DNA of 64,000 nt, taken from positions 44,773-108,772 of the forward strand of contig CANNZV010002589.1 in assembly GCA_947561585.1 (NCBI GenBank), in the 5' to 3' direction. This DNA comes from Caprella mutica. Taxonomy: Eukaryota; Arthropoda; Malacostraca; Amphipoda; Caprellidae. Shown here one piece after another: positions 1 to 64,000 of the stretch (within the stretch, counting starts at the first letter, position 1; each line of letters opens with the position of its first letter). The notes under the pieces are model-generated. The model was not told where the DNA came from. It saw nothing but the letters and a program-made list of their open reading frames with translations, and ran no database searches. The translations under genes and the position numbers were made by a program.

Positions 1-221
1 CTAACGCAGGTTTTAAACCCTGTGGGCTGGTCAATTGGCTGGTTATGATTGTGCATGATAGGGTCTCGGCAACATGTGCGTCGTTTGAAATAGAATGCGC
101 AACAACGCATTCAGGAAGTATCAATGCGCTGCATTTTACCTAATAAGAACACATAGGTCACGAACAGACCGTAACTGGGATACGTGTTCGCACCCGAAAC
201 ATACCATATCCCTAATTGACA
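1..221. other. Left edge, no gene recognised
   Basis: About 220 bases precede the Fur box. A short open stretch on the + strand (positions 3-146) carries no recognisable motif, and the minus strand has only short open frames. In related genomes a peroxiredoxin gene can lie near bfd, but nothing here supports calling one. It may be the broken end of a neighbouring gene cut by the window edge. Confidence 0.3.
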
Positions 222-250
222 ATATAAATGATAATCAATATCATTTATAT
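222..250 (+). promoter_or_regulatory. Fur box upstream of bfd
   Basis: A perfect 12-bp inverted repeat (ATATAAATGATA, 5-bp loop, TATCATTTATAT) lies 15 bp before the proposed bfd start. Bases 224-242 match the classical 19-bp Fur consensus at 15 of 19 positions by hand alignment. Bacterioferritin-associated ferredoxin genes are typically repressed by Fur with iron, so position and target agree. Binding itself is inferred. Confidence 0.75.
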
Positions 251-264
251 TCGTTCGATAATTA

Positions 265-497
265 GTGAGCACAAACCTGATCGTCTGCATCTGCAACAAC
301 GTAAACACCTCAGCGATTAAACACGCAATCATAACGGTGCGCACTCACTGGCGGACATATCAGAGGCCACTGGTGCTGCAACAGGTTGTGGTAAATGCCA
401 ATTCAAAGTCAACGGCATCCTTCAAGACACATTACTGAGCGACAACGCAACACACTGCCAGCCCCCCTTGTTCGTCAACGCACTTGCCGACAGCTGA
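265..497 (+). pseudogene. bfd: Bacterioferritin-associated ferredoxin, frame broken
   Basis: Small [2Fe-2S] protein that docks on bacterioferritin and passes electrons to mobilise stored iron. From a GTG at 265 the frame reads VCICNNV, the first cysteine pair of the family. After about 330 the match continues in another frame with GAHSLADISEATGAATGCGKC, the second cysteine pair, and runs to the TGA at 495. One base appears to be missing near 330-333 (ATCATAACGG). Restored, all four Fe-S cysteines are present in C-x-C...C-x2-C order, with a C-terminal tail slightly longer than usual. A Fur box lies just upstream and bfr follows. The break looks like a sequencing deletion rather than decay, because both halves are well conserved. 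Confidence 0.75.
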
Positions 498-627
498 GCG
501 TTTTTCTCGTTTGACCCTTGCACAGAATTGCCTTTATTAGGAGTGATGATTGAGGCAGCGAGACGCTCAATAATTAAGCACTCACTTACCTCACATACAA
601 ATAAAATCAACAGACAGGTGATTTCTC

Positions 628-1109
628 ATGAAAGGCGATAAAGACATCATTGCGTGTTTTGAACAAAGTACTGGGCAACGAATTGGTGGCCATCAATCAA
701 TATTTTTTGCATTCGCGCATGCTCAAAGATTGGGGGCTGCTCGCGCTTGCCGATCACGAATACATGAATCAATAGATGAGATGAAACACGCCGACGCACT
801 GACGGAACGCATTCTTTTTTTAGAAGGGTTGCCCAATTTTCAAGATTTAGGCGCTCTGCACATTGGTGAAGACACACAGGAAATATTGCGCAGTGACTTA
901 GCACTTGAGCTGCGCGCAATCCCAGATTTGATTGACGGCATCGAATTGTGTGAGACAAAACGCGATTTCGCCACACGGGAGTTACTCAAAGACATTCTAG
1001 AGTCCTGAAGAAGAGCATGTTGACTGGCTTGAAAACGCAATTGGGCCTCATCGATAAAGTGGGCCTAGCAAACTACTTGCAGTCACAAATGGGTAACAAC
1101 AACGCGTAA
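628..1109 (+). pseudogene. bfr: Bacterioferritin, four frame breaks
   Basis: Haem-containing ferritin cage subunit storing ferric iron. The start [10 protein letters not shown] at 628 is typical. The family sequence then moves between frames: [22 protein letters not shown] (from about 665, shifted by an extra T in TTTT), back to [11 protein letters not shown] (from about 770, a missing C in TACCATG), then EEEHVDWLE (after an extra T near 1008) and QLGLIDKVGLANYLQSQM (after an extra A in AAAA near 1031). Together these cover the whole usual length of about 158 aa, including ferroxidase-centre Glu/His residues and the haem-ligand Met in DEMKHAD. Every break is a one-base change, three of the four an extra base, so a functional gene in the organism is likely. 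It probably forms an iron-regulated operon with bfd. Confidence 0.8.
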
Positions 1110-1152
1110 GCGATTGTCATCCCCCCTATTTACTTATATTATACGCCTTTGG

Positions 1153-1175
1153 GGCAGCTGAAACGCTGCCTTTTT
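1153..1175 (+). terminator. Intrinsic terminator after bfr
   Basis: GGCAGC, a 6-base loop, GCTGCC, then five T. It lies 44 bases after the bfr stop and before argD, ending the bfd-bfr unit. Confidence 0.75.
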
Positions 1176-1237
1176 CTATTTCAATGCGGTGTGCGCTCAG
1201 AGACACAATCACCGAATACGGATCAAGGTAACGGATC

Positions 1238-2411
1238 ATGGCGACCAGCTATTTAATGAACACCTATGCACCGCTCGACGTTGCGTTTACGCACGGTGAC
1301 GGCATGTACTTATACGACGCGCAAGGCACTCAGTATTTTGATGCCTTGGCCGGTATCGCCACGTGCAATTTAGGTCATGCGCACCCTGCCGTCACCAAAG
1401 CCATTCAAACCCAAGCCAGTAAATTATTGCACTGCTCAAACGTGTACACCATCCCAGAGCAAGAAAGCGTTGGCCACGACCTTATGTAACGTGGCGGCAT
1501 GGATCACGTGTTTTTTGGCAATTCAGGTGCCGAAGCCAATGAGGCCGCGATTAAAATCGCGCGCAAGCATGCATTTAAGCAAGGCATCGACCATCCCAAC
1601 ATTGTCACGCTAGACGGATCATTTCATGGGCGAACGATGGCCACACTCAGTGCCACGGGCAACCCCAAAGTAAAAGCAGGCTTTGCGCCCTTAGTGTCTG
1701 GCTTTGTGAATGTGCCCGCAAATGATGTTTCGGCCATAGAATCACACATCCAACAGCCGAACACCGTTGCGGTTCTACTTGAGGTTACGCAAGGCGAAGG
1801 CGGTGTTAACCTGATGTCTAGCGAGTATTTGCAAGCGGGTCGCTGCCACGTGTGCACAGCACAACACTCTGTTTATGCTGGATGAGATCCAAACGGGCAA
1901 TGGGCGCACAGGCAGCTACTTTGCGTACCAGCAATGCGGTGTGCTCCCCGACGTGGTCACCACCGCCAAAGGCTTGGGCAACGGATTCCCCATCGGTGCT
2001 TGTTTAACACGCGGCATGGCCTCATCCTTACTTGAGCCTGGCAATCACGGCTCCACCTTTGGTGGCAACCCTCTCGCGTGCGCAACCGCTCTGAGCGTGG
2101 TCAATACCATCGTCAACGATCAACTGCCACAAAACGCAGCCAAGATGGGCACGTACTTGCTTCTTGAACAGTTCACGCAACAATTGAGCGACTGCTCACA
2201 GGTAATCGACATACGTGGGCACGGACTGATGATCGGCATCGAGCTCAACGAACCCTGCGGTGATCTGGTCAAACAGGCATTGAACGCAGGGTTGTTAATT
2301 AATGTGACCGCAGGCAGCACCGTACGTTTATTGCCCGCGCTCATCATCACTCAAACACAGGCCGACGAGCTCGTCGCCTTGCTGTGCCCTTTAATCAAGC
2401 AATTCGGATAA
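1238..2411 (+). pseudogene. argD: Acetylornithine aminotransferase, interrupted
   Basis: PLP-dependent class III aminotransferase making N-acetylornithine in arginine synthesis; many also serve lysine synthesis. The N-terminus (MATSYLMNTYAPLDVAF), the FGNSGAEANEAAIK block, MLDEIQTGNGRTG and the PLP-lysine segment TTAKGLGNGFPIGA are all present. Two lesions exist. An in-frame TAA at 1487 (ATG TAA CGT GGC GGC ATG GAT) has the same frame on both sides, so it looks like a C-to-T change of a CAA codon. A +1 shift near 1838-1845 fits an extra G in a GGG run; removing it restores AVAATCAQHNTLFMLDEI. argF follows after 18 bp, so the two form an arginine unit. Errors are more likely than a true pseudogene, but the stop codon is not of the homopolymer type. 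Confidence 0.85.
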
Positions 2412-2429
2412 TCTTTTCAAGGACCTCTT

Positions 2430-3341
2430 ATGAGCCGCCATTTCTTACGCTTACAGGATTTATCACACCAAGAGCTGATGCACGTCATTGACAGCGCGAT
2501 TGACATGAAAGGTCGACTACGCGACGTGCAACAAAGCGCACCCGCCAACGGCATGATATTGGGAATGATCTTTGAAAAGGCGTCGACTCGTACTCGCGTG
2601 TCGTTCGAAGCCGGCATCACTCAACTCGGCGGCTCAGCCATTTTTCTTGACAGCAACTCGACTCAAATGGGACGCGGGGAGCCAATCGAAGACACCGCAC
2701 GTGTCTTATCCTCCATGCTCGACATCATCATGATTCGCACCTTTGAGCACAGCAACATCGAGCGTTTTGCCGACTACGCCAGCGTACCGGTGATCAACGC
2801 ATTAACCAATGACACACACCCATGCCAGCTATTGGCCGACATGCAAACATTTAAAGAATGTCGTGGTGATATCCAGGGTAAAACGGTGACGTGGATTGGC
2901 GACGGCAACAACATGTGCCAGTCGTACATCAACGCCGCCGATTGCTTTGATTTCAATTTGCGTATTGCCTGCCCTAAAGGGTATGAGCCTGACCCAGCCA
3001 TTTACGAGTCATTCAAACATCACATCAGCATCACTCACGATCCGCGTGAGGCCTGCAAAGATTCACATCTCGTCTCAACGGACGTGTGGGCCTCGATGGG
3101 CCAAGAAGAAGAAGCAACGCAACGCATGCGCGATTTTGACGGGTTTAAAGTCGACCACGATTTAATGTCGCTCGCCAGTGACGACGCACTCTTTATGCAT
3201 TGTCTGCCGGCACACCGCGAAGAAGAAGTCAGCGCGGCATTAATCGAAGACCCTAAGTATTCAGTGGTCTGGCAACAAGCAGAAAATCGCTTGCACGCGC
3301 AAAAAGCACTGATGGTCTTTTTACTGAACTCAGACACCTAA
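2430..3341 (+). CDS. argF: Ornithine carbamoyltransferase, anabolic
   Basis: Cytosolic enzyme making citrulline from ornithine and carbamoyl phosphate. The 303-aa protein has the carbamoyl-phosphate loop STRTR (FEKASTRTRVSFEAG), the HPCQ signature in NDTHPCQLLAD, the ornithine-side region VSTDVWASMG and the catalytic HCLPAHR near the C-terminus. Length and N-terminus are normal and the frame is intact. AAGGACCTC just before the ATG provides a ribosome site. It sits directly after argD and ends at a strong bidirectional terminator. No ArgR operator could be recognised upstream of argD. Confidence 0.95.
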   Translation: MSRHFLRLQDLSHQELMHVIDSAIDMKGRLRDVQQSAPANGMILGMIFEKASTRTRVSFEAGITQLGGSAIFLDSNSTQMGRGEPIEDTARVLSSMLDIIMIRTFEHSNIERFADYASVPVINALTNDTHPCQLLADMQTFKECRGDIQGKTVTWIGDGNNMCQSYINAADCFDFNLRIACPKGYEPDPAIYESFKHHISITHDPREACKDSHLVSTDVWASMGQEEEATQRMRDFDGFKVDHDLMSLASDDALFMHCLPAHREEEVSAALIEDPKYSVVWQQAENRLHAQKALMVFLLNSDT

Positions 3342-3389
3342 GGCACTCTTCAGCCCAGCCTGACTGTCCAAAGTAATACCAAAAAAAAA

Positions 3390-3417
3390 ACGCATGCTCT
3401 GAGCATGCGTTTTTTTG
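3390..3417. terminator. Bidirectional terminator between argF and the LEH-like gene
   Basis: ACGCATGC, loop TCTGA, GCATGCGT, flanked by ten A on the left and seven T on the right. It can serve both argF (+) and the convergent gene at 3418-3849 (-). Confidence 0.9.
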
Positions 3418-3849
3418 TTATTTACGTCTTTTGTTCTTAATCCAGTTAGACAGAACAATAAACGGGCTTTTAATGCCGAGAATAACCAAGGTCAGGCAAT
3501 CAAAGTGATCTTCCCATCGACAAATTTTTCCATCGCGCACTTGAAACACCCCTTGCACAGGCAGTGACAAATAACAAAACCAACTGATAAAGACATCGCT
3601 TCGATCATTTAAGACCACGTCGCCATTCGCGGCCATGTGATGAATCTCAACATTGAATTCATCTAAAAACCCAATCGCTGTCATCAACTGTTTTTTACTC
3701 GACGTACGCGTTTTGGTGGCAGGAAAGGGATGATTTCGATAATAAAAATCGTCTGTGACCAGCTCCCACGCTGCATCAAAATCAAAGCGCTCACACGCGG
3801 CTAAAAAGTCGGTCACCAGTTGCATGTTGTGAGTTTCTACAGACGTCAT
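3418..3849 (-). CDS. Limonene-1,2-epoxide-hydrolase-like (NTF2 fold) protein
   Basis: A 143-aa single-domain protein with a cone-shaped NTF2-like fold. The residues that define the limonene-1,2-epoxide hydrolase subgroup seem to be present: Tyr and Asn in DFYYRNHP, Arg-x-Asp in LNDRSDVF, and a second Asp in RWEDHFD. PVQGVFQVRDGKI is also family-typical. An epoxide hydrolase acting on a small hydrophobic epoxide is therefore plausible; the substrate is unknown. The C-terminus ends with a short basic tail (NWIKNKRRK) after a hydrophobic stretch. It is transcribed alone, convergent with argF and downstream of the lipase-like lipoprotein. The SnoaL-like name is a safe alternative. Confidence 0.7.
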   Translation of the reverse strand: MTSVETHNMQLVTDFLAACERFDFDAAWELVTDDFYYRNHPFPATKTRTSSKKQLMTAIGFLDEFNVEIHHMAANGDVVLNDRSDVFISWFCYLSLPVQGVFQVRDGKICRWEDHFDCLTLVILGIKSPFIVLSNWIKNKRRK

Positions 3850-3959
3850 TGCTCGCTTCCTTTTTATTATATTGAGTTACATCATACATCGCGCATCACA
3901 CATAAAAAACGCACACCCCATCACAGAGCATGCGTTGTTACTCTTAAAACAACGGTCGC

Positions 3960-5786
3960 TTATTTCGCGTGCTTCATCGCAAAGTCTAACAACGACGGTA
4001 CAGTCACCGCTGTGTGACGCTCCGGTGCATTGACGACTTCAAACATTGGGTCCACGTGATTTTGCCCTGGCAGCATCACCACCTCGCCACCTGTCGGGAT
4101 GAGCATTTCATCGTCACTGTTCGACGGTAAGATACCGTCTTTCCCCATAAATTCAATTTTCGGAACATCCGCCACTTTGTCTTGATGCAGCACATTAATA
4201 CCGCTTTTCACCGCATGTTTAAATGGCACCGCCAAGACGATGTCCACCATCAAACGCGTTGGGAAATACCACTCAGTGAAATTCAAATTTGTTTTGCGAT
4301 CATGCAAAGAATGAATAAACGAATGCATGTCTGCCATTTCATCTTCGGCGGTGGTGTACACCTTGCCCTGCTGATCTCTGTACTCTGGTTGCGCTTTGCT
4401 CGCAACTTCATCAAAGTTCGCCCAACCATATAACGGTCCATCGCCATCGAGATTGTGCTCAGTCGGCATGTACTGGATGTCTGACAAGGCCAATTGAGGC
4501 GCCAACAAATTAAACAAAGGAAGCTGAGCCAAGGCGTTAGTGAGCTTGTTCTTAGGCTTTAATGCGCCGCCTTTTAAGTGCCCTAGACTGGTTCCCAAAA
4601 ATCCGATGGGCGCAAAGTCGTCATCAAAAAACGCGCCAATAATCGCTTCATTAGTGAGTCTAAAGTTTTTCATGCTCGCCTTGCGGCCGTCTGATTGTGT
4701 TTGAATTGGCTGGAACAAGGTCAATAAGGCTTCTAATGACGGCTGCAATTCAAGCGGTGCTGTCGCCAACAAGGTGTTTTCACCTTTCGGATCGATTTGT
4801 GCAACGGTCGCAAACAACGGCATGAACGCCAACGCAAATTGATCAAACACATCTTCGACCGCGGTGGTTAATGGCAGTTTACGCTGCGTGAGTGCATCAA
4901 CGGCTTTCTTATACGCCCCTGGCGACAACAATTCAGTCGCTCCAACGCCAATATTGCCTATGCCAAATGGGATGATCTTACTTGCAAAATCAGGCATCTC
5001 AGATAAGTCCGCCAACGTGGTATCAAACCCAAACGCACCTGCTACGTTATTAAACCCTGCGTCTTCAAGTGTGGCCGCATTGCCGTCTAGATCCCATGAT
5101 AAGAACACTGACGTGTGGATACCGCCCAAGGAGTGGCCTCCGACAAATAATTTCTTCTGACGATCCGCTTGCAATGGCATCATGTAATTCATCACCGCAA
5201 ACATATCTTCGGTGGCCAACTGAATGCCAAACTCACTCAGGAACGACACGTCGGCGTCGTCGTAAATTCCGTCAAAGCGCTTGCCGTTTACAGGCACTTT
5301 CTTAAAATAATAGTCGATGAGCATCTCACCGGCCTCGGTCGCATCCGTTAACTGCTCGACGTCATCTAAGATGGCCACATCTTCTAAACAGTTGGAGCGT
5401 CGGTCCATACCCCACACTTCAACGTTTTTACTGTGCTGCGTTTTTGCCATATACGCCATTTGACGACCGATGTATTTGAACGCGGTTGCTCCCTCGAGCA
5501 CACCCGGCATCATCATAAACACCGCATCGGCTTTCGACGATTCAACCGGTGCGTCTTTAAGTTTGATTCTCAAGAAATTAATGTAATTACACGCTTCGGG
5601 GGCAATCGCTTTTAGCGCCGCCGGCAACGGCTTGTAAATCGAGACTTTATCCCACGTCACCAGCGCATCGACTTCCGCGTCTGTCCACGCTCGCGGAGAT
5701 GGCTCAACTGTTTGAGGCGCTGAAGGCATACACGCACTTAAGCACACACTTGAAATCAGTACGATGTAAAAAAGTATTCGGTTCAT
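3960..5786 (-). CDS. Lipase-like alpha/beta-hydrolase lipoprotein
   Basis: A 608-aa protein with a lipoprotein signal: hydrophobic residues 4-16 and lipobox LSAC with Cys19. It should be lipid-anchored in the envelope, possibly on the outer membrane. The nucleophile elbow GHSLGG lies at about 217-222 (Ser219), and a late histidine in GQNHVDPMFE is a candidate catalytic His. Between these is a long insert of about 300 residues, larger than in simple lipases, perhaps a lid. The substrate cannot be read from sequence; ester or lipid hydrolysis is the family role. The 5' untranslated region carries an AAC-AAG-AAT-AA run (5815-5825) that resembles Hfq/Crc-type targets. The gene has no operon partner. 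Confidence 0.7.
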   Translation of the reverse strand: MNRILFYIVLISSVCLSACMPSAPQTVEPSPRAWTDAEVDALVTWDKVSIYKPLPAALKAIAPEACNYINFLRIKLKDAPVESSKADAVFMMMPGVLEGATAFKYIGRQMAYMAKTQHSKNVEVWGMDRRSNCLEDVAILDDVEQLTDATEAGEMLIDYYFKKVPVNGKRFDGIYDDADVSFLSEFGIQLATEDMFAVMNYMMPLQADRQKKLFVGGHSLGGIHTSVFLSWDLDGNAATLEDAGFNNVAGAFGFDTTLADLSEMPDFASKIIPFGIGNIGVGATELLSPGAYKKAVDALTQRKLPLTTAVEDVFDQFALAFMPLFATVAQIDPKGENTLLATAPLELQPSLEALLTLFQPIQTQSDGRKASMKNFRLTNEAIIGAFFDDDFAPIGFLGTSLGHLKGGALKPKNKLTNALAQLPLFNLLAPQLALSDIQYMPTEHNLDGDGPLYGWANFDEVASKAQPEYRDQQGKVYTTAEDEMADMHSFIHSLHDRKTNLNFTEWYFPTRLMVDIVLAVPFKHAVKSGINVLHQDKVADVPKIEFMGKDGILPSNSDDEMLIPTGGEVVMLPGQNHVDPMFEVVNAPERHTAVTVPSLLDFAMKHAK

Positions 5787-6169
5787 AGTGAAATATCCTT
5801 ATGGTTAATGCTCATTATTCTTGTTATGCATTGCATGCTGTCGCAATCTGCTCCGAGCGTCTCTTAACGCGGCGCATGAGATGCTCTACTTAGGCAATCC
5901 GCCACGCACAAGAAAAACAGTATAAAAGCTCTCCTGTAACATAACAATGCGTTAACACACCATAACAGGTTTTACACGGATTTTTAGCGTTCTTTAGGTC
6001 ACACATGGAACGACACTCGCTGTCACCCAGTCACTCAGACTCATCACCACTTTTCACTCACATTACCCGCTAAAATCCACTGAAAATAAAAAATGACATG
6101 GCAGCGACACCAGTGGATATAGGGCGTGTGAAATTTAATAATTTAACGCTTGAAGTTCTTTCGAAAGCG
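5787..6169. other. Intergenic, divergent promoter region left of nrdA
   Basis: About 380 bases between the divergent lipase-like gene and the first NrdR half-site. It is AT-rich with no open frame of interest. It presumably holds the promoter of the leftward gene. I found no convincing -35/-10 pair and no repeat beyond short TAACA words (5938-5965). Confidence 0.4.
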
Positions 6170-6211
6170 CATTATCTTGTATGTTCAGTTTGTGGACACC
6201 GCTATATATAG
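6170..6211 (+). promoter_or_regulatory. NrdR double box upstream of nrdA
   Basis: Core CTATATATAG at 6202-6211 fits the NrdR core CwAtATaTwG exactly. A second core, CATTATCTTG at 6170-6179, matches 8 of 10 and lies 32 bp upstream, three helical turns, which is the usual NrdR pair spacing. NrdR represses ribonucleotide reductase genes when dATP is high. The right-hand box probably overlaps the -10 region (TATAGT at 6207). The nrdA transcript would then have a leader of about 270 nt. Confidence 0.8.
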
Positions 6212-6486
6212 TGACAAGGTCGTATTTTAAGGAATACCTATAACACGCCTTATTTTACAGTACTTTGAGCCGAATGAGCGATCGTTTACCGTCATTCATC
6301 AAACCAACATGAATGCACAGATTGACGACATCACACACCGAAAGCCGGTGTCGTAATGACATCAATCGCGGACACAAACAACGAGCACATAAGACAACGA
6401 ACCAGGATGCAATCAGCGGCCTTTTAGAACGTCATAAAGACACTGATTACACCGACACGATACGACCAACCACAGGACATCTCAAC
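6212..6486 (+). other. nrdA leader region
   Basis: About 275 bases lie between the NrdR box and the preferred nrdA start. They include a hairpin ACACCG-AAAGC-CGGTGT (6335-6351) and an upstream in-frame ATG at 6313. That ATG would add 58 residues rich in Arg, His and Thr with no resemblance to the family. Two tiny open frames (6274-6312 and 6309-6356) lack ribosome sites. No known riboswitch was recognised. Confidence 0.4.
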
Positions 6487-9366
6487 ATGCAAAACACGCC
6501 AGCCACCAACGAACCCAACCGTCCTGTCACCGCCTCGACTCACGCCGCCACAACGACGGAAGACAGCATTCAAGCCGCCGCACCCGGTCAATTACGCATC
6601 ATCAAACGCAATGGCAGCTTGGTGACGTACAACGACAACAAAATCAACATCGCCTTAAGCAAAGCATTCATTGCCGCAGAAGGCAGCACCGCAGCCGCAT
6701 CATCACGCATTCGTGAAACCATTTCTGGCATGACATCTCAAATCACGCAGGTCTTTTCACGCCGTATGCCATCGGGCGGCACCATCCACATTGAAGAAGT
6801 ACAAGATCAGGTGGAACTGGCCTTAATGCGTAACGGGCATCATAAAGTGGCACGTGACTACGTCATTTACCGCGAGCAACGCGCCATAGAACGCGCACAA
6901 CAACCACAAGCACCAACGCGTCAAGTGGACATCAATGTGATTAATGCCGACGGACAGCAGGTGCCGTTAAATGTCGCTGGCTTGGAAAAAATCGTCGCCG
7001 ACGCGTGTCACAATTTAGACCACGTCGACCCTGAGTTGATCATCGAACAAGCGCTCAAAAACTTATACAACGGCATTCCTGAGCAAGAAGTGCACATGTC
7101 GCTGATGATCACGGCACGTACATTGGTTGAGCAAGAGCCCAATTACAGCTACGTCACATCACGTATTTTAATGCACAGCTTACGCGGCGAAGCGCTTGGA
7201 TTTTTTGGCATCGCCAGCAGCGCCAGCAACGACGACATGCACACGTATTACCCAATGGCTCTAAACAGCTACGTTAAGAAAGGCATTGAACTCGAATTAC
7301 TCAGCCCTGAACTCGCCACATTTGACCTAGGTCGTTTGGGCGAAGCCATTCAACCAGAGCGTGACTTGCAGTTCACATATCTTGGTTTACAAACACTGTA
7401 TGACCGCTATTTCATTCACTCAAATGACGTGCGAATTGAAATGCCTCAATTATTCTTCATGCGGGTGGCCATGGGATTAGCCGTGGAAGAAGACGATAAA
7501 AACGCACGTGCGATAGAATTTTATAATCTCTTGTCGTCATTTGATTACATGAGCTCAACTCCCACGTTGTTTAACGCAGGTACATTACGCCCGCAATTGT
7601 CATCATGCTACTTAACCACCGTGCCTGATGATTTGCACGGCATCTATGGCGCCATTCAAGACAACGCGATGCTCTCAAAGTGGGCCGGCGGTTTAGGCAA
7701 CGATTGGACTCCCGTACGCGCACTGGGCGCCTACATCAAAGGCACCAACGGTCGCTCTCAAGGCGTCGTGCCCTTCCTTAAAGTCGTGAACGACACCGCC
7801 GTAGCCGTCAACCAAGGCGGTAAGCGTAAAGGCGCTGTGTGTGCGTACTTGGAAACATGGCACATGGACGTTGAAGAATTCATTGAATTGCGTAAGAACA
7901 CCGGTGATGATCGCCGCAGAACACACGACATGAACACCGCAAACTGGGTGCCTGATTTATTCATGAAACGCGTGTTCAACGACGAAGAGTGGACATTATT
8001 CTCACCCAATGACGTACCGGATTTACATGACTTATACGGTCAAGCGTTCGAAAAACGCTACGCAGAATACGAAGCCATGTGCGCAGACGGCAGCATGCCG
8101 CTGTTCAAACGTGTCTCGGCAAAAGAATTGTGGCGTAAAATGTTGGGCATGCTATTTGAGACAGGCCACCCATGGATCACTTTTAAAGATCCGTGTAACT
8201 TGCGTTCACCACAGCAGCACGTAGGCGTTGTTCACTCATCGAACCTGTGCACCGAGATCACGCTCAACACCAACAAAGACGAAATCGCTGTGTGTAACCT
8301 GGGCTCTGTGAACTTGCCACAGCACATTGAAAACGGTCAGCTGAACATCGAAAAACTCGAAAAAACAGTGAAAACCGCCATTCGCATGCTCGATAACGTC
8401 ATCGACATCAATTACTACGCCGTACCTCAAGCTAAGAACTCTAATGCATTGCACCGACCTATCGGCATGGGCATCATGGGATTCCAAGACGCACTGTACA
8501 AACAAAAACTACCGTATGCGTCTGCTGAAGCCGTTGAGTTTGCAGACCGTTCAATGGAAGCCGTCAGCTACTTTGCGATCAAAGCATCCAGTGACCTTGC
8601 GGTTGAACGTGGCGCGTATTCAACATTTAAAGGCTCGCTATGGGATCAAGGCATTTTGCCCATCGACTCCATTAAACTGCTACAAGAACACCGTGGCAAA
8701 GAGTTCGCACAAATAGACGACAGCCAGACACTGGATTGGAACGGCTTACGAGCCACCGTTCAATCTCAAGGCATGCGCAACTCAAACGTAATGGCCATCG
8801 CCCCCACTGCAACCATCGCCAACATTACTGGTGTATCGCAGTCGATTGAGCCGACGTACCAAAACCTCTACGTTAAATCGAATTTGTCGGGCGAATTTAC
8901 CGTGGTCAACCCGTATTTAGTGCGCGATTTAAAAGAGCACAATTTATGGGACAGCGTCATGGTCAACGACCTCAAATATTACGAGGGCAGCATTCAAAAA
9001 ATCGACCGCATCCCTGCTGAGTTAAAGCATTTGTACACCAATGCGTTTGAAGTCGAACCACGCTGGATTGTCGACGCAGCATCTCGTCGCCAAAAGTGGA
9101 TTGATCAAGCCCAATCACTGAACTTGTACATCAACGCCGCAGACGGTAAAAAACTCGACATCACCTATCGCATGGCCTGGCTACAAGGGTTGAAAACAAC
9201 ATACTATTTACGTGCGTTAAGTGCCACATCAACCGAGAAGTCCACGATTGAGTCGGGCGCACTGAACGCCGTATCGTCAGAAGCTGCGCCATTAATGTCC
9301 GCAGGGCCGGCCGCTGTGCCTGACGCATGTTCGATCGACAATCCAGACTGCGAAGCCTGTCAGTAA
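6487..9366 (+). CDS. nrdA: Ribonucleoside-diphosphate reductase class Ia, alpha subunit
   Basis: Catalytic subunit reducing ribonucleoside diphosphates to deoxy forms in the cytosol. The ATG at 6487 (AGGA about 9 bases upstream) gives 959 aa. An N-terminal ATP-cone (LRIIKRNGSLVTYNDNKI to VARDYVIYREQR) is followed by a second cone-like segment, as in Pseudomonas-type NrdA. Catalytic features follow: SSCYLTT (first redox Cys), NLCTEI (Asn-x-Cys-x-Glu), VCNLGSVNL (second redox Cys), the radical-transfer tyrosine pair in TTYYLRALS, and the swinging C-terminal CEAC next to the end. The frame is intact. nrdB follows only after 320 bp with its own regulatory sites, so the two are separately controlled. 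Confidence 0.97.
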   Translation: MQNTPATNEPNRPVTASTHAATTTEDSIQAAAPGQLRIIKRNGSLVTYNDNKINIALSKAFIAAEGSTAAASSRIRETISGMTSQITQVFSRRMPSGGTIHIEEVQDQVELALMRNGHHKVARDYVIYREQRAIERAQQPQAPTRQVDINVINADGQQVPLNVAGLEKIVADACHNLDHVDPELIIEQALKNLYNGIPEQEVHMSLMITARTLVEQEPNYSYVTSRILMHSLRGEALGFFGIASSASNDDMHTYYPMALNSYVKKGIELELLSPELATFDLGRLGEAIQPERDLQFTYLGLQTLYDRYFIHSNDVRIEMPQLFFMRVAMGLAVEEDDKNARAIEFYNLLSSFDYMSSTPTLFNAGTLRPQLSSCYLTTVPDDLHGIYGAIQDNAMLSKWAGGLGNDWTPVRALGAYIKGTNGRSQGVVPFLKVVNDTAVAVNQGGKRKGAVCAYLETWHMDVEEFIELRKNTGDDRRRTHDMNTANWVPDLFMKRVFNDEEWTLFSPNDVPDLHDLYGQAFEKRYAEYEAMCADGSMPLFKRVSAKELWRKMLGMLFETGHPWITFKDPCNLRSPQQHVGVVHSSNLCTEITLNTNKDEIAVCNLGSVNLPQHIENGQLNIEKLEKTVKTAIRMLDNVIDINYYAVPQAKNSNALHRPIGMGIMGFQDALYKQKLPYASAEAVEFADRSMEAVSYFAIKASSDLAVERGAYSTFKGSLWDQGILPIDSIKLLQEHRGKEFAQIDDSQTLDWNGLRATVQSQGMRNSNVMAIAPTATIANITGVSQSIEPTYQNLYVKSNLSGEFTVVNPYLVRDLKEHNLWDSVMVNDLKYYEGSIQKIDRIPAELKHLYTNAFEVEPRWIVDAASRRQKWIDQAQSLNLYINAADGKKLDITYRMAWLQGLKTTYYLRALSATSTEKSTIESGALNAVSSEAAPLMSAGPAAVPDACSIDNPDCEACQ

Positions 9367-9375
9367 GCACCCAAT

Positions 9376-9409
9376 GATTCTCGGCCACCGTGCTCGGCGG
9401 CCGAGAATC
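9376..9409 (+). terminator. Strong hairpin after nrdA
   Basis: An 11-bp perfect stem (GATTCTCGGCC / GGCCGAGAATC) with a 12-base loop, 9 bases after the nrdA stop. There is no T run, so it may stabilise the message end or act with Rho rather than as a classical intrinsic terminator. Confidence 0.55.
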
Positions 9410-9461
9410 GACTCAGAGACGCATCACGCGACCATCGTGCGCAGTGCCTGCATTTAACAGC

Positions 9462-9470
9462 TTATCCACA
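9462..9470 (+). promoter_or_regulatory. DnaA box upstream of nrdB
   Basis: TTATCCACA is identical to the strict DnaA-box consensus. It lies about 46 bp upstream of the first NrdR core of nrdB. A weaker relative, TTAACCACC, occurs about 33 bp downstream. DnaA is a known regulator of nrdAB in Escherichia coli, so replication-coupled control of nrdB is plausible. One 9-mer alone can occur by chance. Confidence 0.55.
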
Positions 9471-9515
9471 TGCTAATCACACGATAGCCACAGCTTAACC
9501 ACCGAACCATAAACA

Positions 9516-9556
9516 CTATATCCTGTTATTTTTTTAGCAATAACCACAATATATTG
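9516..9556 (+). promoter_or_regulatory. NrdR double box upstream of nrdB
   Basis: The right box is an 18-bp perfect palindrome, ACCACAATATATTGTGGT (9543-9560), whose core CAATATATTG (9547-9556) fits NrdR exactly. The left core CTATATCCTG (9516-9525) is weaker and starts exactly 31 bp upstream. The same arrangement stands before nrdA, which supports both calls. A further 7-bp inverted repeat (AGCGCAA / TTGCGCT, 9562-9580) follows at once. Confidence 0.85.
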
Positions 9557-9689
9557 TGGTCAGCGCAAATAAATTGCGCTAATATCATAGACAGACAATA
9601 TCGTATGTCATGGGAAAAACGATCGAATAACAAACACGACGTACGACACACACGATTAGATACGCACACAACCACACGAAGAGGCCATC

Positions 9690-11066
9690 ATGTTAAATTG
9701 GGATGATTACGATTCAGAGAACACCGTTACACCAAGCACTGTCAACCCAGTTGAACAGGTACAAACTCAACCCATGAATGCATTGTCAAACACAGCAGAC
9801 GCAGGCCAAGCCACGTCAAATGCATTCACGCAGCCATTTGACCAGCCCGTTGTCGTCAACGAATCGTTGAACTTAAGCGCTCAAGCAGCACCTCAAATGA
9901 CCGCATCTGAGGCGTTCGCGCCAGCACCGACCGCTGCAAGCACAGCGCGCCCATCGTCTGACACAGAACTCACACCGGCCCAACGCGCTGAAGAAGCACT
10001 CAAGCAATTGGACATCCAGAAAGGCATTGATGAATTGGAAATGGGCGCCACCCGAATCCAAGTTGACGACAAAGCCATGATCAACTGCCGCGCGGATTTA
10101 AACCAATTGGTGCCGTTCAAATACGAATGGGCTTGGCAAAAATACCTTGATGGCTGTGCAAACCACTGGATGCCTCAAGAAGTCAACATGACCGCTGACG
10201 TCGCGCTATGGAAAGACCCAAATGGGCTCACCGATGACGAACGCCAAATCATCATGCGTTCACTCGGCTACTTTTCAACCGCCGACTCCTTGGTTGCAAA
10301 CAACTTGGTACTGGCGCTATACCGCCTCATCACCAACCCAGAGTGTCGTCAATACTTGTTGCGCCAAGCATTTGAAGAAGCCATCCACACGCACGCGTAT
10401 CAGTACTGTGTTCAATCACTCGGCATGGACGAAGGCGAAGTGTTCAACATGTATCGTGAGCAACCCTCCATTGCCAAGAAAGCGGCATGGAGCATCAGCC
10501 ATACTAGCTCTTTGTCGGACCCAACCTTCAACACAGGGACGCCTGAGACTGACCAAGAATTACTGCGTAACTTAATTGGTTTCTACGCCGTGACCGAAGG
10601 CATTTTCTTTTACTGTGGGTTCACGCAAATTTTATCCATGGGCCGTCGCAACAAAATGACCGGCGTTGCAGAGCAATTCCAATACATTTTGCGTGACGAG
10701 TCCATGCACTTAAACTTCGGCATTGACGTGATCAACCAAATCAAATTAGAGAACCCACACTTGTGGACCGCTGAGTTCCAAGACGAAGTGACACAAATGA
10801 TTTTGGAAGGCGCTCAACTTGAAATCGAATACGCACGTGACAGCATGCCGCGCGGAATCTTAGGCATGAACGCGCAGTCTATGGAAGAATACTTGCAGTT
10901 CATCGCCAACCGTAGACTGTCTCAATTGGGTCTTGCAGAGCAATTCCCTGGCGCGAGCAATCCATTCCCATGGATGTCTGAAATCATGGACCTGCGTAAA
11001 GAGAAAAACTTTTTTGAAACACGTGTCACAGAATATCAAGTGGGCGGTGCGTTGAACTGGGACTAA
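9690..11066 (+). CDS. nrdB: Ribonucleoside-diphosphate reductase class Ia, beta subunit
   Basis: Di-iron/tyrosyl-radical subunit that initiates catalysis in NrdA. It is 458 aa. Residues 1-95 are a low-complexity, Ala/Gln/Thr-rich extension; the ferritin-like core follows. Iron ligands can be seen in [12 protein letters not shown] and DESMHLNFG. The C-terminus ends ALNWD, the tail that in this family docks on NrdA, and the N-terminus begins MLNWDDYD, repeating that tetrapeptide. The frame is intact and a clear terminator follows. The upstream DnaA box and NrdR pair indicate control separate from nrdA. Confidence 0.97.
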
Positions 11067-11088
11067 CGCATCCATGACCCCACAGCAA

Positions 11089-11113
11089 AAGAGCTGTTCG
11101 CAGCTCTTTTTTT
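11089..11113 (+). terminator. Intrinsic terminator of nrdB
   Basis: AAGAGCTG, loop TTCG, CAGCTCTT and a T run. It lies 23 bases after the nrdB stop. Confidence 0.9.
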
Positions 11114-11162
11114 GTACCTTACACTTTAACAATAATACCTGATCGTACAAAAGGAGACCCTC

Positions 11163-11540
11163 ATGACAATTGCTTTCTGGTGCGTATTTATATGCGCAAT
11201 CATGCCTTACCTATTAGTGATCTGTGCAAAAGCAGCCTGCCCAAACCTTAACAACCGCAAACCACGTGAATCACTGCGCGAGCTAACTGGCTGGGCGCAA
11301 CGTGCCGACTGGGCGCAAGCCAACTCATTTGAAGCCTTTCCAATATTTGCCGCAGCGGTCATCATTGCCTCTCATATCGGTCGCATCGAAACACACCTCA
11401 TCGACCTTCTCGCCGTGTCATATGTCTTAAGTCGCATTGTGTACTGCATTTGTTACGTCCTCGACCGCCACATATTACGTTCAGTCGCGTGGTTTATCGG
11501 TGCCGCCATTTGGTCGAGCCTGTTCGTTATGTCCGCATAA
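11163..11540 (+). CDS. MAPEG-family membrane protein
   Basis: A 125-aa inner-membrane protein with about four hydrophobic segments. The family pattern is seen in CAKAACPNLNNRKPRE followed by RADWAQANSFEAFPIFAAAV, the conserved Asn/Glu stretch of bacterial MAPEG proteins. MAPEG members include glutathione-dependent enzymes, but many bacterial ones have no known substrate. AAGGAG lies 8 bases before the ATG. It stands alone between nrdB and alaA. Confidence 0.85.
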   Translation: MTIAFWCVFICAIMPYLLVICAKAACPNLNNRKPRESLRELTGWAQRADWAQANSFEAFPIFAAAVIIASHIGRIETHLIDLLAVSYVLSRIVYCICYVLDRHILRSVAWFIGAAIWSSLFVMSA

Positions 11541-11637
11541 GCGCGCATTCAAATATTGACAGACTTACTGTATTTACACGCCGTTTGCGATAAAATACTC
11601 GCTTAATACTTACAACAATCGCGAATGACGTGTCCGA

Positions 11638-12852
11638 ATGAGTCTATTTAAACAATCTCAAAAACTGGCCAATGTGTGTTATGAAATCCGTGGGCCAGCA
11701 CTTCAAGAAGCCTATCGACTAGAAGAAGACGGTCATCGCATTGCCAAACTCAACATTGGCAACCCGGCTCCGTTTGGCTTTGACGCGCCTGAAGAGATCA
11801 TTCGGGACGTCATGAAAAACATCCACGAAGCTCAAGGCTACAGCAATTCAAAAGGCCTCTTCAGCGCACGCAAAGCCATCATGCAAGATCGACAGCTGCA
11901 CGGCATCGACGGCACCGAACTGGACGACATTTACATTGGCAACGGCGTCAGTGAACTGATCGTCATGGCAACGCAAGGCTTGCTCAATAACGGCGATGAA
12001 GTCTTAGTCCCTGCACCCGACTACCCACTATGGACCGCTGCGGTGAATTTATCAGGCGGTACAGCCGTTCATTATCGTTGCAACGAAGACGATGATTGGA
12101 ACCCCGATGTGAACGACATCGCGGATAAAATCACACCCAACACCCGCGGCATTGTGCTCATCAACCCAAACAATCCAACCGGTGCTGTGTACTCTGAAAA
12201 AGCACTTCAGGCCATTGTCGACTTGGCCGAGAAACACCAGTTGATTGTCTTTGCCGATGAAATTTATGACCGCATCATTTACGATGACGCTGAATTCATT
12301 CCACTTGCATCACTGGTTAAAAACACCATTTGCCTCAGTTTTAATGGCTTGTCTAAATCGTATCGATTGGCAGGCTTTCGATCGGGCTGGATGATCGTCA
12401 GTGGCGCCAAAGACTTAGCACCTGACTTTATTGAAGGGCTCGACACGCTCGCATCGATGCGACTGTGCTCCAATGTCCCTGCCCAACTGGCAATCCAAAC
12501 CGCACTGGGCGGTTATCAAAGCATCAACGATTTGGTCATGCCAAGCGGCCGATTGCACGCTCAACGCGAAGCCGCTTACACGGCACTGACCCAGATTCCA
12601 GGCATTAGCTGCGTCAAGCCAAAAGGCGCGATCTACATGTTTCCAAAGCTCGATGCGTCTGTACATCTCATTAAAGATGATGCGCAATTAGTGTTGGACT
12701 TATTACGCCAAGAAAAGATACTGCTCGTTCAAGGCAGCGGATTCAATTTAGACGATCACCAGCACCTGCGCATCGTCTTTTTACCACGCGCAGACGAACT
12801 CACTGAGATCATTACTCGTTTTGGACGCTTTCTAGAACAGTACGCTCAATAA
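11638..12852 (+). CDS. alaA: Alanine-synthesising aminotransferase (AlaA type)
   Basis: PLP class I aminotransferase, 404 aa, very close in length to Escherichia coli AlaA (YfbQ), which makes alanine from pyruvate and glutamate. It starts with FKQSQKLANVCYEIRGP. NPNNPTGAVYS is the typical substrate/PLP motif, FADEIYDRIIYD carries the PLP-pyridine Asp, and SFNGLSKSYRLAGFRSGW holds the Schiff-base lysine. The frame is intact. The alpha/beta hydrolase begins 37 bp downstream and may be co-transcribed. Confidence 0.93.
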   Translation: MSLFKQSQKLANVCYEIRGPALQEAYRLEEDGHRIAKLNIGNPAPFGFDAPEEIIRDVMKNIHEAQGYSNSKGLFSARKAIMQDRQLHGIDGTELDDIYIGNGVSELIVMATQGLLNNGDEVLVPAPDYPLWTAAVNLSGGTAVHYRCNEDDDWNPDVNDIADKITPNTRGIVLINPNNPTGAVYSEKALQAIVDLAEKHQLIVFADEIYDRIIYDDAEFIPLASLVKNTICLSFNGLSKSYRLAGFRSGWMIVSGAKDLAPDFIEGLDTLASMRLCSNVPAQLAIQTALGGYQSINDLVMPSGRLHAQREAAYTALTQIPGISCVKPKGAIYMFPKLDASVHLIKDDAQLVLDLLRQEKILLVQGSGFNLDDHQHLRIVFLPRADELTEIITRFGRFLEQYAQ

Positions 12853-12889
12853 CGGTGACTCGCTGCATTCAACTCCTGACAGGCAGCCT

Positions 12890-13736
12890 ATGACACAGAC
12901 ACATGAATTACACATGGTAGGCGCCAACGGCTTTCCTGCGAACACCTATCAGCATCTCATAGAGCGCATTGACGATGCACAGTGCCATTACTTGAACCTC
13001 ATTGCGCATCCCTACCAAAGCGGTTTTTTCTCTTGGGACAGCATCGCCAATGAAATCATTCGCAACATTGAAGCGGTCGCTTCTGGACCTGTCATCGGCA
13101 TCGGTCATTCCAACGGAGCGGTGACCACCTACCTCGCGTCTCAAAAACGTCCTGATTTGTTCTCGCAATTGATCTTAATCGAACCGGTCTTTTTTAAACC
13201 CATTTATCGACTGGCCATGGCCACGATGAACGCCTTTAAACCAAGGCAAAACGCAGGTCATATGTACAAACAAGCCAGCGTGCGTAAAGAGTATTTTGAT
13301 TCTAGACATCATGCACGCGACTACTTTGCTGGCAAACAACTGTTCAACGCGTTTTCCAGCGCCTCGTTAGACGCGTATGTTGAACACGGGATTAAAGACA
13401 CCGACGATGGCAAATGCACTCTGACCTTTGATCGACGCGTTGAAGCCAAAATTTTCGCGACCTTGCCGACCAAGGTGCGCCCATCGAAACACACGCTGCC
13501 AACACACATATTGTTTGGTCAGAAAAGTGACTTAGCACGTTATTTAGATGTTGGGTATTGGCGTCGAAATTTTGGAGAGGACAGCTTACTGTTTAACCCA
13601 GGCGGGGCACTTGTTTCCTTTCGAAGACAATGCGCTGTTCATTGAACTACTTCAGACCTTGATCCATCAAGACCATACACTCATTCAACAACATGAACAG
13701 CGCTTTCCAAGTAGCCTAGGGTTTATCAAACCCTAG
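12890..13736 (+). pseudogene. Alpha/beta hydrolase, one frame break near the end
   Basis: Cytosolic alpha/beta hydrolase of about 282 aa when read through. Nucleophile motif GHSNGA (IGIGHSNGAVTTYLAS) lies at about residue 77. The terminal histidine sits in GHLFPFE, which is readable only after a shift near 13600. The context GGCGGGGCAC fits one extra G; with three G the protein continues HLFPFEDNALFIELLQ to the TAG at 13734. The last codons form half of a perfect hairpin (13715-13737). The catalytic triad would be complete, so the gene is probably functional. Substrate unknown. It lies 37 bp after alaA. Confidence 0.8.
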
Positions 13737-13737
13737 G
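13715..13737. terminator. Hairpin over the hydrolase stop codon
   Basis: CCTAGGGTTT-ATC-AAACCCTAGG, a 10-bp perfect stem that includes the TAG stop. There is no T run. It separates the convergent hydrolase and YedI-type genes, so it may act in both directions. Confidence 0.45.
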
Positions 13738-13753
13738 TGATATGTGTCATCGA

Positions 13754-14670
13754 CTAGAATGCCGATTTCACTTTTTTAAACGACGAGATCACGGCAAACA
13801 CAATCGCACCGGCAATCACACCGCCAATCCCATTGACCGCAGTGGGTCCAAGCAAACCAACAATACCGTCGAAGTGCCCCACGTGTTCAACCAAATGATG
13901 CAACTGCGGTACGCCGTGCATTAAGATGCCGCCACCGACTAAGAACATCGCAGCCGTACCGACGACCGACAACGTCTTCATCAACATGGGACAAAATGAC
14001 AAAATGGCGCTACCCAATCGTTGCTTAAGTGTTTTTGACTCACCAGCTGGCGACGAATTCAGCAGGAACAAACCCACATCATCCAACTTTACAATCACTG
14101 CAACCAAGCCATACACCACGACAGTCACAATAATCGCGATCAACGAGATCACCATGGCTTGCTGCACAAATCCTGCGTCTTTTGCCGCGTTTAAGGCAAT
14201 CACCAAAATTTCTGCTGACAAAATGAAGTCGGTACGAATCGCCCCTTTGATCTTTTCTTTTCAAAGGCGACCAGATCAATATTGGGATCACTCAAGCGCT
14301 TAAGCGTCTCCTCGCGTGCATGATCATGATCCGACGCAAAGAGCTTGTGGAAGATTTTTTCAAAGCCTTCATAGCACAGAAACGCACCGCCCAGCATCAA
14401 CAAAGGCATGACTGACCAGCTGACATAGACACTGAGAAACAAGGCCACGGGCACAAGAATCAGTTTATTAATGGCAGAGCCTTTGGCAACCGCCCATACA
14501 ACGGGAAGCTCTCTGTCTGCTTTCACGCCAGACACTTGTTCCGCATTCAAAGCCAAATCATCGCCAAGAACGCCCGCGGTTTTTTTCGCTGCGACCTTGG
14601 TTAGCACCGCTACATCATCCAACAACACAGCAATGTCATCAATCAACGCCAATAAACCTACACTTGCCAT
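13754..14670 (-). pseudogene. yedI: DUF808 (YedI-type) inner-membrane protein, one frame break
   Basis: The N-terminal part reads LLALIDDIAVLLDDVAVLTKVAAKKTAGVLGDDLALNA, a hallmark of the DUF808/YedI family, followed by RELPVVWAVAKGSAINK and membrane helices. Around 14255-14265 the frame breaks in an A-rich run. The other frame continues KIKGAIRTDF...LSAEILVIALNA to the family C-terminus with two or three further helices. One A seems to be missing. Restored length is about 305 aa, as in the family. Function is unknown; it is an integral inner-membrane protein. It is convergent with the hydrolase and lies 27 bp after the outer-membrane barrel gene. Confidence 0.88.
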
Positions 14671-14697
14671 AGTTCCTCTCTCAACACATACGTTGTA

Positions 14698-15273
14698 TTA
14701 AAAATTATACTTCAAACCCACACTGCCAATGTTGGTATGATTAATGTTCTCAAACGACACTTCCAAATCAATCGTGTCATTAATGTTTACACCGCCACCA
14801 AAGCCAAATCCAAACGCCCATGTATCAGGCAGGTCATCCGAAAACGTATCGCTTTCAATTTCATCGATGTAGTCTTCGATGGACGCATTGGTCACAACGG
14901 GCCCAATAAACGCATAGGTGTTATGCGTTGGCGCGACTTGCGCACGCAATGCCAGCCCGACGTAATAATCTGCTGAGAAGCTTTGATCGGCTTGTGTCGT
15001 GTCATTGTATTTAATCTCAATGTCTGACAACACGGGACCCGCTTTCAGTTCCGGCACCAACGACACGCCGTTTTTCAAATCGAAAGGATATGCGACGCTG
15101 CCGACGGCTGCGTTAAACGACACATCCGCTTGCCCTTTATAACTGGCGCTCAAATACGAGAGACCGAATATCCATTTAGAGTCTAACTCATTGTCCGGTT
15201 GAGGAATGACGATATTCGCCGACGCTTGGCATGACAACGCAGTCAAACAAACCGCAACAAGTAACTTCTGCAT
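14698..15273 (-). CDS. Small outer-membrane beta-barrel protein
   Basis: A 191-aa protein with a Sec signal peptide (cleavage likely after ALSCQASA, about residue 19). Alternating hydrophobic strands and a terminal Phe (VGLKYNF) are typical of outer-membrane barrels inserted by BAM. Acidic loops (IEDYIDEIESDTFSDDLPD) separate strands. The size suggests eight strands, as in OmpW/OmpX-like proteins, but no diagnostic motif allows a family name. It lies upstream of the YedI-type gene on the same strand and may share its transcript. Confidence 0.65.
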   Translation of the reverse strand: MQKLLVAVCLTALSCQASANIVIPQPDNELDSKWIFGLSYLSASYKGQADVSFNAAVGSVAYPFDLKNGVSLVPELKAGPVLSDIEIKYNDTTQADQSFSADYYVGLALRAQVAPTHNTYAFIGPVVTNASIEDYIDEIESDTFSDDLPDTWAFGFGFGGGVNINDTIDLEVSFENINHTNIGSVGLKYNF

Positions 15274-15351
15274 AATGACGTCCTATTTTCTCTTTTTATT
15301 AAAATACCATTCATGTGTGGGCTTGGTTTATTTCACCAGCACCTGTATAGA

Positions 15352-16917
15352 TTACCCTAACGCATCGTCCGCAACAAAGTATTTAGGGTCTTCGATCACA
15401 TTCACTTTAACCAAATCTTTCGCTTTCGTTAACAAGCGCTGGCAGTCTGGGCTAAGATGCAGCAAATGAAGCTGCTTGCCGCTGTTCTTGTAACGCTCCG
15501 CCAAGACATCAATCGCTTCCAATCCTGAGTGATCATTCACTTTGGCATGTAAAAAATCGATGGCCACATTGTCTAAATCATTTGTTGGATCAAAGCTGTT
15601 CAAAAAATTGGTGGTTGAGCCAAAAAACAAAGACCCCTTCACGGAGTAGACCGTATGACCCTGTTGATCGTCTTCACGTGCCACATGAATCTGCTTCGCG
15701 TGCTCCCACGCAAACACCAATGCGGAGTAGATAACACCGGCAATGACCGCAATGGCCAAATCCGTAAACACCGTCACCGCAGATACCAGCACAATGGTAA
15801 AGGCATCGCTGGCAGGCACTTTGTTCATCACGCGGAATGAACTCCACTCAAACGTCCCCAGCACCACAATGAACATCACACCGATTAATGCAGCAATTGG
15901 AATGTCTTCAATCAAACCTGGGATGAGCATAATAAACGCCAATAAGCCTAACGCTGCCGTAATACCCGACAAGCGGCCACGGCCACCAGAATTCACATTG
16001 ATCATACTTTGACCGATCATCGCACAACCGCCCATGCCGCCAAAAAAGCCCGTTGCCGTATTGGCCACGCCTTGTGCAATACACTCTTTGTTGCCACGAC
16101 CGCGCGTTTGTGTGATTTCGTCAATCAAGCGCAAGGTGAGCAACGATTCAATCAAGCCAATTGCAGCCAAGATCAATGAATACGGCAAGATAATAAAGAA
16201 CGTTTCTAAGGTGAACGGTACGCTCGGGATTGCAAACGTTGGTAAACCACCAGCAATCGACGACACATCGCCTACCAATTTGGTATCAATCGAGGTGAAC
16301 ATGACCAGCGCACTGACCACCACAATCGCCACCAATGACGACGGCACCGCTTTGGTGAGTTTGGGTAAGAAGTGAATAATGAACATGGTCAACGCAATCA
16401 GACCCAGCATCATGTGCAGTGCACTGCCTTCTAACCATGGGATGTCGATGCGGCTGCCTTCAAGGAATGTACCGTGTAACCAACCAGGGCCTTCGCCGGT
16501 TCCAAGCTGTCCCAGTTGCGCGAGGAAGATCACGATGGCCAAGCCATTAACAAACCCCATCATGACAGGATGAGGCACAAGACGAATGAATTTCCCCAGC
16601 TTAAACACCCCTGCGGATATTTGCAGGATGCCCATGAGAATCACCGTAGCAAACAAGTATTGCACGCCATGATCCATGACCAAGCTCACCATCACCACCG
16701 CCAAGGCACCCGTCGCGCCGGAAATCATGCCCGGTCGACCGCCAAAAACGGCAGTGATCAAACCCACCATAAAGGCCGCATACAGCCCCACCAAAGGATC
16801 AACTTGAGCGACTAAGGCAAAGGCAATGGCTTCCGGCACTAAGGCCAACGCCACCGTTAGCCCAGATAACACTTCGTTTTTAGCACTGCTTACTTGGGCG
16901 GGCTGAATATCAAACAT
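15352..16917 (-). CDS. SulP-family anion transporter with STAS domain
   Basis: Inner-membrane transporter of 521 aa. The SulP signature lies near the N-terminus (GLTVALALVPEAIAFALVAQVDPLVGLYAAF), followed by GRPGMISGATGALAVV, and about 10-12 membrane helices occupy residues 15-400. A C-terminal STAS domain (about 415-515) includes VAIDFLHAKVNDHSGLEAID. Related short SulP proteins such as BicA take up bicarbonate with sodium; others carry sulfate. The substrate is not determined here. The frame is intact, with the start at a normal position for the family. Confidence 0.9.
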   Translation of the reverse strand: MFDIQPAQVSSAKNEVLSGLTVALALVPEAIAFALVAQVDPLVGLYAAFMVGLITAVFGGRPGMISGATGALAVVMVSLVMDHGVQYLFATVILMGILQISAGVFKLGKFIRLVPHPVMMGFVNGLAIVIFLAQLGQLGTGEGPGWLHGTFLEGSRIDIPWLEGSALHMMLGLIALTMFIIHFLPKLTKAVPSSLVAIVVVSALVMFTSIDTKLVGDVSSIAGGLPTFAIPSVPFTLETFFIILPYSLILAAIGLIESLLTLRLIDEITQTRGRGNKECIAQGVANTATGFFGGMGGCAMIGQSMINVNSGGRGRLSGITAALGLLAFIMLIPGLIEDIPIAALIGVMFIVVLGTFEWSSFRVMNKVPASDAFTIVLVSAVTVFTDLAIAVIAGVIYSALVFAWEHAKQIHVAREDDQQGHTVYSVKGSLFFGSTTNFLNSFDPTNDLDNVAIDFLHAKVNDHSGLEAIDVLAERYKNSGKQLHLLHLSPDCQRLLTKAKDLVKVNVIEDPKYFVADDALG

Positions 16918-17045
16918 AATACGGCGTCTCTCATTTATGTCGCATTGAAAAAGGAGGCTATTCTACATTAAAACCACGTGGATAGCAGGTTTATCACCTG
17001 CTGACAGGAGGTCTTTTTACGTGGAGTACACGCGGTAGCTAACCA

Positions 17046-18677
17046 CTACGCGCTTTGTTTAAAATGACTGATGCGCAAACCAGAGCCAAACAGCACGCCA
17101 AAGTACACTGCCGCCCCTGTCACACATAACAACAGCAAGCGCCAAACACGATCAAATGCGGTGAATGATTCCCACGAACCAAAGACAGATTGCCCAAAAT
17201 ACAACACGCACCCCATCAATACGGCGGCTAAGCCAAACGTGATCATTTGTCGATAGAATCCAGGCTGCACTTGATACACCCCATGTTTGACCAGACCTCT
17301 GAATAACAGGTACACATTCAACATCGCGCTGCATGAGGTCGCCAAAGCTAAACCAACATGACCTAGACGGAAGTGCGTATGCAATGGAATCACAAATAAT
17401 ATGTTCAATAGAATGTTCGCCGCCATGGCGATGATGGCAATGCGCACAGGCGTTTTCATGTCTTGACGCGCAAAGTATCCGGGCACCAAAATTTTAATCA
17501 GCATAAAGAAAATGATGCCAATGCTGTAGGCCTGCAATGAATACGATGACATCACAATGTCCAGCGGTGTTGTTTTCCCGTACAAGAACAAACTGGTCAA
17601 AATTGGCTGCGCCAGAACACACAAGGCAATCACCGACGGCACCGCAATCATTAAGACGAAGCGAACCCCCCAGTCCAGTGTCGGGGCAAATTTTGATTCG
17701 TTGTTGTTGGCAAATTGACGCGACAGCGTTGGCAAAATAACCGTGCTGATGGCAATGGCAAATACGCCTAACGGCAGATCCGAAATGCGCTGAGAAAAAT
17801 ACAACCACGCAATACTGCCCTCAGGCAAATTGGTCGCCAATATGGTATCGATCACCAGGTTCACTTGCGCCACGGACACCCCGAGCAATGCCGGCAACAT
17901 CAGCGTCAAAATGCGTTTTACACCTGGATGAGACAAATCAAATTTAAACCGAGGAAACAATCCCAAGCGATACACAAACGGCATTAAAAAGAACAATTGC
18001 ACAAACCCAGCAATCAAGATGCCATACGCTAACGCGGTCGCTGGACTGTCGGTGAACTGGGCGTAAAAGGTACCCGCGGCAATCAGACACACATTCAACC
18101 AAATAGGAGTAAACGCAGGCGCGACAAAGCGGTTATTTGAATTTAAAATACTGCCGAGAAATCCGGCCAATGAGATCAACAATAAATACGGAAAGGTAAT
18201 TTTCAATAACGATTCGGTCATTGCAAATTTTTCAGGCTGATCGGCAAATCCTGGCGCCACAATATACGCCAACACATTCGATCCAAGCACACCCAACAAG
18301 ACGACACACAACAAACTCACCGTCAGTGCGCCATTCACTTTATCAATCAGTTCGCGTACTTGTTGTCGACTGTGTTGTTCTTGATACTCACTCAATACGG
18401 GGACAAACGCTTGCGCAAACGCGCCTTCTGCAAACAAGCGTCGTAAGAACTGAGGCACTTTAAACGCCACATAAAACGCACCCGCTTGGCCTCCAGATGC
18501 CACACCACCCAGCACAGCTGCAAGCACAATGTCTCTCACCAACCCCAACACGCGTGACATCATGGTCATGGCACTGACCAACAAACCGGAATGCAATAAG
18601 CCTCTCGTGTTGGGTTTTGTTTTCTTGGATTCAGCGCTCACATTAGACTCGGCTTGTGAGTTGGTTTCGTCACTCAT
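17046..18677 (-). CDS. murJ: Lipid II flippase
   Basis: MurJ (MviN) moves the peptidoglycan precursor lipid II across the inner membrane. The MATE-like fold has 14 helices. LLHSGLLVSAMTMMSRVLGLVRDIVLAAVLG and GAFYVAFKVPQFLRRLFAEGAFAQAFVPVLSEY are characteristic, containing the conserved Arg residues of the cavity. I place the start at the ATG at 18677 (MSDETNSQ) because the frame upstream only opens at a TTG that overlaps the nudF stop. The result is about 543 aa with a 35-residue hydrophilic N-terminal tail, slightly longer than usual. It lies just after nudF on the same strand. Confidence 0.93.
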   Translation of the reverse strand: MSDETNSQAESNVSAESKKTKPNTRGLLHSGLLVSAMTMMSRVLGLVRDIVLAAVLGGVASGGQAGAFYVAFKVPQFLRRLFAEGAFAQAFVPVLSEYQEQHSRQQVRELIDKVNGALTVSLLCVVLLGVLGSNVLAYIVAPGFADQPEKFAMTESLLKITFPYLLLISLAGFLGSILNSNNRFVAPAFTPIWLNVCLIAAGTFYAQFTDSPATALAYGILIAGFVQLFFLMPFVYRLGLFPRFKFDLSHPGVKRILTLMLPALLGVSVAQVNLVIDTILATNLPEGSIAWLYFSQRISDLPLGVFAIAISTVILPTLSRQFANNNESKFAPTLDWGVRFVLMIAVPSVIALCVLAQPILTSLFLYGKTTPLDIVMSSYSLQAYSIGIIFFMLIKILVPGYFARQDMKTPVRIAIIAMAANILLNILFVIPLHTHFRLGHVGLALATSCSAMLNVYLLFRGLVKHGVYQVQPGFYRQMITFGLAAVLMGCVLYFGQSVFGSWESFTAFDRVWRLLLLCVTGAAVYFGVLFGSGLRISHFKQSA

Positions 18678-18734
18678 ACTGTTCAACTTAATTAGGCTAG
18701 TAGGATTAAAAAACGGGCACGAAGCATACGACAA

Positions 18735-19343
18735 TTAGGCATGGTTCATTTTCAACCATTGAATCGCGATCATGGTGTGCGCGTTACTGATGCGTTTGTC
18801 TGCCAGCATGTCAAAACACTCGTCAAACGTCAGCATGCGCACAAGAATGTCTTCTTGTTCTTCGGCCAACCCGAACACGCCACCCGCTTGACGCAAATCA
18901 CACCAACCACAAAACAAACTGAACAACTGAGTGGCACCGCCAGGGCTGCTGTAATAATCATTGATGTGCTCCAACTCCGTTACCTGACAATTGGCTTCTT
19001 CGAGCGCTTCGCGAACCGCAACATCAGCCGGTGATTCACCCGCCTCAACATGCCCCGCCACCAACTCCAACAGCCACGGATACTCATCACCGGCAACGTA
19101 TGGTCCAATGCGAAATTGTTCAACCAATGCGACACGTCGCTGCGTTTTATCCGCAAGGATCACCCCCACCGCGGCGTGATTATTAACAATCTCACGCACC
19201 ACATCGTCAGAGGTCTCCTCGGATTGATAGGGGTCACCTGAACGCGCAAACAGTGCATGCTTTAAACGCAGCGATTTCAACGTATAAAAGCCACGAAATA
19301 AGGTCTCCGTACTCAGCGTCTCAACGTCTTTTTTTGAAAACAT
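18735..19343 (-). CDS. nudF: ADP-ribose pyrophosphatase (Nudix)
   Basis: Cytosolic Nudix hydrolase splitting ADP-ribose and related sugars, 202 aa. The Nudix box reads GHVEAGESPADVAVREALEE, with metal-binding glutamates in REALEE. The glycine that normally ends the box is Asn here. The proline-containing stretch NDYYSSPGGATQLFSLFCGWCD downstream is typical of ADP-ribose pyrophosphatases. The N-terminus (FRGFYTLKSLRLKHALFARSG) matches the NudF subgroup. It precedes murJ, whose coding frame begins about 58 bp after the stop, and lies just downstream of pyrB. Confidence 0.88.
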   Translation of the reverse strand: MFSKKDVETLSTETLFRGFYTLKSLRLKHALFARSGDPYQSEETSDDVVREIVNNHAAVGVILADKTQRRVALVEQFRIGPYVAGDEYPWLLELVAGHVEAGESPADVAVREALEEANCQVTELEHINDYYSSPGGATQLFSLFCGWCDLRQAGGVFGLAEEQEDILVRMLTFDECFDMLADKRISNAHTMIAIQWLKMNHA

Positions 19344-19373
19344 AATGTGACTTCTTAAATTACATGAAATAGG

Positions 19374-20417
19374 TCATGACAACACAGACGATGGTCTATG
19401 CCAATTGACGGCTTGCGCATGCGCATCCACTTGATCGACCACGTCCAGCACCATGGCAAACAATGCCATGCGGATCACCACGCCATTATCCGCTTGCCTG
19501 AAAATGGCCAAATTGGGATGCCCATTCAAATCGTTGTCCAACTCGTTGGCTTCGCCTCGAGAATCTCGTGGCAATGGATGCATGATGACCGTATTGGGCT
19601 CACAGAATTGCGTGTAAATACTTTTATTTAATCGGAAACGCCCACGATACAGTAACGCTTCATCCAACGAACCAAAGCGCTCTTCTTGTATGCGCGTCGA
19701 ATACACAATGTCCACGTGCGCAATGTTTTCTTCCAACTGATCCGTCACCGTGACTTGCTTGCAATGTCGTCGCAATTCGTCAACCAAGGCATCTGGCATT
19801 TGCAGTTCTTTCGGTGAAATCAACGTAATGTCGACGTCGTTAAACAGGCACAATAATTTACTGAGTGAATGCACCGTACGTCCGTGCTTTAAATCACCAA
19901 TCATAGCTATTCTCAAGCCATCAATGCCGCGTTGCTGACTGCGCAATTCGTTGCTGATGGTATATAAGTCGAGCAATGCTTGTGTTGGGTGTTCGTTTGC
20001 CCCATCGCCCCCGTTAAACACAGGCACGCGACTGGCGCTTGCGAATTCGGCCGCAGAACCCGCTAATGGATGGCGCAACACAATCACATCGGAATAACCA
20101 CTGAGCACACGAGCGGTGTCGTATAAGGACTCGCCTTTGGCCAACGCAGACGATTCAACACCCGTGGTTTCTCTCACCGTACCGCCGAGCAGATTAAACG
20201 CACAACCAAAGCTGACACGCGTTCGAGTACTGGCTTCGAAAAACATGTTGCCTAAAATGGCCCCTTCCAATACTCGAGTCATTTTTTCGCGCTTTGCATA
20301 GGGCTGCATTTTATCGGCAACGGCAAAAATGCGTTCAATGTGTGAACGATCGAATTGCTCAGTCGATAGAATGTGCGCGCCCTTAATTGACCCGCCGTTG
20401 ATTGGCATAACCGTCAC
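19374..20417 (-). CDS. pyrB: Aspartate carbamoyltransferase catalytic subunit
   Basis: First committed step of pyrimidine synthesis. It is 347 aa, longer than the Escherichia coli chain. The carbamoyl-phosphate loop lies in EASTRTRVSFGCA, HPTQALLDLYT is the second signature, and MHPLPRDSRGEA holds the aspartate/catalytic segment. The frame opens at GTG (20417), and an ATG three codons in (20408) is the alternative start. No regulatory subunit gene (pyrI) or dihydroorotase-like pyrC' partner follows in this window. nudF comes 30 bp downstream on the same strand. Confidence 0.93.
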   Translation of the reverse strand: MTVMPINGGSIKGAHILSTEQFDRSHIERIFAVADKMQPYAKREKMTRVLEGAILGNMFFEASTRTRVSFGCAFNLLGGTVRETTGVESSALAKGESLYDTARVLSGYSDVIVLRHPLAGSAAEFASASRVPVFNGGDGANEHPTQALLDLYTISNELRSQQRGIDGLRIAMIGDLKHGRTVHSLSKLLCLFNDVDITLISPKELQMPDALVDELRRHCKQVTVTDQLEENIAHVDIVYSTRIQEERFGSLDEALLYRGRFRLNKSIYTQFCEPNTVIMHPLPRDSRGEANELDNDLNGHPNLAIFRQADNGVVIRMALFAMVLDVVDQVDAHAQAVNWHRPSSVLS

Positions 20418-20536
20418 TCATTGTGTCATGGGAATTGAGGGCTAATTTTGAGGCATTAGCCGCTTCGACTCAAGAGATTAAGCAAGTTTCTTTGATGCGG
20501 AACGCACGTCACACCCTGCTAACAACGCAGTGGGAA

Positions 20537-21013
20537 TTACGGCTGGATCTGATACCCACACCCAGAGAATGTGCCACTTGGCAGCGTGAGGGTAAAGGTT
20601 AATTTGAATGGCACGTGCTTGAACTGACACGCTTTGCGCTCAACATCAAAGGTGGCGATTGTCTTACCGTTTTCTACCTCAGCGAACCGCCACTGTGTGC
20701 GTTGTGCTTGTGCGTCTGACGGGCGAACCTGTACGGCCTTCATAAGCCCGGTCATTTGACCTTTGAGGCCATCATAACGATAACTGAACACCCCATCGCC
20801 TTGGCTCAAGAACAACCGGCGACCAGCCAACTCACCCGTTAGACAAGGCGTGAGATAACGTTTACCGTGCGCTTTGCTCACCGACGGTGCGTTTTGGCAC
20901 AATTCATGTGACGGCGCTTTACGCGTGTACGGCGTATTCACACAGCCAATTAGAAAGCCGAAGAACAGCGCACACAGCCACAACGGCGACAAGTTTTTAT
21001 AGTATGTAAGCAT
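20537..21013 (-). CDS. Hypothetical lipoprotein
   Basis: A 158-aa protein with a lipoprotein signal: hydrophobic segment 10-22 and lipobox LIGC, Cys24. The mature part contains several further cysteines (HELCQ, LTPCL, RKACQF, FSGCGY), so disulfides in the periplasm are possible. SYRYDGLKGQMTGLMKAV and TFTLTLPSGTFSGCGY suggest a small beta-rich domain. No family could be named with confidence. It stands alone between pyrB and yciO. Confidence 0.6.
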   Translation of the reverse strand: MLTYYKNLSPLWLCALFFGFLIGCVNTPYTRKAPSHELCQNAPSVSKAHGKRYLTPCLTGELAGRRLFLSQGDGVFSYRYDGLKGQMTGLMKAVQVRPSDAQAQRTQWRFAEVENGKTIATFDVERKACQFKHVPFKLTFTLTLPSGTFSGCGYQIQP

Positions 21014-21119
21014 TGACGTTATTTTATTATTCGTAATTGTAAAAAATCATTTTACCATTACCGTCAAGAAAAGATACCTTTCTCTGCGGCGCAACAGCAC
21101 TGTTGTAACTCACTGACGC

Positions 21120-21740
21120 TTATACGTAATCTGACACATCACCTTTACCCACGCGCAGAACGGTCACCTCATCGTCCAAACATTGCAGCACCGAGGTAGG
21201 CTCTAAGCCACAGTACCCGCCATCAATCACCAAGTCGACGTCTCGTTCTAGCACTTGGCGGATGTCATACGGATCCGTCATCGGATACTCGTCGCCAGGC
21301 AATTGCAACGTCACACTCAGCAATGGCTCACCCAGCATGTCCAGCAACGCTTGAGTAATCCGATGCTCGGGCACCCGCAATCCAATCGTCTTACGTTTAG
21401 GATGCATGACTCGTTTAGGCACTTCTGCGGTGGCAGGCAACACAAAGGTGTACGCACCCGGCGTCATTTTTTTCAACATACGAAACACACGGTTGCCTAC
21501 TTTTGCGTACGTGCCCAACTCGGACAAATCTCGGCACATTAAGGTGAAATTATGCTGCTCTGCCAGCTCACGTATACGACGGATTCGCTCCAGCGCTTGT
21601 TTATCCCCCGTGTGACAGCCTAAGGCATACGCAGAGTCAGTCGGGTACACGATGACGCCACCTTGATGAATGATTTCAACGGCCTGCTTTAACAAGCGCT
21701 CTTGAGGGTTTTCTGGGTGTATTTGAAAAAATTGACTCAT
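21120..21740 (-). CDS. yciO: YciO-type Sua5/YrdC protein
   Basis: A 206-aa YrdC-fold protein. VIYPTDSAYALGC, the KxR-type region in RIRRIRELAEQHNFTLMCRDLSELGTYA, and TIGLRVPEH are typical of YciO. The YrdC fold binds ATP and threonylcarbamate in tRNA t6A formation, but YciO is the paralogue whose cellular role is less clear. It lies next to rnm on the same strand, and yciB follows divergently, the usual neighbourhood in gammaproteobacteria. Confidence 0.9.
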   Translation of the reverse strand: MSQFFQIHPENPQERLLKQAVEIIHQGGVIVYPTDSAYALGCHTGDKQALERIRRIRELAEQHNFTLMCRDLSELGTYAKVGNRVFRMLKKMTPGAYTFVLPATAEVPKRVMHPKRKTIGLRVPEHRITQALLDMLGEPLLSVTLQLPGDEYPMTDPYDIRQVLERDVDLVIDGGYCGLEPTSVLQCLDDEVTVLRVGKGDVSDYV

Positions 21741-21802
21741 ATTCGACTTAACAACTCACTGTTACGTGGACAACATCGCCTCATGTGGCGAGCCTCATGC
21801 AT

Positions 21803-22648
21803 TCAATTAAACAACTGCCAAACAGGCTGACAATCAAGCGGTAAGTCGGGCACTTTACCGACCGCGCTCCAAGACATATGCGGACCGTGGTAATCACTGC
21901 CGCCCGAGGCATGCAGACCAAACTGCTGACACAGTCGCGTCAAATATCGCGTATCGTCCGCGCTTTGTTGCTGGTACGCCACTTCAACGGCATGACCACC
22001 TGCACTCGCAAATGCCTCGATCATAGCTTTTACTTTGGTACGGGTCATTTTTCCATACTTTAACGGATGAGCCAGCACCGACACACCGCCCGATTGAGCA
22101 ATGACATCAATCACCTCTTTGTAATCGGGCCAATTGGTGTGCACATACGCTTTTTTACCTTGCGCCAACCAGCGCTTAAACGCTTGTCCCTCATTGCTCA
22201 CTGCACCTATGTCCACCAAATAGCGGGCGAGGTGAGGTCGCGTTAGCAACCATGGCTCACACGAAGCATGTGCGAGTATCCGCTCATACAGACCGCTGAG
22301 CGACAAACCTTTCTCAAGCTTACGAATCATGTGTTCTGCACGCTGCTGACGTAATGACTGCAACTCAGACACCAATGCCAACAGCGCGGGGTGCTGTACA
22401 TCGATGTTCAATCCCACAATGTGAATGCTGTTTGAAAAATACCCGCTGGACACCTCAATGCCACTGATCAACGACATCTCATGGTGCGTCACATCGTCTA
22501 ACGCCGACAACTCAAGGTAGCCATCCAAGGTGTCATGATCGGTTAAGGCAAACAAATTTAACTGCTGCTCCACTGCGCATTGCCACATATCTTGAGGCGT
22601 TAACGTGCCATCTGACGCGGTGCTGTGCGTGTGCAAGTCAAATTTCAT
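21803..22648 (-). CDS. rnm: PHP-domain RNase AM / nucleotide phosphatase
   Basis: A 281-aa PHP-family metalloenzyme (YciV/TrpH). The PHP motifs are clear: DLHTHSTASDGTLTP at the N-terminus, FALTDHDTLDGYLEL, GIEVSS, SVLAHPLKYGKM and the final GGSDYHGPHMSW. These supply the His/Asp/Glu ligands of three metals. In Escherichia coli the protein trims 5' ends of rRNA and hydrolyses 3',5'-nucleoside bisphosphates. The ATG at 22648 is the only sensible start. It is divergent from yciB and upstream of yciO. Confidence 0.92.
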   Translation of the reverse strand: MKFDLHTHSTASDGTLTPQDMWQCAVEQQLNLFALTDHDTLDGYLELSALDDVTHHEMSLISGIEVSSGYFSNSIHIVGLNIDVQHPALLALVSELQSLRQQRAEHMIRKLEKGLSLSGLYERILAHASCEPWLLTRPHLARYLVDIGAVSNEGQAFKRWLAQGKKAYVHTNWPDYKEVIDVIAQSGGVSVLAHPLKYGKMTRTKVKAMIEAFASAGGHAVEVAYQQQSADDTRYLTRLCQQFGLHASGGSDYHGPHMSWSAVGKVPDLPLDCQPVWQLFN

Positions 22649-22705
22649 GTGTTGCTCTCATCACTCATTATAGCCCGTGCAGCCGTGCTGTATTGTGGAT
22701 ACTCG

Positions 22706-22734
22706 TTGAAAGTATGCGCTGTTTAAGATTTAAT
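22706..22734 (+). promoter_or_regulatory. Sigma-70 promoter for yciB
   Basis: TTGAAA, 17-bp spacer, TTTAAT. Both hexamers match consensus at five of six positions. The start of transcription would be near 22741, about 27 bases before the yciB ATG. Confidence 0.65.
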
Positions 22735-22767
22735 AGCGGCTTATCATACAATATTCGCTAGGTGTGC

Positions 22768-23370
22768 ATGCAACAATTACTCGAGTTTATCCCCTTAGTT
22801 CTGTTCTTCCTGTCTTATTTTTCAAAAGAAACCTTGGTACTGGGCTCTTTTTCGCTTGAGCTGGGCAACATATACTCCGCCACCATCATATTAATGGCAT
22901 CCATGTTCATGGCACTGCTCATCAGCTTTGCCATGACCCGAAAGCTCGAGAAGCGCAACGTGGTGACCTTTTTAATTGTGCTCGTATTTGGTGGCCTCAC
23001 CTTGTTTTTAAAGAACAATCTGTTCATCCAATGGAAGCCCACCATCGCCAACTGGTGCTTCGCCTTGGTGTTTATCATTGGCCCTTATTTTGCGAACGGT
23101 GAACCCATCATTAAAAAATTCATGGGCGACAAAATACAAATGCCCGATGATGTGTGGCAGCGCGTCACTCGGTTTTTGATCTTCACCAGTATTTTCTTAG
23201 GCCTATTGAATTTATACGTTGTCTACAGCTTCAGTGAGCCGACGTGGGTGAAATTCAAATTATGGAGTGCGCTGGCCTCAAGCATCATCACCAGCGCCGT
23301 CATCATTTACATGGTGGCTCCACACCTGAGTTCACCCCCAAACAACGACAGCCCGTCGAACGACGCGTGA
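22768..23370 (+). CDS. yciB: YciB inner-membrane septation protein
   Basis: An integral membrane protein of about 200 aa with five helices, linked to septation and cell-envelope synthesis. The family pattern includes LLEFIPLVLFFLSYF at the N-terminus, FLIVLVFGGLTLFLKN, FIQWKPTIANWCFA, and FKLWSALASSIITS near the end. I prefer the ATG at 22768 over the in-frame GTG two codons upstream. The C-terminal tail (SSPPNNDSPSNDA) is hydrophilic. yciI follows 41 bp later, a common pairing. Confidence 0.92.
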   Translation: MQQLLEFIPLVLFFLSYFSKETLVLGSFSLELGNIYSATIILMASMFMALLISFAMTRKLEKRNVVTFLIVLVFGGLTLFLKNNLFIQWKPTIANWCFALVFIIGPYFANGEPIIKKFMGDKIQMPDDVWQRVTRFLIFTSIFLGLLNLYVVYSFSEPTWVKFKLWSALASSIITSAVIIYMVAPHLSSPPNNDSPSNDA

Positions 23371-23411
23371 TCTGAATCACGACCTTCATCCACGATTAAA
23401 GGGTTTTTACC

Positions 23412-23712
23412 ATGTTTTACGCCATCATCAGTCAGGACGTAGCCAACAGTTTGCCATTGCGAGCTCGTGCCAGAGACGCTCATTTGGAGCGTTTACAGCA
23501 ACTCAAACAGCAAGGACGCTTACTCATCGCAGGTCCTCACCCAGCCATTGATTCGGACGATCCAGGCGAGAACGGATTCACAGGCAGCCTCGTCGTGGCA
23601 AGAGTTTGATAGCTTGGCCGAGGCGCAAACGTGGGCTGACAATGACCCTTACATCGCCGCGGGTGTCTATGAGAGTGTCACGGTGAAGCCGTTTAAGTAT
23701 GTGCTGCCATAA
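23412..23712 (+). pseudogene. yciI: YciI-family protein, one frame break
   Basis: A small dimeric alpha/beta protein of about 99 aa with the YCII fold. The first part [28 protein letters not shown] to [15 protein letters not shown] matches well, including the conserved His in DAHL and the Asp-Ser-Asp of AIDSDDPG. Near 23603 the frame ends early. One extra A (GCAAGAG for GCAGAG) explains it, after which [31 protein letters not shown] completes the family sequence. The break is most likely a sequence error. Biological role is unclear for this family; it is co-directional with yciB. Confidence 0.88.
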
Positions 23713-23851
23713 ACAAGCACCTTATATATCTTTGATTATGTTATGATCTGCTTAAAAGCGAGCCTCAAATCATCATCATGTCTCATGATGACACAGATGA
23801 CTGGCTCATGATCCGCCTAACCAAACAGACAACGCATTCATACGACCAGCC

Positions 23852-24625
23852 ATGTTTAACATTTCCAAACTGATTTTGGCACTGCTCATTGTGAGCATAA
23901 GCCAACACGCGCTATCACAATATCGCACCTCCTCACGAGCAACGTTATACAGCGGACCAAGCAGCAGTGCTCCGGTGGCTCATAACAACGTCTTACCCAA
24001 CACCAGTGTAACGGTCTTAAACAAACGAGCTGGATACAGCCTCGTTAAAACGGATCGCAATGCATTGGGTTGGATTCACAACAGCCAGTTGAGCAATCAA
24101 GCACCCGTTAAACAGCGCCCAGCCAAAAAAATCGTTCAAGCACAAACAACCGCCGCCGCGCCAGCGCCAACGACTGCTGCCAGTGTGAGCAACGCCATTA
24201 CCGAAAAAGAAGCCGTTGTGCAATCCATCGAGCAATCGCTCAGCGCCACCCAACCCGCTGAAACAAACCGCACCGACACAAGACAACATCATGACGGTTC
24301 CAAGCTCAGACCCTTACGATCCGCCATCGCACGAAAGCCGCTTAGCGAGACTGACCCAGGAAAACTCGCAACTGCGAGAACAGCTAAAAACGTCTAAGGA
24401 CTTCATTTTGCAGCAGAACGCATCCACAGCTTCGTCAACACTGGCCAAAGAAAACACAGCACTCAACACGCAACTGGATGATTAAAACTCGAGAACCGGC
24501 GCTTAAATGAACGCAACGTGGAACGTTCATTGATGGGCACGTTGATTATTTTTCTACTCGGTGCCGCAACGGGTTATCTCGCGCCTAGAATGCTGTCAGC
24601 GCGCAACACACAGGACGATCGGTAA
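23852..24625 (+). pseudogene. SH3-domain, coiled-coil, C-terminal anchor protein, two frame breaks
   Basis: Three pieces in different frames form one known architecture, an envelope protein of the YgiM/TIGR04211 type. The first has a signal peptide (cleavage near QHALS-QY) and a bacterial SH3 domain (TLYSGPSSSAPV to LGWIHNSQL, residues about 25-85), then an Ala/Thr/Gln linker. The second, after a +1 shift near 24250-24310, is coiled-coil (ESRLARLTQENSQLREQLKTS). The third, after a -1 shift near 24481, reads LENRRLNERNVERSLMGTLIIFLLGAATGYLAP, a C-terminal membrane helix. The joined length would be about 257 aa. pdxJ begins 5 bp after the stop. Confidence 0.8.
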
Positions 24626-24630
24626 CCTTT

Positions 24631-25395
24631 ATGCCCACACAGCTCAGCGTCAACATCAACAAAGTTGCCTTGATTAGAAACTCTCGCGCTGGCAATAATC
24701 CAGACTTGACCGACTACGCTCAGCAATGCATCCACTATGGCGCACAGGGCATCACCATTCACCCTCGACCAGATCAACGACACATCCGTGCCGACGACGC
24801 CCACGCATTGAAACAATGCCTTAACGTTGAACTCAACATCGAAGGCAACCCATTTGAAACCGCATTGCCCAGCGAACGTATTGATGTGAGTGACTACCCC
24901 GGCTTCTTAGCACTGATCGAACGCAATCAACCCGCACAGTGCACGCTCGTCCCTGATGCACGTCAACAACTGACCTCCGATCATGGCTTTGATTTACGCA
25001 CCGACGGCGAGCGACTCGCCCCTGTGATCAAATCACTCTCCGAACAAGGCATTCGAGTCAGCCTGTTTATGGACCCAGACATAGAACAAATCACATACGC
25101 TAAAGACATTGGCGCGGATCGAGTGGAGTTGTACACGGGTCCCTATGCACACAACTTTGATTCCGAAGTGCATGACAACGCCTTGTTTACACGGTATCGT
25201 GACGCTGGTGAACATGCACTGTCCATCGGTTTGGGACTCAATGCAGGACACGATCTCAATTTGAACAACCTGACTTTTTTCAAGCAACTGTTACCTGACT
25301 TGCAAGAGGTTTCCATTGGCCATGCACTGACCGTAGATGCACTGAATTATGGCTTAAAAGACACCATTGAACGCTACCTAAGCTGTTTACAGTAA
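24631..25395 (+). CDS. pdxJ: Pyridoxine 5'-phosphate synthase
   Basis: Condenses 1-deoxyxylulose 5-phosphate with 3-amino-1-hydroxyacetone phosphate in vitamin B6 synthesis. It is 254 aa with a TIM barrel. SVNINKVALIRNSR (N-terminal phosphate site), ITIHPRPDQRHIR, NIEGNP, CTLVPD, VSLFMDPD, VELYTGPYA, LGLNAGHDLN and VSIGHALTVDAL are the conserved loops in order. The catalytic Glu and His appear in NIEGNP and NAGHDL. It starts 5 bp after the SH3 gene and lies upstream of pcnB. Confidence 0.95.
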   Translation: MPTQLSVNINKVALIRNSRAGNNPDLTDYAQQCIHYGAQGITIHPRPDQRHIRADDAHALKQCLNVELNIEGNPFETALPSERIDVSDYPGFLALIERNQPAQCTLVPDARQQLTSDHGFDLRTDGERLAPVIKSLSEQGIRVSLFMDPDIEQITYAKDIGADRVELYTGPYAHNFDSEVHDNALFTRYRDAGEHALSIGLGLNAGHDLNLNNLTFFKQLLPDLQEVSIGHALTVDALNYGLKDTIERYLSCLQ

Positions 25396-25423
25396 TCCTC
25401 AGCGTCTTCACATACCATAGGCA

Positions 25424-26723
25424 ATTGCACTTTTGACAAAACTCACGCTCAGCGCCAAGCAGCATAATTCTGAACGCCAATTTGTTCAGCCCAGGGGTCC
25501 TCGAGATCATCAGCACACTGCAGGAACATGATTTTGATGCGTACATTGTCGGAGGCGCAGTGCGTGACTCCCTCCTCAACATCCGACCCAAAGACTTTGA
25601 TGTGGCCACCAACGCCAAGCCTGAAGAGATTGTGCGTTTGTTTAAACGCTCCAAAATCATTGGTCGACGTTTTAAAATTGTCCATATCTATCATCGCAAA
25701 GACGTCATTGAAGTCACCACTTTTCGCGGCTCACACACCAGCCAGCAGTTGAAGCGTGCACAAACAGACGAAGGCTTATTGCTCTCGGACAATAACTACG
25801 GCTCACTTGAAGAAGACGCACAGCGTCGTGATTTTTCCGCCAATGCGCTGTATTACAATCCCAGCACCAACGAAATCATCGACCATTGCAATGGGTTTGA
25901 TGCCATACAAAATAAGACCTTAGCCATCATTGGCGACCCTGAAACACGTTTCCGAGAAGACCCCGTTCGCATGTTGCGCGCAATTCGCTTACAAGCAAAA
26001 CTGCCCATGCATGTTGACGACGCCACCTACCAAGTGATTTTGACCTTGCAACCACTGTTGCAGCAAGTACCACCAGCCCGTTTGTTTGACGAAATCCTCA
26101 AGCTCATTATGAACGGCTACTCACACCCCAGTTTCCTTGCGCTAAACGATGCGAACTTACTTCAAGAGCTGATTCCAGCAGCTGCACACCACTTTAACGA
26201 CAATGCGGTCATTCAAACATTCTACGCCCATGCATTGATCAACTCCGACAAACGCGTCGCCAATCACCAGCCAATCACACCCAGCTTTTTACTGGCGGTG
26301 TTTTTATGGCCCGAAGTGCAACACAAACTGGCGCAATTAGAGCAACAAGGCCAACAACTGAGCCATCAAGACGCACTGTCGCATGCCATGCATTTCACCC
26401 TCGAAGAACAGCATGCAACCTCCAGCATTCCCAAACGTTTTCAATCCATGATCCGCGAAATTTGGCAGCTGCAATCACGTTTAGCGCGACAACATCAACA
26501 CACCAAAAAAGCCAAAGCGCTGCTCACACACCCTCGTTTTAGAGCCGCCTATGACTTTTTATTACTCAGAGAAAGCAGTGGCGAAAGCGATTCAAACCTC
26601 GCGCCATGGTGGACCAGCTTCCAAACCACCCATGCCGACATCTTAGAAGCCGCAAAGCAAGAACGAGCTCAACTCAACCGACAGCGCGCTAAAAGCAGAG
26701 CCCGACGCACGCGCAAACGCTAG
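25424..26723 (+). pseudogene. pcnB: Poly(A) polymerase I, non-AUG start and one frame break
   Basis: Adds 3' poly(A) tails that promote RNA decay. The nucleotidyltransferase head YIVGGAVRDSLLNIRPKDFDVATNA is followed by RRFKIVHIYHRKDVIEVTTFRG, the DFSANALYYNP block and EDPVRMLRAIRL. The C-terminus is very basic (RARRTRKR). The family N-terminal motif (KQHNSERQFV) lies in a different frame and joins after removal of one C near 25487 (GTTCAGC). In that frame there is no ATG, GTG or CTG between the TAG at 25418 and the conserved region. The only candidates are ATT at 25424 and TTG at 25433. Escherichia coli pcnB is known to start at AUU. folK follows in the usual order. Confidence 0.88.
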
Positions 26724-26741
26724 GCACATGAGACGGACTCC

Positions 26742-27284
26742 ATGAGCGATCACGCAGCATTCAACAACACCGCATACATTGGCTTAGGCAGTAATTTAGG
26801 CGACTCACTGACACTACTCACCCAAGCAACCACCACGATCGATCAGCACCCTGACATGCGCCTGAAACAATGCTCGTCGTGGTATCGAAACCCCGCTCTG
26901 GTGATAGAAACACCAAGCACCGACTCAACCACACCATCAACACACAACGATTACCTCAATGGGGTCATCAAGCTCCGTACACGCTTGTCTCCAATGGCGC
27001 TGCTTGATGCCATGCAACACATTGAGCAACACTATGGTCGTGTCCGCACTGAGGTTCGCTGGGAAGACAGAACCTTGGACTTAGATATCCTGCTCTACAA
27101 CAACGAACGCATGCACTCTGAACGGCTTACCTTACCTCACTCACAGCTTCACACACGTGCGTTTGTACTCTATCCCTTGCACGAGATTGAGCCCGATTTG
27201 ACCTTACCAGACGGTCGCAAACTCAGCAGCCTTCTCGACCAAGTATCCAATAAAGAGTTAGAAAAAATTGACGTTTCAAGCTAG
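26742..27284 (+). CDS. folK: HPPK, folate biosynthesis
   Basis: Transfers pyrophosphate from ATP to 6-hydroxymethyl-7,8-dihydropterin. It is 180 aa. YIGLGSNLGDSLTLL at the N-terminus, SSWYRNPAL, DYLNGVIKL (pterin-site Asn), and the signature WEDRTLDLDILLYNN carrying the two magnesium Asp residues identify it. A 10-residue insert (ETPSTDSTTPSTHNDY) lengthens the loop after the second strand. It lies between pcnB and the deoxynucleoside kinase in a rightward pan/fol cluster. Confidence 0.95.
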   Translation: MSDHAAFNNTAYIGLGSNLGDSLTLLTQATTTIDQHPDMRLKQCSSWYRNPALVIETPSTDSTTPSTHNDYLNGVIKLRTRLSPMALLDAMQHIEQHYGRVRTEVRWEDRTLDLDILLYNNERMHSERLTLPHSQLHTRAFVLYPLHEIEPDLTLPDGRKLSSLLDQVSNKELEKIDVSS

Positions 27285-27322
27285 TATTAGTGCCACACGA
27301 CACAACGCTAAGAATTCTGTTT

Positions 27323-28009
27323 ATGCCTCAACCCAGCAACACCCCCAACGTGAATCTTGACCAGTCACCGCGATTCATTGCGATTGAAGGCTGCATTGGC
27401 GTGGGAAAGACCAGCTTAGCCAAGCGATTGGCCGAGAGCTTAGAATCGGAGCTGCTGCTTGAACAAGCAGAGGACAACCCGTTCCTCGCAAAATTCTACG
27501 CCAACAAAAAAGACACCGCGCTCTCAACCCAGTTATTTTTCTTACTGCAACGCGCAGAACAGTTGAAGGGGTTACATCAGTCTGACATGTTCTCAGTTCA
27601 GCACGTCGCTGACTTCTTGATTGACAAAGACCCCTTATTTGCAAACATTAATCTCTCGACCGATGAATTTGACCTGTATAAGCAAGTGTTTGATAATTTA
27701 ACCATTGAAGCACCTGTTCCCGACCTTGTAATTTATTTACAGGCACCGATCGACGTACTTCAAGATCGGATTCGCAGCCGTGGTCGTCGCTTTGAACAAC
27801 ACATTGATGCGCGTTACTTAGAGCAAATCAACAAAGCATACAGCGAGTACTTTTATTATTATGATGCCTCTCCACTGCTGATCATCAACGTCGCAGAACT
27901 GGACTTTATCAACAATGAAGAACATTATGCGGAACTCGTACAGCACGCACTGACCATTAAATCAGGGCGTCATTACTTTAACCCCACGTTCTTTTCGCGT
28001 CAGGCCTAG
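27323..28009 (+). CDS. Deoxynucleoside kinase
   Basis: A dNK-family kinase of 228 aa that phosphorylates deoxyadenosine, deoxyguanosine or deoxycytidine for salvage. The P-loop is EGCIGVGKTSLAKRLAESL. The family ERS-like region is replaced by SVQHVADFLIDKD, and the LID arginines lie in IRSRGRRFEQHID. LLIINVAELDF is the usual late strand. I prefer the ATG at 27323 to the GTG at 27290 because homologues begin close to FIAIEGCIGVGK. Genes of this family commonly stand between folK and panB in gammaproteobacteria. Substrate choice cannot be read from sequence. Confidence 0.88.
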   Translation: MPQPSNTPNVNLDQSPRFIAIEGCIGVGKTSLAKRLAESLESELLLEQAEDNPFLAKFYANKKDTALSTQLFFLLQRAEQLKGLHQSDMFSVQHVADFLIDKDPLFANINLSTDEFDLYKQVFDNLTIEAPVPDLVIYLQAPIDVLQDRIRSRGRRFEQHIDARYLEQINKAYSEYFYYYDASPLLIINVAELDFINNEEHYAELVQHALTIKSGRHYFNPTFFSRQA

Positions 28010-28018
28010 GAGTTTGTA

Positions 28019-28832
28019 ATGAGTGCACATAAGCCAGGAAAAAAGCATTTCGATCAACACCTTGCAGGCAATGAAACGCAACGGTGAAAAATTCACCTGC
28101 GTCGCAGCCTACGACGCCACGTTTGCCAGCACGCTGTCTGCCGCTGGTGTGCACAGTATTCTGGTGGGCGATTCACTGGGCATGGTGTTACAAGGTCATG
28201 ACAGCACGCTGCCTGTGACCATTGACGACATCGCCTATCACACTCAATGCGTGAAACGCGGCACGTCCTCCGCGTTCATCATCGCCGACATGCCGTTTCT
28301 AACCTACGCCAATGAAGAAGATGCCTTAGCAAATGGTCGAACACTGATGCAAGCCGGTGCTCAAATGTTAAAGCTCGAAGGCAGCCGATGGCTTGCTCCC
28401 ATCATTAAAAAACTCACTGAACAAGGCATCCCCGTGTGTGCGCATTTGGGATTAACCCCTCAATCGGTCAACTTGATTGGCGGTTATCGTGTTCAAGGGC
28501 GAGATGAAAAGCAAGCGACTGAGATGCTGGATGCGGCACTGGAAGCTCAACACGCAGGTGCCAGAATGCTGCTGCTTGAGTGCGTGCCCAACGAACTCGC
28601 CAAACGCATCACCCACGCACTCGACATTCCAGTGATCGGCATTGGGGCTGGCGCAGATACCGATGCTCAAGTATTGGTACTGCATGACATGCTCGGATTA
28701 AACCCGTTCCCTGCGCGTTTTGTGAAAAACTTCTTACAAGGCGACAATCGCAGCATTTTTGACGCGCTGCACGCATACGTTACCGAAGTCGCAGACGGCA
28801 CATTCCCTGCACCAGAGCACAGCTTCGAGTAA
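28019..28832 (+). pseudogene. panB: Ketopantoate hydroxymethyltransferase, frame break at codon 8
   Basis: First step of pantothenate synthesis, transferring a one-carbon unit to ketoisovalerate. AGGAG at 28008 points to the ATG at 28019 (MSAHKPGK). After the run of six A at 28039 the frame differs by one base from the body [27 protein letters not shown], so one extra A explains the break. The body has [38 protein letters not shown] and HLGLTPQSV, giving the metal-binding Asp residues and the catalytic Glu. A GTG at 28023 would be the only start without correction, but it has a poorer position. panC follows 52 bp later. Confidence 0.93.
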
Positions 28833-28884
28833 CCTCACACCGCCTTGCACACGCATCATGTAACCACATCAGACAGGCCATATT

Positions 28885-29737
28885 GTGAAAACATACACCA
28901 CCGCACACGCATTACGTCAAGCCATTGCCGAACAACGCAGCCACAGCCAATCCATTGGCTTAGTCCCCACCATGGGCAATCTACACGAAGGGCATTTAAG
29001 TTTGGTCAAAGCCGCCAAGCAGGCTGGGCATTGGACCGTCGCCACCATTTTCATCAACCCCACACAATTTGCGGCTCACGAAGATCTGGACAACTATCCT
29101 CGAACCGAAGAAGAAGACGCTCGCTTACTCACGGCCACTGGGTGTGACGCACTGTTTCTGCCCTCCACCGAAGAAATGTATCCTTCGGGCTTGAGCAACA
29201 TCACCACCGTATCCACACCCAAGATTACCGATCGCCTGTGCGGAGCAAGTCGTCCAGGACACTTTGACGGCGTCACAACCGTCGTCAGTAAGTTATTCAA
29301 CCTTGTGGGCCTTGACAGCGCATTCTTTGGCGAAAAAGACTTCCAACAATTGGCCACCATTCGCAAAATGTGCGCTGATTTGAACGTACCAATCGACATT
29401 ATTGGCGTCCCCCATCGCACGTGCCGAAGACAACCTTGCCTTGAGCTCGCGCAACGGTTACTTATCCGACGAACAGCGCGCCTTGGCACCTGAAATACAC
29501 CGAGCGCTCACAGCCTGCAAGGCGTCTATAATCGCCGGGGACAGCGATCACCGAGACATAGAAGCGCGCCATGCTCAACAATTAACCACACATGGGTTTC
29601 AGGTTGACTACTTTGAAATTTGCAACGCCGCCACCCTACTTCCCAGCACACCCGAAGACACCTCCTTGGTCATTCTCGCCGCCGCCGCACTTGGCACCAC
29701 ACGATTGATTGACAATGTGACCCTAACATTGAACTGA
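28885..29737 (+). pseudogene. panC: Pantothenate synthetase, one frame break
   Basis: Joins pantoate and beta-alanine with ATP. Starting with GTG at 28885, it shows GLVPTMGNLHEGHLSLVKAA (HxGH-like site), IFINPTQF, CGASRPGHFDGVTTVVSKLFN and FFGEKDFQQL. At about 29408 the run CCCCC shifts the frame. With four C, the protein continues VPIARAEDNLALSSRNGYLSDEQR, the KMSKS-like SSRN region, to the stop at 29737. Restored length is about 283 aa, normal for PanC. Both panB and panC carry single-base homopolymer errors. Confidence 0.93.
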
Positions 29738-29903
29738 GGCCGAAAATACGTCATAATTTGGCTCGTTACTTGAAGCACCACGCGATCAACAGCAACCGTT
29801 TGCATCCCAATCCAACCAGGGTCGGAGTGAGCCAATAACGTGACCAAAGTAATTAATTAAGCGTTTCCGCTTACTGTGTTTTTTAATGTAAAGAGGTACT
29901 GAG

Positions 29904-30284
29904 ATGCAATTGAACATGCTGAAATCGAAACTACACCGCGCTCATGTCACCCACGCTGTATTAGATTATGAAGGCTCATGCGCCATCGATGGCACCCTAT
30001 TAGACCTTGCTGATATTCGTGAAAACGAAGCCGTCACCATCTATAATGTGACCAACGGCGAACGCTTTTCAACGTATGCCATTCGAGCTGAAGAAGGTTC
30101 TGGCATCATTTCAGTGAACGGCGCAGCCGCTCACAAAGCGCAAGAAGGCCACTGTTTGATCATCTGCTCTTACGCGTACTTTACGGAAGAAGAAGCCGAC
30201 CTACACAAACCTCGTCTTGTGTATATGAATGAAGACAACACCGTCAGCCACACCAGTAACGTCATCCCAGTTCAAGTCGCCTAA
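29904..30284 (+). CDS. panD: Aspartate 1-decarboxylase
   Basis: Makes beta-alanine for pantothenate. A 126-aa proenzyme that cleaves itself between Gly24 and Ser25 ([10 protein letters not shown]) to form the pyruvoyl group. Lys9 ([12 protein letters not shown]), Tyr57-region [15 protein letters not shown] and [20 protein letters not shown] are conserved. AAAGAGGTACTGAG precedes the ATG. The 166-bp gap from panC suggests a promoter of its own or a long spacer; no clear one was recognised. A hairpin terminator follows. Confidence 0.95.
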
Positions 30285-30302
30285 GCTCAGTCAACCCAGA
30301 AG

Positions 30303-30334
30303 AAGAGGCTGGCCATCCATATGGACAGCCTCTT
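30303..30334. terminator. Terminator between panD and cytochrome b561
   Basis: A 9-bp stem AAGAGGCTG / CAGCCTCTT with a 14-base loop that itself contains CCAT-ATGG. The T run is weak. It ends panD and may also serve the convergent gene. Confidence 0.6.
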
Positions 30335-30435
30335 ATCTCAACGATTCACCTCAACTTTTCGCAACATTCATATCATAACACTCATGCCATCTGCGCCGAG
30401 CATTCTAGATGCGACGGCGGCCGATAAACTCAGAG

Positions 30436-30954
30436 TTACAACATCCGCTTCAGTATGTTCACGCGATCGATTTTGCTGTGCTTAATGACCGCTGCAACGT
30501 GTAAGCCGACCAAACCCAACAACACCCAAGGCAACACTTCGTGCGCACGATGCGCTCGTTTGGCGATCTCTTCATTCTCTCCGATCAAATTCGGCAAGGT
30601 AACGCCAAACACATCCACATCAAAGCCTGCAGCCGACGACATCATATAGCCGCTTACTGGCAGCATTAACATCAGCACATACATTACTCGGTGAAACACC
30701 GCCGCCAACTTAACTTGCCCGTCGGTCAAACCGAAATACGATGGCTTGTGCGCTAAAGAGACCACGACGGTTCGCACACACCACAACACCAATAACAGCA
30801 TGCCAAATGACTTATGCCATGGATACAGAGCATACTTATTCGGTGCATCATCCGGCAATTGATGCATGTACCAGCCGATCGCAATCATCGATAAAATCAA
30901 CACCGACATAAGCCAATGTAGGATTCGAACGGGTAAGGGATACTTTCTTCTCAT
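30436..30954 (-). CDS. Cytochrome b561
   Basis: A four-helix inner-membrane di-haem electron carrier of about 172 aa. Haem-ligand histidines are in RILHWLMSVLIL (helix 1), PWHKSFGMLLL (helix 2), AVFHRVMYVLML (helix 3) and RAHEVLPWVLLGLVGLHVAAV (helix 4), the usual CybB spacing. The start at 30954 (MRRKYPLPV) fits homologues better than the ATG seven codons upstream. It accepts electrons from quinol or superoxide in known examples; partners are not given here. It lies downstream of the SSB-like gene on the same strand. Confidence 0.9.
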   Translation of the reverse strand: MRRKYPLPVRILHWLMSVLILSMIAIGWYMHQLPDDAPNKYALYPWHKSFGMLLLVLWCVRTVVVSLAHKPSYFGLTDGQVKLAAVFHRVMYVLMLMLPVSGYMMSSAAGFDVDVFGVTLPNLIGENEEIAKRAHRAHEVLPWVLLGLVGLHVAAVIKHSKIDRVNILKRML

Positions 30955-31049
30955 TTTATTATTCACAATGAACATCCATATAATTCACATCAGTTAAGGA
31001 ACAGCGGCATGTTACGCGCGTCATTCATTCCGCGCATCGCCAACACACG

Positions 31050-31448
31050 CTATTCGCTGTATTTTTTATAGCCTGCAAGTTCAGGAAAGTCATCGGGGTA
31101 AGCGTCCATCGAAACGCCATCAATCAACTGCATATTCGACACCACCACAATCGACTCCATCCATTTTGCCGCTTTAAACTCAGGATGCTGACGGTGTCGA
31201 TATTCCAAGACGCCTTCAACATACAACTTACACCCTTTGGTGAGTTTATGCGCGCAATATTCAGCCAGCTTATCTTTAAAAACAATGGTATGCCAATCCG
31301 TACTCTGACTGCTCTGCCCGTCTTCGTCATACACTTTACGACGCGTCGCCAAACTCAGCTGCAATACGGCTCGCTGATTAGGGGTATAGCTCAATTCTGG
31401 ATCTTGACCTAGCCAGCCAAGCAGTAATACTTTATTGACTCCGAGCAT
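31050..31448 (-). CDS. Single-stranded DNA-binding protein paralogue
   Basis: A 132-aa OB-fold protein. GVNKVLLLGWLGQDPELSYTPN and STDWHTIVFKDKLAEYCAHKLTKGCKLYVEGVLEYR are the classical SSB blocks, including the aromatic residues that stack on DNA. Unlike the housekeeping SSB it has no long Gly/Gln linker and no terminal DDDIPF. It ends PDDFPELAGYKKYSE, with a DDFP motif internal to the end. It may bind ssDNA without recruiting the usual partners, or serve a specialised repair or uptake role. It is divergent from nothing obvious; P450 lies upstream on the same strand behind a terminator. Confidence 0.82.
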   Translation of the reverse strand: MLGVNKVLLLGWLGQDPELSYTPNQRAVLQLSLATRRKVYDEDGQSSQSTDWHTIVFKDKLAEYCAHKLTKGCKLYVEGVLEYRHRQHPEFKAAKWMESIVVVSNMQLIDGVSMDAYPDDFPELAGYKKYSE

Positions 31449-31498
31449 AGCGACGCATCTTTTATTGTAGTTAATTCCCTCATTCTATCGTCTCGCCA

Positions 31499-31532
31499 TA
31501 AAAAAAGCCAAGTCATCGTCATGACTTGGCTT
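31499..31532 (-). terminator. Intrinsic terminator of the P450 gene
   Basis: AAGCCAAGTCAT, loop CGTC, ATGACTTGGCTT. On the minus strand the 12-bp stem is followed by a run of T (A run at 31499-31506 on +). It lies 27 bases after the P450 stop. Confidence 0.9.
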
Positions 31533-31558
31533 CGTGATATCTCGTACGAGCAATCGAA

Positions 31559-32911
31559 TTACAGTTTATGCAATGTCACTGGCAACTTCTTAGGACGAGG
31601 CAATGGCACCCAATCAAACTTCACTTGGAAGTCTTCTGGCAAGGTGTAACGGTTATTTTTTAACAGCTCAAACATAAACGTTTTCGTCAACATACGTGCA
31701 AAGTGCATTCCAATGCACTTATGCGCACCGCCACCGAATGGGTGATAGCAGTATGGATGCGCCTTATGCTCTTCTCGACCTTCTGTGAAGCGCATCGGAT
31801 CAAACTTAAGAGGGTCGGTCCAATACTTTGGATCTCTTTGATTAAACGCAGATGGCATAAACAAGATGGTGTGCGCAGGAATTCGATGCCCTTCTAGCTC
31901 ACATTCTCGGATGGTGCGTCGCATCGACACGGGAACCGCCGGATGCAAACGCAAGGTTTCATCAAACACCAAGTCCATTGTTTTCAATTCATCTAAACGA
32001 TCGTAGCTGAGCGTGTCTGTGCCCATCGCCAGCACTTCTTCACGCATTTTTTCTTGCCACTCAGGATGCGTAGCCGTGTAATACAATAAGTGATTCAAGG
32101 TACTGGTTGTCGTGTCATGTGCCGCAAACAGCAAGAATAAAATTTGCTTACAAATCACATCATCCTCAAAATAACCGTCGTCTTCGGTTTTTTCTTGAGA
32201 CATATACGTCAACATATCTCGCATCTCGGTTGGACGACGCTCAGGAATTAAATCCTTCAATACACCTAACGCAAATCGCTTGCCTTTCTGACCTCGACCG
32301 TACGCTGTAAACGGAAGTTCTTTACGAACAACACCCAACAGGCCTTCATTAATGTGAATAAACGCCGTGTTGAATTTCTTCGCCAACTCTTTGTCTTCCA
32401 AACCAACAAATACCGTTGACCCAACTTCAAGCAAGGTTTTCTTAACCGCTGGGAAAAACTCAAACTCTGACTCACGGTCCCAGCTGGCAATGTGCTTAGC
32501 CATAATGGGCGACATTCTCTCAACGTACGTTTTCATCGAATCGGTTTTAAATGCCGTTTGCAGCATGCGGCGTTGAATCTTATGATCCGGTGAATCTTGA
32601 CACAACAAACCACCCTCATAGAATACAGCCAGCGTTTCTTTGAAACCCATTTCGTTCGAGAAGTTATTCTCTCTGTTTAACAGAATACGCTGCCAATTGT
32701 CTGGTCCAAGCACAAACACACCAGGATTTGGCAACATTTTCACGCGCGAAATATTGCCCCAATTTTCGTGGTGCTCTTCGACCAATTCAACGAAACGAGT
32801 GACGAAATCAATCATTCTACCTAAATAAGGCAATCCATCGTGCCCTGGGATGTGCGCCAAATCTCTGTTGTCGGGTTGATTGCGATAATCTTCTGAAACA
32901 TCAACACTCAT
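31559..32911 (-). CDS. Cytochrome P450
   Basis: A soluble haem-thiolate monooxygenase of 450 aa. The haem-binding motif is FGGGAHKCIGMHFA, the K-helix ExxR is in DETLRLHPAVP, and the I-helix FAAHDTTTSTLNHLL carries the acid/Thr pair for oxygen activation. The meander region FNQRDPKYW...FDPMRF is normal. AAGGAAA lies 9 bases before the ATG at 32911; the longer open frame upstream has no family similarity. The shape resembles CYP51/CYP120-like bacterial enzymes that act on lipids, sterols or terpenoids, but no substrate can be assigned. No ferredoxin or reductase gene is adjacent. Confidence 0.93.
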   Translation of the reverse strand: MSVDVSEDYRNQPDNRDLAHIPGHDGLPYLGRMIDFVTRFVELVEEHHENWGNISRVKMLPNPGVFVLGPDNWQRILLNRENNFSNEMGFKETLAVFYEGGLLCQDSPDHKIQRRMLQTAFKTDSMKTYVERMSPIMAKHIASWDRESEFEFFPAVKKTLLEVGSTVFVGLEDKELAKKFNTAFIHINEGLLGVVRKELPFTAYGRGQKGKRFALGVLKDLIPERRPTEMRDMLTYMSQEKTEDDGYFEDDVICKQILFLLFAAHDTTTSTLNHLLYYTATHPEWQEKMREEVLAMGTDTLSYDRLDELKTMDLVFDETLRLHPAVPVSMRRTIRECELEGHRIPAHTILFMPSAFNQRDPKYWTDPLKFDPMRFTEGREEHKAHPYCYHPFGGGAHKCIGMHFARMLTKTFMFELLKNNRYTLPEDFQVKFDWVPLPRPKKLPVTLHKL

Positions 32912-33460
32912 AATTATTTTCCTTGCGTATGTTGTTATATCTGCTGCGCTTTTAGTCTTACTTTCACGCCTTACTGTTCGACCGCCAAATTCAAGCACAC
33001 GCCTTTATTTAAGGGAAATGAAAGTATAAGAGAAGCGCTCTAGCACAGCAATTAATTCGGGTTAAGTTTGAATTACCATTTTGTTATTTTAACGCACAAT
33101 CTAGAACACGCTGAGGTTAGATAACCACACCCAATTTCCACACGCAATATACTAAGGTATGCACTCTACTCACACTAAGCCTCTTGATATATGCTCAGAC
33201 ACTGCGCCAAATGGCCTTCACCGCCGAATGTGGTAATGTAAAATATATCACGATATTTCAACCATGTATGTCATCCAACATTCGTCAGCCCGTTCTAGAA
33301 CCACCCATTAAGCCATGTTCAACAAATCTTTTTTTCTACGTGAAATCTCTTAACCTCACCGCAAAGGCTCTATATAATATGTGCCCCACGTAACCGCCAT
33401 TCGTTGCTTTGCTGATTGACTCAATGCAACACGGCTTCTTGCATTATTGGAGCACATGAA
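32912..33460. other. Divergent intergenic region, P450 / aminotransferase
   Basis: About 550 AT-rich bases. The right part holds a good sigma-70 promoter for the aminotransferase (33351-33379). The left part must hold the P450 promoter, but I could not choose one among several AT-rich words. TATATCACGATATT (33245-33258) is a short imperfect palindrome of unknown meaning. Confidence 0.45.
33351..33379 (+). promoter_or_regulatory. Sigma-70 promoter for the aminotransferase
   Basis: TTAACC, 17-bp spacer, TATAAT (perfect -10). Transcription would start near 33386, about 75 bases before the GTG at 33461. Confidence 0.7.
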
Positions 33461-34720
33461 GTGACAGATTCACAGCAACTAGAGCACCAGCTAACTGAGC
33501 AGCTGGAACAATTTAAGGCCAACGACCTGACACTCAATCTGACGCGTGGAAAACCCTCAAGTGAGCAACTGGACTTAAGCAACTCGCTCGATGGAATTTT
33601 ACACCAACACTACAGCACAGATGGCACAGACAGCCGAAACTACGGGGGCTTAGACGGCTTGCCCGCAGTTAAGTCTCTGTTTGCTGATATTTTAAACACG
33701 TCGTCCTCTGACATCATCATTGGCGGCAACAGCAGCCTGACACTGATGCATCAAACGTTGATGTTTGCCCAATTTTTAGGTTTGTTTGACGGCCAAGCTC
33801 CGTGGTCACAGCAAGCCGTGACCCCAAAATTCATCTGCCCTGTTCCTGGCTACGATCGCCACTTTTCAATCTGTACGTCATTAGGCATCGACATGATCAA
33901 CGTCGACATGACCGCCGACGGCCCTGACATGGATACCGTAGAACAACTTATTCGAGATGACGCCAGCATCAAAGGCATCTGGAACGTACCCCGCTTTTCT
34001 AATCCAACCGGCATCACATACTCTGATGCGACGGTCACACGCATGGCACGACTGCCGAAACTGGCCGCCGCATCTGATTTCATAGTCATGTGGGATAATG
34101 CATACGCAATTCACAGCATTGACGACGACGCCATGGCATTGTCGTCCATCGATGAAGCCGCTCAGCTCGAAAACACACAAAATCACATTGCCCAATTCGC
34201 ATCGACTTCAAAAGTCAGCTTTGCGGGGTCGGGCATCAGTGCCTTCGCATGCGGCGCCGACACGCTTGCCAAGTTTAAACAGCATTTAAGCGCCAGCACC
34301 ATTGGCCCAGACAAAGTCAATCAATTGCGCCACATGGCCTTGTTTGGCGATTTCGACGGACTCACAAAGCACATGGAAGCGCATGCCGACATATTAAAAC
34401 CACGCTTTGAACGTGTGTTGACGGCATTGGAACAGACACTGGACAGCGACATTGCCACATGGACCACACCGAAAGGTGGTTATTTCATCTCACTTAATAC
34501 ACGCCCGGGCTTAGCCAAGGCCGTGATTGACATGTGCGATCAAGCAGGGGTACAAATCACACCGGCAGGCGCGACATTCCCATACGGAAAAGATCCAGAA
34601 GATCGCAACATTCGCATCGCGCCCAGCTTCGCATCTCTCGAAGACATCAGCGGTGCGATGGACGTATTGATCACGTGCATCAAATTGGCGACGGTACGTC
34701 AGGAACTTGGGTTAATCTAA
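33461..34720 (+). CDS. Aspartate-type aminotransferase (PF12897 group)
   Basis: PLP enzyme of the less common fold-type I group often annotated as aspartate aminotransferase family. LNLTRGKPSSEQLDLS, SRNYGGLDGLPAVKSLFADIL, GGNSSLTLMHQTLMFA, CPVPGYDRHFSI, VPRFSNPTGITYSD, the PLP Asp in VMWDNAYAIH, and FASTSKVSFAGSGISAF with the Schiff-base Lys are all visible. The start at GTG 33461 (GGAG 9 bases upstream) gives 419 aa; the reading frame opens further upstream without family similarity. Aspartate is the reported substrate in characterised relatives. It stands alone after a clear promoter. Confidence 0.85.
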   Translation: MTDSQQLEHQLTEQLEQFKANDLTLNLTRGKPSSEQLDLSNSLDGILHQHYSTDGTDSRNYGGLDGLPAVKSLFADILNTSSSDIIIGGNSSLTLMHQTLMFAQFLGLFDGQAPWSQQAVTPKFICPVPGYDRHFSICTSLGIDMINVDMTADGPDMDTVEQLIRDDASIKGIWNVPRFSNPTGITYSDATVTRMARLPKLAAASDFIVMWDNAYAIHSIDDDAMALSSIDEAAQLENTQNHIAQFASTSKVSFAGSGISAFACGADTLAKFKQHLSASTIGPDKVNQLRHMALFGDFDGLTKHMEAHADILKPRFERVLTALEQTLDSDIATWTTPKGGYFISLNTRPGLAKAVIDMCDQAGVQITPAGATFPYGKDPEDRNIRIAPSFASLEDISGAMDVLITCIKLATVRQELGLI

Positions 34721-34760
34721 GCGCATGGCTGTGCGTATCAGAGAATGGATACGCACCCGA

Positions 34761-35102
34761 TTACTTACGTGAGCCGATTGAGCCGCCTTTAGAGGTCGGC
34801 AATCGAGTGATATTTGCTCCCAGATTTCCTGAAAACTCGGACACTTTAGGCACGCCCTGCTTCTCCACTTCATCAATACGGATCAGCGCATGAATGGGCA
34901 CATAGCTTCGATTCACACCTGAAAATTCGTTTTTCAACTTCTCTTCACTGGGATCCACAATCATTTGAGACTTTTCATCAAAGAGAATTTCTTCAATCTC
35001 AATGAATCCGTACATCTCACTTTGGAAAATTTGACGAGCATACAGCTCATAGACTTGATCGTGATTTTGAAAAATTACTTTGTAAATTGGCTCATTCGCC
35101 AT
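34761..35102 (-). CDS. DUF1820 family protein
   Basis: A 113-aa soluble protein. PIYKVIFQNHDQVYELYARQIFQSEMYGFIEIEEILFD and SEEKLKNEFSGVNRSYVPIHALIRIDEVEKQG are typical of DUF1820, a small gammaproteobacterial family often found near miaB. Function is unknown. The C-terminus (LPTSKGGSIGSRK) is flexible. It is divergent from miaB and convergent with the aminotransferase. Confidence 0.85.
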   Translation of the reverse strand: MANEPIYKVIFQNHDQVYELYARQIFQSEMYGFIEIEEILFDEKSQMIVDPSEEKLKNEFSGVNRSYVPIHALIRIDEVEKQGVPKVSEFSGNLGANITRLPTSKGGSIGSRK

Positions 35103-35205
35103 AACGACATCAATCCTTCATGTAAATAAGACAATTATAACAACTCCTAAGACACATAAACACTGCGCTGATCAAAACACCCTCATTTGTCATGGCAACA
35201 GACTA

Positions 35206-35234
35206 TGTACCTCACTTTCAAAACCCCCTATAAT
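35206..35234 (+). promoter_or_regulatory. Likely promoter for the miaB cluster
   Basis: TATAAT at 35229-35234 is a perfect -10 element. The hexamer 17 bp upstream (TGTACC) is a poor -35. The start would be near 35241, about 40-55 bases before the two possible miaB start codons. Confidence 0.5.
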
Positions 35235-35296
35235 GCCCTCTCAGATTCAATCCAGCACCACCTTCTTTATTTATCCGACTGATGCGGCACCTTCAC

Positions 35297-36634
35297 ATGA
35301 GCAAAAAGACCACCAAAAAATTGTACGTTAAAACGCATGGCTGCCAGATGAATGAATACGATTCGTCTCGCATGCAGGACTTGCTCAATGAGAGTCATGA
35401 TCTTGAAGTGACTGACAACCCAGAAGAAGCGGACGTACTGTTGCTTAACACCTGCTCGATTCGTGAAAAAGCACAAGAAAAAGTCTTTCATCAACTAGGC
35501 CGTTGGCGCAAATTGAAAGAAGACAACCCTGACTTAATCATCGGCGTCGGTGGCTGTGTAGCCAGCCAAGAAGGCAAAGCCATTCATGAACGTGCCAACT
35601 TTGTCGACGTCGTGTTCGGCCCACAAACACTGCATCGCTTACCCGAAATGATTGATGCAAGCGTCACCCAAGAAGGCGTTGTGGTTGACACAAGTTTCCC
35701 TGAAATTGAAAAGTTCGATCGTTTACCTGAGCCTTCCGTAGATGGACCCAGCGCGTTTGTCTCGATCATGGAAGGTTGCAGCAAATATTGCACATTCTGC
35801 GTTGTGCCGTACACACGAGGCGAAGAGGTCAGCCGTCCGTTTGAAGACGTCATCACAGAAGTGGCCCAATTAGCAGACAAAGGCGTCAAAGAAGTTAATT
35901 TACTTGGCCAGAATGTCAACGCATATCGAGGACTCAACCACTTAGGCGAGGTCATCGATTTTGCAGAGCTCATCAGCTACATCGCCGACATCTCGGCCAT
36001 TGAGCGCATTCGCTACACCACCTCACATCCTGTCGAATTTTCACAATCATTAATCGACATTTACGCGGACACACCCAAATTGGTCGATCACTTACACCTG
36101 CCAGTACAAAGCGGCTCTGATCGCATCTTGTCGCTCATGAAACGCGGACACACACACGCAGAGTATCGCGAAAAAATTGCGCAACTGCGACATCACCGCC
36201 CAAACATCAGTTTGTCATCCGACTTCATCATCGGCTTCCCAGGCGAAACCGACGACGACTTCAACGACACCATGCAGCTGATTAAAGACATTCGTTTCGA
36301 TCACAGCTTCAGCTTTATCTACAGCGCTCGACCCGGCACGCCTGCGTCTGAGTACGACGACGACATTGCGGACAACATCAAAAAGCACCGCTTGAGCATT
36401 CTACAAGACCAAATTCGTCAACAAGCCACCCAAATCAGTCAAAACATGGTGGGCACCGAACAACGCCTACTGGTGACGGGCGTCTCGAAAAAAAGCTTCG
36501 GTGAACTCAGCGGACGCACCGAAAACAATCGCGTCGTAAACTTCCCAAGCCTTGATCACAAGTACATTGGCGAATTTGCCGATGTGCGCATCACCGAGGC
36601 GTTCTCGAACTCTCTTCGAGCCGAGATGATCTAA
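35297..36634 (+). CDS. miaB: tRNA-2-methylthio-N6-dimethylallyladenosine synthase
   Basis: Radical-SAM methylthiotransferase modifying A37 of tRNAs reading U-starting codons. The N-terminal UPF0004 domain has three cluster cysteines: [22 protein letters not shown] and GGCVASQEG. The radical-SAM triad is [17 protein letters not shown], and the C-terminal TRAM domain (about 375-445) ends LRAEMI. An ATG five codons upstream (35282) is possible, but [15 protein letters not shown] at 35297 resembles homologues. It heads the rightward cluster that continues with ybeZ, ybeY, corC and lnt. Confidence 0.96.
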
Positions 36635-36660
36635 ACCGCGCCATCATGAGTGACTCACCT

Positions 36661-36687
36661 AGCTACGCCATCCTTGGTGACGTAGCT
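36661..36687 (+). terminator. Hairpin between miaB and ybeZ
   Basis: AGCTACG, 13-base loop, CGTAGCT, 26 bases after the miaB stop, without a T run. It may be a weak or Rho-type end; ybeZ starts 88 bases later. Confidence 0.35.
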
Positions 36688-36774
36688 TAAACCGCTCATT
36701 TAAATGTTTCCATCTCACCAACTTTCAGTATATGCTTAGACATATTCGACCAGTAAAAGGTATAAACCACCATT

Positions 36775-37782
36775 GTGGACAGCATCAGTAGCCAGCTCGT
36801 TCTAGAGCCTGACAACCCTCAACATCTTGCCGCATTATCAGGGCAGTTTAATGAACATCTTTCTCTCATTGCAAAGCAACTGAATGTTGGCATCACCAAT
36901 CGCGGCAATGTGTTTCAAATCAGCGGTAAAACGCAGTACATACAGCACGCCAAATCAATTTTATTTGCACTGTATCAAGACATTGCGAACGGGCTGACGC
37001 TCGACGCACATGGCATACACCAATACGTACATGACGCAATGACCGAACTCAGCTCTGACACGCAACACGAACCCAGCACATCAGAGAGCTCGTCGTCATC
37101 GACCAGCATCCTGACGCACAAGCTATCCATCACCCCACGCAAAGGCAACCAACAGCATTACGTCGACTGCGTTCGCAGCCATACCGTCAACTTTGGCATC
37201 GGACCTGCGGGCACAGGCAAAACCTACCTTGCCGTGGCTTGTGCAGTAGAAGCGCTTAAAAACAAACAGATTGATCGAATACTGCTCGTGAGACCTGCCG
37301 TTGAAGCTGGTGAAAAACTTGGCTTTCTTCCCGGTGATTTAACACAGAAAATCGATCCCTATTTACGTCCTTTATACGATGCCTTGTATGAAATGATTGG
37401 TACGGAAACGGTCGGAAAAATGATTGAACGAAACATCATTGAAGTCGCGCCGCTGGCCTTTATGAGAGGGCGTACTTTAAACAACGCCTTTATCATTTTG
37501 GATGAAAGCCAAAACACCACCTCATCTCAGATGAAAATGTTTCTTACCCGCATCGGCTACGGCTCCACCGTTGTGATCACAGGCGACCTCACTCAAACCG
37601 ATTTGCCATCGCAGAAAATGTCCGGATTAAACCATGCCTTGCGTGTGCTAAACGACATCGACGGCATCAGCTTTACTCATTTCGTCGCACGTGACGTGGT
37701 TCGACATCCACTGGTTCAAGAAATTGTGCAAGCGTATGAGCTCGAAGCATCACATACCCCGTCGAGTCAACGCAATGTCTAG
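36775..37782 (+). CDS. ybeZ: PhoH-like ATPase YbeZ
   Basis: A 335-aa P-loop NTPase working with YbeY in RNA/ribosome metabolism. An N-terminal domain (residues 1-100) precedes a Ser-rich linker (SESSSSSTS) and the PhoH domain. Walker A is GIGPAGTGKTYLAV and Walker B is AFIILDESQNTT; VITGDLTQTDLP is the typical third motif. The start codon is GTG at 36775. Its end overlaps the proposed ybeY start by 8 bases, so translation is probably coupled. Confidence 0.93.
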   Translation: MDSISSQLVLEPDNPQHLAALSGQFNEHLSLIAKQLNVGITNRGNVFQISGKTQYIQHAKSILFALYQDIANGLTLDAHGIHQYVHDAMTELSSDTQHEPSTSESSSSSTSILTHKLSITPRKGNQQHYVDCVRSHTVNFGIGPAGTGKTYLAVACAVEALKNKQIDRILLVRPAVEAGEKLGFLPGDLTQKIDPYLRPLYDALYEMIGTETVGKMIERNIIEVAPLAFMRGRTLNNAFIILDESQNTTSSQMKMFLTRIGYGSTVVITGDLTQTDLPSQKMSGLNHALRVLNDIDGISFTHFVARDVVRHPLVQEIVQAYELEASHTPSSQRNV

Positions 37783-38239
37783 CACACACATCGACGTTGA
37801 CAATGCATGCAATGCATCGCACGTGCCAAGTAATGAGCAAATAACGGCATGGGCTCTCGCCGCACTGGTGAACGACACAGCGGTTGAAATCAACATTCGC
37901 ATCGTTGATTCAAGTGAGATGCGTCAGCTCAATGCCGACTTTAGACAGCAAGACAAGACCACCAATGTACTCTCTTTCCCTGCGGAATTACCCGAACACA
38001 TTGAACTCGATCTGGCGCTGCTTGGGGACATTGCCATATGTGCAGACGTCATACAGCACGAAGCCACAGAGCAACATAAAGACATTGACGCTCACTGGGC
38101 GCACATGGTGGTTCATGGTTGCCTGCATTTACAAGGCTACGACCACATTGACGAACACGATGCCAATGACATGGAAGCATTAGAAACACGTATTTTAACG
38201 TCATTGAATTTTGAACCACCGTACAACGAACTCACATAA
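37775..38239 (+). CDS. ybeY: Endoribonuclease YbeY
   Basis: Zinc metalloprotein for 16S rRNA 3'-end maturation and ribosome quality control. The start at 37775 (MSSTHIDVDN), overlapping the ybeZ end, gives 154 aa. The longer frame starting inside ybeZ is a shadow. The metal site H-x3-H-x5-H appears as HGCLHLQGYDH. RQQDKTTNVLSFP is the second family motif, and the conserved Arg lies in IRIVDSSEMRQLN. It is followed by corC. Confidence 0.94.
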   Translation: MSSTHIDVDNACNASHVPSNEQITAWALAALVNDTAVEINIRIVDSSEMRQLNADFRQQDKTTNVLSFPAELPEHIELDLALLGDIAICADVIQHEATEQHKDIDAHWAHMVVHGCLHLQGYDHIDEHDANDMEALETRILTSLNFEPPYNELT

Positions 38240-38270
38240 GTTACTTGATAACAAAGGCCCTAAAAGGAAC

Positions 38271-39125
38271 ATGCGCAAACAACAACATTCTCTCTGGGAG
38301 CGAACGCTCGCAAAGCTAGGATTAAAACCGTTAGAAGACCCTCGAGACGCAGTACTCAGCACGCTCAGAGAGGCCTGTGAAGACGATCAGATTCTCAATC
38401 GACATGCCTTGCCCATCATCGAGGGCACGATCAAATGCGCTGACATGCAAGTGCATGACACCATGATTGCGCGATCACAAATCAAGTCCATCAACACAGG
38501 TCACAGCCGACAAGAAATTTTAAACATTGTCATTGGCTCAGGACACTCACGCTTTCCTATTTTTGATGATGACAACAAAGAAGTCCTTGGCATTTTACTC
38601 GCGAAAGACTTGATCAATTTGCTGTTAGACAACCATCAAGACGTGCCTAAGTTTTTGAATGCCGCGCACAACAACATTTTAAGCATGATGCGCCCAATCA
38701 CAAAAGTCTCTGAGAACAAACATTTATTGATCTTACTGAATGAGTTTCGAGAACAGCGCAGCCACATGGCCATTGCATACGATCAATATGGTGGCATTGC
38801 CGGATTGATCACCATCGAAGACGTGCTCGAAGAAATCGTAGGCGACATTGAAGACGAACACGACGTGGTCACCGACGACCACATTGTGAAAATTGACGAC
38901 GCCAATTTCAACATCAAAGCACTCACCACCATTGAAGAATTCAATGAGTATTTCGATGCCTCGTTAAGCGATCAAGAATGCGGAACCATTGGTGGTTTAG
39001 TACTGCAACAGTGCACCAGCATTCCAACCCGTGGCGACGTCATCGACATTGACACCTTCCAGTTTCAAGTGATGCAAGCCGATCGCAAACGCATTCATTT
39101 ATTCAGACTCTCCCACACATCATGA
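38271..39125 (+). CDS. corC: CBS-domain protein CorC/YbeX
   Basis: A 284-aa cytosolic protein linked to magnesium/cobalt efflux and, in recent work, to ribosome metabolism. AAAAGGAAC sits before the ATG at 38271. Two CBS domains (about 60-190: MIARSQIKSIN and ISMMRPITKVSENKHL with YDQYGGIAGLITIEDVLEEIVGDIEDEHD) are followed by a CorC_HlyC domain (about 205-280). There are no membrane helices, unlike the DUF21-containing paralogues. The stop overlaps the lnt start (ATGA), so translation is coupled. Confidence 0.93.
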   Translation: MRKQQHSLWERTLAKLGLKPLEDPRDAVLSTLREACEDDQILNRHALPIIEGTIKCADMQVHDTMIARSQIKSINTGHSRQEILNIVIGSGHSRFPIFDDDNKEVLGILLAKDLINLLLDNHQDVPKFLNAAHNNILSMMRPITKVSENKHLLILLNEFREQRSHMAIAYDQYGGIAGLITIEDVLEEIVGDIEDEHDVVTDDHIVKIDDANFNIKALTTIEEFNEYFDASLSDQECGTIGGLVLQQCTSIPTRGDVIDIDTFQFQVMQADRKRIHLFRLSHTS

Positions 39126-40684
39126 CGCGACGGCTCAACAACAAACAATGGATGTACTCACTGCTGTTTGTGCTCGCAGGCGCGCTCATCAGCCTGTCGT
39201 TGGCGCCTTACAACATCTGGCCTGCCGCCATCATCGCAATTTCCCTGCTGCTGTCGGGCATACACAAAACACAAAGCAAACGCATGTATTGGTATGTGGC
39301 CTGCTTTGGTTTTGGGCAGTTCGCATCAGGCATGTATTGGATCTACATCAGCATCCACGAACAAAGCAATACACCCGCCTTAATTGCCGCTCCCATGACC
39401 CTTGCCTGGTGCATTTTTTTAAGCGGCTTTACGATATTATTTGCGTATCTTTACAATAAATTTAGAACGCCTACCGCAGATCAACGCATGCATGTTTCCG
39501 ATGTATTCTTAGCTCCCGCCGTATGGGTGCTTGTGGACGCATTACGCGGCGTCATTTTGACCGGACTACCCTGGTTGTACGTTGGACACGCTCACATCGA
39601 TACGGCGCTGTCGGGTTGGGTGCCCATCATCGGCGTTCACTTCAACACTTTCATCATTGTGCTCAGCGCCAGCAGCATCGCATACGCCCTGCAATCACAC
39701 ATTCGCTTAGCCTCTCTGTCCGTCGCGAGTCTCGCCATCATGATTGGCGTCGTCAGCGGATTTGGACAACACCTCAAACACACCGAATGGACCAGCCTAT
39801 CCCCTGACAAACAGACCTCTCTGACTTTAATACAAGCGAACATTCCGCAAGAAGAAAAGTGGCTACCCCACAAACGAGACAGCATACTCCAACGCTATGA
39901 CACGCTACTCACAAACAGCGTTCGCGACAACACCGAACAGGATCATGCAGAGCAGCATCTCTACATCTTTCCAGAAACCGCACTGCCCGATTACGCCTTC
40001 AAGTTAGAAGCGTACTTCGACGCACAAGCCGAAAAATTAAGCGCGTCAAACAGCTCATTGTTCACAGGTGTTGTTGAGTACGACGTGCAATCTCAGCAAA
40101 TTTTCAACGCCATCTTTGCCATTGGCGACGCAACGCAGACGTATCAAAAGCAACACTTAGTGCCCTTTGGCGAATACATCCCGTTTCAATGGCTACGTAA
40201 CTTAAGCGACTTTTTTAACTTACCCATGTCTAATTTTTCATCGGGCTCGCCCAATCAAGCGCCTTTACGTCACGCTGGATTTACGTTTGCACCACTGGTC
40301 TGCTTTGAAGCGGTCTTTGCCAATCAAGTACGGCTTGCTGCTCGAGATGCAGATGCGTTACTAACCATCAGCAACCTAACGTGGTTTGGGCGCTCATCCG
40401 CCTCCGCTCAATTAATGCAAATCGCTCAGTTCAGAGCGCTTGAAAATGGCCGCTACCTCATTCACGCCACCAACAATGGCATGACCGGCATCGTCAACCA
40501 CAAAGGCCAAGTGATCAAACAACTGCCACAATTCACGTCTGGCACCCTTCGCGCCCAAATACCCGGGTACACCGGCAGCACACCTTACAACCGCTGGGGC
40601 GATGCACCCATCCTTATATTCTGCTTAAGCCTTTTGCTTCTGTGCGGATTACGGACATGGACTCGTACGAAGAAAACCATCTAA
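39122..40684 (+). CDS. lnt: Apolipoprotein N-acyltransferase
   Basis: Inner-membrane enzyme adding the third acyl chain to lipoproteins. It is 520 aa. Six or so N-terminal helices (residues 10-215) are followed by a periplasmic nitrilase domain and a last helix near 495-515. The Glu-Lys-Cys triad is visible in FPETALP, KQHLVPFGEY and VCFEAVFANQ. It overlaps corC by 4 bases. The lipobox proteins of this window (3960-5786, 20537-21013, lptE) are possible substrates. Confidence 0.94.
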   Translation: MTRRLNNKQWMYSLLFVLAGALISLSLAPYNIWPAAIIAISLLLSGIHKTQSKRMYWYVACFGFGQFASGMYWIYISIHEQSNTPALIAAPMTLAWCIFLSGFTILFAYLYNKFRTPTADQRMHVSDVFLAPAVWVLVDALRGVILTGLPWLYVGHAHIDTALSGWVPIIGVHFNTFIIVLSASSIAYALQSHIRLASLSVASLAIMIGVVSGFGQHLKHTEWTSLSPDKQTSLTLIQANIPQEEKWLPHKRDSILQRYDTLLTNSVRDNTEQDHAEQHLYIFPETALPDYAFKLEAYFDAQAEKLSASNSSLFTGVVEYDVQSQQIFNAIFAIGDATQTYQKQHLVPFGEYIPFQWLRNLSDFFNLPMSNFSSGSPNQAPLRHAGFTFAPLVCFEAVFANQVRLAARDADALLTISNLTWFGRSSASAQLMQIAQFRALENGRYLIHATNNGMTGIVNHKGQVIKQLPQFTSGTLRAQIPGYTGSTPYNRWGDAPILIFCLSLLLLCGLRTWTRTKKTI

Positions 40685-40798
40685 CCCCATTTGATTGAGC
40701 GACACTTAGCATTAGGTAAATGATTGCAAAAGCGATAAAATAATCGCCATCACACAACATCCGTTGCACACCCGCAACCTTCACCGAAACATGATTAG

Positions 40799-43256
<2,458 letters not shown>

Positions 43257-43258
43257 CT

Positions 43259-43745
43259 ATGAAAACACAGCTGCTGACGTTCACTCTCGGCCTGGGTTGT
43301 CGCCTTATGTTCAGGCTGCGGCTTCCAGCTTCGAGGCCAAGACAATACGCAACAACGCATTCGCAGCGTTTCAGTTGCATACGCACGCCAATATCGACAT
43401 TGCCACCCAACAAGCCATCCGCTCACAACTCAGCGCACACAATGTACGCATCGTACCGATGCACCGCATGCACTGACAATAGACAAAATAACGGCATCCA
43501 AACGACTTGCAGCCAGCTCACGCACGTCATTTAATGACCGCTTTTTACTTCGCCAAACCGTGCATGCCACCCTGACTCATGGCGACAACACATGGCCTTT
43601 AAGCGCATACACTGAGCGCGTCTATGACGACGACCGAAACACACCCAGTGCCAAGTCATTGGAGATGGACAGCATCAATGCAGAGCTGATTGCGCATGTC
43701 ATCGATGAATTGGCCTCTCAAGTACGTAATTTCAAGGCGCCATAG
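43259..43745 (+). pseudogene. lptE: LPS-assembly lipoprotein LptE, three frame breaks
   Basis: Outer-membrane lipoprotein that plugs LptD and delivers LPS to the surface. The start MKTQLLTFTLG is followed, after removal of one G in GGG near 43295, by VVALCSGCGFQLRGQD. This is the canonical signal peptide, lipobox SGC and CGFQLRG of LptE. Further shifts lie near 43385 (extra C) and 43468 (one missing base), after which LTIDKITASKRLAASSRTSFNDRFLL to NAELIAHVIDELASQV completes the protein (about 162 aa). The standard neighbour order leuS-lptE-holA supports the call. The gene is essential, so errors are likely. Confidence 0.88.
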
Positions 43746-43752
43746 GTCATTC

Positions 43753-44756
43753 ATGCAAGTTCGCAGTGAGCAATTATCACAACACGTCCCAACAAGGTTT
43801 AAAACCTTGTTATGTGGTCAGTGGTGACGAGCCCTTTCTACACCAGCGTGCGTGCTCACTGATTCGTCACACCGCGAGACAGCTGCAATTCGACGAACGC
43901 ATCGTACTGCATGTCGAAGGCAACTTTGACTGGAGTCAGTTGCGCAATGAGGTGAATAGCTTGTCTCTGTTTGCTGCAAAAAAAAATCATTGAATTACGC
44001 TGCCATAAACCCAGCTTTGACAAAAAAAGCAGTGCCGAGCTTGTGTCAACGCTGGACGCCTTGTCCAATCAAGACGACATTGTGTTGCTGATCAGCATGC
44101 CAAAACTGAGCGCGGCAAACAAACGCAGCGCATGGTTTAAACGCATCGACAGCATGGGCGTCAGCGTTCAAATATGGCCGTTATCAACGCGAGACGTCAT
44201 CCCCTATTTGACGCGTTACGCCAAAGAAAAGCAGCTAAACATCAGTGCAGATGCGCTTGCCTACATTCATGATAAGAATCAAGGCAACTTGTTTTCAGCC
44301 TGCCAAGAATTGGATAAGTTAGAGCTTCAATTTTCAACGGACTCAACCATCACGCATGCCGACTTAGCCGAATCGCTGACCCAAAACAGCCAGTACAGCG
44401 TATTCGAGCTCAGCCAATCACTTCTGCGCAGAGACCTTAAAACCGCCAACCGACAACTCTATGCACTGAAAGAAGATGGCGAAGAGCCCAGCCTCATCTT
44501 ATGGGCGCTACTGCGTGATTTACGTTTGCTCTCTAACTGCTTATCACAACAAAACGCGGGGCAATCCGTCCAAGCCTTGTTGAAAAAACAGTACCTTCCC
44601 GAACCACAAAAAGCCGCGTTAATGAGCGCCCTCGCTCACACTCGTCCGGCTCACATCAAACAACGATTCAAAGCCTGCTTGGACATTGAGCAATCGATTA
44701 AAGGCCTGTCCACGCGTGACACTTGGCAACTGCTCGAACGGTATTTGATGATTTAA
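43753..44756 (+). pseudogene. holA: DNA polymerase III delta subunit, two frame breaks
   Basis: Clamp-loader wrench subunit opening the beta clamp. ATG 43753 starts MQVRSEQLSQH. One extra C near 43787 shifts the frame to QGLKPCYVVSGDEPFLHQRA, the family N-terminus. Near 43977 a run of nine A adds one more base, after which IIELRCHKPSFDKKSSAELV continues to WQLLERYLMI. Total about 333 aa. The protein contains NVSGDEP-like ATPase-fold and DALAYIHDKNQGNLFSACQELDKLEL helix regions normal for HolA. Both breaks are homopolymer insertions. It follows lptE by 7 bases. Confidence 0.92.
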
Positions 44757-44813
44757 TCATCGAATTCGCCCCAACCACTTAGGGCACAAACTTGCGCCTT
44801 TGTGTCGTAAACA

Positions 44814-44842
44814 TTGAAAGAATGGCCGTTAAAAGCTACTAT
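44814..44842 (+). promoter_or_regulatory. Sigma-70 promoter for cbrB-like gene
   Basis: TTGAAA, 17-bp spacer, TACTAT. The -35 matches five of six bases and the -10 four. Start near 44849, about 30 bases before the ATG. A hairpin (GGCACAAA / TTTGTGTC near 44783-44806) between holA and this promoter could separate the units. Confidence 0.55.
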
Positions 44843-44879
44843 TAAAGCCTATACCCATCATGTAAGACACAGTGACCTC

Positions 44880-46312
44880 ATGCAAAACATACTGCTCATA
44901 GACAGTAATCCAGAACGCATTGAACAGCTCAAAGAGCAGCTGGATCAAGATTTCAAAGTGCATTCTGCTGATTCAGTATCGAAGGCAGAATCGCTTAAGT
45001 CCACTAAATCATTCCATATAACGGTTTGTGAGCACTCACTTTTAGACAACTCCATTGCCCTGCTTAACCGCTTTGACAACCTGGCACCGGTCATCATCAC
45101 CGACCAAAAACCAACCGTCGAGAAGGCAGTCCAAACCATCAAATCCGGTGCATACACGTATTTACCCAACACTGAAACACAAGACCTCAAAGCGCTGTTA
45201 AAAAGCCATTCATGACGTGTCTAAGCACATTGCACCGAAGCGTACAAAAACACACGGCATGATTGGCCAATGCGATGCCATGCGTGAGGTTCACCATTAC
45301 ATCTCCAAAACCGCCCCAACGGACTGCAATGTGTTGGTGCTGGGTGAAACGGGGACGGGTAAAGAGCTCGCCGCAAAAGCGATTCATGACAACAGCAACC
45401 GTAATGAACAACCCCTAATCAGCGTCAACTGTGCCGCGATCCCTCACACACTGATTGAGTCCGAATTATTTGGCTATGAAAAAGGCGCGTTTACAGGCGC
45501 AAACACCACCCGACAAGGTCTGATCGAAGCCGCAAACAACGGCACCTTATTCCTTGACGAAATTGGTGAATTGCCATTAGAAGCACAAGCAAGACTGCTT
45601 CGATTCATTCAAGAAGGCGAAATCCGACGCATTGGTTCGACCTTACCGAGAAAGGTCAACGTTCGACTGATTTCAGCCACTCACCGTGATTTAAAGGCCT
45701 TATCAGCAGACAACAAATTTCGTGAAGATTTATTCTATCGCATCAATGTCATGCAAATAAACTTACCGGCCTTACGCCACCGTGGTAATGACATCCTGAT
45801 CATCGCAAATGAAATGCTATTAAGAGCATGCAAACGCTTCAAATGCCCACCGAAACAGTTTTCAGACACCGTTACTGAGCGCATGATCCAATACAACTGG
45901 CCGGGCAACATTCGTGAATTGGAAAATGTGATCGAACGCGCGGTTATTTTTATCGGACGTCGGCAACACCCTCATCAACGACGAGTTGATCCCGCTGCAA
46001 ATAAACACAGGCGCCGAGCGCACCGAATCGGTAAGAGCCAGCAACAGTGTCATTCGACCCAGTAAGGCCTCCAACAAGCACGTTTCCACGCCTGTGAGTG
46101 ATTTGGCACGTAAAGCAGCCGATCCCAAAAACCAGCTCACAGAGCAAGCCAAAGGACTCTCGCTCGAAGATTACTTTTTAAGCTTTGTGCTCAAGCACCA
46201 AGACACCATGAGCGAAACCGAATTGGCTAAAAAATTGGGCATTAGCCGAAAATGCTTGTGGGAAAGACGTAATCGCTTAGGCATTGCACGCAATAAAGCC
46301 TTGAAATCGTAA
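44880..46312 (+). pseudogene. cbrB: CbrB-type sigma-54-dependent response regulator, two frame breaks
   Basis: NtrC-family activator. Residues 1-108 form a receiver-like domain, starting MQNILLIDSN. An AAA+ domain follows with Walker A GETGTGKE, the sigma-54 contact GAFTGA ([12 protein letters not shown]) and Walker [12 protein letters not shown]. The C-terminal Fis-type helix-turn-helix is LSLEDYFLSFVLKHQDTMSE then LGISRKCLWERRNRLGI. As I recall it, this end is diagnostic of CbrB, the catabolic regulator of pseudomonads. Two +1 shifts, in A runs at 45200 and T runs near 45950, are homopolymer type. The receiver looks non-phosphorylatable: the usual Asp is Glu51 and the usual Lys is Asn97. 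No cbrA kinase gene is adjacent. A sigma-54 promoter and candidate sRNA follow directly. Confidence 0.78.
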
Positions 46313-46343
46313 CCCAACAGAAAATACACACTTTCTGATTCGA

Positions 46344-46388
46344 AAGGTAACACTTCTCTCTGAGCTAGACGGAAATAAGGTAACACTT
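46344..46388 (+). promoter_or_regulatory. Candidate upstream activator sites for the sigma-54 promoter
   Basis: Two identical 12-mers AAGGTAACACTT at 46344-46355 and 46377-46388, 33 bp apart (three helical turns). They lie 72 and 105 bp upstream of the -24 GG, a normal place for activators of the NtrC family. The GTAACA part recalls the TGTTAC/GTAACA words described for CbrB sites. A third, degenerate copy (ACACTT at 46328) lies 22 bp before the matching part of the first. Binding is inferred. Confidence 0.65.
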
Positions 46389-46457
46389 TTGAGCGCTTTG
46401 CTTCATATTACACGACAAAAAACAGCTAAGCTATTGAATAATAAAGACTTGAAAAAA

Positions 46458-46474
46458 CTGGCACGTGAATTGCA
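46458..46474 (+). promoter_or_regulatory. Consensus sigma-54 promoter
   Basis: CTGGCACG-TGAA-TTGCA. The GG (46460-46461) and GC (46472-46473) dinucleotides are 12 bp apart, as required, and every base of TGGCACG-N4-TTGCW is matched. Transcription should start near 46484, just before a run of AAN triplets. No coding frame follows before the terminator at 46563-46589. Confidence 0.88.
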
Positions 46475-46483
46475 TTATATAAG

Positions 46484-46589
46484 GTAATAAGAATAAAATT
46501 AATAATAAAAATAATAGCTACTTAATAAAAACAATAATATAAACTTTTGACCAAAGATTGAGAAGGGGGAATTTAATTCCCCCTTTTTT
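46484..46589 (+). ncRNA. Candidate CrcZ-like decoy small RNA
   Basis: A stretch of about 106 nt runs from the sigma-54 start to the end of a strong intrinsic terminator, with no reading frame of interest. Three clusters of AAN triplets (AATAAGAATAA at 46486; AATAATAAAAATAATA at 46501; AATAAAAACAATAATA at 46524) fit the AAnAAnAA motif bound by Hfq with Crc. This is how CrcZ, CrcY and CrcX sequester these proteins in pseudomonads. Its place directly after a CbrB-type gene repeats the cbrB-crcZ order. It is much shorter than CrcZ (about 400 nt). The promoter, motifs and terminator are seen; the RNA and its role are inferred. Confidence 0.7.
46563..46589. terminator. Strong terminator of the candidate sRNA
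   Basis: AAGGGGGAA-TTTAA-TTCCCCCTT with a following T run. Nine-base stem with five GC pairs. It also separates this unit from the convergent lpdA. Confidence 0.92.
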
Positions 46590-46770
46590 ATTGCCTGCTG
46601 TTTTCATCATCTATGATCCACTTTTCACCCAGTCACCATTTAACAAGCCAAAGGCAGGTGACGCATAGCCTAACGAACCATAAGCCCGCTATCGACTGAG
46701 ATCACAAACAATGCACAAAGAACTGTGCCCAAGGCATCCCTGCCTGAGGACACACAACCAATGCGGTGTT

Positions 46771-48268
<1,498 letters not shown>

Positions 48269-48311
48269 TCAACTGTTTTCTGTATTCCGCCTCATTGTCG
48301 TACTAACAACA

Positions 48312-48333
48312 CAAAAGGATGCCTGGGCATCCT
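48312..48333 (-). terminator. Terminator-like hairpin between sucB and lpdA
   Basis: AGGATGCC-TG-GGCATCCT; read leftward it is followed by TTTTGT. The stem is strong but the T run is short. It may reduce lpdA expression relative to sucAB, which would fit sharing of lpdA with other dehydrogenase complexes. Confidence 0.45.
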
Positions 48334-48396
48334 CTTATTGAGACATTCATGATAACAAAGGCTCATCGTTTAACAACGACGCGCCTTTCAACACTC

Positions 48397-49586
48397 CTAA
48401 AGCGCTAACAAAATACGCGCTGGATCTTCGATCATGTTTTTAATTGCGACTAAGAATTGAACCGCATCTTTACCATCAATCAAACGATGATCATAGGACA
48501 AGGCCAAGTACATCATCGGACGAATAACGACTTCGCCATTTTCAGCTACTGGGCGCTCTTGAATCGAGTGCATGCCAAGAATTGCCGCTTGAGGCGGATT
48601 TAAAATCGGTGTTGATAACAATGAGCCAAACACACCGCCATTGGTAATGGTAAACGTACCGCCCTGCATGTCTTCAATGCCCAGCTTTCCTTCGCGCGCT
48701 TTCAAACCGTACTCGCGAATTTTTGCTTCGATGTCTGCCAAACCCATCAAGTCCACGTCACGCAACACAGGTACGACCAAGCCACGATCCGACGACACCG
48801 CAATGCCAACGTCTTGATAGCTGTGATACACCACATCGTTGCCATCAATAGATGCATTCACAGCCGGGAAACGCTTCAACGCTTCCACCGCAGCTCGCAC
48901 AAAGAACGACATAAACCCTAAACGCGTGCCATCGTGCGCTTTTTCAAATTCGGCTTTGTACTTGTTACGCAAGTCCATCACAGGACCCATATTAACTTCA
49001 TTAAACGTGGTCAACATGGCCGTTTCTTGCGTCACAGACAACAAACGTTCTGCTATTTTCGCACGCAAACGCGTCATAGGCACACGCTTCTCAACTCGAT
49101 GGCCCTCCAGATCAACTGCCAGTGCAGGATCATCCGTTGAGCGACTGACCGCAGATGCAGATGGCGCACTTAACACGTCGCCCTTGGTTACTCGACCGTC
49201 TTTTCCGCTGCCCTGAACAGACGACAAGTCGACACCTTGTTCTTCCGCAAGCTTCTTAGCTGCTGGGTTCACTTTCGCATCGGAGCTGACACTGGTTACC
49301 ACTGGCTCACTCACGGTGATGTCAGCGACTGGAGCTGCTGCAGCTTGCGCGCCTTCCTTAAACGTGGCCACAACTTCTTCACTTAAGACCGTATCACCTT
49401 CTTGTTTCAGAATGGTTTCCAGCGTCCCGTCAGCAGGCGCCACCACTTCGATGACCACCTTATCGGTTTCAATGTCCACTAAGGTTTCATCGCGTTCAAC
49501 CGCTTCACCGGGTTTTTTATACCACGTCAGTATGGCTCCATCCGCTATGGATTCAGGAACGTAGGCGCTTTAATGTCTTTACTCAT
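48397..49586 (-). pseudogene. sucB: 2-oxoglutarate dehydrogenase E2, frame break near the start
   Basis: Dihydrolipoyl succinyltransferase. The N-terminus [10 protein letters not shown] (ATG at 49586) is followed by a missing C near 49560 (TTCCTGAA for TTCCCTGAA); then [23 protein letters not shown] continues into [12 protein letters not shown], whose Lys carries lipoate. The E3-binding domain ([18 protein letters not shown] to GRVTKGDV) and the catalytic C-terminal domain with [16 protein letters not shown] follow. About 397 aa when corrected. It lies 20 bp after sucA. Confidence 0.95.
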
Positions 49587-49606
49587 GAGTTTTTCCTCAC
49601 ATTCAG

Positions 49607-52463
49607 TTATAGCTGAAATGCATCTTTTATTAATTGTTCTTGTTGTTTCACGTGCAATGCAGCGTAACCTGCCGCTGGAGATGCTGACGCCTCTCGCCCT
49701 GCATAACGTAATCCCAAATTTGGATTTAATTCATCCACCACTCGACGGAAATTATGTAAGCTGCTGTACCAACAGCCTTGATTTTGCGGCTCTTCCTGAC
49801 ACCATACCACGTCTTTCACATGAGTATATGTCTTAAGTGACTCGAGTAAATCGTCTTCCGGGAACGGATACAATTGCTCAATACGAACAATTGCAGTATC
49901 GAATAAGCCTTCTTTTTCACGACGCTCTAACAGCTCGTAATACACTTTACCTGAACACAAGATAATGCGTGACACACGTTCAGCAACCACCGTTTGATCA
50001 TGCTCTGAAATAACCGTTTGAAAGTGCCCATGCGCCAATTCTTCTAAGGTCGATACAGCCGCTTTATGTCTCAACAGACTTTTCGGCGTCATCACCACCA
50101 ACGGTTTACGCATCGGTCGAATCGCCTGACGACGCAACATATGGAACGTTTGAGCCGGTGTGGTCGGCACACACACTTGGATGTTTTGCTCGGCGCACAA
50201 TTGCATGAAACGCTCCAAGCGAGCCGATGAATGCTCAGGGCCTTGACCTTCGTATCCATGTGGTAACAGCATGGTTAAGCCACACAATCGTGACCACTTT
50301 AACTCGCCACTGGTTATAAACTGATCGATCACCACTTGAGCGCCATTGGCAAAGTCGCCAAATTGCGCTTCCCAGATCACCAATGCATTTGGCTCTGTGG
50401 TTGCGTAGCCGTATTCAAAGGCCAGTACCGCTTCTTCTGATAAAAACGAATCGTACAAATCCATCAATTGATTGTCTTTCGCCAAATCGGATAATGGCAT
50501 GTACGCGGCGCCGTCGTTTTGACTGTGTACGATCACATGACGATGCGAGAACGTGCCACGACCACTGTCTTGTCCTGTGATTCGAACACCGTAGCCCTGC
50601 TCTAGCAAACTGCCATACGCCAATAATTCTGCAAAACCCCAATTAATGGGCATCGCACCTGCGGCCATGCGCTTGCGATCTTCGTAAATTTTGTTCGTTT
50701 GACGCTGTAATAAGAACCCGTCCGGCACGTCGTTCAATCGTGCGCCCATGCGCTTCAAATCAACCAAGGGGTACGATGTATCGCCTGCCGTTGTCCATTC
50801 GTGTCCAAGGTACGGTGACCAATCCACCCACTTGTTGTCGTTCGGCTTGGCCAAAATACTTTCAGCGACTAAGTCGCCTCGATCCATGGCGTCTCGGTAT
50901 TCGTTGGCCCACGCTTTGTAATCGTCCGCACTGATCACGCCTTCTTGCTCTAATTGAGCGGCGTACTTTTCACACGTTGTTTTCATCTCGCGGATGGTTT
51001 TGTACATGATCGGCTGCGTGCCTGACGGCTCATCGGCTTCGTTATGCCCATGACGGCGGTAACACACCAAATCAATGACCACATCGCGATTGAATTCCAT
51101 ACGGAAATCAGCGGCCAATTGCGCAACGTACAAACACGCCTCGGGATCATCGCCGTTCACATGGAAGATCGGTGCTTGAACCATTTTTGCGATTTCAGTG
51201 CAGTACTCAGTTGAGCGCACATCTTCTCGCTTGTTGGTGGTAAAGCCAACTTGGTTATTGATCACCACATGGATGCTGCCCCCCGTGCCGTAGGCGCGGG
51301 TTTGCGACATCTGAAAGGTTTCCATGACCACGCCTTGCCCTGCAAAAGCGGAGTCACCGTGCATAATGATCGGCACAACTTGGTTGCCGCGCTTGTCTTG
51401 TCGACGATCTTGACGCGCTCTCACCGAGCCTTCAATCACTGGCGCGACAATCTCCAAATGCGATGGGTTGAACGCCAGCGTCAAATGCACTTCGGAACCT
51501 GTGCGCGTGGTGACATTCGACGAAAAACCCTGATGGTACTTAACGTCCGACGAGCCTTCGTATTTTGCACGCCCTTCGAATTCATCGAACAATTCCGATG
51601 GGTTTTTACCGAGCAAGTTGATCAACACATTGAGACGACCACGATGCGCCATGCCGAACACAATTTCTTTGACTTTTTTCTCACCGCACACGTGCATCAT
51701 TTCAGACAAAATGGGCACAAGGCTTTCGCCACCTTCCAACCCAAACCGTTTGGTGCCCGGATACTTTGACGCTAAATATTTTTCCAAGCCTTCTGCTGCG
51801 ATGAGCTTGCGCAGTAAGACTTTTTTACGTTCAACCGTGAATTTTGGACTCGAGCCAGAACGCTCAAGACGATGTTGAATCCATTTACGTTGACGGGTGT
51901 TGGTGATGTGAGCCGCTTCAACGCCGATACTGGAACAGTAGATATTCTCTAGCGCACTGACAATTTCTTTGAGCGTGGCACGATTGGTGCCAATGTTTAA
52001 GTCACCCACGTCGAACTCGGTGTCTTCATCGGCGGCCGACAATTGCTGGAAGCCTAACTCGAGGTCTTCAACTGTATCTCGCTCCCAAATGCCGAGCGGA
52101 TCCAACTGTGCTTTTTTGTGCCCACGTTGACGATACGCAGTGATTAACTTTGCAACGCCTAATTGCTTACGCTCAGGCCCTGCTTGCAAACCAACTTGCG
52201 GCGTCACACCCGCCACAGCAGTGCTTCTTACTTTGGCACGCTGTCTGAAATGGTTTTTAATAACGGAGTGAGGCAAATCTGCTTGAGATTGGAATTTTGG
52301 CAGCTGGTCAAAATAACGACGCCATTCTTCGTTAATGCCATTGGGATCTTCTAGGTATTGTTCATACAGTGCTTCAAGGTACACACTATTGCCGCCTGCA
52401 ATGTGCGACGAATCCCACAGCTGATGCATATGGGATTCGGTTTTTTTTCTCGTCACTGCTCAT
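49607..52463 (-). pseudogene. sucA: 2-oxoglutarate dehydrogenase E1, frame break at codon 7
   Basis: Thiamine-diphosphate E1 component decarboxylating 2-oxoglutarate. The family N-terminus MHQLWDSSHIAGGNSVYLEALYEQYLEDPN is complete. An upstream ATG at 52463 with GGAAAAG before it leads into a run of eight A; with seven, MSSDEKKTESHMHQLWDSS is read in one frame, so that is the likely start. RKWIQHRLER, MAHRGRLNVLINLLGK, MHGDSAFAGQGVV, QVGFTTN and RRHGHNEADEP (diphosphate-binding) are visible. About 952 aa. The 143-bp gap to sdhB is AT-rich with a TATAAT on the minus strand, so an internal promoter is possible. Confidence 0.95.
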
Positions 52464-52606
52464 AACTTTTCCAAAAAAGTCAGATGATAAAACTGTTGCG
52501 CAATGCACATTACATTGTGCTCTCTATTATATTGATGATACTAATACTTAGTATACAAATTGCAACGTTTTATTCAGCTTATTTAACAAAAAATAATATA
52601 TCTGAC

Positions 52607-53333
52607 TTAGCGGGCGAGCAACATGTGTTTAATGTGACCAATGGCCTTAGTTGGGTTCAAGCCTTTCGGACACACCGCAACACAGTTTTGAATCGTCTGA
52701 CAACGGAACACACTGAACGGATCAGACAAACCATCTAAGCGCTCTTCTTGAGCGTTGTCACGTGAGTCGATAAGAAAGCGATACGCTTGCAACAAACCCG
52801 ATGGGCCAACAAACTTATCTGGATTCCACCAGTACGACGGACACGCGGTTGAACAACACGCACACAAAAATACACTCATACAAACCGTCTAACTTTGCGC
52901 GATCTTCCGGTGACTGCAAACGCTCGATGCGAGATTCTGGAATGTTGTCGTTGACCAAAAACGGCTTAATTTCTTCGTATTGCGAGTAAAACAAGCTCAT
53001 GTCGATGACAAGATCACGAATCACTGGCAAACCAGGCAACGGACGTAACACCAACTTTTTCTTTTTCAGCAAGTTCGCATTACCAAACGCTTGCGACAGT
53101 GGCGTGATACACGCCAAGCCGTTCTTACCATTGATACTCATACCATCTGAACCACACACACCTTCACGGCATGAGCGTCGGTACGACAAGCTATTGTCTT
53201 GCGCTTTGAGTTTTTCCAGCACATCCAAGACCATGATGTCTTTGCCTTGAGTGTCTATCTCATAGTCTTGCATATACGGCTTAGCATCTGTTTCTGGGTT
53301 GTAACGATAAATACTAACAGTCAACATACTCAT
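52607..53333 (-). pseudogene. sdhB: Succinate dehydrogenase iron-sulfur subunit, one frame break
   Basis: Electron carrier of complex II. SCREGVCGSDGMSINGKNGLAC binds the 2Fe-2S cluster. At about 52868 a run of five T shifts the frame; with four, [21 protein letters not shown] continues, supplying 4Fe-4S and 3Fe-4S cysteines together with [17 protein letters not shown]. About 240 aa in total. It lies 14 bp after sdhA. The break is a homopolymer insertion in an essential respiratory gene, most likely an artefact. Confidence 0.94.
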
Positions 53334-53347
53334 AATTTTACTTCCTC

Positions 53348-55117
53348 TTAGTAAACACGTTTCGTAGGTTCAAACGTATCCACCGTCTTAGGTGTCGTGT
53401 TCACGGCACGCTTAGATACTGATTTATTGGTTGGATGATAGATCGAATGGCACAACCAGCTCTCATCATCACGCTCTTCAAAGTCGTCTCGCGCATGTGC
53501 GCCACGGCTTTCGGTACGCGCTTCCGCAGGAATTGCCGTTGCCATGGCCACTTCAAACAAGTTTTGCAATTCTAAAGCCTCAATACGCGCGGTATTAAAT
53601 GCTTGGCTCTTATCGGTTATGGTCACGTTCTCAATTCGCTTGCCTAAATCTTCAAGCATCTTAATGCCGTCTTGCATCATGTCACCACGACGGAATACAC
53701 CAAAGTGCAATTGCATGATGTTCTGCAATTCTGCTTTCAACTCAGATGTGTTTTGACCACCTGTGTTGGTATTGACCTTATTCAAACGCGTCATCGCTCG
53801 TTCAATGTCAGCGTCAGAGACGTCTTTCATTGTTGCGCCTTCTTTCAAGGATTTCTCAATGTGCATACCAGCCGATCGGCCAAATACCACGAGATCCAAC
53901 AATGAGTTTCCGCCTAAACGGTTCGCCCCATGAACCGACACACACGCCGCTTCACCACATGCAAACAAGCCTTCAATTGGCACGTCTTTACCATCAACCA
54001 CGTTCAACGCTTGTCCGTTCACGTTGGTTGGAATACCACCCATCATGTAATGACACGTCGGTACCACTGGAATTGGATCCGTCACTGGGTCCGCTTGCGC
54101 GAAGGTAATTGACAGCTCACAAATGCCCGGCAATTTGCTGTGCAATTCTTTCTCGCCTAAATGATCCAACTTCAAGTACACATGATCGCCATCTGGCCCA
54201 CAACCACGCCCTTCTAAGATTTCCAAGGTCATTGCACGTGCAACGACGTCACGACTGGCTAAATCTTTCACATTTGGTGCATAACGCTCCATGAAACGCT
54301 CGCCGTCTTTGTTGACCAAGAACCCGCCTTCACCACGACACCCTTCAGTTACCAAGGTACCCGCACCATAAATACCGGTTGGATGAAATTGCCACATTTC
54401 CATGTCTTGTACTGGGAAGCCAGCGCGCAGCGCCATACCGATGCCGTCACCTGTGTTGATGTGCGCATTGGTGGTCGATGCATACATACGACCTGCTCCG
54501 CCCGTTGCAAATACCGTTGCTTTGGCTTTTGCAAAGACGGTCTCACCGGTTTCCATGCAAATTGCGATCACACCACAGACCACGTCGTCGCTGTTTTTAA
54601 CGATGTCTACTGCGTACCACTCGTTCAAGAACACCGTATTGTTCTTTATATTGCCTTGATACAAGGTGTGCAATAAGGCATGACCTGTTCTGTCGGCCGC
54701 TGCACAGGTACGTGCCGCTTGTTGTTTTACATCGTAGGCTCGAGACTGACCACCAAACGGTCGCTGATAGATACGCCCTTTCTCAGTACGTGAAAAAGGC
54801 AACCCCATGTGATCTAACTCGAATACGGCCTCTGGACCCACGCTGCACATATACTCAATGGCTTCTTGGTCGCCAATGTAATCGGCTCCCTTTACGGTGT
54901 CGTACATATGCCAACGCCAATCATCTTCTGGATCTGCACTGGCAATGGCACAGGTAATTCCACCTTGAGCGGATACCGTATGCGAACGCGTCGGGAATAC
55001 TTTCGTGATAACGGCCGTCTTATAACCAGATTGCGCCAATTGAAGCGATGCGCGCATGCCTGAGCCGCCACCACCAACAATAATGGCGTCAAATTCCATA
55101 GTACGAAGATTAGTCAT
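53348..55117 (-). CDS. sdhA: Succinate dehydrogenase flavoprotein subunit
   Basis: Oxidises succinate to fumarate with covalently bound FAD. It is 589 aa. [21 protein letters not shown] starts the FAD fold; [10 protein letters not shown] carries the flavin-linked His. [12 protein letters not shown], the catalytic Arg in [10 protein letters not shown] and [19 protein letters not shown] follow. Near the C-terminus [19 protein letters not shown] is normal. GAGGAGC precedes the ATG. Unlike the usual order, sdhCD does not stand just upstream; a good sigma-70 promoter does. Confidence 0.96.
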
Positions 55118-55289
55118 GTTTTAGATGCTCCTCAGCATGTGTAGAACATTGGGCAAAATGTGTGCGAGTGTCATTACTGCAACATGTTGAGAAGCTCAAG
55201 CCATTGAACTCTCACTGCGCGAGACCTCTTCTGCGTTTTAACAAACAAGCGCTGCGGAGATAAAAACACACGTATAAATATGGATGCAA

Positions 55290-55318
55290 ATTATAGGCGC
55301 ATCACCCGACAAATACAA
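55290..55318 (-). promoter_or_regulatory. Sigma-70 promoter for the sdhAB-sucAB-lpdA block
   Basis: On the minus strand: TTGTAT, 17-bp spacer, TATAAT (perfect -10). The start would be near 55283, giving a leader of about 165 nt before sdhA. It explains how sdhA can be expressed apart from sdhCD. The remaining intergenic bases to 55589 hold the promoter of the 69-codon gene (TATCAT near 55472) and nothing else recognised. Confidence 0.68.
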
Positions 55319-55589
55319 TGATCGGCTACGGATATGACGGCCTTTTCACAGAGTTTTTCAGCCCAGCGAGTAAAAAACAGGCGCTCGGCCTCCTGCCTAG
55401 CCTAGCCCCAATCCAGCACGCCTTACGAATGCATCCTAGATAAACAAGCCAATAGCGCTTTTTTTTGCTATCATAGCCGCCTCAAACATAAGTGGCTGTG
55501 TGCACCAAGCGCACAACGACGTCAATAACAGACACCCTCGGTGACACAGAGAGATTCTCCACACCGATTGAACACACAGAGGACGCACA

Positions 55590-55799
55590 ATGAACTTAAA
55601 TTACTACATCATCCGTGGACGCGGTGACGACGGTTTAAAATTTCAACTGGCTAAAGTAGAAAACGACCAAGGCGAGACCTACAAAGGCCAATACGACATG
55701 GGCCGTCAGTTCAGTTCATTGGATGAAGTCAAAGAACACCTTGCCCCGATCGTTGGTGCTGCCGCAGCGGACATCACACTCACTGAGATGAACATCTAA
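55590..55799 (+). CDS. Small orphan protein, 69 aa
   Basis: No family was recognised. The frame starts at an ATG with AGAGGACGC 5-14 bases upstream and ends at TAA, followed by a perfect bidirectional terminator; these support a real gene. The protein is acidic and soluble, with the pattern MNLNYYIIRGRGDDGLKFQLAKV, then DMGRQFSSLDEVKEHLAPIVGAAAADITL. A compact beta-alpha fold is likely. It lies in the 4.5-kb insertion between the two halves of the sdh operon, convergent with the large exported protein and divergent from sdhA. Confidence 0.65.
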   Translation: MNLNYYIIRGRGDDGLKFQLAKVENDQGETYKGQYDMGRQFSSLDEVKEHLAPIVGAAAADITLTEMNI

Positions 55800-55847
55800 G
55801 CATCAACGTACAGTCAGAAGGATATCGCATCGTTCAACTGTATCTGC

Positions 55848-55887
55848 ACCCATAAAAAAAGGAGCCTAGGCTCCTTTTTTTATGGGT
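55848..55887. terminator. Perfect 40-bp palindromic bidirectional terminator
   Basis: ACCCAT, seven A, GGAGCCT, then the exact reverse complement with seven T. It serves both the 69-codon gene (+) and the 1135-aa gene (-), whose stops lie 49 and 32 bases away. Confidence 0.93.
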
Positions 55888-55918
55888 TGTCGTTCGCCAA
55901 ACCAACGAACGTATCTGA

Positions 55919-58900
55919 TTAACGAGACACGGTTAATGACAACACGTTTGACGCCATGTCGTTCAAGTATGCGGTCACCGTCAACGTATTCTCTCCAGAA
56001 GACAGACGCTCAACAGGCAATAAGAACAACGGCCCCAGCACGCTGATGGTCTCTCCATTGAGCACGAATTCGACTCGCTCAACCAGTCCGTTAACGTTCG
56101 CTTTGATCGATAAATCGGGCGACAACGTATCGCCATTCGCGATCAACTGAACCGGCTCTTTCTCTTCATTATCAAACAACACCACATTGTGCACCTGAGG
56201 CGCAATGCCAACACTGGACGGTTGCATCAACTCATCGATATAGAATGGCGCAACTCCAGAGGCAACGCCGTTATCATCTAAGAACCCCAACAACGGGTTT
56301 CCATCGATGGTTGCCGGCGATTGAGACGGCTGACGACGCGGATCAAATTTAGCGTCAAGATTGCGATTCAACACCAACGCGTCTAACCTCAATCCAGGCG
56401 TTGCTTGGTCATCGGTGTGACACGACAAACAAAAATGATTATTGCTCGAATCCGGACGTGGCGCGTCATGATACACAGGACCTTCTGGAAAATGGACCGA
56501 TGCTCTCAACGACACCACCCCATCAGGAATGTTACCCAGATGCGCACGATCATCGCCCGAGTAATCGTGATAACACGCATAGCGATCAAAGGTCGTTTGG
56601 CCATACAACGCCAAATCCTGCGACACACGATCGTGCATGGCTTGAGGATAAGCGTCCGCCAATGCACTCAAATGCCCTTCATACGCATCTGGCAAACCCA
56701 CCAACGTGCCTTTCGCGTAGTTGCACGCGGACTCCAAGTCGGGCTCATAGGCAAACACTTTAAACTCATCCATCCACCCATGAAACGCATTCGTTGACGG
56801 CGTAAAGATGGAGAGTAAGGAATCCAACAAGCCTTTTGGCTCGCGTGCTATGGCGCCCAAACTCAAGACACCCGGCTCAATGCGAAACGCTTGCTTCGGG
56901 TCATCAAAACTCAAGACATCAAACGGGAAGCCATTCACAAACAAGTCGACTTGCTCACCCTCTGGATGCAGCAATAACGCCAACTGAGTCCAGCGTGTTT
57001 CAGCCACAAATTCTGGCAACTCGACCGTGTGAATGTGTGACTGTGAACGATCGTAATATCGTAACGAACGCTCACCCATCAATCTCACTTCACTGCCATC
57101 AGGAAACGCAATCAACAAACGCTCTTCATCCTCTTGCGTATGCCGTGGCTCAATGAACAAACTGGTAAACCAATAATGCTCATCCACGTTTTGCGGCTGC
57201 TCTGCAATGGCGTACGTCAGTGAGGTATTATTTCCGTTGAACCACATTCCTTTACCTGAAATACCACCATTGGCAACTGGTTCAAGACGACCATTTGAGA
57301 CACCGCCAAATCGCGGCACTTGCCATACGTCAGGCAACGTCGTTGCTGAATTTTCAACTTTCACGTCACCCACGAACCCTTTCAACAATTCATTCCATCC
57401 ATCGTAAAACGTCAAGTACTGCCACGTGTTGTTACCCCACTTCGTGGCCGCCACCATCTCCGAGACAATGAAGGCGTTCTGTGTCAGATAATCGTCAAAT
57501 GCAACTTCTTCCGTTGCGCGACCAGAACTCATCCACCACACCACATCATTTGGCTTAACGGGTTTCATATGGTCTATGTAATTAAACCGATTTTCTTGTG
57601 AATCAAACACCGATAAATTGCGCGCAAAAAACTCACCCACTTTTTCATCGTCTTTAAATACCGGCACATAAGGGAAATCGCGCGTCGATCCGACCCGAAC
57701 TTCATGCGAGTCCGATGGCGATACGCCACTGCCTTGCTTGTACAGTGTCAGGTAACTCTGTTCTGAGTCGTTAAACCCAAGTTTGAAATCGATGTCATTC
57801 AACAAACCATCCAGTAAAACGGTTTTTCCGTTAGTCCATGCCCCCACGATCATAAACAAATTATCTTTGCTGTTATCCGCATCTGGGCAATGATCCCCCA
57901 CTACGCAACGCAACGGATAGCGCGCTTTGTTGTTGTCGGTTGGGTTCGACAAGGTGTTGCCTTGGAAGAGCATTTGATGCCCCACCTGCATTGAAAAGTT
58001 CTTCGCTTCTTTATCAATCCAAGGATACGTTCCTTTGATGTCCTGACCGTCAGGAATCACATACCCCATCGAATCGCGAAACGGCTGCATCGCAAACGGG
58101 TATTTTTTATTAACACGCGGATCATACGGCGCGTGGGTGATTGGATACATTTCACCCCAATTGGTCACATCACACGGTGCGTCGCCTGGTTGAGATACGG
58201 AGTAAAAAATATCGTACACACCTGCCTTGATTTCACCCGTTGCCGCATGCACCCACGTCAAGGGCAGATAACTACGACGCCCAATCAAGATACGCCCATC
58301 CGCAGGTGTCACCGTTTCAAACAACGCGCCGGTGCGACGCTTAGAGTACGTTGGCTCGCCGTACTCTACATCGGCAATGGCCGCGTCCGCAGTTTTAGGA
58401 TGGGTGACTCGAATCATCAACGGAGTGCCCACCAACCGATCTTCGTTGTACAGCACACTGATGGTAGGCGTTCCGCCATCACGACCATCGCGCGTGCCCC
58501 CTAACAACTCAGGAATTTCTCGCACCGTCGACACCAACACCACGTCATAGCAATCGTCTTCTCCGTTCACACCACACGTGTATGGGTTTTTCTTCCCATC
58601 GGCTGTCTCAAATGGGTCACAAATATTGGTGTGCTGAATGGAGCGCCCCATATGAGGCGACAGTTTTTCGAACGGCAGATCATACGAATCCAAACTGGTT
58701 AATCCCGCCGGCCCCGGCTCGCCATCCATAAAATGCTGTTCGAGTTTTTCAGGTGCGAACAGGTACAAGTTCATTGGCTGAACTTCACCACCGCCTTGCG
58801 AGTGCACACCTAAACGAGAATCTCTAGACCAACGCAACGGAGCGATATGAGGTTTCGTAAACCCCTCTTGCTCCGTGATACCCGTCACCTCACGGTTAAT

Positions 58901-59326
58901 CACTGGAATATCCGGACGCTCCATGACTTGTCCGATCTTAAGCCCCTCCGGACTGGGACGATTAAATGGGATTTCACTGATGGTCAGACCAATATCCGAA
59001 AATGCAAAGATTCCTGGAAACAAACCTGCTTCTTCAATTTGCGGAAAACTGATGCGCCCATTATTGTCCTCCGACTGCTTGTCAAACGCCTGCGTGACTT
59101 GCTCAAAGGTGTCCACCACATAGTTCAAGACCAACTGAACGATATCGATCTCTGCGTTGGCCAACAAGCCACCCGAAGGCGCTGATTGAGAAGAGGCCTC
59201 GACGTCTGATACCGACTCGTCGGCCACCACTGAATTGGCACACACCAGCGACAACAGCCAGACGGACGCAAACAACACGCGAAGGCCATGTAGGACGACA
59301 TTGAAATTGATATTAAAATAACTCAT
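55919..59326 (-). CDS. Large exported LamG / c-type-haem-motif protein
   Basis: An 1135-aa protein with a long signal peptide (hydrophobic core about 12-33, cleavage likely near VVA-DES). The first 600 residues have no family I can name; they contain short Asp-rich stretches and several cysteines. About residues 690-870 resemble a LamG-type concanavalin fold (GKGMWFNGNNTSLTY ... LFIEPRH ... LALLLHPEGEQVDLFVNG). One CxxCH haem motif (FCLSCHTDD) lies near 966-970. The last 100 residues look like a bacterial Ig-like domain (PVQLIANGDTLSPDLSIKANV). It should act in the periplasm or at the surface. It is inserted between sdhD and sdhA, with its own terminator. Function unknown. Confidence 0.7.
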   Translation of the reverse strand: MSYFNINFNVVLHGLRVLFASVWLLSLVCANSVVADESVSDVEASSQSAPSGGLLANAEIDIVQLVLNYVVDTFEQVTQAFDKQSEDNNGRISFPQIEEAGLFPGIFAFSDIGLTISEIPFNRPSPEGLKIGQVMERPDIPVINREVTGITEQEGFTKPHIAPLRWSRDSRLGVHSQGGGEVQPMNLYLFAPEKLEQHFMDGEPGPAGLTSLDSYDLPFEKLSPHMGRSIQHTNICDPFETADGKKNPYTCGVNGEDDCYDVVLVSTVREIPELLGGTRDGRDGGTPTISVLYNEDRLVGTPLMIRVTHPKTADAAIADVEYGEPTYSKRRTGALFETVTPADGRILIGRRSYLPLTWVHAATGEIKAGVYDIFYSVSQPGDAPCDVTNWGEMYPITHAPYDPRVNKKYPFAMQPFRDSMGYVIPDGQDIKGTYPWIDKEAKNFSMQVGHQMLFQGNTLSNPTDNNKARYPLRCVVGDHCPDADNSKDNLFMIVGAWTNGKTVLLDGLLNDIDFKLGFNDSEQSYLTLYKQGSGVSPSDSHEVRVGSTRDFPYVPVFKDDEKVGEFFARNLSVFDSQENRFNYIDHMKPVKPNDVVWWMSSGRATEEVAFDDYLTQNAFIVSEMVAATKWGNNTWQYLTFYDGWNELLKGFVGDVKVENSATTLPDVWQVPRFGGVSNGRLEPVANGGISGKGMWFNGNNTSLTYAIAEQPQNVDEHYWFTSLFIEPRHTQEDEERLLIAFPDGSEVRLMGERSLRYYDRSQSHIHTVELPEFVAETRWTQLALLLHPEGEQVDLFVNGFPFDVLSFDDPKQAFRIEPGVLSLGAIAREPKGLLDSLLSIFTPSTNAFHGWMDEFKVFAYEPDLESACNYAKGTLVGLPDAYEGHLSALADAYPQAMHDRVSQDLALYGQTTFDRYACYHDYSGDDRAHLGNIPDGVVSLRASVHFPEGPVYHDAPRPDSSNNHFCLSCHTDDQATPGLRLDALVLNRNLDAKFDPRRQPSQSPATIDGNPLLGFLDDNGVASGVAPFYIDELMQPSSVGIAPQVHNVVLFDNEEKEPVQLIANGDTLSPDLSIKANVNGLVERVEFVLNGETISVLGPLFLLPVERLSSGENTLTVTAYLNDMASNVLSLTVSR

Positions 59327-59586
59327 GCGATTGACGCTCCCTGTTCACATTGTGCGACCACACTCGTATGACACACGGCGCATTCGTATTGAACACCGGG
59401 TGGCAGACATCGTGCGTCTTCTTTGCACACTGAACGCGTTAGTTAGACATTAATGTAATTTATTGTATTTATAAGACATCGAAGACACGTGCTTCACTTA
59501 CCCTATAACAGGCTGAAAGCAAGATCAAGTCATTGATTCAAAAGCGGATATAACGAAGATACATAGAAAGTACCTCCGCACAACGA
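59327..59586. other. Intergenic between sdhD and the exported protein
   Basis: About 260 AT-rich bases that must hold the promoter of the leftward 1135-aa gene. A TTATAAATACAATAAATTACATT stretch (minus strand, about 59450-59475) is a plausible region. No other element seen. Confidence 0.35.
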
Positions 59587-59627
59587 CGAACGCCACACGC
59601 AAGAAGTGATCTCACGTGTGGCGTTCG
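59587..59627 (-). terminator. Strong hairpin after sdhD
   Basis: A 13-bp perfect stem CGAACGCCACACG / CGTGTGGCGTTCG with a 15-base loop, 21 bases after the sdhD stop. There is no T run. It supports the view that the sdhCD transcript ends here instead of continuing to sdhA. Confidence 0.6.
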
Positions 59628-59648
59628 GGGTATATGTTGTCGTTCAGA

Positions 59649-59981
59649 TTACGCGAACAACAACTTCAAACCGTACACAGCGTATAGTGCTGACACCAAT
59701 CCAATCACCATCACCAACAGCTTTTCAGGCACTTTGATTTTGTGTGCATAATCGGCGGCTATTTGCCATCCTGCCAACACCGAGTTCACGCAGGCAATGA
59801 TCAAGGCAATGGCGAACGCCAACTTCACACCCATGGGTGCGAATAACGCACGCAAATCGTCGTGCGAGGCAATTGAGTTACACCACAACATACACACAAG
59901 CGCGATGGCCGCAATAATACAGACCACGTTCGCCATGCGCTGGAACTTCCACTGGGTGATTCCGTTATTGATTAAAGACAT
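59649..59981 (-). CDS. sdhD: Succinate dehydrogenase membrane anchor
   Basis: Inner-membrane subunit of complex II, helping bind quinone and haem b. The ATG at 59981 (MSLINNGITQWKFQRM) gives 110 aa and overlaps the end of sdhC by 10 bases; the longer frame upstream has no similarity. Three helices are visible, and WQIAADYAHKIKVPEKLL is the usual loop with Asp-Tyr before the third helix. The protein is diverged compared with enterobacterial SdhD, so the call rests on size, topology and position next to sdhC. Confidence 0.8.
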   Translation of the reverse strand: MSLINNGITQWKFQRMANVVCIIAAIALVCMLWCNSIASHDDLRALFAPMGVKLAFAIALIIACVNSVLAGWQIAADYAHKIKVPEKLLVMVIGLVSALYAVYGLKLLFA

Positions 59982-60352
59982 ATCGCCACTCCCGCTAACA
60001 CACTTAATAATCCGCCCAACACCAAGGCCACCCACGAAATCAATTGACCGCCCGCAAAATCTTCAAAAAAGCCCAGATCTTGAATCACGTGCTTTAATGA
60101 CGCCACGCTGTGATACGCCACCGCCGTTAAGCCCAACCATAGAACCAGTTTTGTCCAACAGTTGTCGGTCAACGCCTGCTTTACCTCGTTAAACTGTTCT
60201 GGCGATGACAGCGCACAGCCCAAATACATCAAAAAGACACCTAAAAAGCCCCACACTGCCACCGCACTGATGCGATGCAAAATGGACGCGATTGCGGTGA
60301 TGGGAAACGCCACGGTCGTCAAGTTTAAATTGACTGGTCGATTGTCTTTCAT
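59972..60352 (-). CDS. sdhC: Succinate dehydrogenase cytochrome b556 subunit
   Basis: Inner-membrane complex II subunit. It is 126 aa with three helices. RPVNLNLTTVAFPITAIASILHRISAVAVWG contains the conserved HRISG-type quinone site (Ser and Arg). AVAYHSVASLKHVIQDLG carries the haem-ligand His and the conserved H-x-x-x-D. The start is the ATG at 60352. It leads the sdhCD pair and has a plausible promoter 60 bases upstream. Confidence 0.92.
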   Translation of the reverse strand: MKDNRPVNLNLTTVAFPITAIASILHRISAVAVWGFLGVFLMYLGCALSSPEQFNEVKQALTDNCWTKLVLWLGLTAVAYHSVASLKHVIQDLGFFEDFAGGQLISWVALVLGGLLSVLAGVAICL

Positions 60353-60412
60353 ACTATAGCCCTTGTTGTGATGAGCGCCGATACACTATGATGGCTCATA
60401 TAATCTGCGCAA

Positions 60413-60441
60413 ATTATAGAGAGTTACGCGCCGTATGACTA
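60413..60441 (-). promoter_or_regulatory. Sigma-70 promoter for sdhCD
   Basis: On the minus strand: TAGTCA, 17-bp spacer, TATAAT. The -10 is perfect and the -35 matches four of six bases. The start would lie near 60406, about 54 bases before the sdhC ATG. Confidence 0.6.
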
Positions 60442-60533
60442 GCCAAAAATGCAATTTTGCACACAAAGCATCATTTCACCTTGAATGCGTTACGCGCAAT
60501 TAAACCCTTATCACGACTTACAATGAGTACACC

Positions 60534-61769
60534 ATGCCAAGCACTCCGTCTCAGTACGACTTCATTTTATTCGGCGCCACCAGCTTTGTCGGCGCCAGCG
60601 TCATTCGCTACCTGACCTCACACGAGGTCAACAACGTGCCCTTCACATGGGCCGTCGCGGCCCGTAATCCAGACAAAATGCGAGACGCACTCGCGCATTT
60701 GCCTACACACTCGATGCCTGACCAGCTCATCGCCGATGCAAATGACCCCGCTTCGCTGAATGCCTTATGCGCGCGCACCAAGGTCATCGTCTCCACTGTA
60801 GGACCCTATGCTCTGTATGGTGAGCCGATGCTCGCAGCCTGCGTTGCGTCAGGTACGGACTATTGCGACTTAACCGGTGAAACTCACTGGATGATGCAAA
60901 TGATCCACACATACCATCAACAAGCGGTCGAGTCGGGTGCGCGCATCGTACACGCTGCTGGGTTCGACTCCATTCCATCGGACATCGGCATGATGCATCT
61001 GCAGCAGCTGTCACAGCAGTACCATCAACAGCCATGCTCTGAGGTCATCATGGGCGTAAAATCACTCAAAGGTGGCCTATCAGGTGGCACACTGGCGTCC
61101 ATGATCACAGCCGTCGACATCATGATCAAGGAGCCGTCACTGCGTCACACCCTCAGCAACGCCTATGCGTTATGCACGCCCTCAACGCATCAAACATCAC
61201 AGATGAATGTGTTGCTCCCTCGCTACAGCAAAGCACTCAAGTCATGGCTCGCACCGTTCATCATGGCCTCCGTCAACACAGCCGTCGTGCATCGCAGCAA
61301 CCAACTGTCAGACTACGCATACGGCGAACAACTGACATACTGCGAAGGCATGATGCTTGGCTCAGGCATTCAAGGACTGATCAAGTCGTCGCTGTACTCC
61401 TTGGCACTGGCACTGTTTTTTGCCAGCATCGCGTTCAAGCCCTCTCGTTGGCTACTTAATCGTTTTGGATTGACACAGCCTGGAGACGGCCCCAGCTTAA
61501 CGGCACAAGATCGCGGCTCATTTGAACTGGTATTTGTCGGACAGACCGACTCCACATCAACACCCGTTCAACTCACATTTCGTGCTGAGTCCGATCCCGG
61601 TTATGGCTGGACGGCCAAAGCGCTCACTCAAGCCGCCTTATGTTTAGCGCACGACGAGCTGACTGATACATCCGGTGGTTTTTGGACGCCCGCCTCTTTG
61701 TTGAATGATTCACTCAAAGCACGCTTAGTACGTTTTGCTGATGTGACACTCAGCGAAACACAGCCGTAA
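60534..61769 (+). CDS. Saccharopine-dehydrogenase-like oxidoreductase
   Basis: A 411-aa enzyme of the family also called trans-acting enoyl reductase. The N-terminal Rossmann fold starts FILFGATSFVGASVIRYL, with VAARNPDKM and VVSTVGPYALYGEPML following; the CVASGTDYCDLTGETHWM segment and VHAAGFDSIPSDIGM are typical. A hydrophobic segment around 285-300 (SSLYSLALALFFASIAF) suggests membrane association, as in related proteins. Mycobacterial relatives act on lipid intermediates, others are uncharacterised. The substrate is unknown. It is divergent from sdhC and ends at a bidirectional terminator. Confidence 0.85.
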   Translation: MPSTPSQYDFILFGATSFVGASVIRYLTSHEVNNVPFTWAVAARNPDKMRDALAHLPTHSMPDQLIADANDPASLNALCARTKVIVSTVGPYALYGEPMLAACVASGTDYCDLTGETHWMMQMIHTYHQQAVESGARIVHAAGFDSIPSDIGMMHLQQLSQQYHQQPCSEVIMGVKSLKGGLSGGTLASMITAVDIMIKEPSLRHTLSNAYALCTPSTHQTSQMNVLLPRYSKALKSWLAPFIMASVNTAVVHRSNQLSDYAYGEQLTYCEGMMLGSGIQGLIKSSLYSLALALFFASIAFKPSRWLLNRFGLTQPGDGPSLTAQDRGSFELVFVGQTDSTSTPVQLTFRAESDPGYGWTAKALTQAALCLAHDELTDTSGGFWTPASLLNDSLKARLVRFADVTLSETQP

Positions 61770-61814
61770 ACGACCAAACAACTCTCTGAGACGCCGCGCC
61801 TCCCAGGTCGCATA

Positions 61815-61853
61815 AAAAAACCCTGCGCCATATGGAAAAGCGCAGGGTTTTTT
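61815..61853. terminator. Bidirectional terminator between oxidoreductase and pilY1-like genes
   Basis: AAAAAACCCTGCGC, 11-base loop, GCGCAGGGTTTTTT. A 14-bp stem with A and T runs on the two sides. Confidence 0.92.
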
Positions 61854-61909
61854 ATTGGGTTGATCATGCGTCCGTGACACATATCATGCCACGGACACTC
61901 AGCGTGAGA

Positions 61910-64000
61910 TTATTCCTCTAGCCAAAACAAGATATCTTCAAGGTGAGGGCTTTTTCCCTTCTCATCCGTATCACAGACTTCCGTCGCGCCATCACATTCC
62001 TCCTGACACTCTTTCACACCCAGCACAGACTCAACGCCTACCATCCCAAGACACCCCTTAGGTGGCTCATCTGTGGGGGGCTCCGGTGTAAGTAGAGTAA
62101 ACGGCGGCGCAATCCCTGGCTGCTTGAGATTATAGCTGCCGTCATCAAATTGATTCTCACCCGAGCGAATATTCACCATGTACAATTTATTACGCCCAGT
62201 CTCGTCTAAACAGCCGTCCTCCTGACTCAGAGACGTGCTGCGATCATTCGGAATAAACGTCGTGAACACCACCGTACCTCGACGAGTCACAGATGGATTC
62301 AATACTTTCTCAGCACGTGATAATGGCATGTACCAACCATTCACCAATAAACTTGGGTCAGGGACAAAGCCTCTATTGAAGGTATCCAATTTCTGTAAGT
62401 CACCCACCACGGTCGGCCTCATATCATCGGTACTGTTTGGGTCTAATGGTGAAAACGGCTTGCTGTCTTTCACGACCACAAAGATGTCTTCACCGCCCTC
62501 GGTGATGCTCGCTCCATACAAAGGATCTGGTCGGCGACCGGAGCCATAGGCAATGTGCAGCTTCTTCAACCCATCGATCACGTCGGTATACAAGGAGATG
62601 TTTAATGGGTTCATAAAACGCTGACTTTGACGAGGGGTCGCCGGCTCAGTCGTCACTTTGGCGCGCACATACGCTTTTGCAAAACTTTTCGCGTCATTCG
62701 TTTTGTCAAAAGCATCTTCCACATCGATACGCCACAGCGTGCCATCAATCGACAGTGCAAAAATCTTATCCACCAGGCCATCTGAATTCATATCCAATAC
62801 TGACGGCGTGTCGACGATAGTGGGCACTCTCATTTGACTCATTGCAGTATCACGGTTGGCAGACCACAACAACTTACCCGTCATCGGATCCAGCATCAAA
62901 ACATCACCACCGCGTGTCGACCATGCGGTATCCGCCACGATCTGACCGTTGTTATCGTCTGTGTCGTCATAGCCACCGCTGATAAACAGCGCATAATCAT
63001 CTTGCTGGTTATTGCCATTATAATCCCAGGCCACTTTACCCAGAATTGGTTGACCCCAGCTTTGACCCAACTGGCTCCCAAGTGTTGGGTTTTCACCCAA
63101 TAAATCCCACAGCAATTCAGGTTCTTTTTGATCTGACACATCCAAGGCAAACACGTTTTTTCCACCCCGACGCATGCCAAAGAATAGAATGGCCGTTTCG
63201 CGACTGCCAATTTTGCCGTCGCCATTGTCGTCGACGTGCCACAACGTCATTTTCCCATCCAAGCCATACGTTTTATTGTCCAAGCCAAACGCGCGATTAC
63301 GGTAGTACGTTAAGGTATTGTTCAACAATTCGCTCGGAATAAACTCCCACTGCTCTCGACCTCCAGAGATAACACCCTCTGTATTCGCACGTACAAAGTG
63401 CAAAAACCCTTGATTGGTGCCGAAGGCAACAAAATCTCGACCATTCTCATAGCGCAATAGCTTAGGCGATGAATGCAATGGATCACCGATGTACTCATTC
63501 GAATCCTCGGTACTGCCATCCCCATCATCATCGTCCACATCATAACCAAACGCCCATTTCGCCGCTTTCTCAGCTTCCTCGGCAGTAAGACCTGCTGGCA
63601 GCACTTGATCAGGATAGGTCACAGGGCTTAATAACGTATTCTTAAGCGCACTCACAGACAATGCTTGTGTTCGGCCTGATCCATACGACACGTACAAATC
63701 TCTGCCTGTTCGTAATTGAGAGGCCGCGCCTTGATTTCCCATCACTTCGTGTGCAGGCACTGGGGGCTGATCTGCGGCCCATAAATCCCGGGGAACATAA
63801 CCAGTGTCGTCTTTTACGATGAAATTGAACTTATCATCCAGCACCGGCTTGTTGTTCTTGTCTTTAATTTTACCGCCATCTGCATAATCAACTTTATATT
63901 TACGCACATTCGATTCCCAACGATTAAATGAGGCCGCATTAAACAATGGGAAAAACAGCTCATCGCCATCGGCCAAGGCATTATCAAGATTTGGTGTAAC
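61910..64000 (-). CDS. pilY1: PilY1-like type IV pilus protein, C-terminal part
   Basis: The gene is open to the right edge, so its N-terminus lies beyond 64000 on +. The visible 696 residues or so hold the PilY1 beta-propeller: GDPLHSSPKLLRYENGRDFVAFGTNQGFLHFV, TAILFFGMRRGGKNVFALDVSDQKEPELLWDL, QSWGQPILGKVAWDYNGNNQQDDYALFISGGYDD. Acidic loops DDDDGDGSTED and DDNGDGKIGSRE resemble calcium sites, as known in PilY1. PilY1 sits at the pilus tip and controls extension and retraction. The C-terminus has several cysteines (GCLGMV, CQEECDGATEVCD). No other pilus gene is in view. Confidence 0.9.
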   Translation of the reverse strand, partial: VTPNLDNALADGDELFFPLFNAASFNRWESNVRKYKVDYADGGKIKDKNNKPVLDDKFNFIVKDDTGYVPRDLWAADQPPVPAHEVMGNQGAASQLRTGRDLYVSYGSGRTQALSVSALKNTLLSPVTYPDQVLPAGLTAEEAEKAAKWAFGYDVDDDDGDGSTEDSNEYIGDPLHSSPKLLRYENGRDFVAFGTNQGFLHFVRANTEGVISGGREQWEFIPSELLNNTLTYYRNRAFGLDNKTYGLDGKMTLWHVDDNGDGKIGSRETAILFFGMRRGGKNVFALDVSDQKEPELLWDLLGENPTLGSQLGQSWGQPILGKVAWDYNGNNQQDDYALFISGGYDDTDDNNGQIVADTAWSTRGGDVLMLDPMTGKLLWSANRDTAMSQMRVPTIVDTPSVLDMNSDGLVDKIFALSIDGTLWRIDVEDAFDKTNDAKSFAKAYVRAKVTTEPATPRQSQRFMNPLNISLYTDVIDGLKKLHIAYGSGRRPDPLYGASITEGGEDIFVVVKDSKPFSPLDPNSTDDMRPTVVGDLQKLDTFNRGFVPDPSLLVNGWYMPLSRAEKVLNPSVTRRGTVVFTTFIPNDRSTSLSQEDGCLDETGRNKLYMVNIRSGENQFDDGSYNLKQPGIAPPFTLLTPEPPTDEPPKGCLGMVGVESVLGVKECQEECDGATEVCDTDEKGKSPHLEDILFWLEE

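Follow-up and report, generated by a model that had tools for sequence, protein, structure and literature searches.

Immediately downstream of a cbrB gene, the 64,000-nucleotide stretch of DNA analysed here (the window) carries a predicted small RNA of about 106 nt, which is quite probably a minimal CrcZ-type decoy of Hfq, transcribed by CbrB together with RpoN RNA polymerase in a circuit whose input arm is reduced. Judged from the sequence, a decoy for three Hfq hexamers under a kinase-independent CbrB is the most likely reading of the locus. What stands out is how small the RNA is, together with a CbrB that can apparently do without phosphorylation.

Source of the DNA and Gene Neighbourhood

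The contig holding the window (C2589) is a bacterial contig inside a eukaryote-sized assembly (903 Mb, 7200 contigs), and its source bacterium appears to be related to Pseudomonas. In a comparison by SucA, similarity was 94%, 83% and 75% to three proteins that are unplaced; to the other matches listed, including those from Dasania, Zhongshania, Halioglobus and Thalassolituus, it was about 62–66%.

According to names assigned from translations, cbrB is flanked in the window by a holA-like gene and an lpd-like gene. The latter (46771..48217, minus strand) is the next gene after the RNA and contains a run of N (47353-47639). Since it is convergent with the RNA, an interpretation of the RNA as leader of a downstream gene was rejected. 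The pcnB-folK pair (25482..27284, plus strand; names likewise from translations), which directly follows cbrB and the RNA in most relatives, lies about 20 kb from cbrB here, and a search of 104 kb of the contig revealed no CbrA ortholog. The locus therefore does not have the order cbrA-cbrB-RNA-pcnB, and its placement outside the cbrAB-crcZ-pcnB arrangement, as claimed in the original prediction, was correct.

A leuS gene (40808-43256; name from translation) is broken into several frames; this split and the N run in the lpd-like gene point to errors in sequencing or assembly, or else to masking. Outside the window, the contig carries an open frame of 4463 codons on the minus strand (C2589:13769-27157).

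Sigma-54 Promoter and Candidate CbrB Subsites

A search with the pattern TGGCACG-N4-TTGCA revealed a sole perfect match in the window, TGGCACGTGAATTGCA at 46459..46474 on the plus strand, with GG at 46460-46461 and GC at 46472-46473; the perfect sigma-54 promoter that had been claimed is thus present, 3' of cbrB. When up to two mismatches were allowed, 8 matches were found in the window against 10.6 expected, so that a promoter that loose would, alone, be unconvincing. On 104 kb of the contig, both strands included, seven sigma-54-like sites were detected, and ARN triplets follow only the one at 46459-46474.

In PMC6296734, the CbrB subsites of P. putida are given as TGTTAC (F) and GTAACA (R). 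Upstream of the window promoter, two matches to GTAACA were located on the plus strand as candidate CbrB subsites, one at 46347..46352 (−112 from the promoter start) and one at 46380..46385 (−79), the position of the second being conserved in relatives; an F site (TGTTAC) was not found there. GTAACA occurs seven times on the plus strand of the window, and 29 of 100 window shuffles contained the two-GTAACA pattern at the window spacing, with one mismatch allowed, one or more times. As the motif is not rare and the spacing of the pair is common in shuffles, the weight rests on the conserved position.

This position was evaluated in a one-genome-per-species scan, which yielded at least 547 confirmed CbrB C-termini, of which the best 80 were taken (33 Pseudomonadaceae and 47 others, as judged by record title). 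Among these best 80 of at least 547, R lies at −82 to −78 in all 33 Pseudomonadaceae and in 37 of the 42 other promoter-bearing loci, compared with 26 of 1725 other 5-nt bins as control. In the layout usual for this set, F is found around −123, followed by one R around −102 and another around −80, and the outer candidate sites of the window depart from it; F is at −112 or −113 in L013, L026, L031 and L045.

Composition and Termination of the Predicted RNA

With the start deduced from promoter spacing and the end from the terminator, the predicted decoy RNA extends over 46484..46589 on the plus strand (about 106 nt; the terminator rule applied to the relatives gives 107 nt). A triplet scan revealed three ARN clusters on this strand, at 46486..46497 (4 triplets), 46501..46518 (6 triplets) and 46524..46538 (5 triplets), so that the RNA has several (ARN)n runs with n ≥ 4 and the three clusters in about 106 nt described originally are there. 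The 77-nt core contains 15 triplets in runs of at least four, a count that none of 2000 dinucleotide shuffles and none of 2000 mononucleotide shuffles attained. The RNA locus is also the densest ARN stretch of the window: elsewhere, on both strands, every 60-nt piece stays below 12 triplets.

Folding placed an intrinsic terminator at 46560..46589 (plus strand), made up of a 13-bp hairpin with arms 46560-46572 and 46576-46588 and a T run. With −18.2 kcal/mol (z −2.6), this hairpin dominates the predicted fold, and 3 of 200 shuffles did as well, in keeping with the strong terminator that had been proposed. None of the three plus-strand frames is open through the RNA; a coding region was rejected on this ground, and the assignment as non-coding stands.

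The Rfam model of CrcZ (RF01675), named in the original prediction as a check, did not recognise the RNA: searching 601 bases gave a score of 15.0 bits at E 0.079, with the cut-off at 95 bits, and unrelated Rfam families scored as high on the RNA region. In the Rfam scan of the window every family remained below its cut-off, so that membership in the CrcZ or any other Rfam family was rejected; sraA, the L20 leader and other weak matches were far under their cut-offs and rested largely on the terminator hairpin. Among 24 other loci, the CrcZ model matched three, namely the three Pseudomonas ones, at about 350 bits.

Occurrence of the Module among Relatives

Beyond the Pseudomonadaceae, the 80 loci come from Cellvibrionaceae, Microbulbiferaceae, Spongiibacteraceae, Halieaceae and Porticoccaceae, as well as from Oceanospirillaceae, Halomonadaceae, Saccharospirillaceae and Endozoicomonadaceae. 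Within these best 80 of at least 547, a promoter was present at most 750 nt 3' of cbrB in 33/33 Pseudomonadaceae and in 42/45 others with enough sequence, the count leaving out L002 and L047, whose sequence ends too soon; no promoter follows cbrB in L004, L005 and L051. The control values were 9/375 for upstream pieces and 40/3900 for shuffles. Eight or more ARN triplets in the 100 nt after the promoter were counted in 33/33 and 40/42 loci of the same set and in 0/291 coding controls; dinucleotide shuffles of the relatives' own 100-nt segments reached this number in 137 of 1500 cases, implying that A-richness explains a small part.

The gene cbrA lies upstream of cbrB in 74 of the best 80 of at least 547 relatives; among the remaining six, the sequences of L060 and L065 end inside cbrB, and none was present in L016, L026, L031 and L045. 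Equally, pcnB is found downstream of cbrB in 74 of these 80, and four of the six exceptions (L001, L002, L008 and L047) end soon after cbrB. In L005, the receiver of CbrB is joined straight to the C-terminal DNA-binding segment, with the AAA+ sigma-54 domain missing, and a pcnB frame follows cbrB directly, with no such RNA downstream. Tandem CrcZ-like RNAs or terminator units after cbrB were observed in L001, L021, L017, L036 and L058.

For a census, 194 genomes were sampled evenly from the order to which the P. putida genome G001 belongs (Pseudomonadales). The CbrB C-terminus was detected in 174 of them, and 90 of the 174 were examined, comprising the 30 best and every second of ranks 31–149; at least three (G014, G015 and G016) overlap the first 80. 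A promoter with at least six ARN triplets was found in 65 of the 90 loci and in 0 of 148 opposite-strand controls, so the search of related genomes came out in favour of the proposed design. R is at −83 to −77 in 51 of the 65, 8 have two sites, and 25 carry the box GAGACCTGGATGGGGA considered below. The strict test excluded 25 of the 90 loci, 2 of which have short ends (L188 and L209): in 14, any 100 nt of the downstream sequence examined contains 0–5 triplets, and the other 11 have 6–15 triplets, but with promoter or spacing outside the rule. The cbrB-promoter-ARN module is common in the order, not universal.

These counts also bear on the view that the locus is a chance AT-rich intergenic gap. 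Two-mismatch promoter matches are indeed no commoner than chance, as that view would have it, but no shuffle out of 2000 reached the triplet count, no other 60-nt piece of the window equals the locus, and the order of parts recurs in 65/90 relatives against 0/148 controls. Chance was rejected as scarcely credible.

Lengths of the RNAs and the Pre-Terminator Box

Lengths refer to those 56 of 77 promoters after which the terminator rule gave a call, in some cases a weak one; after the other 21 it gave none. The shortest RNAs measure 96–97 nt (L016 and L007) and those of Zhongshania 111–114 nt; RNAs of about 96–145 nt after cbrB also occur in Spongiibacteraceae, Halieaceae and Porticoccaceae. Longer forms are of about 370 nt in many Pseudomonas and of 506–514 nt in Oceanospirillum. 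Overall, the smallest of the natural putative decoys has about 96 nt and a single cluster, the largest about 510 nt and eight clusters. The compact CrcZ-like design that had been proposed for the window holds in that relatives show the same order of parts, but the short form is not unique to it, being found in other families.

In many short CrcZ-like RNAs outside Pseudomonas, a conserved box close to GAGACCTGGATGGGGA runs into the terminator stem. It was found in 13 of the best 80 of at least 547 loci, none of them Pseudomonas (e.g., L007, L021 and L039), at 12–16 of 16 letters, the other loci matching at 11 letters or fewer. The window RNA lacks it, its 9/16 letters being at the level of loci without the box. 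Conceivably, the box acts as a seed for base pairing or as a protein site.

Its presence before the terminator in many short relatives (13/80 and 25/65), where a decoy has no need of it, favours an ordinary Hfq-dependent base-pairing small RNA, whose ARN triplets would recruit Hfq while the segment around 46539-46560 would pair with target mRNAs. For the window we consider this unlikely, as the box is absent and as long and short forms have only ARN clusters, promoter and terminator in common. The Hfq decoy is the reading followed from here on.

CbrB and Its Receiver Domain

The gene upstream of the RNA (44880..46312, plus strand) was recovered in three pieces, 44880-45215, 45217-46065 and 45986-46312, and is broken in the assembly by frameshifts at two places, around 45212 and around 45970. 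Read across these, its product best matched the MAG protein P0001 (86%), the next-best matches being CbrB-like proteins at about 50%; the 120 matches listed end in close variants of LSLEDYFxxFVLxHQxxMSETELAxKLGxSRKCLWERR. The product has an AAA+ domain (241 bits, Pfam), the GAFTGA motif and the LSLEDYF...SRKCLWERR C-terminus. By homology, domains and C-terminus, the gene is a CbrB ortholog, confirming the CbrB-type gene said to lie directly upstream. The frameshifts are most likely assembly errors, because the leuS frames are also split and P0001 is unbroken.

The receiver domain (44880..45215, plus strand) lacks the phosphorylation residues according to alignment and Pfam: the acid pair E-D is changed to D-S, the phosphoacceptor D to E and the K to N, so that neither the phosphoacceptor Asp nor the conserved Lys expected of CbrB is there. 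The Pfam receiver score was 23.1 bits, under the cut-off of 30.2. The Asp is missing in 6 of 197 aligned rows, namely the window, P0001, P0002, P0051, P0106 and L016. From these changes, the phosphate switch of the window CbrB looks broken. In the CbrB tree, the window groups with P0001 and P0002 on long branches, which leave its place unsure.

The best CbrA match in the assembly, where the genome of the bacterium may be incomplete, scored 244 bits; in relatives, CbrA orthologs scored 955–1156 bits and other matching proteins 191–212 bits. The L016 genome gave no CbrA match at E 1e-40, and its CbrB has N for the Asp, whereas two Porticoccus genomes without CbrA ortholog have kept the CbrB Asp (L026 and L045). 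Kinase loss and Asp loss are thus not always coupled. The absence of a detected CbrA and the degenerate receiver, neither of which the original prediction had remarked on, are the more unusual part of the locus.

They also raise the question of a relic, that is, a circuit decaying after CbrA loss, whose RNA has ceased to be made or to matter. Decay of the receiver, the lack of a detected CbrA, the position of cbrB away from pcnB and the two cbrB frameshifts would accord with this, as would L016, also without CbrA, whose weak RNA signature consists of a single 4-triplet run behind a promoter that is divergent. On the other hand, the window has kept a perfect promoter, three intact clusters and intact AAA+ and GAFTGA, the protein P0001 of a relative is unbroken, and the RNA signature persists in the two Porticoccus loci without CbrA ortholog. 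A relic is, in our judgement, improbable, and a working Hfq decoy is preferred.

Hfq, RpoN and Crc

Hfq gave 7 matches in the assembly and RpoN 12, none of the latter being assignable. The hfq-carrying contig C3223 fits the window in tetranucleotide profile: two 10-kb pieces of it gave r values of 0.64 and 0.68, and the 3.2 kb surrounding hfq gave 0.48. The corresponding values were 0.58–0.79 for stretches of the contig that holds the window and 0.05–0.37 for the other hfq contigs. The ExoIII family had 17 matches above cut-off in the assembly, none of them on C2589 or C3223.

In P. putida, crc presumably adjoins pyrE. A Crc-like gene and pyrE were found in the same stretch in 15 of 17 relatives' genomes; G009 has a Crc-like gene, with pyrE absent from the stretch examined, and G002 has a candidate outside the stretches covered. 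In L115, L120, L122, L123 and L125, a second Crc-like ExoIII-family protein exists beside the pyrE-linked one, scoring 229–281 bits against P. putida Crc.

Proposed Mechanism and Comparison with Known Systems

The sequences themselves show the promoter with its upstream candidate subsites, the three clusters and the terminator, as well as the identity of CbrB, the changes in its receiver and the fact that the module is conserved within the order. From these features, we infer transcription, CbrB control, Hfq and Crc binding and a physiological role of the RNA. CbrB would bind the upstream GTAACA sites and, with RpoN RNA polymerase, transcribe the 106-nt RNA. The three ARN clusters would each hold one Hfq hexamer by its distal face, probably together with Crc, and the Hfq held in this way would no longer exert its repression of catabolic mRNAs. 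Since no CbrA was found and the receiver is without phosphorylation residues, what governs the activity of CbrB is probably the amount of the protein itself or some other signal.

According to PMC4063720, CrcZ is 407 nt long with six (ARN)n runs of n ≥ 4, and three Hfq shifts were obtained with its initial 151 nt, which include three A-rich stretches; the three clusters of the window RNA thus match a CrcZ fragment already shown to give three shifts. Like CrcZ, CrcY and CrcX of Pseudomonas and Azotobacter, the window RNA lies after cbrB and has a sigma-54 promoter, GTAACA near −80, (ARN)n clusters of n ≥ 4 and a terminator hairpin. Unlike CrcZ, it has about one quarter of the length and three clusters instead of six, is not recognised by the Rfam model and is not placed between cbrB and pcnB; furthermore, no CbrA was found and the receiver of its regulator is degenerate. 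In size (about 96–145 nt where a terminator was called) and in having about 1–4 clusters, it resembles the short RNAs of CrcZ-like design from Spongiibacteraceae, Halieaceae and neighbours, but most of those carry the box that it lacks.

RNAs of the CsrB/RsmZ type sequester a protein through repeated short motifs, and the window RNA shares with them repeated short motifs for predicted protein sequestration; its motifs, in contrast, suit the distal face of Hfq and not CsrA, and its regulator differs. A comparison of CrcZ with CsrB/RsmZ-type RNAs is also drawn in PMC4063720.

CbrAB is called unique to, or exclusive to, Pseudomonadaceae (PMC8871633; PMC6296734), Crc is called Pseudomonad-specific (PMC9890229), P. 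putida CbrB is reported as barely dependent on phosphorylation (PMC6296734) and cbrAB transcripts are described in seawater (PMC5073097). No description of CrcZ-like RNAs outside Pseudomonadaceae was found in a literature search that left subscription journals mostly outside.

With the CbrB C-terminus in 174/194 genomes, promoter and ARN triplets in 65/90 loci and a Crc-like gene with pyrE in 15/17 genomes, the data reach beyond the published restriction to Pseudomonadaceae or Pseudomonads and suggest a carbon-control circuit of greater age, breadth and flexibility than has been described. Tentatively, we propose that CbrB of this lineage may be blind to phosphorylation, responding to its abundance or to a signal to the altered receiver, and may drive a near-minimal three-site Hfq decoy, the module being possibly ancestral to Pseudomonadales and not an invention of Pseudomonas. 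The spread of the natural putative decoys, in length (about 96 to about 510 nt) and in cluster number (one to eight), makes the number of Hfq sites needed directly testable, and lineages without CbrA but with CbrB and the RNA offer a test of whether phosphorylation matters. If the reading is true, the kinase-free CbrB branch would be a natural stripped-down CbrAB-CrcZ-Hfq circuit.
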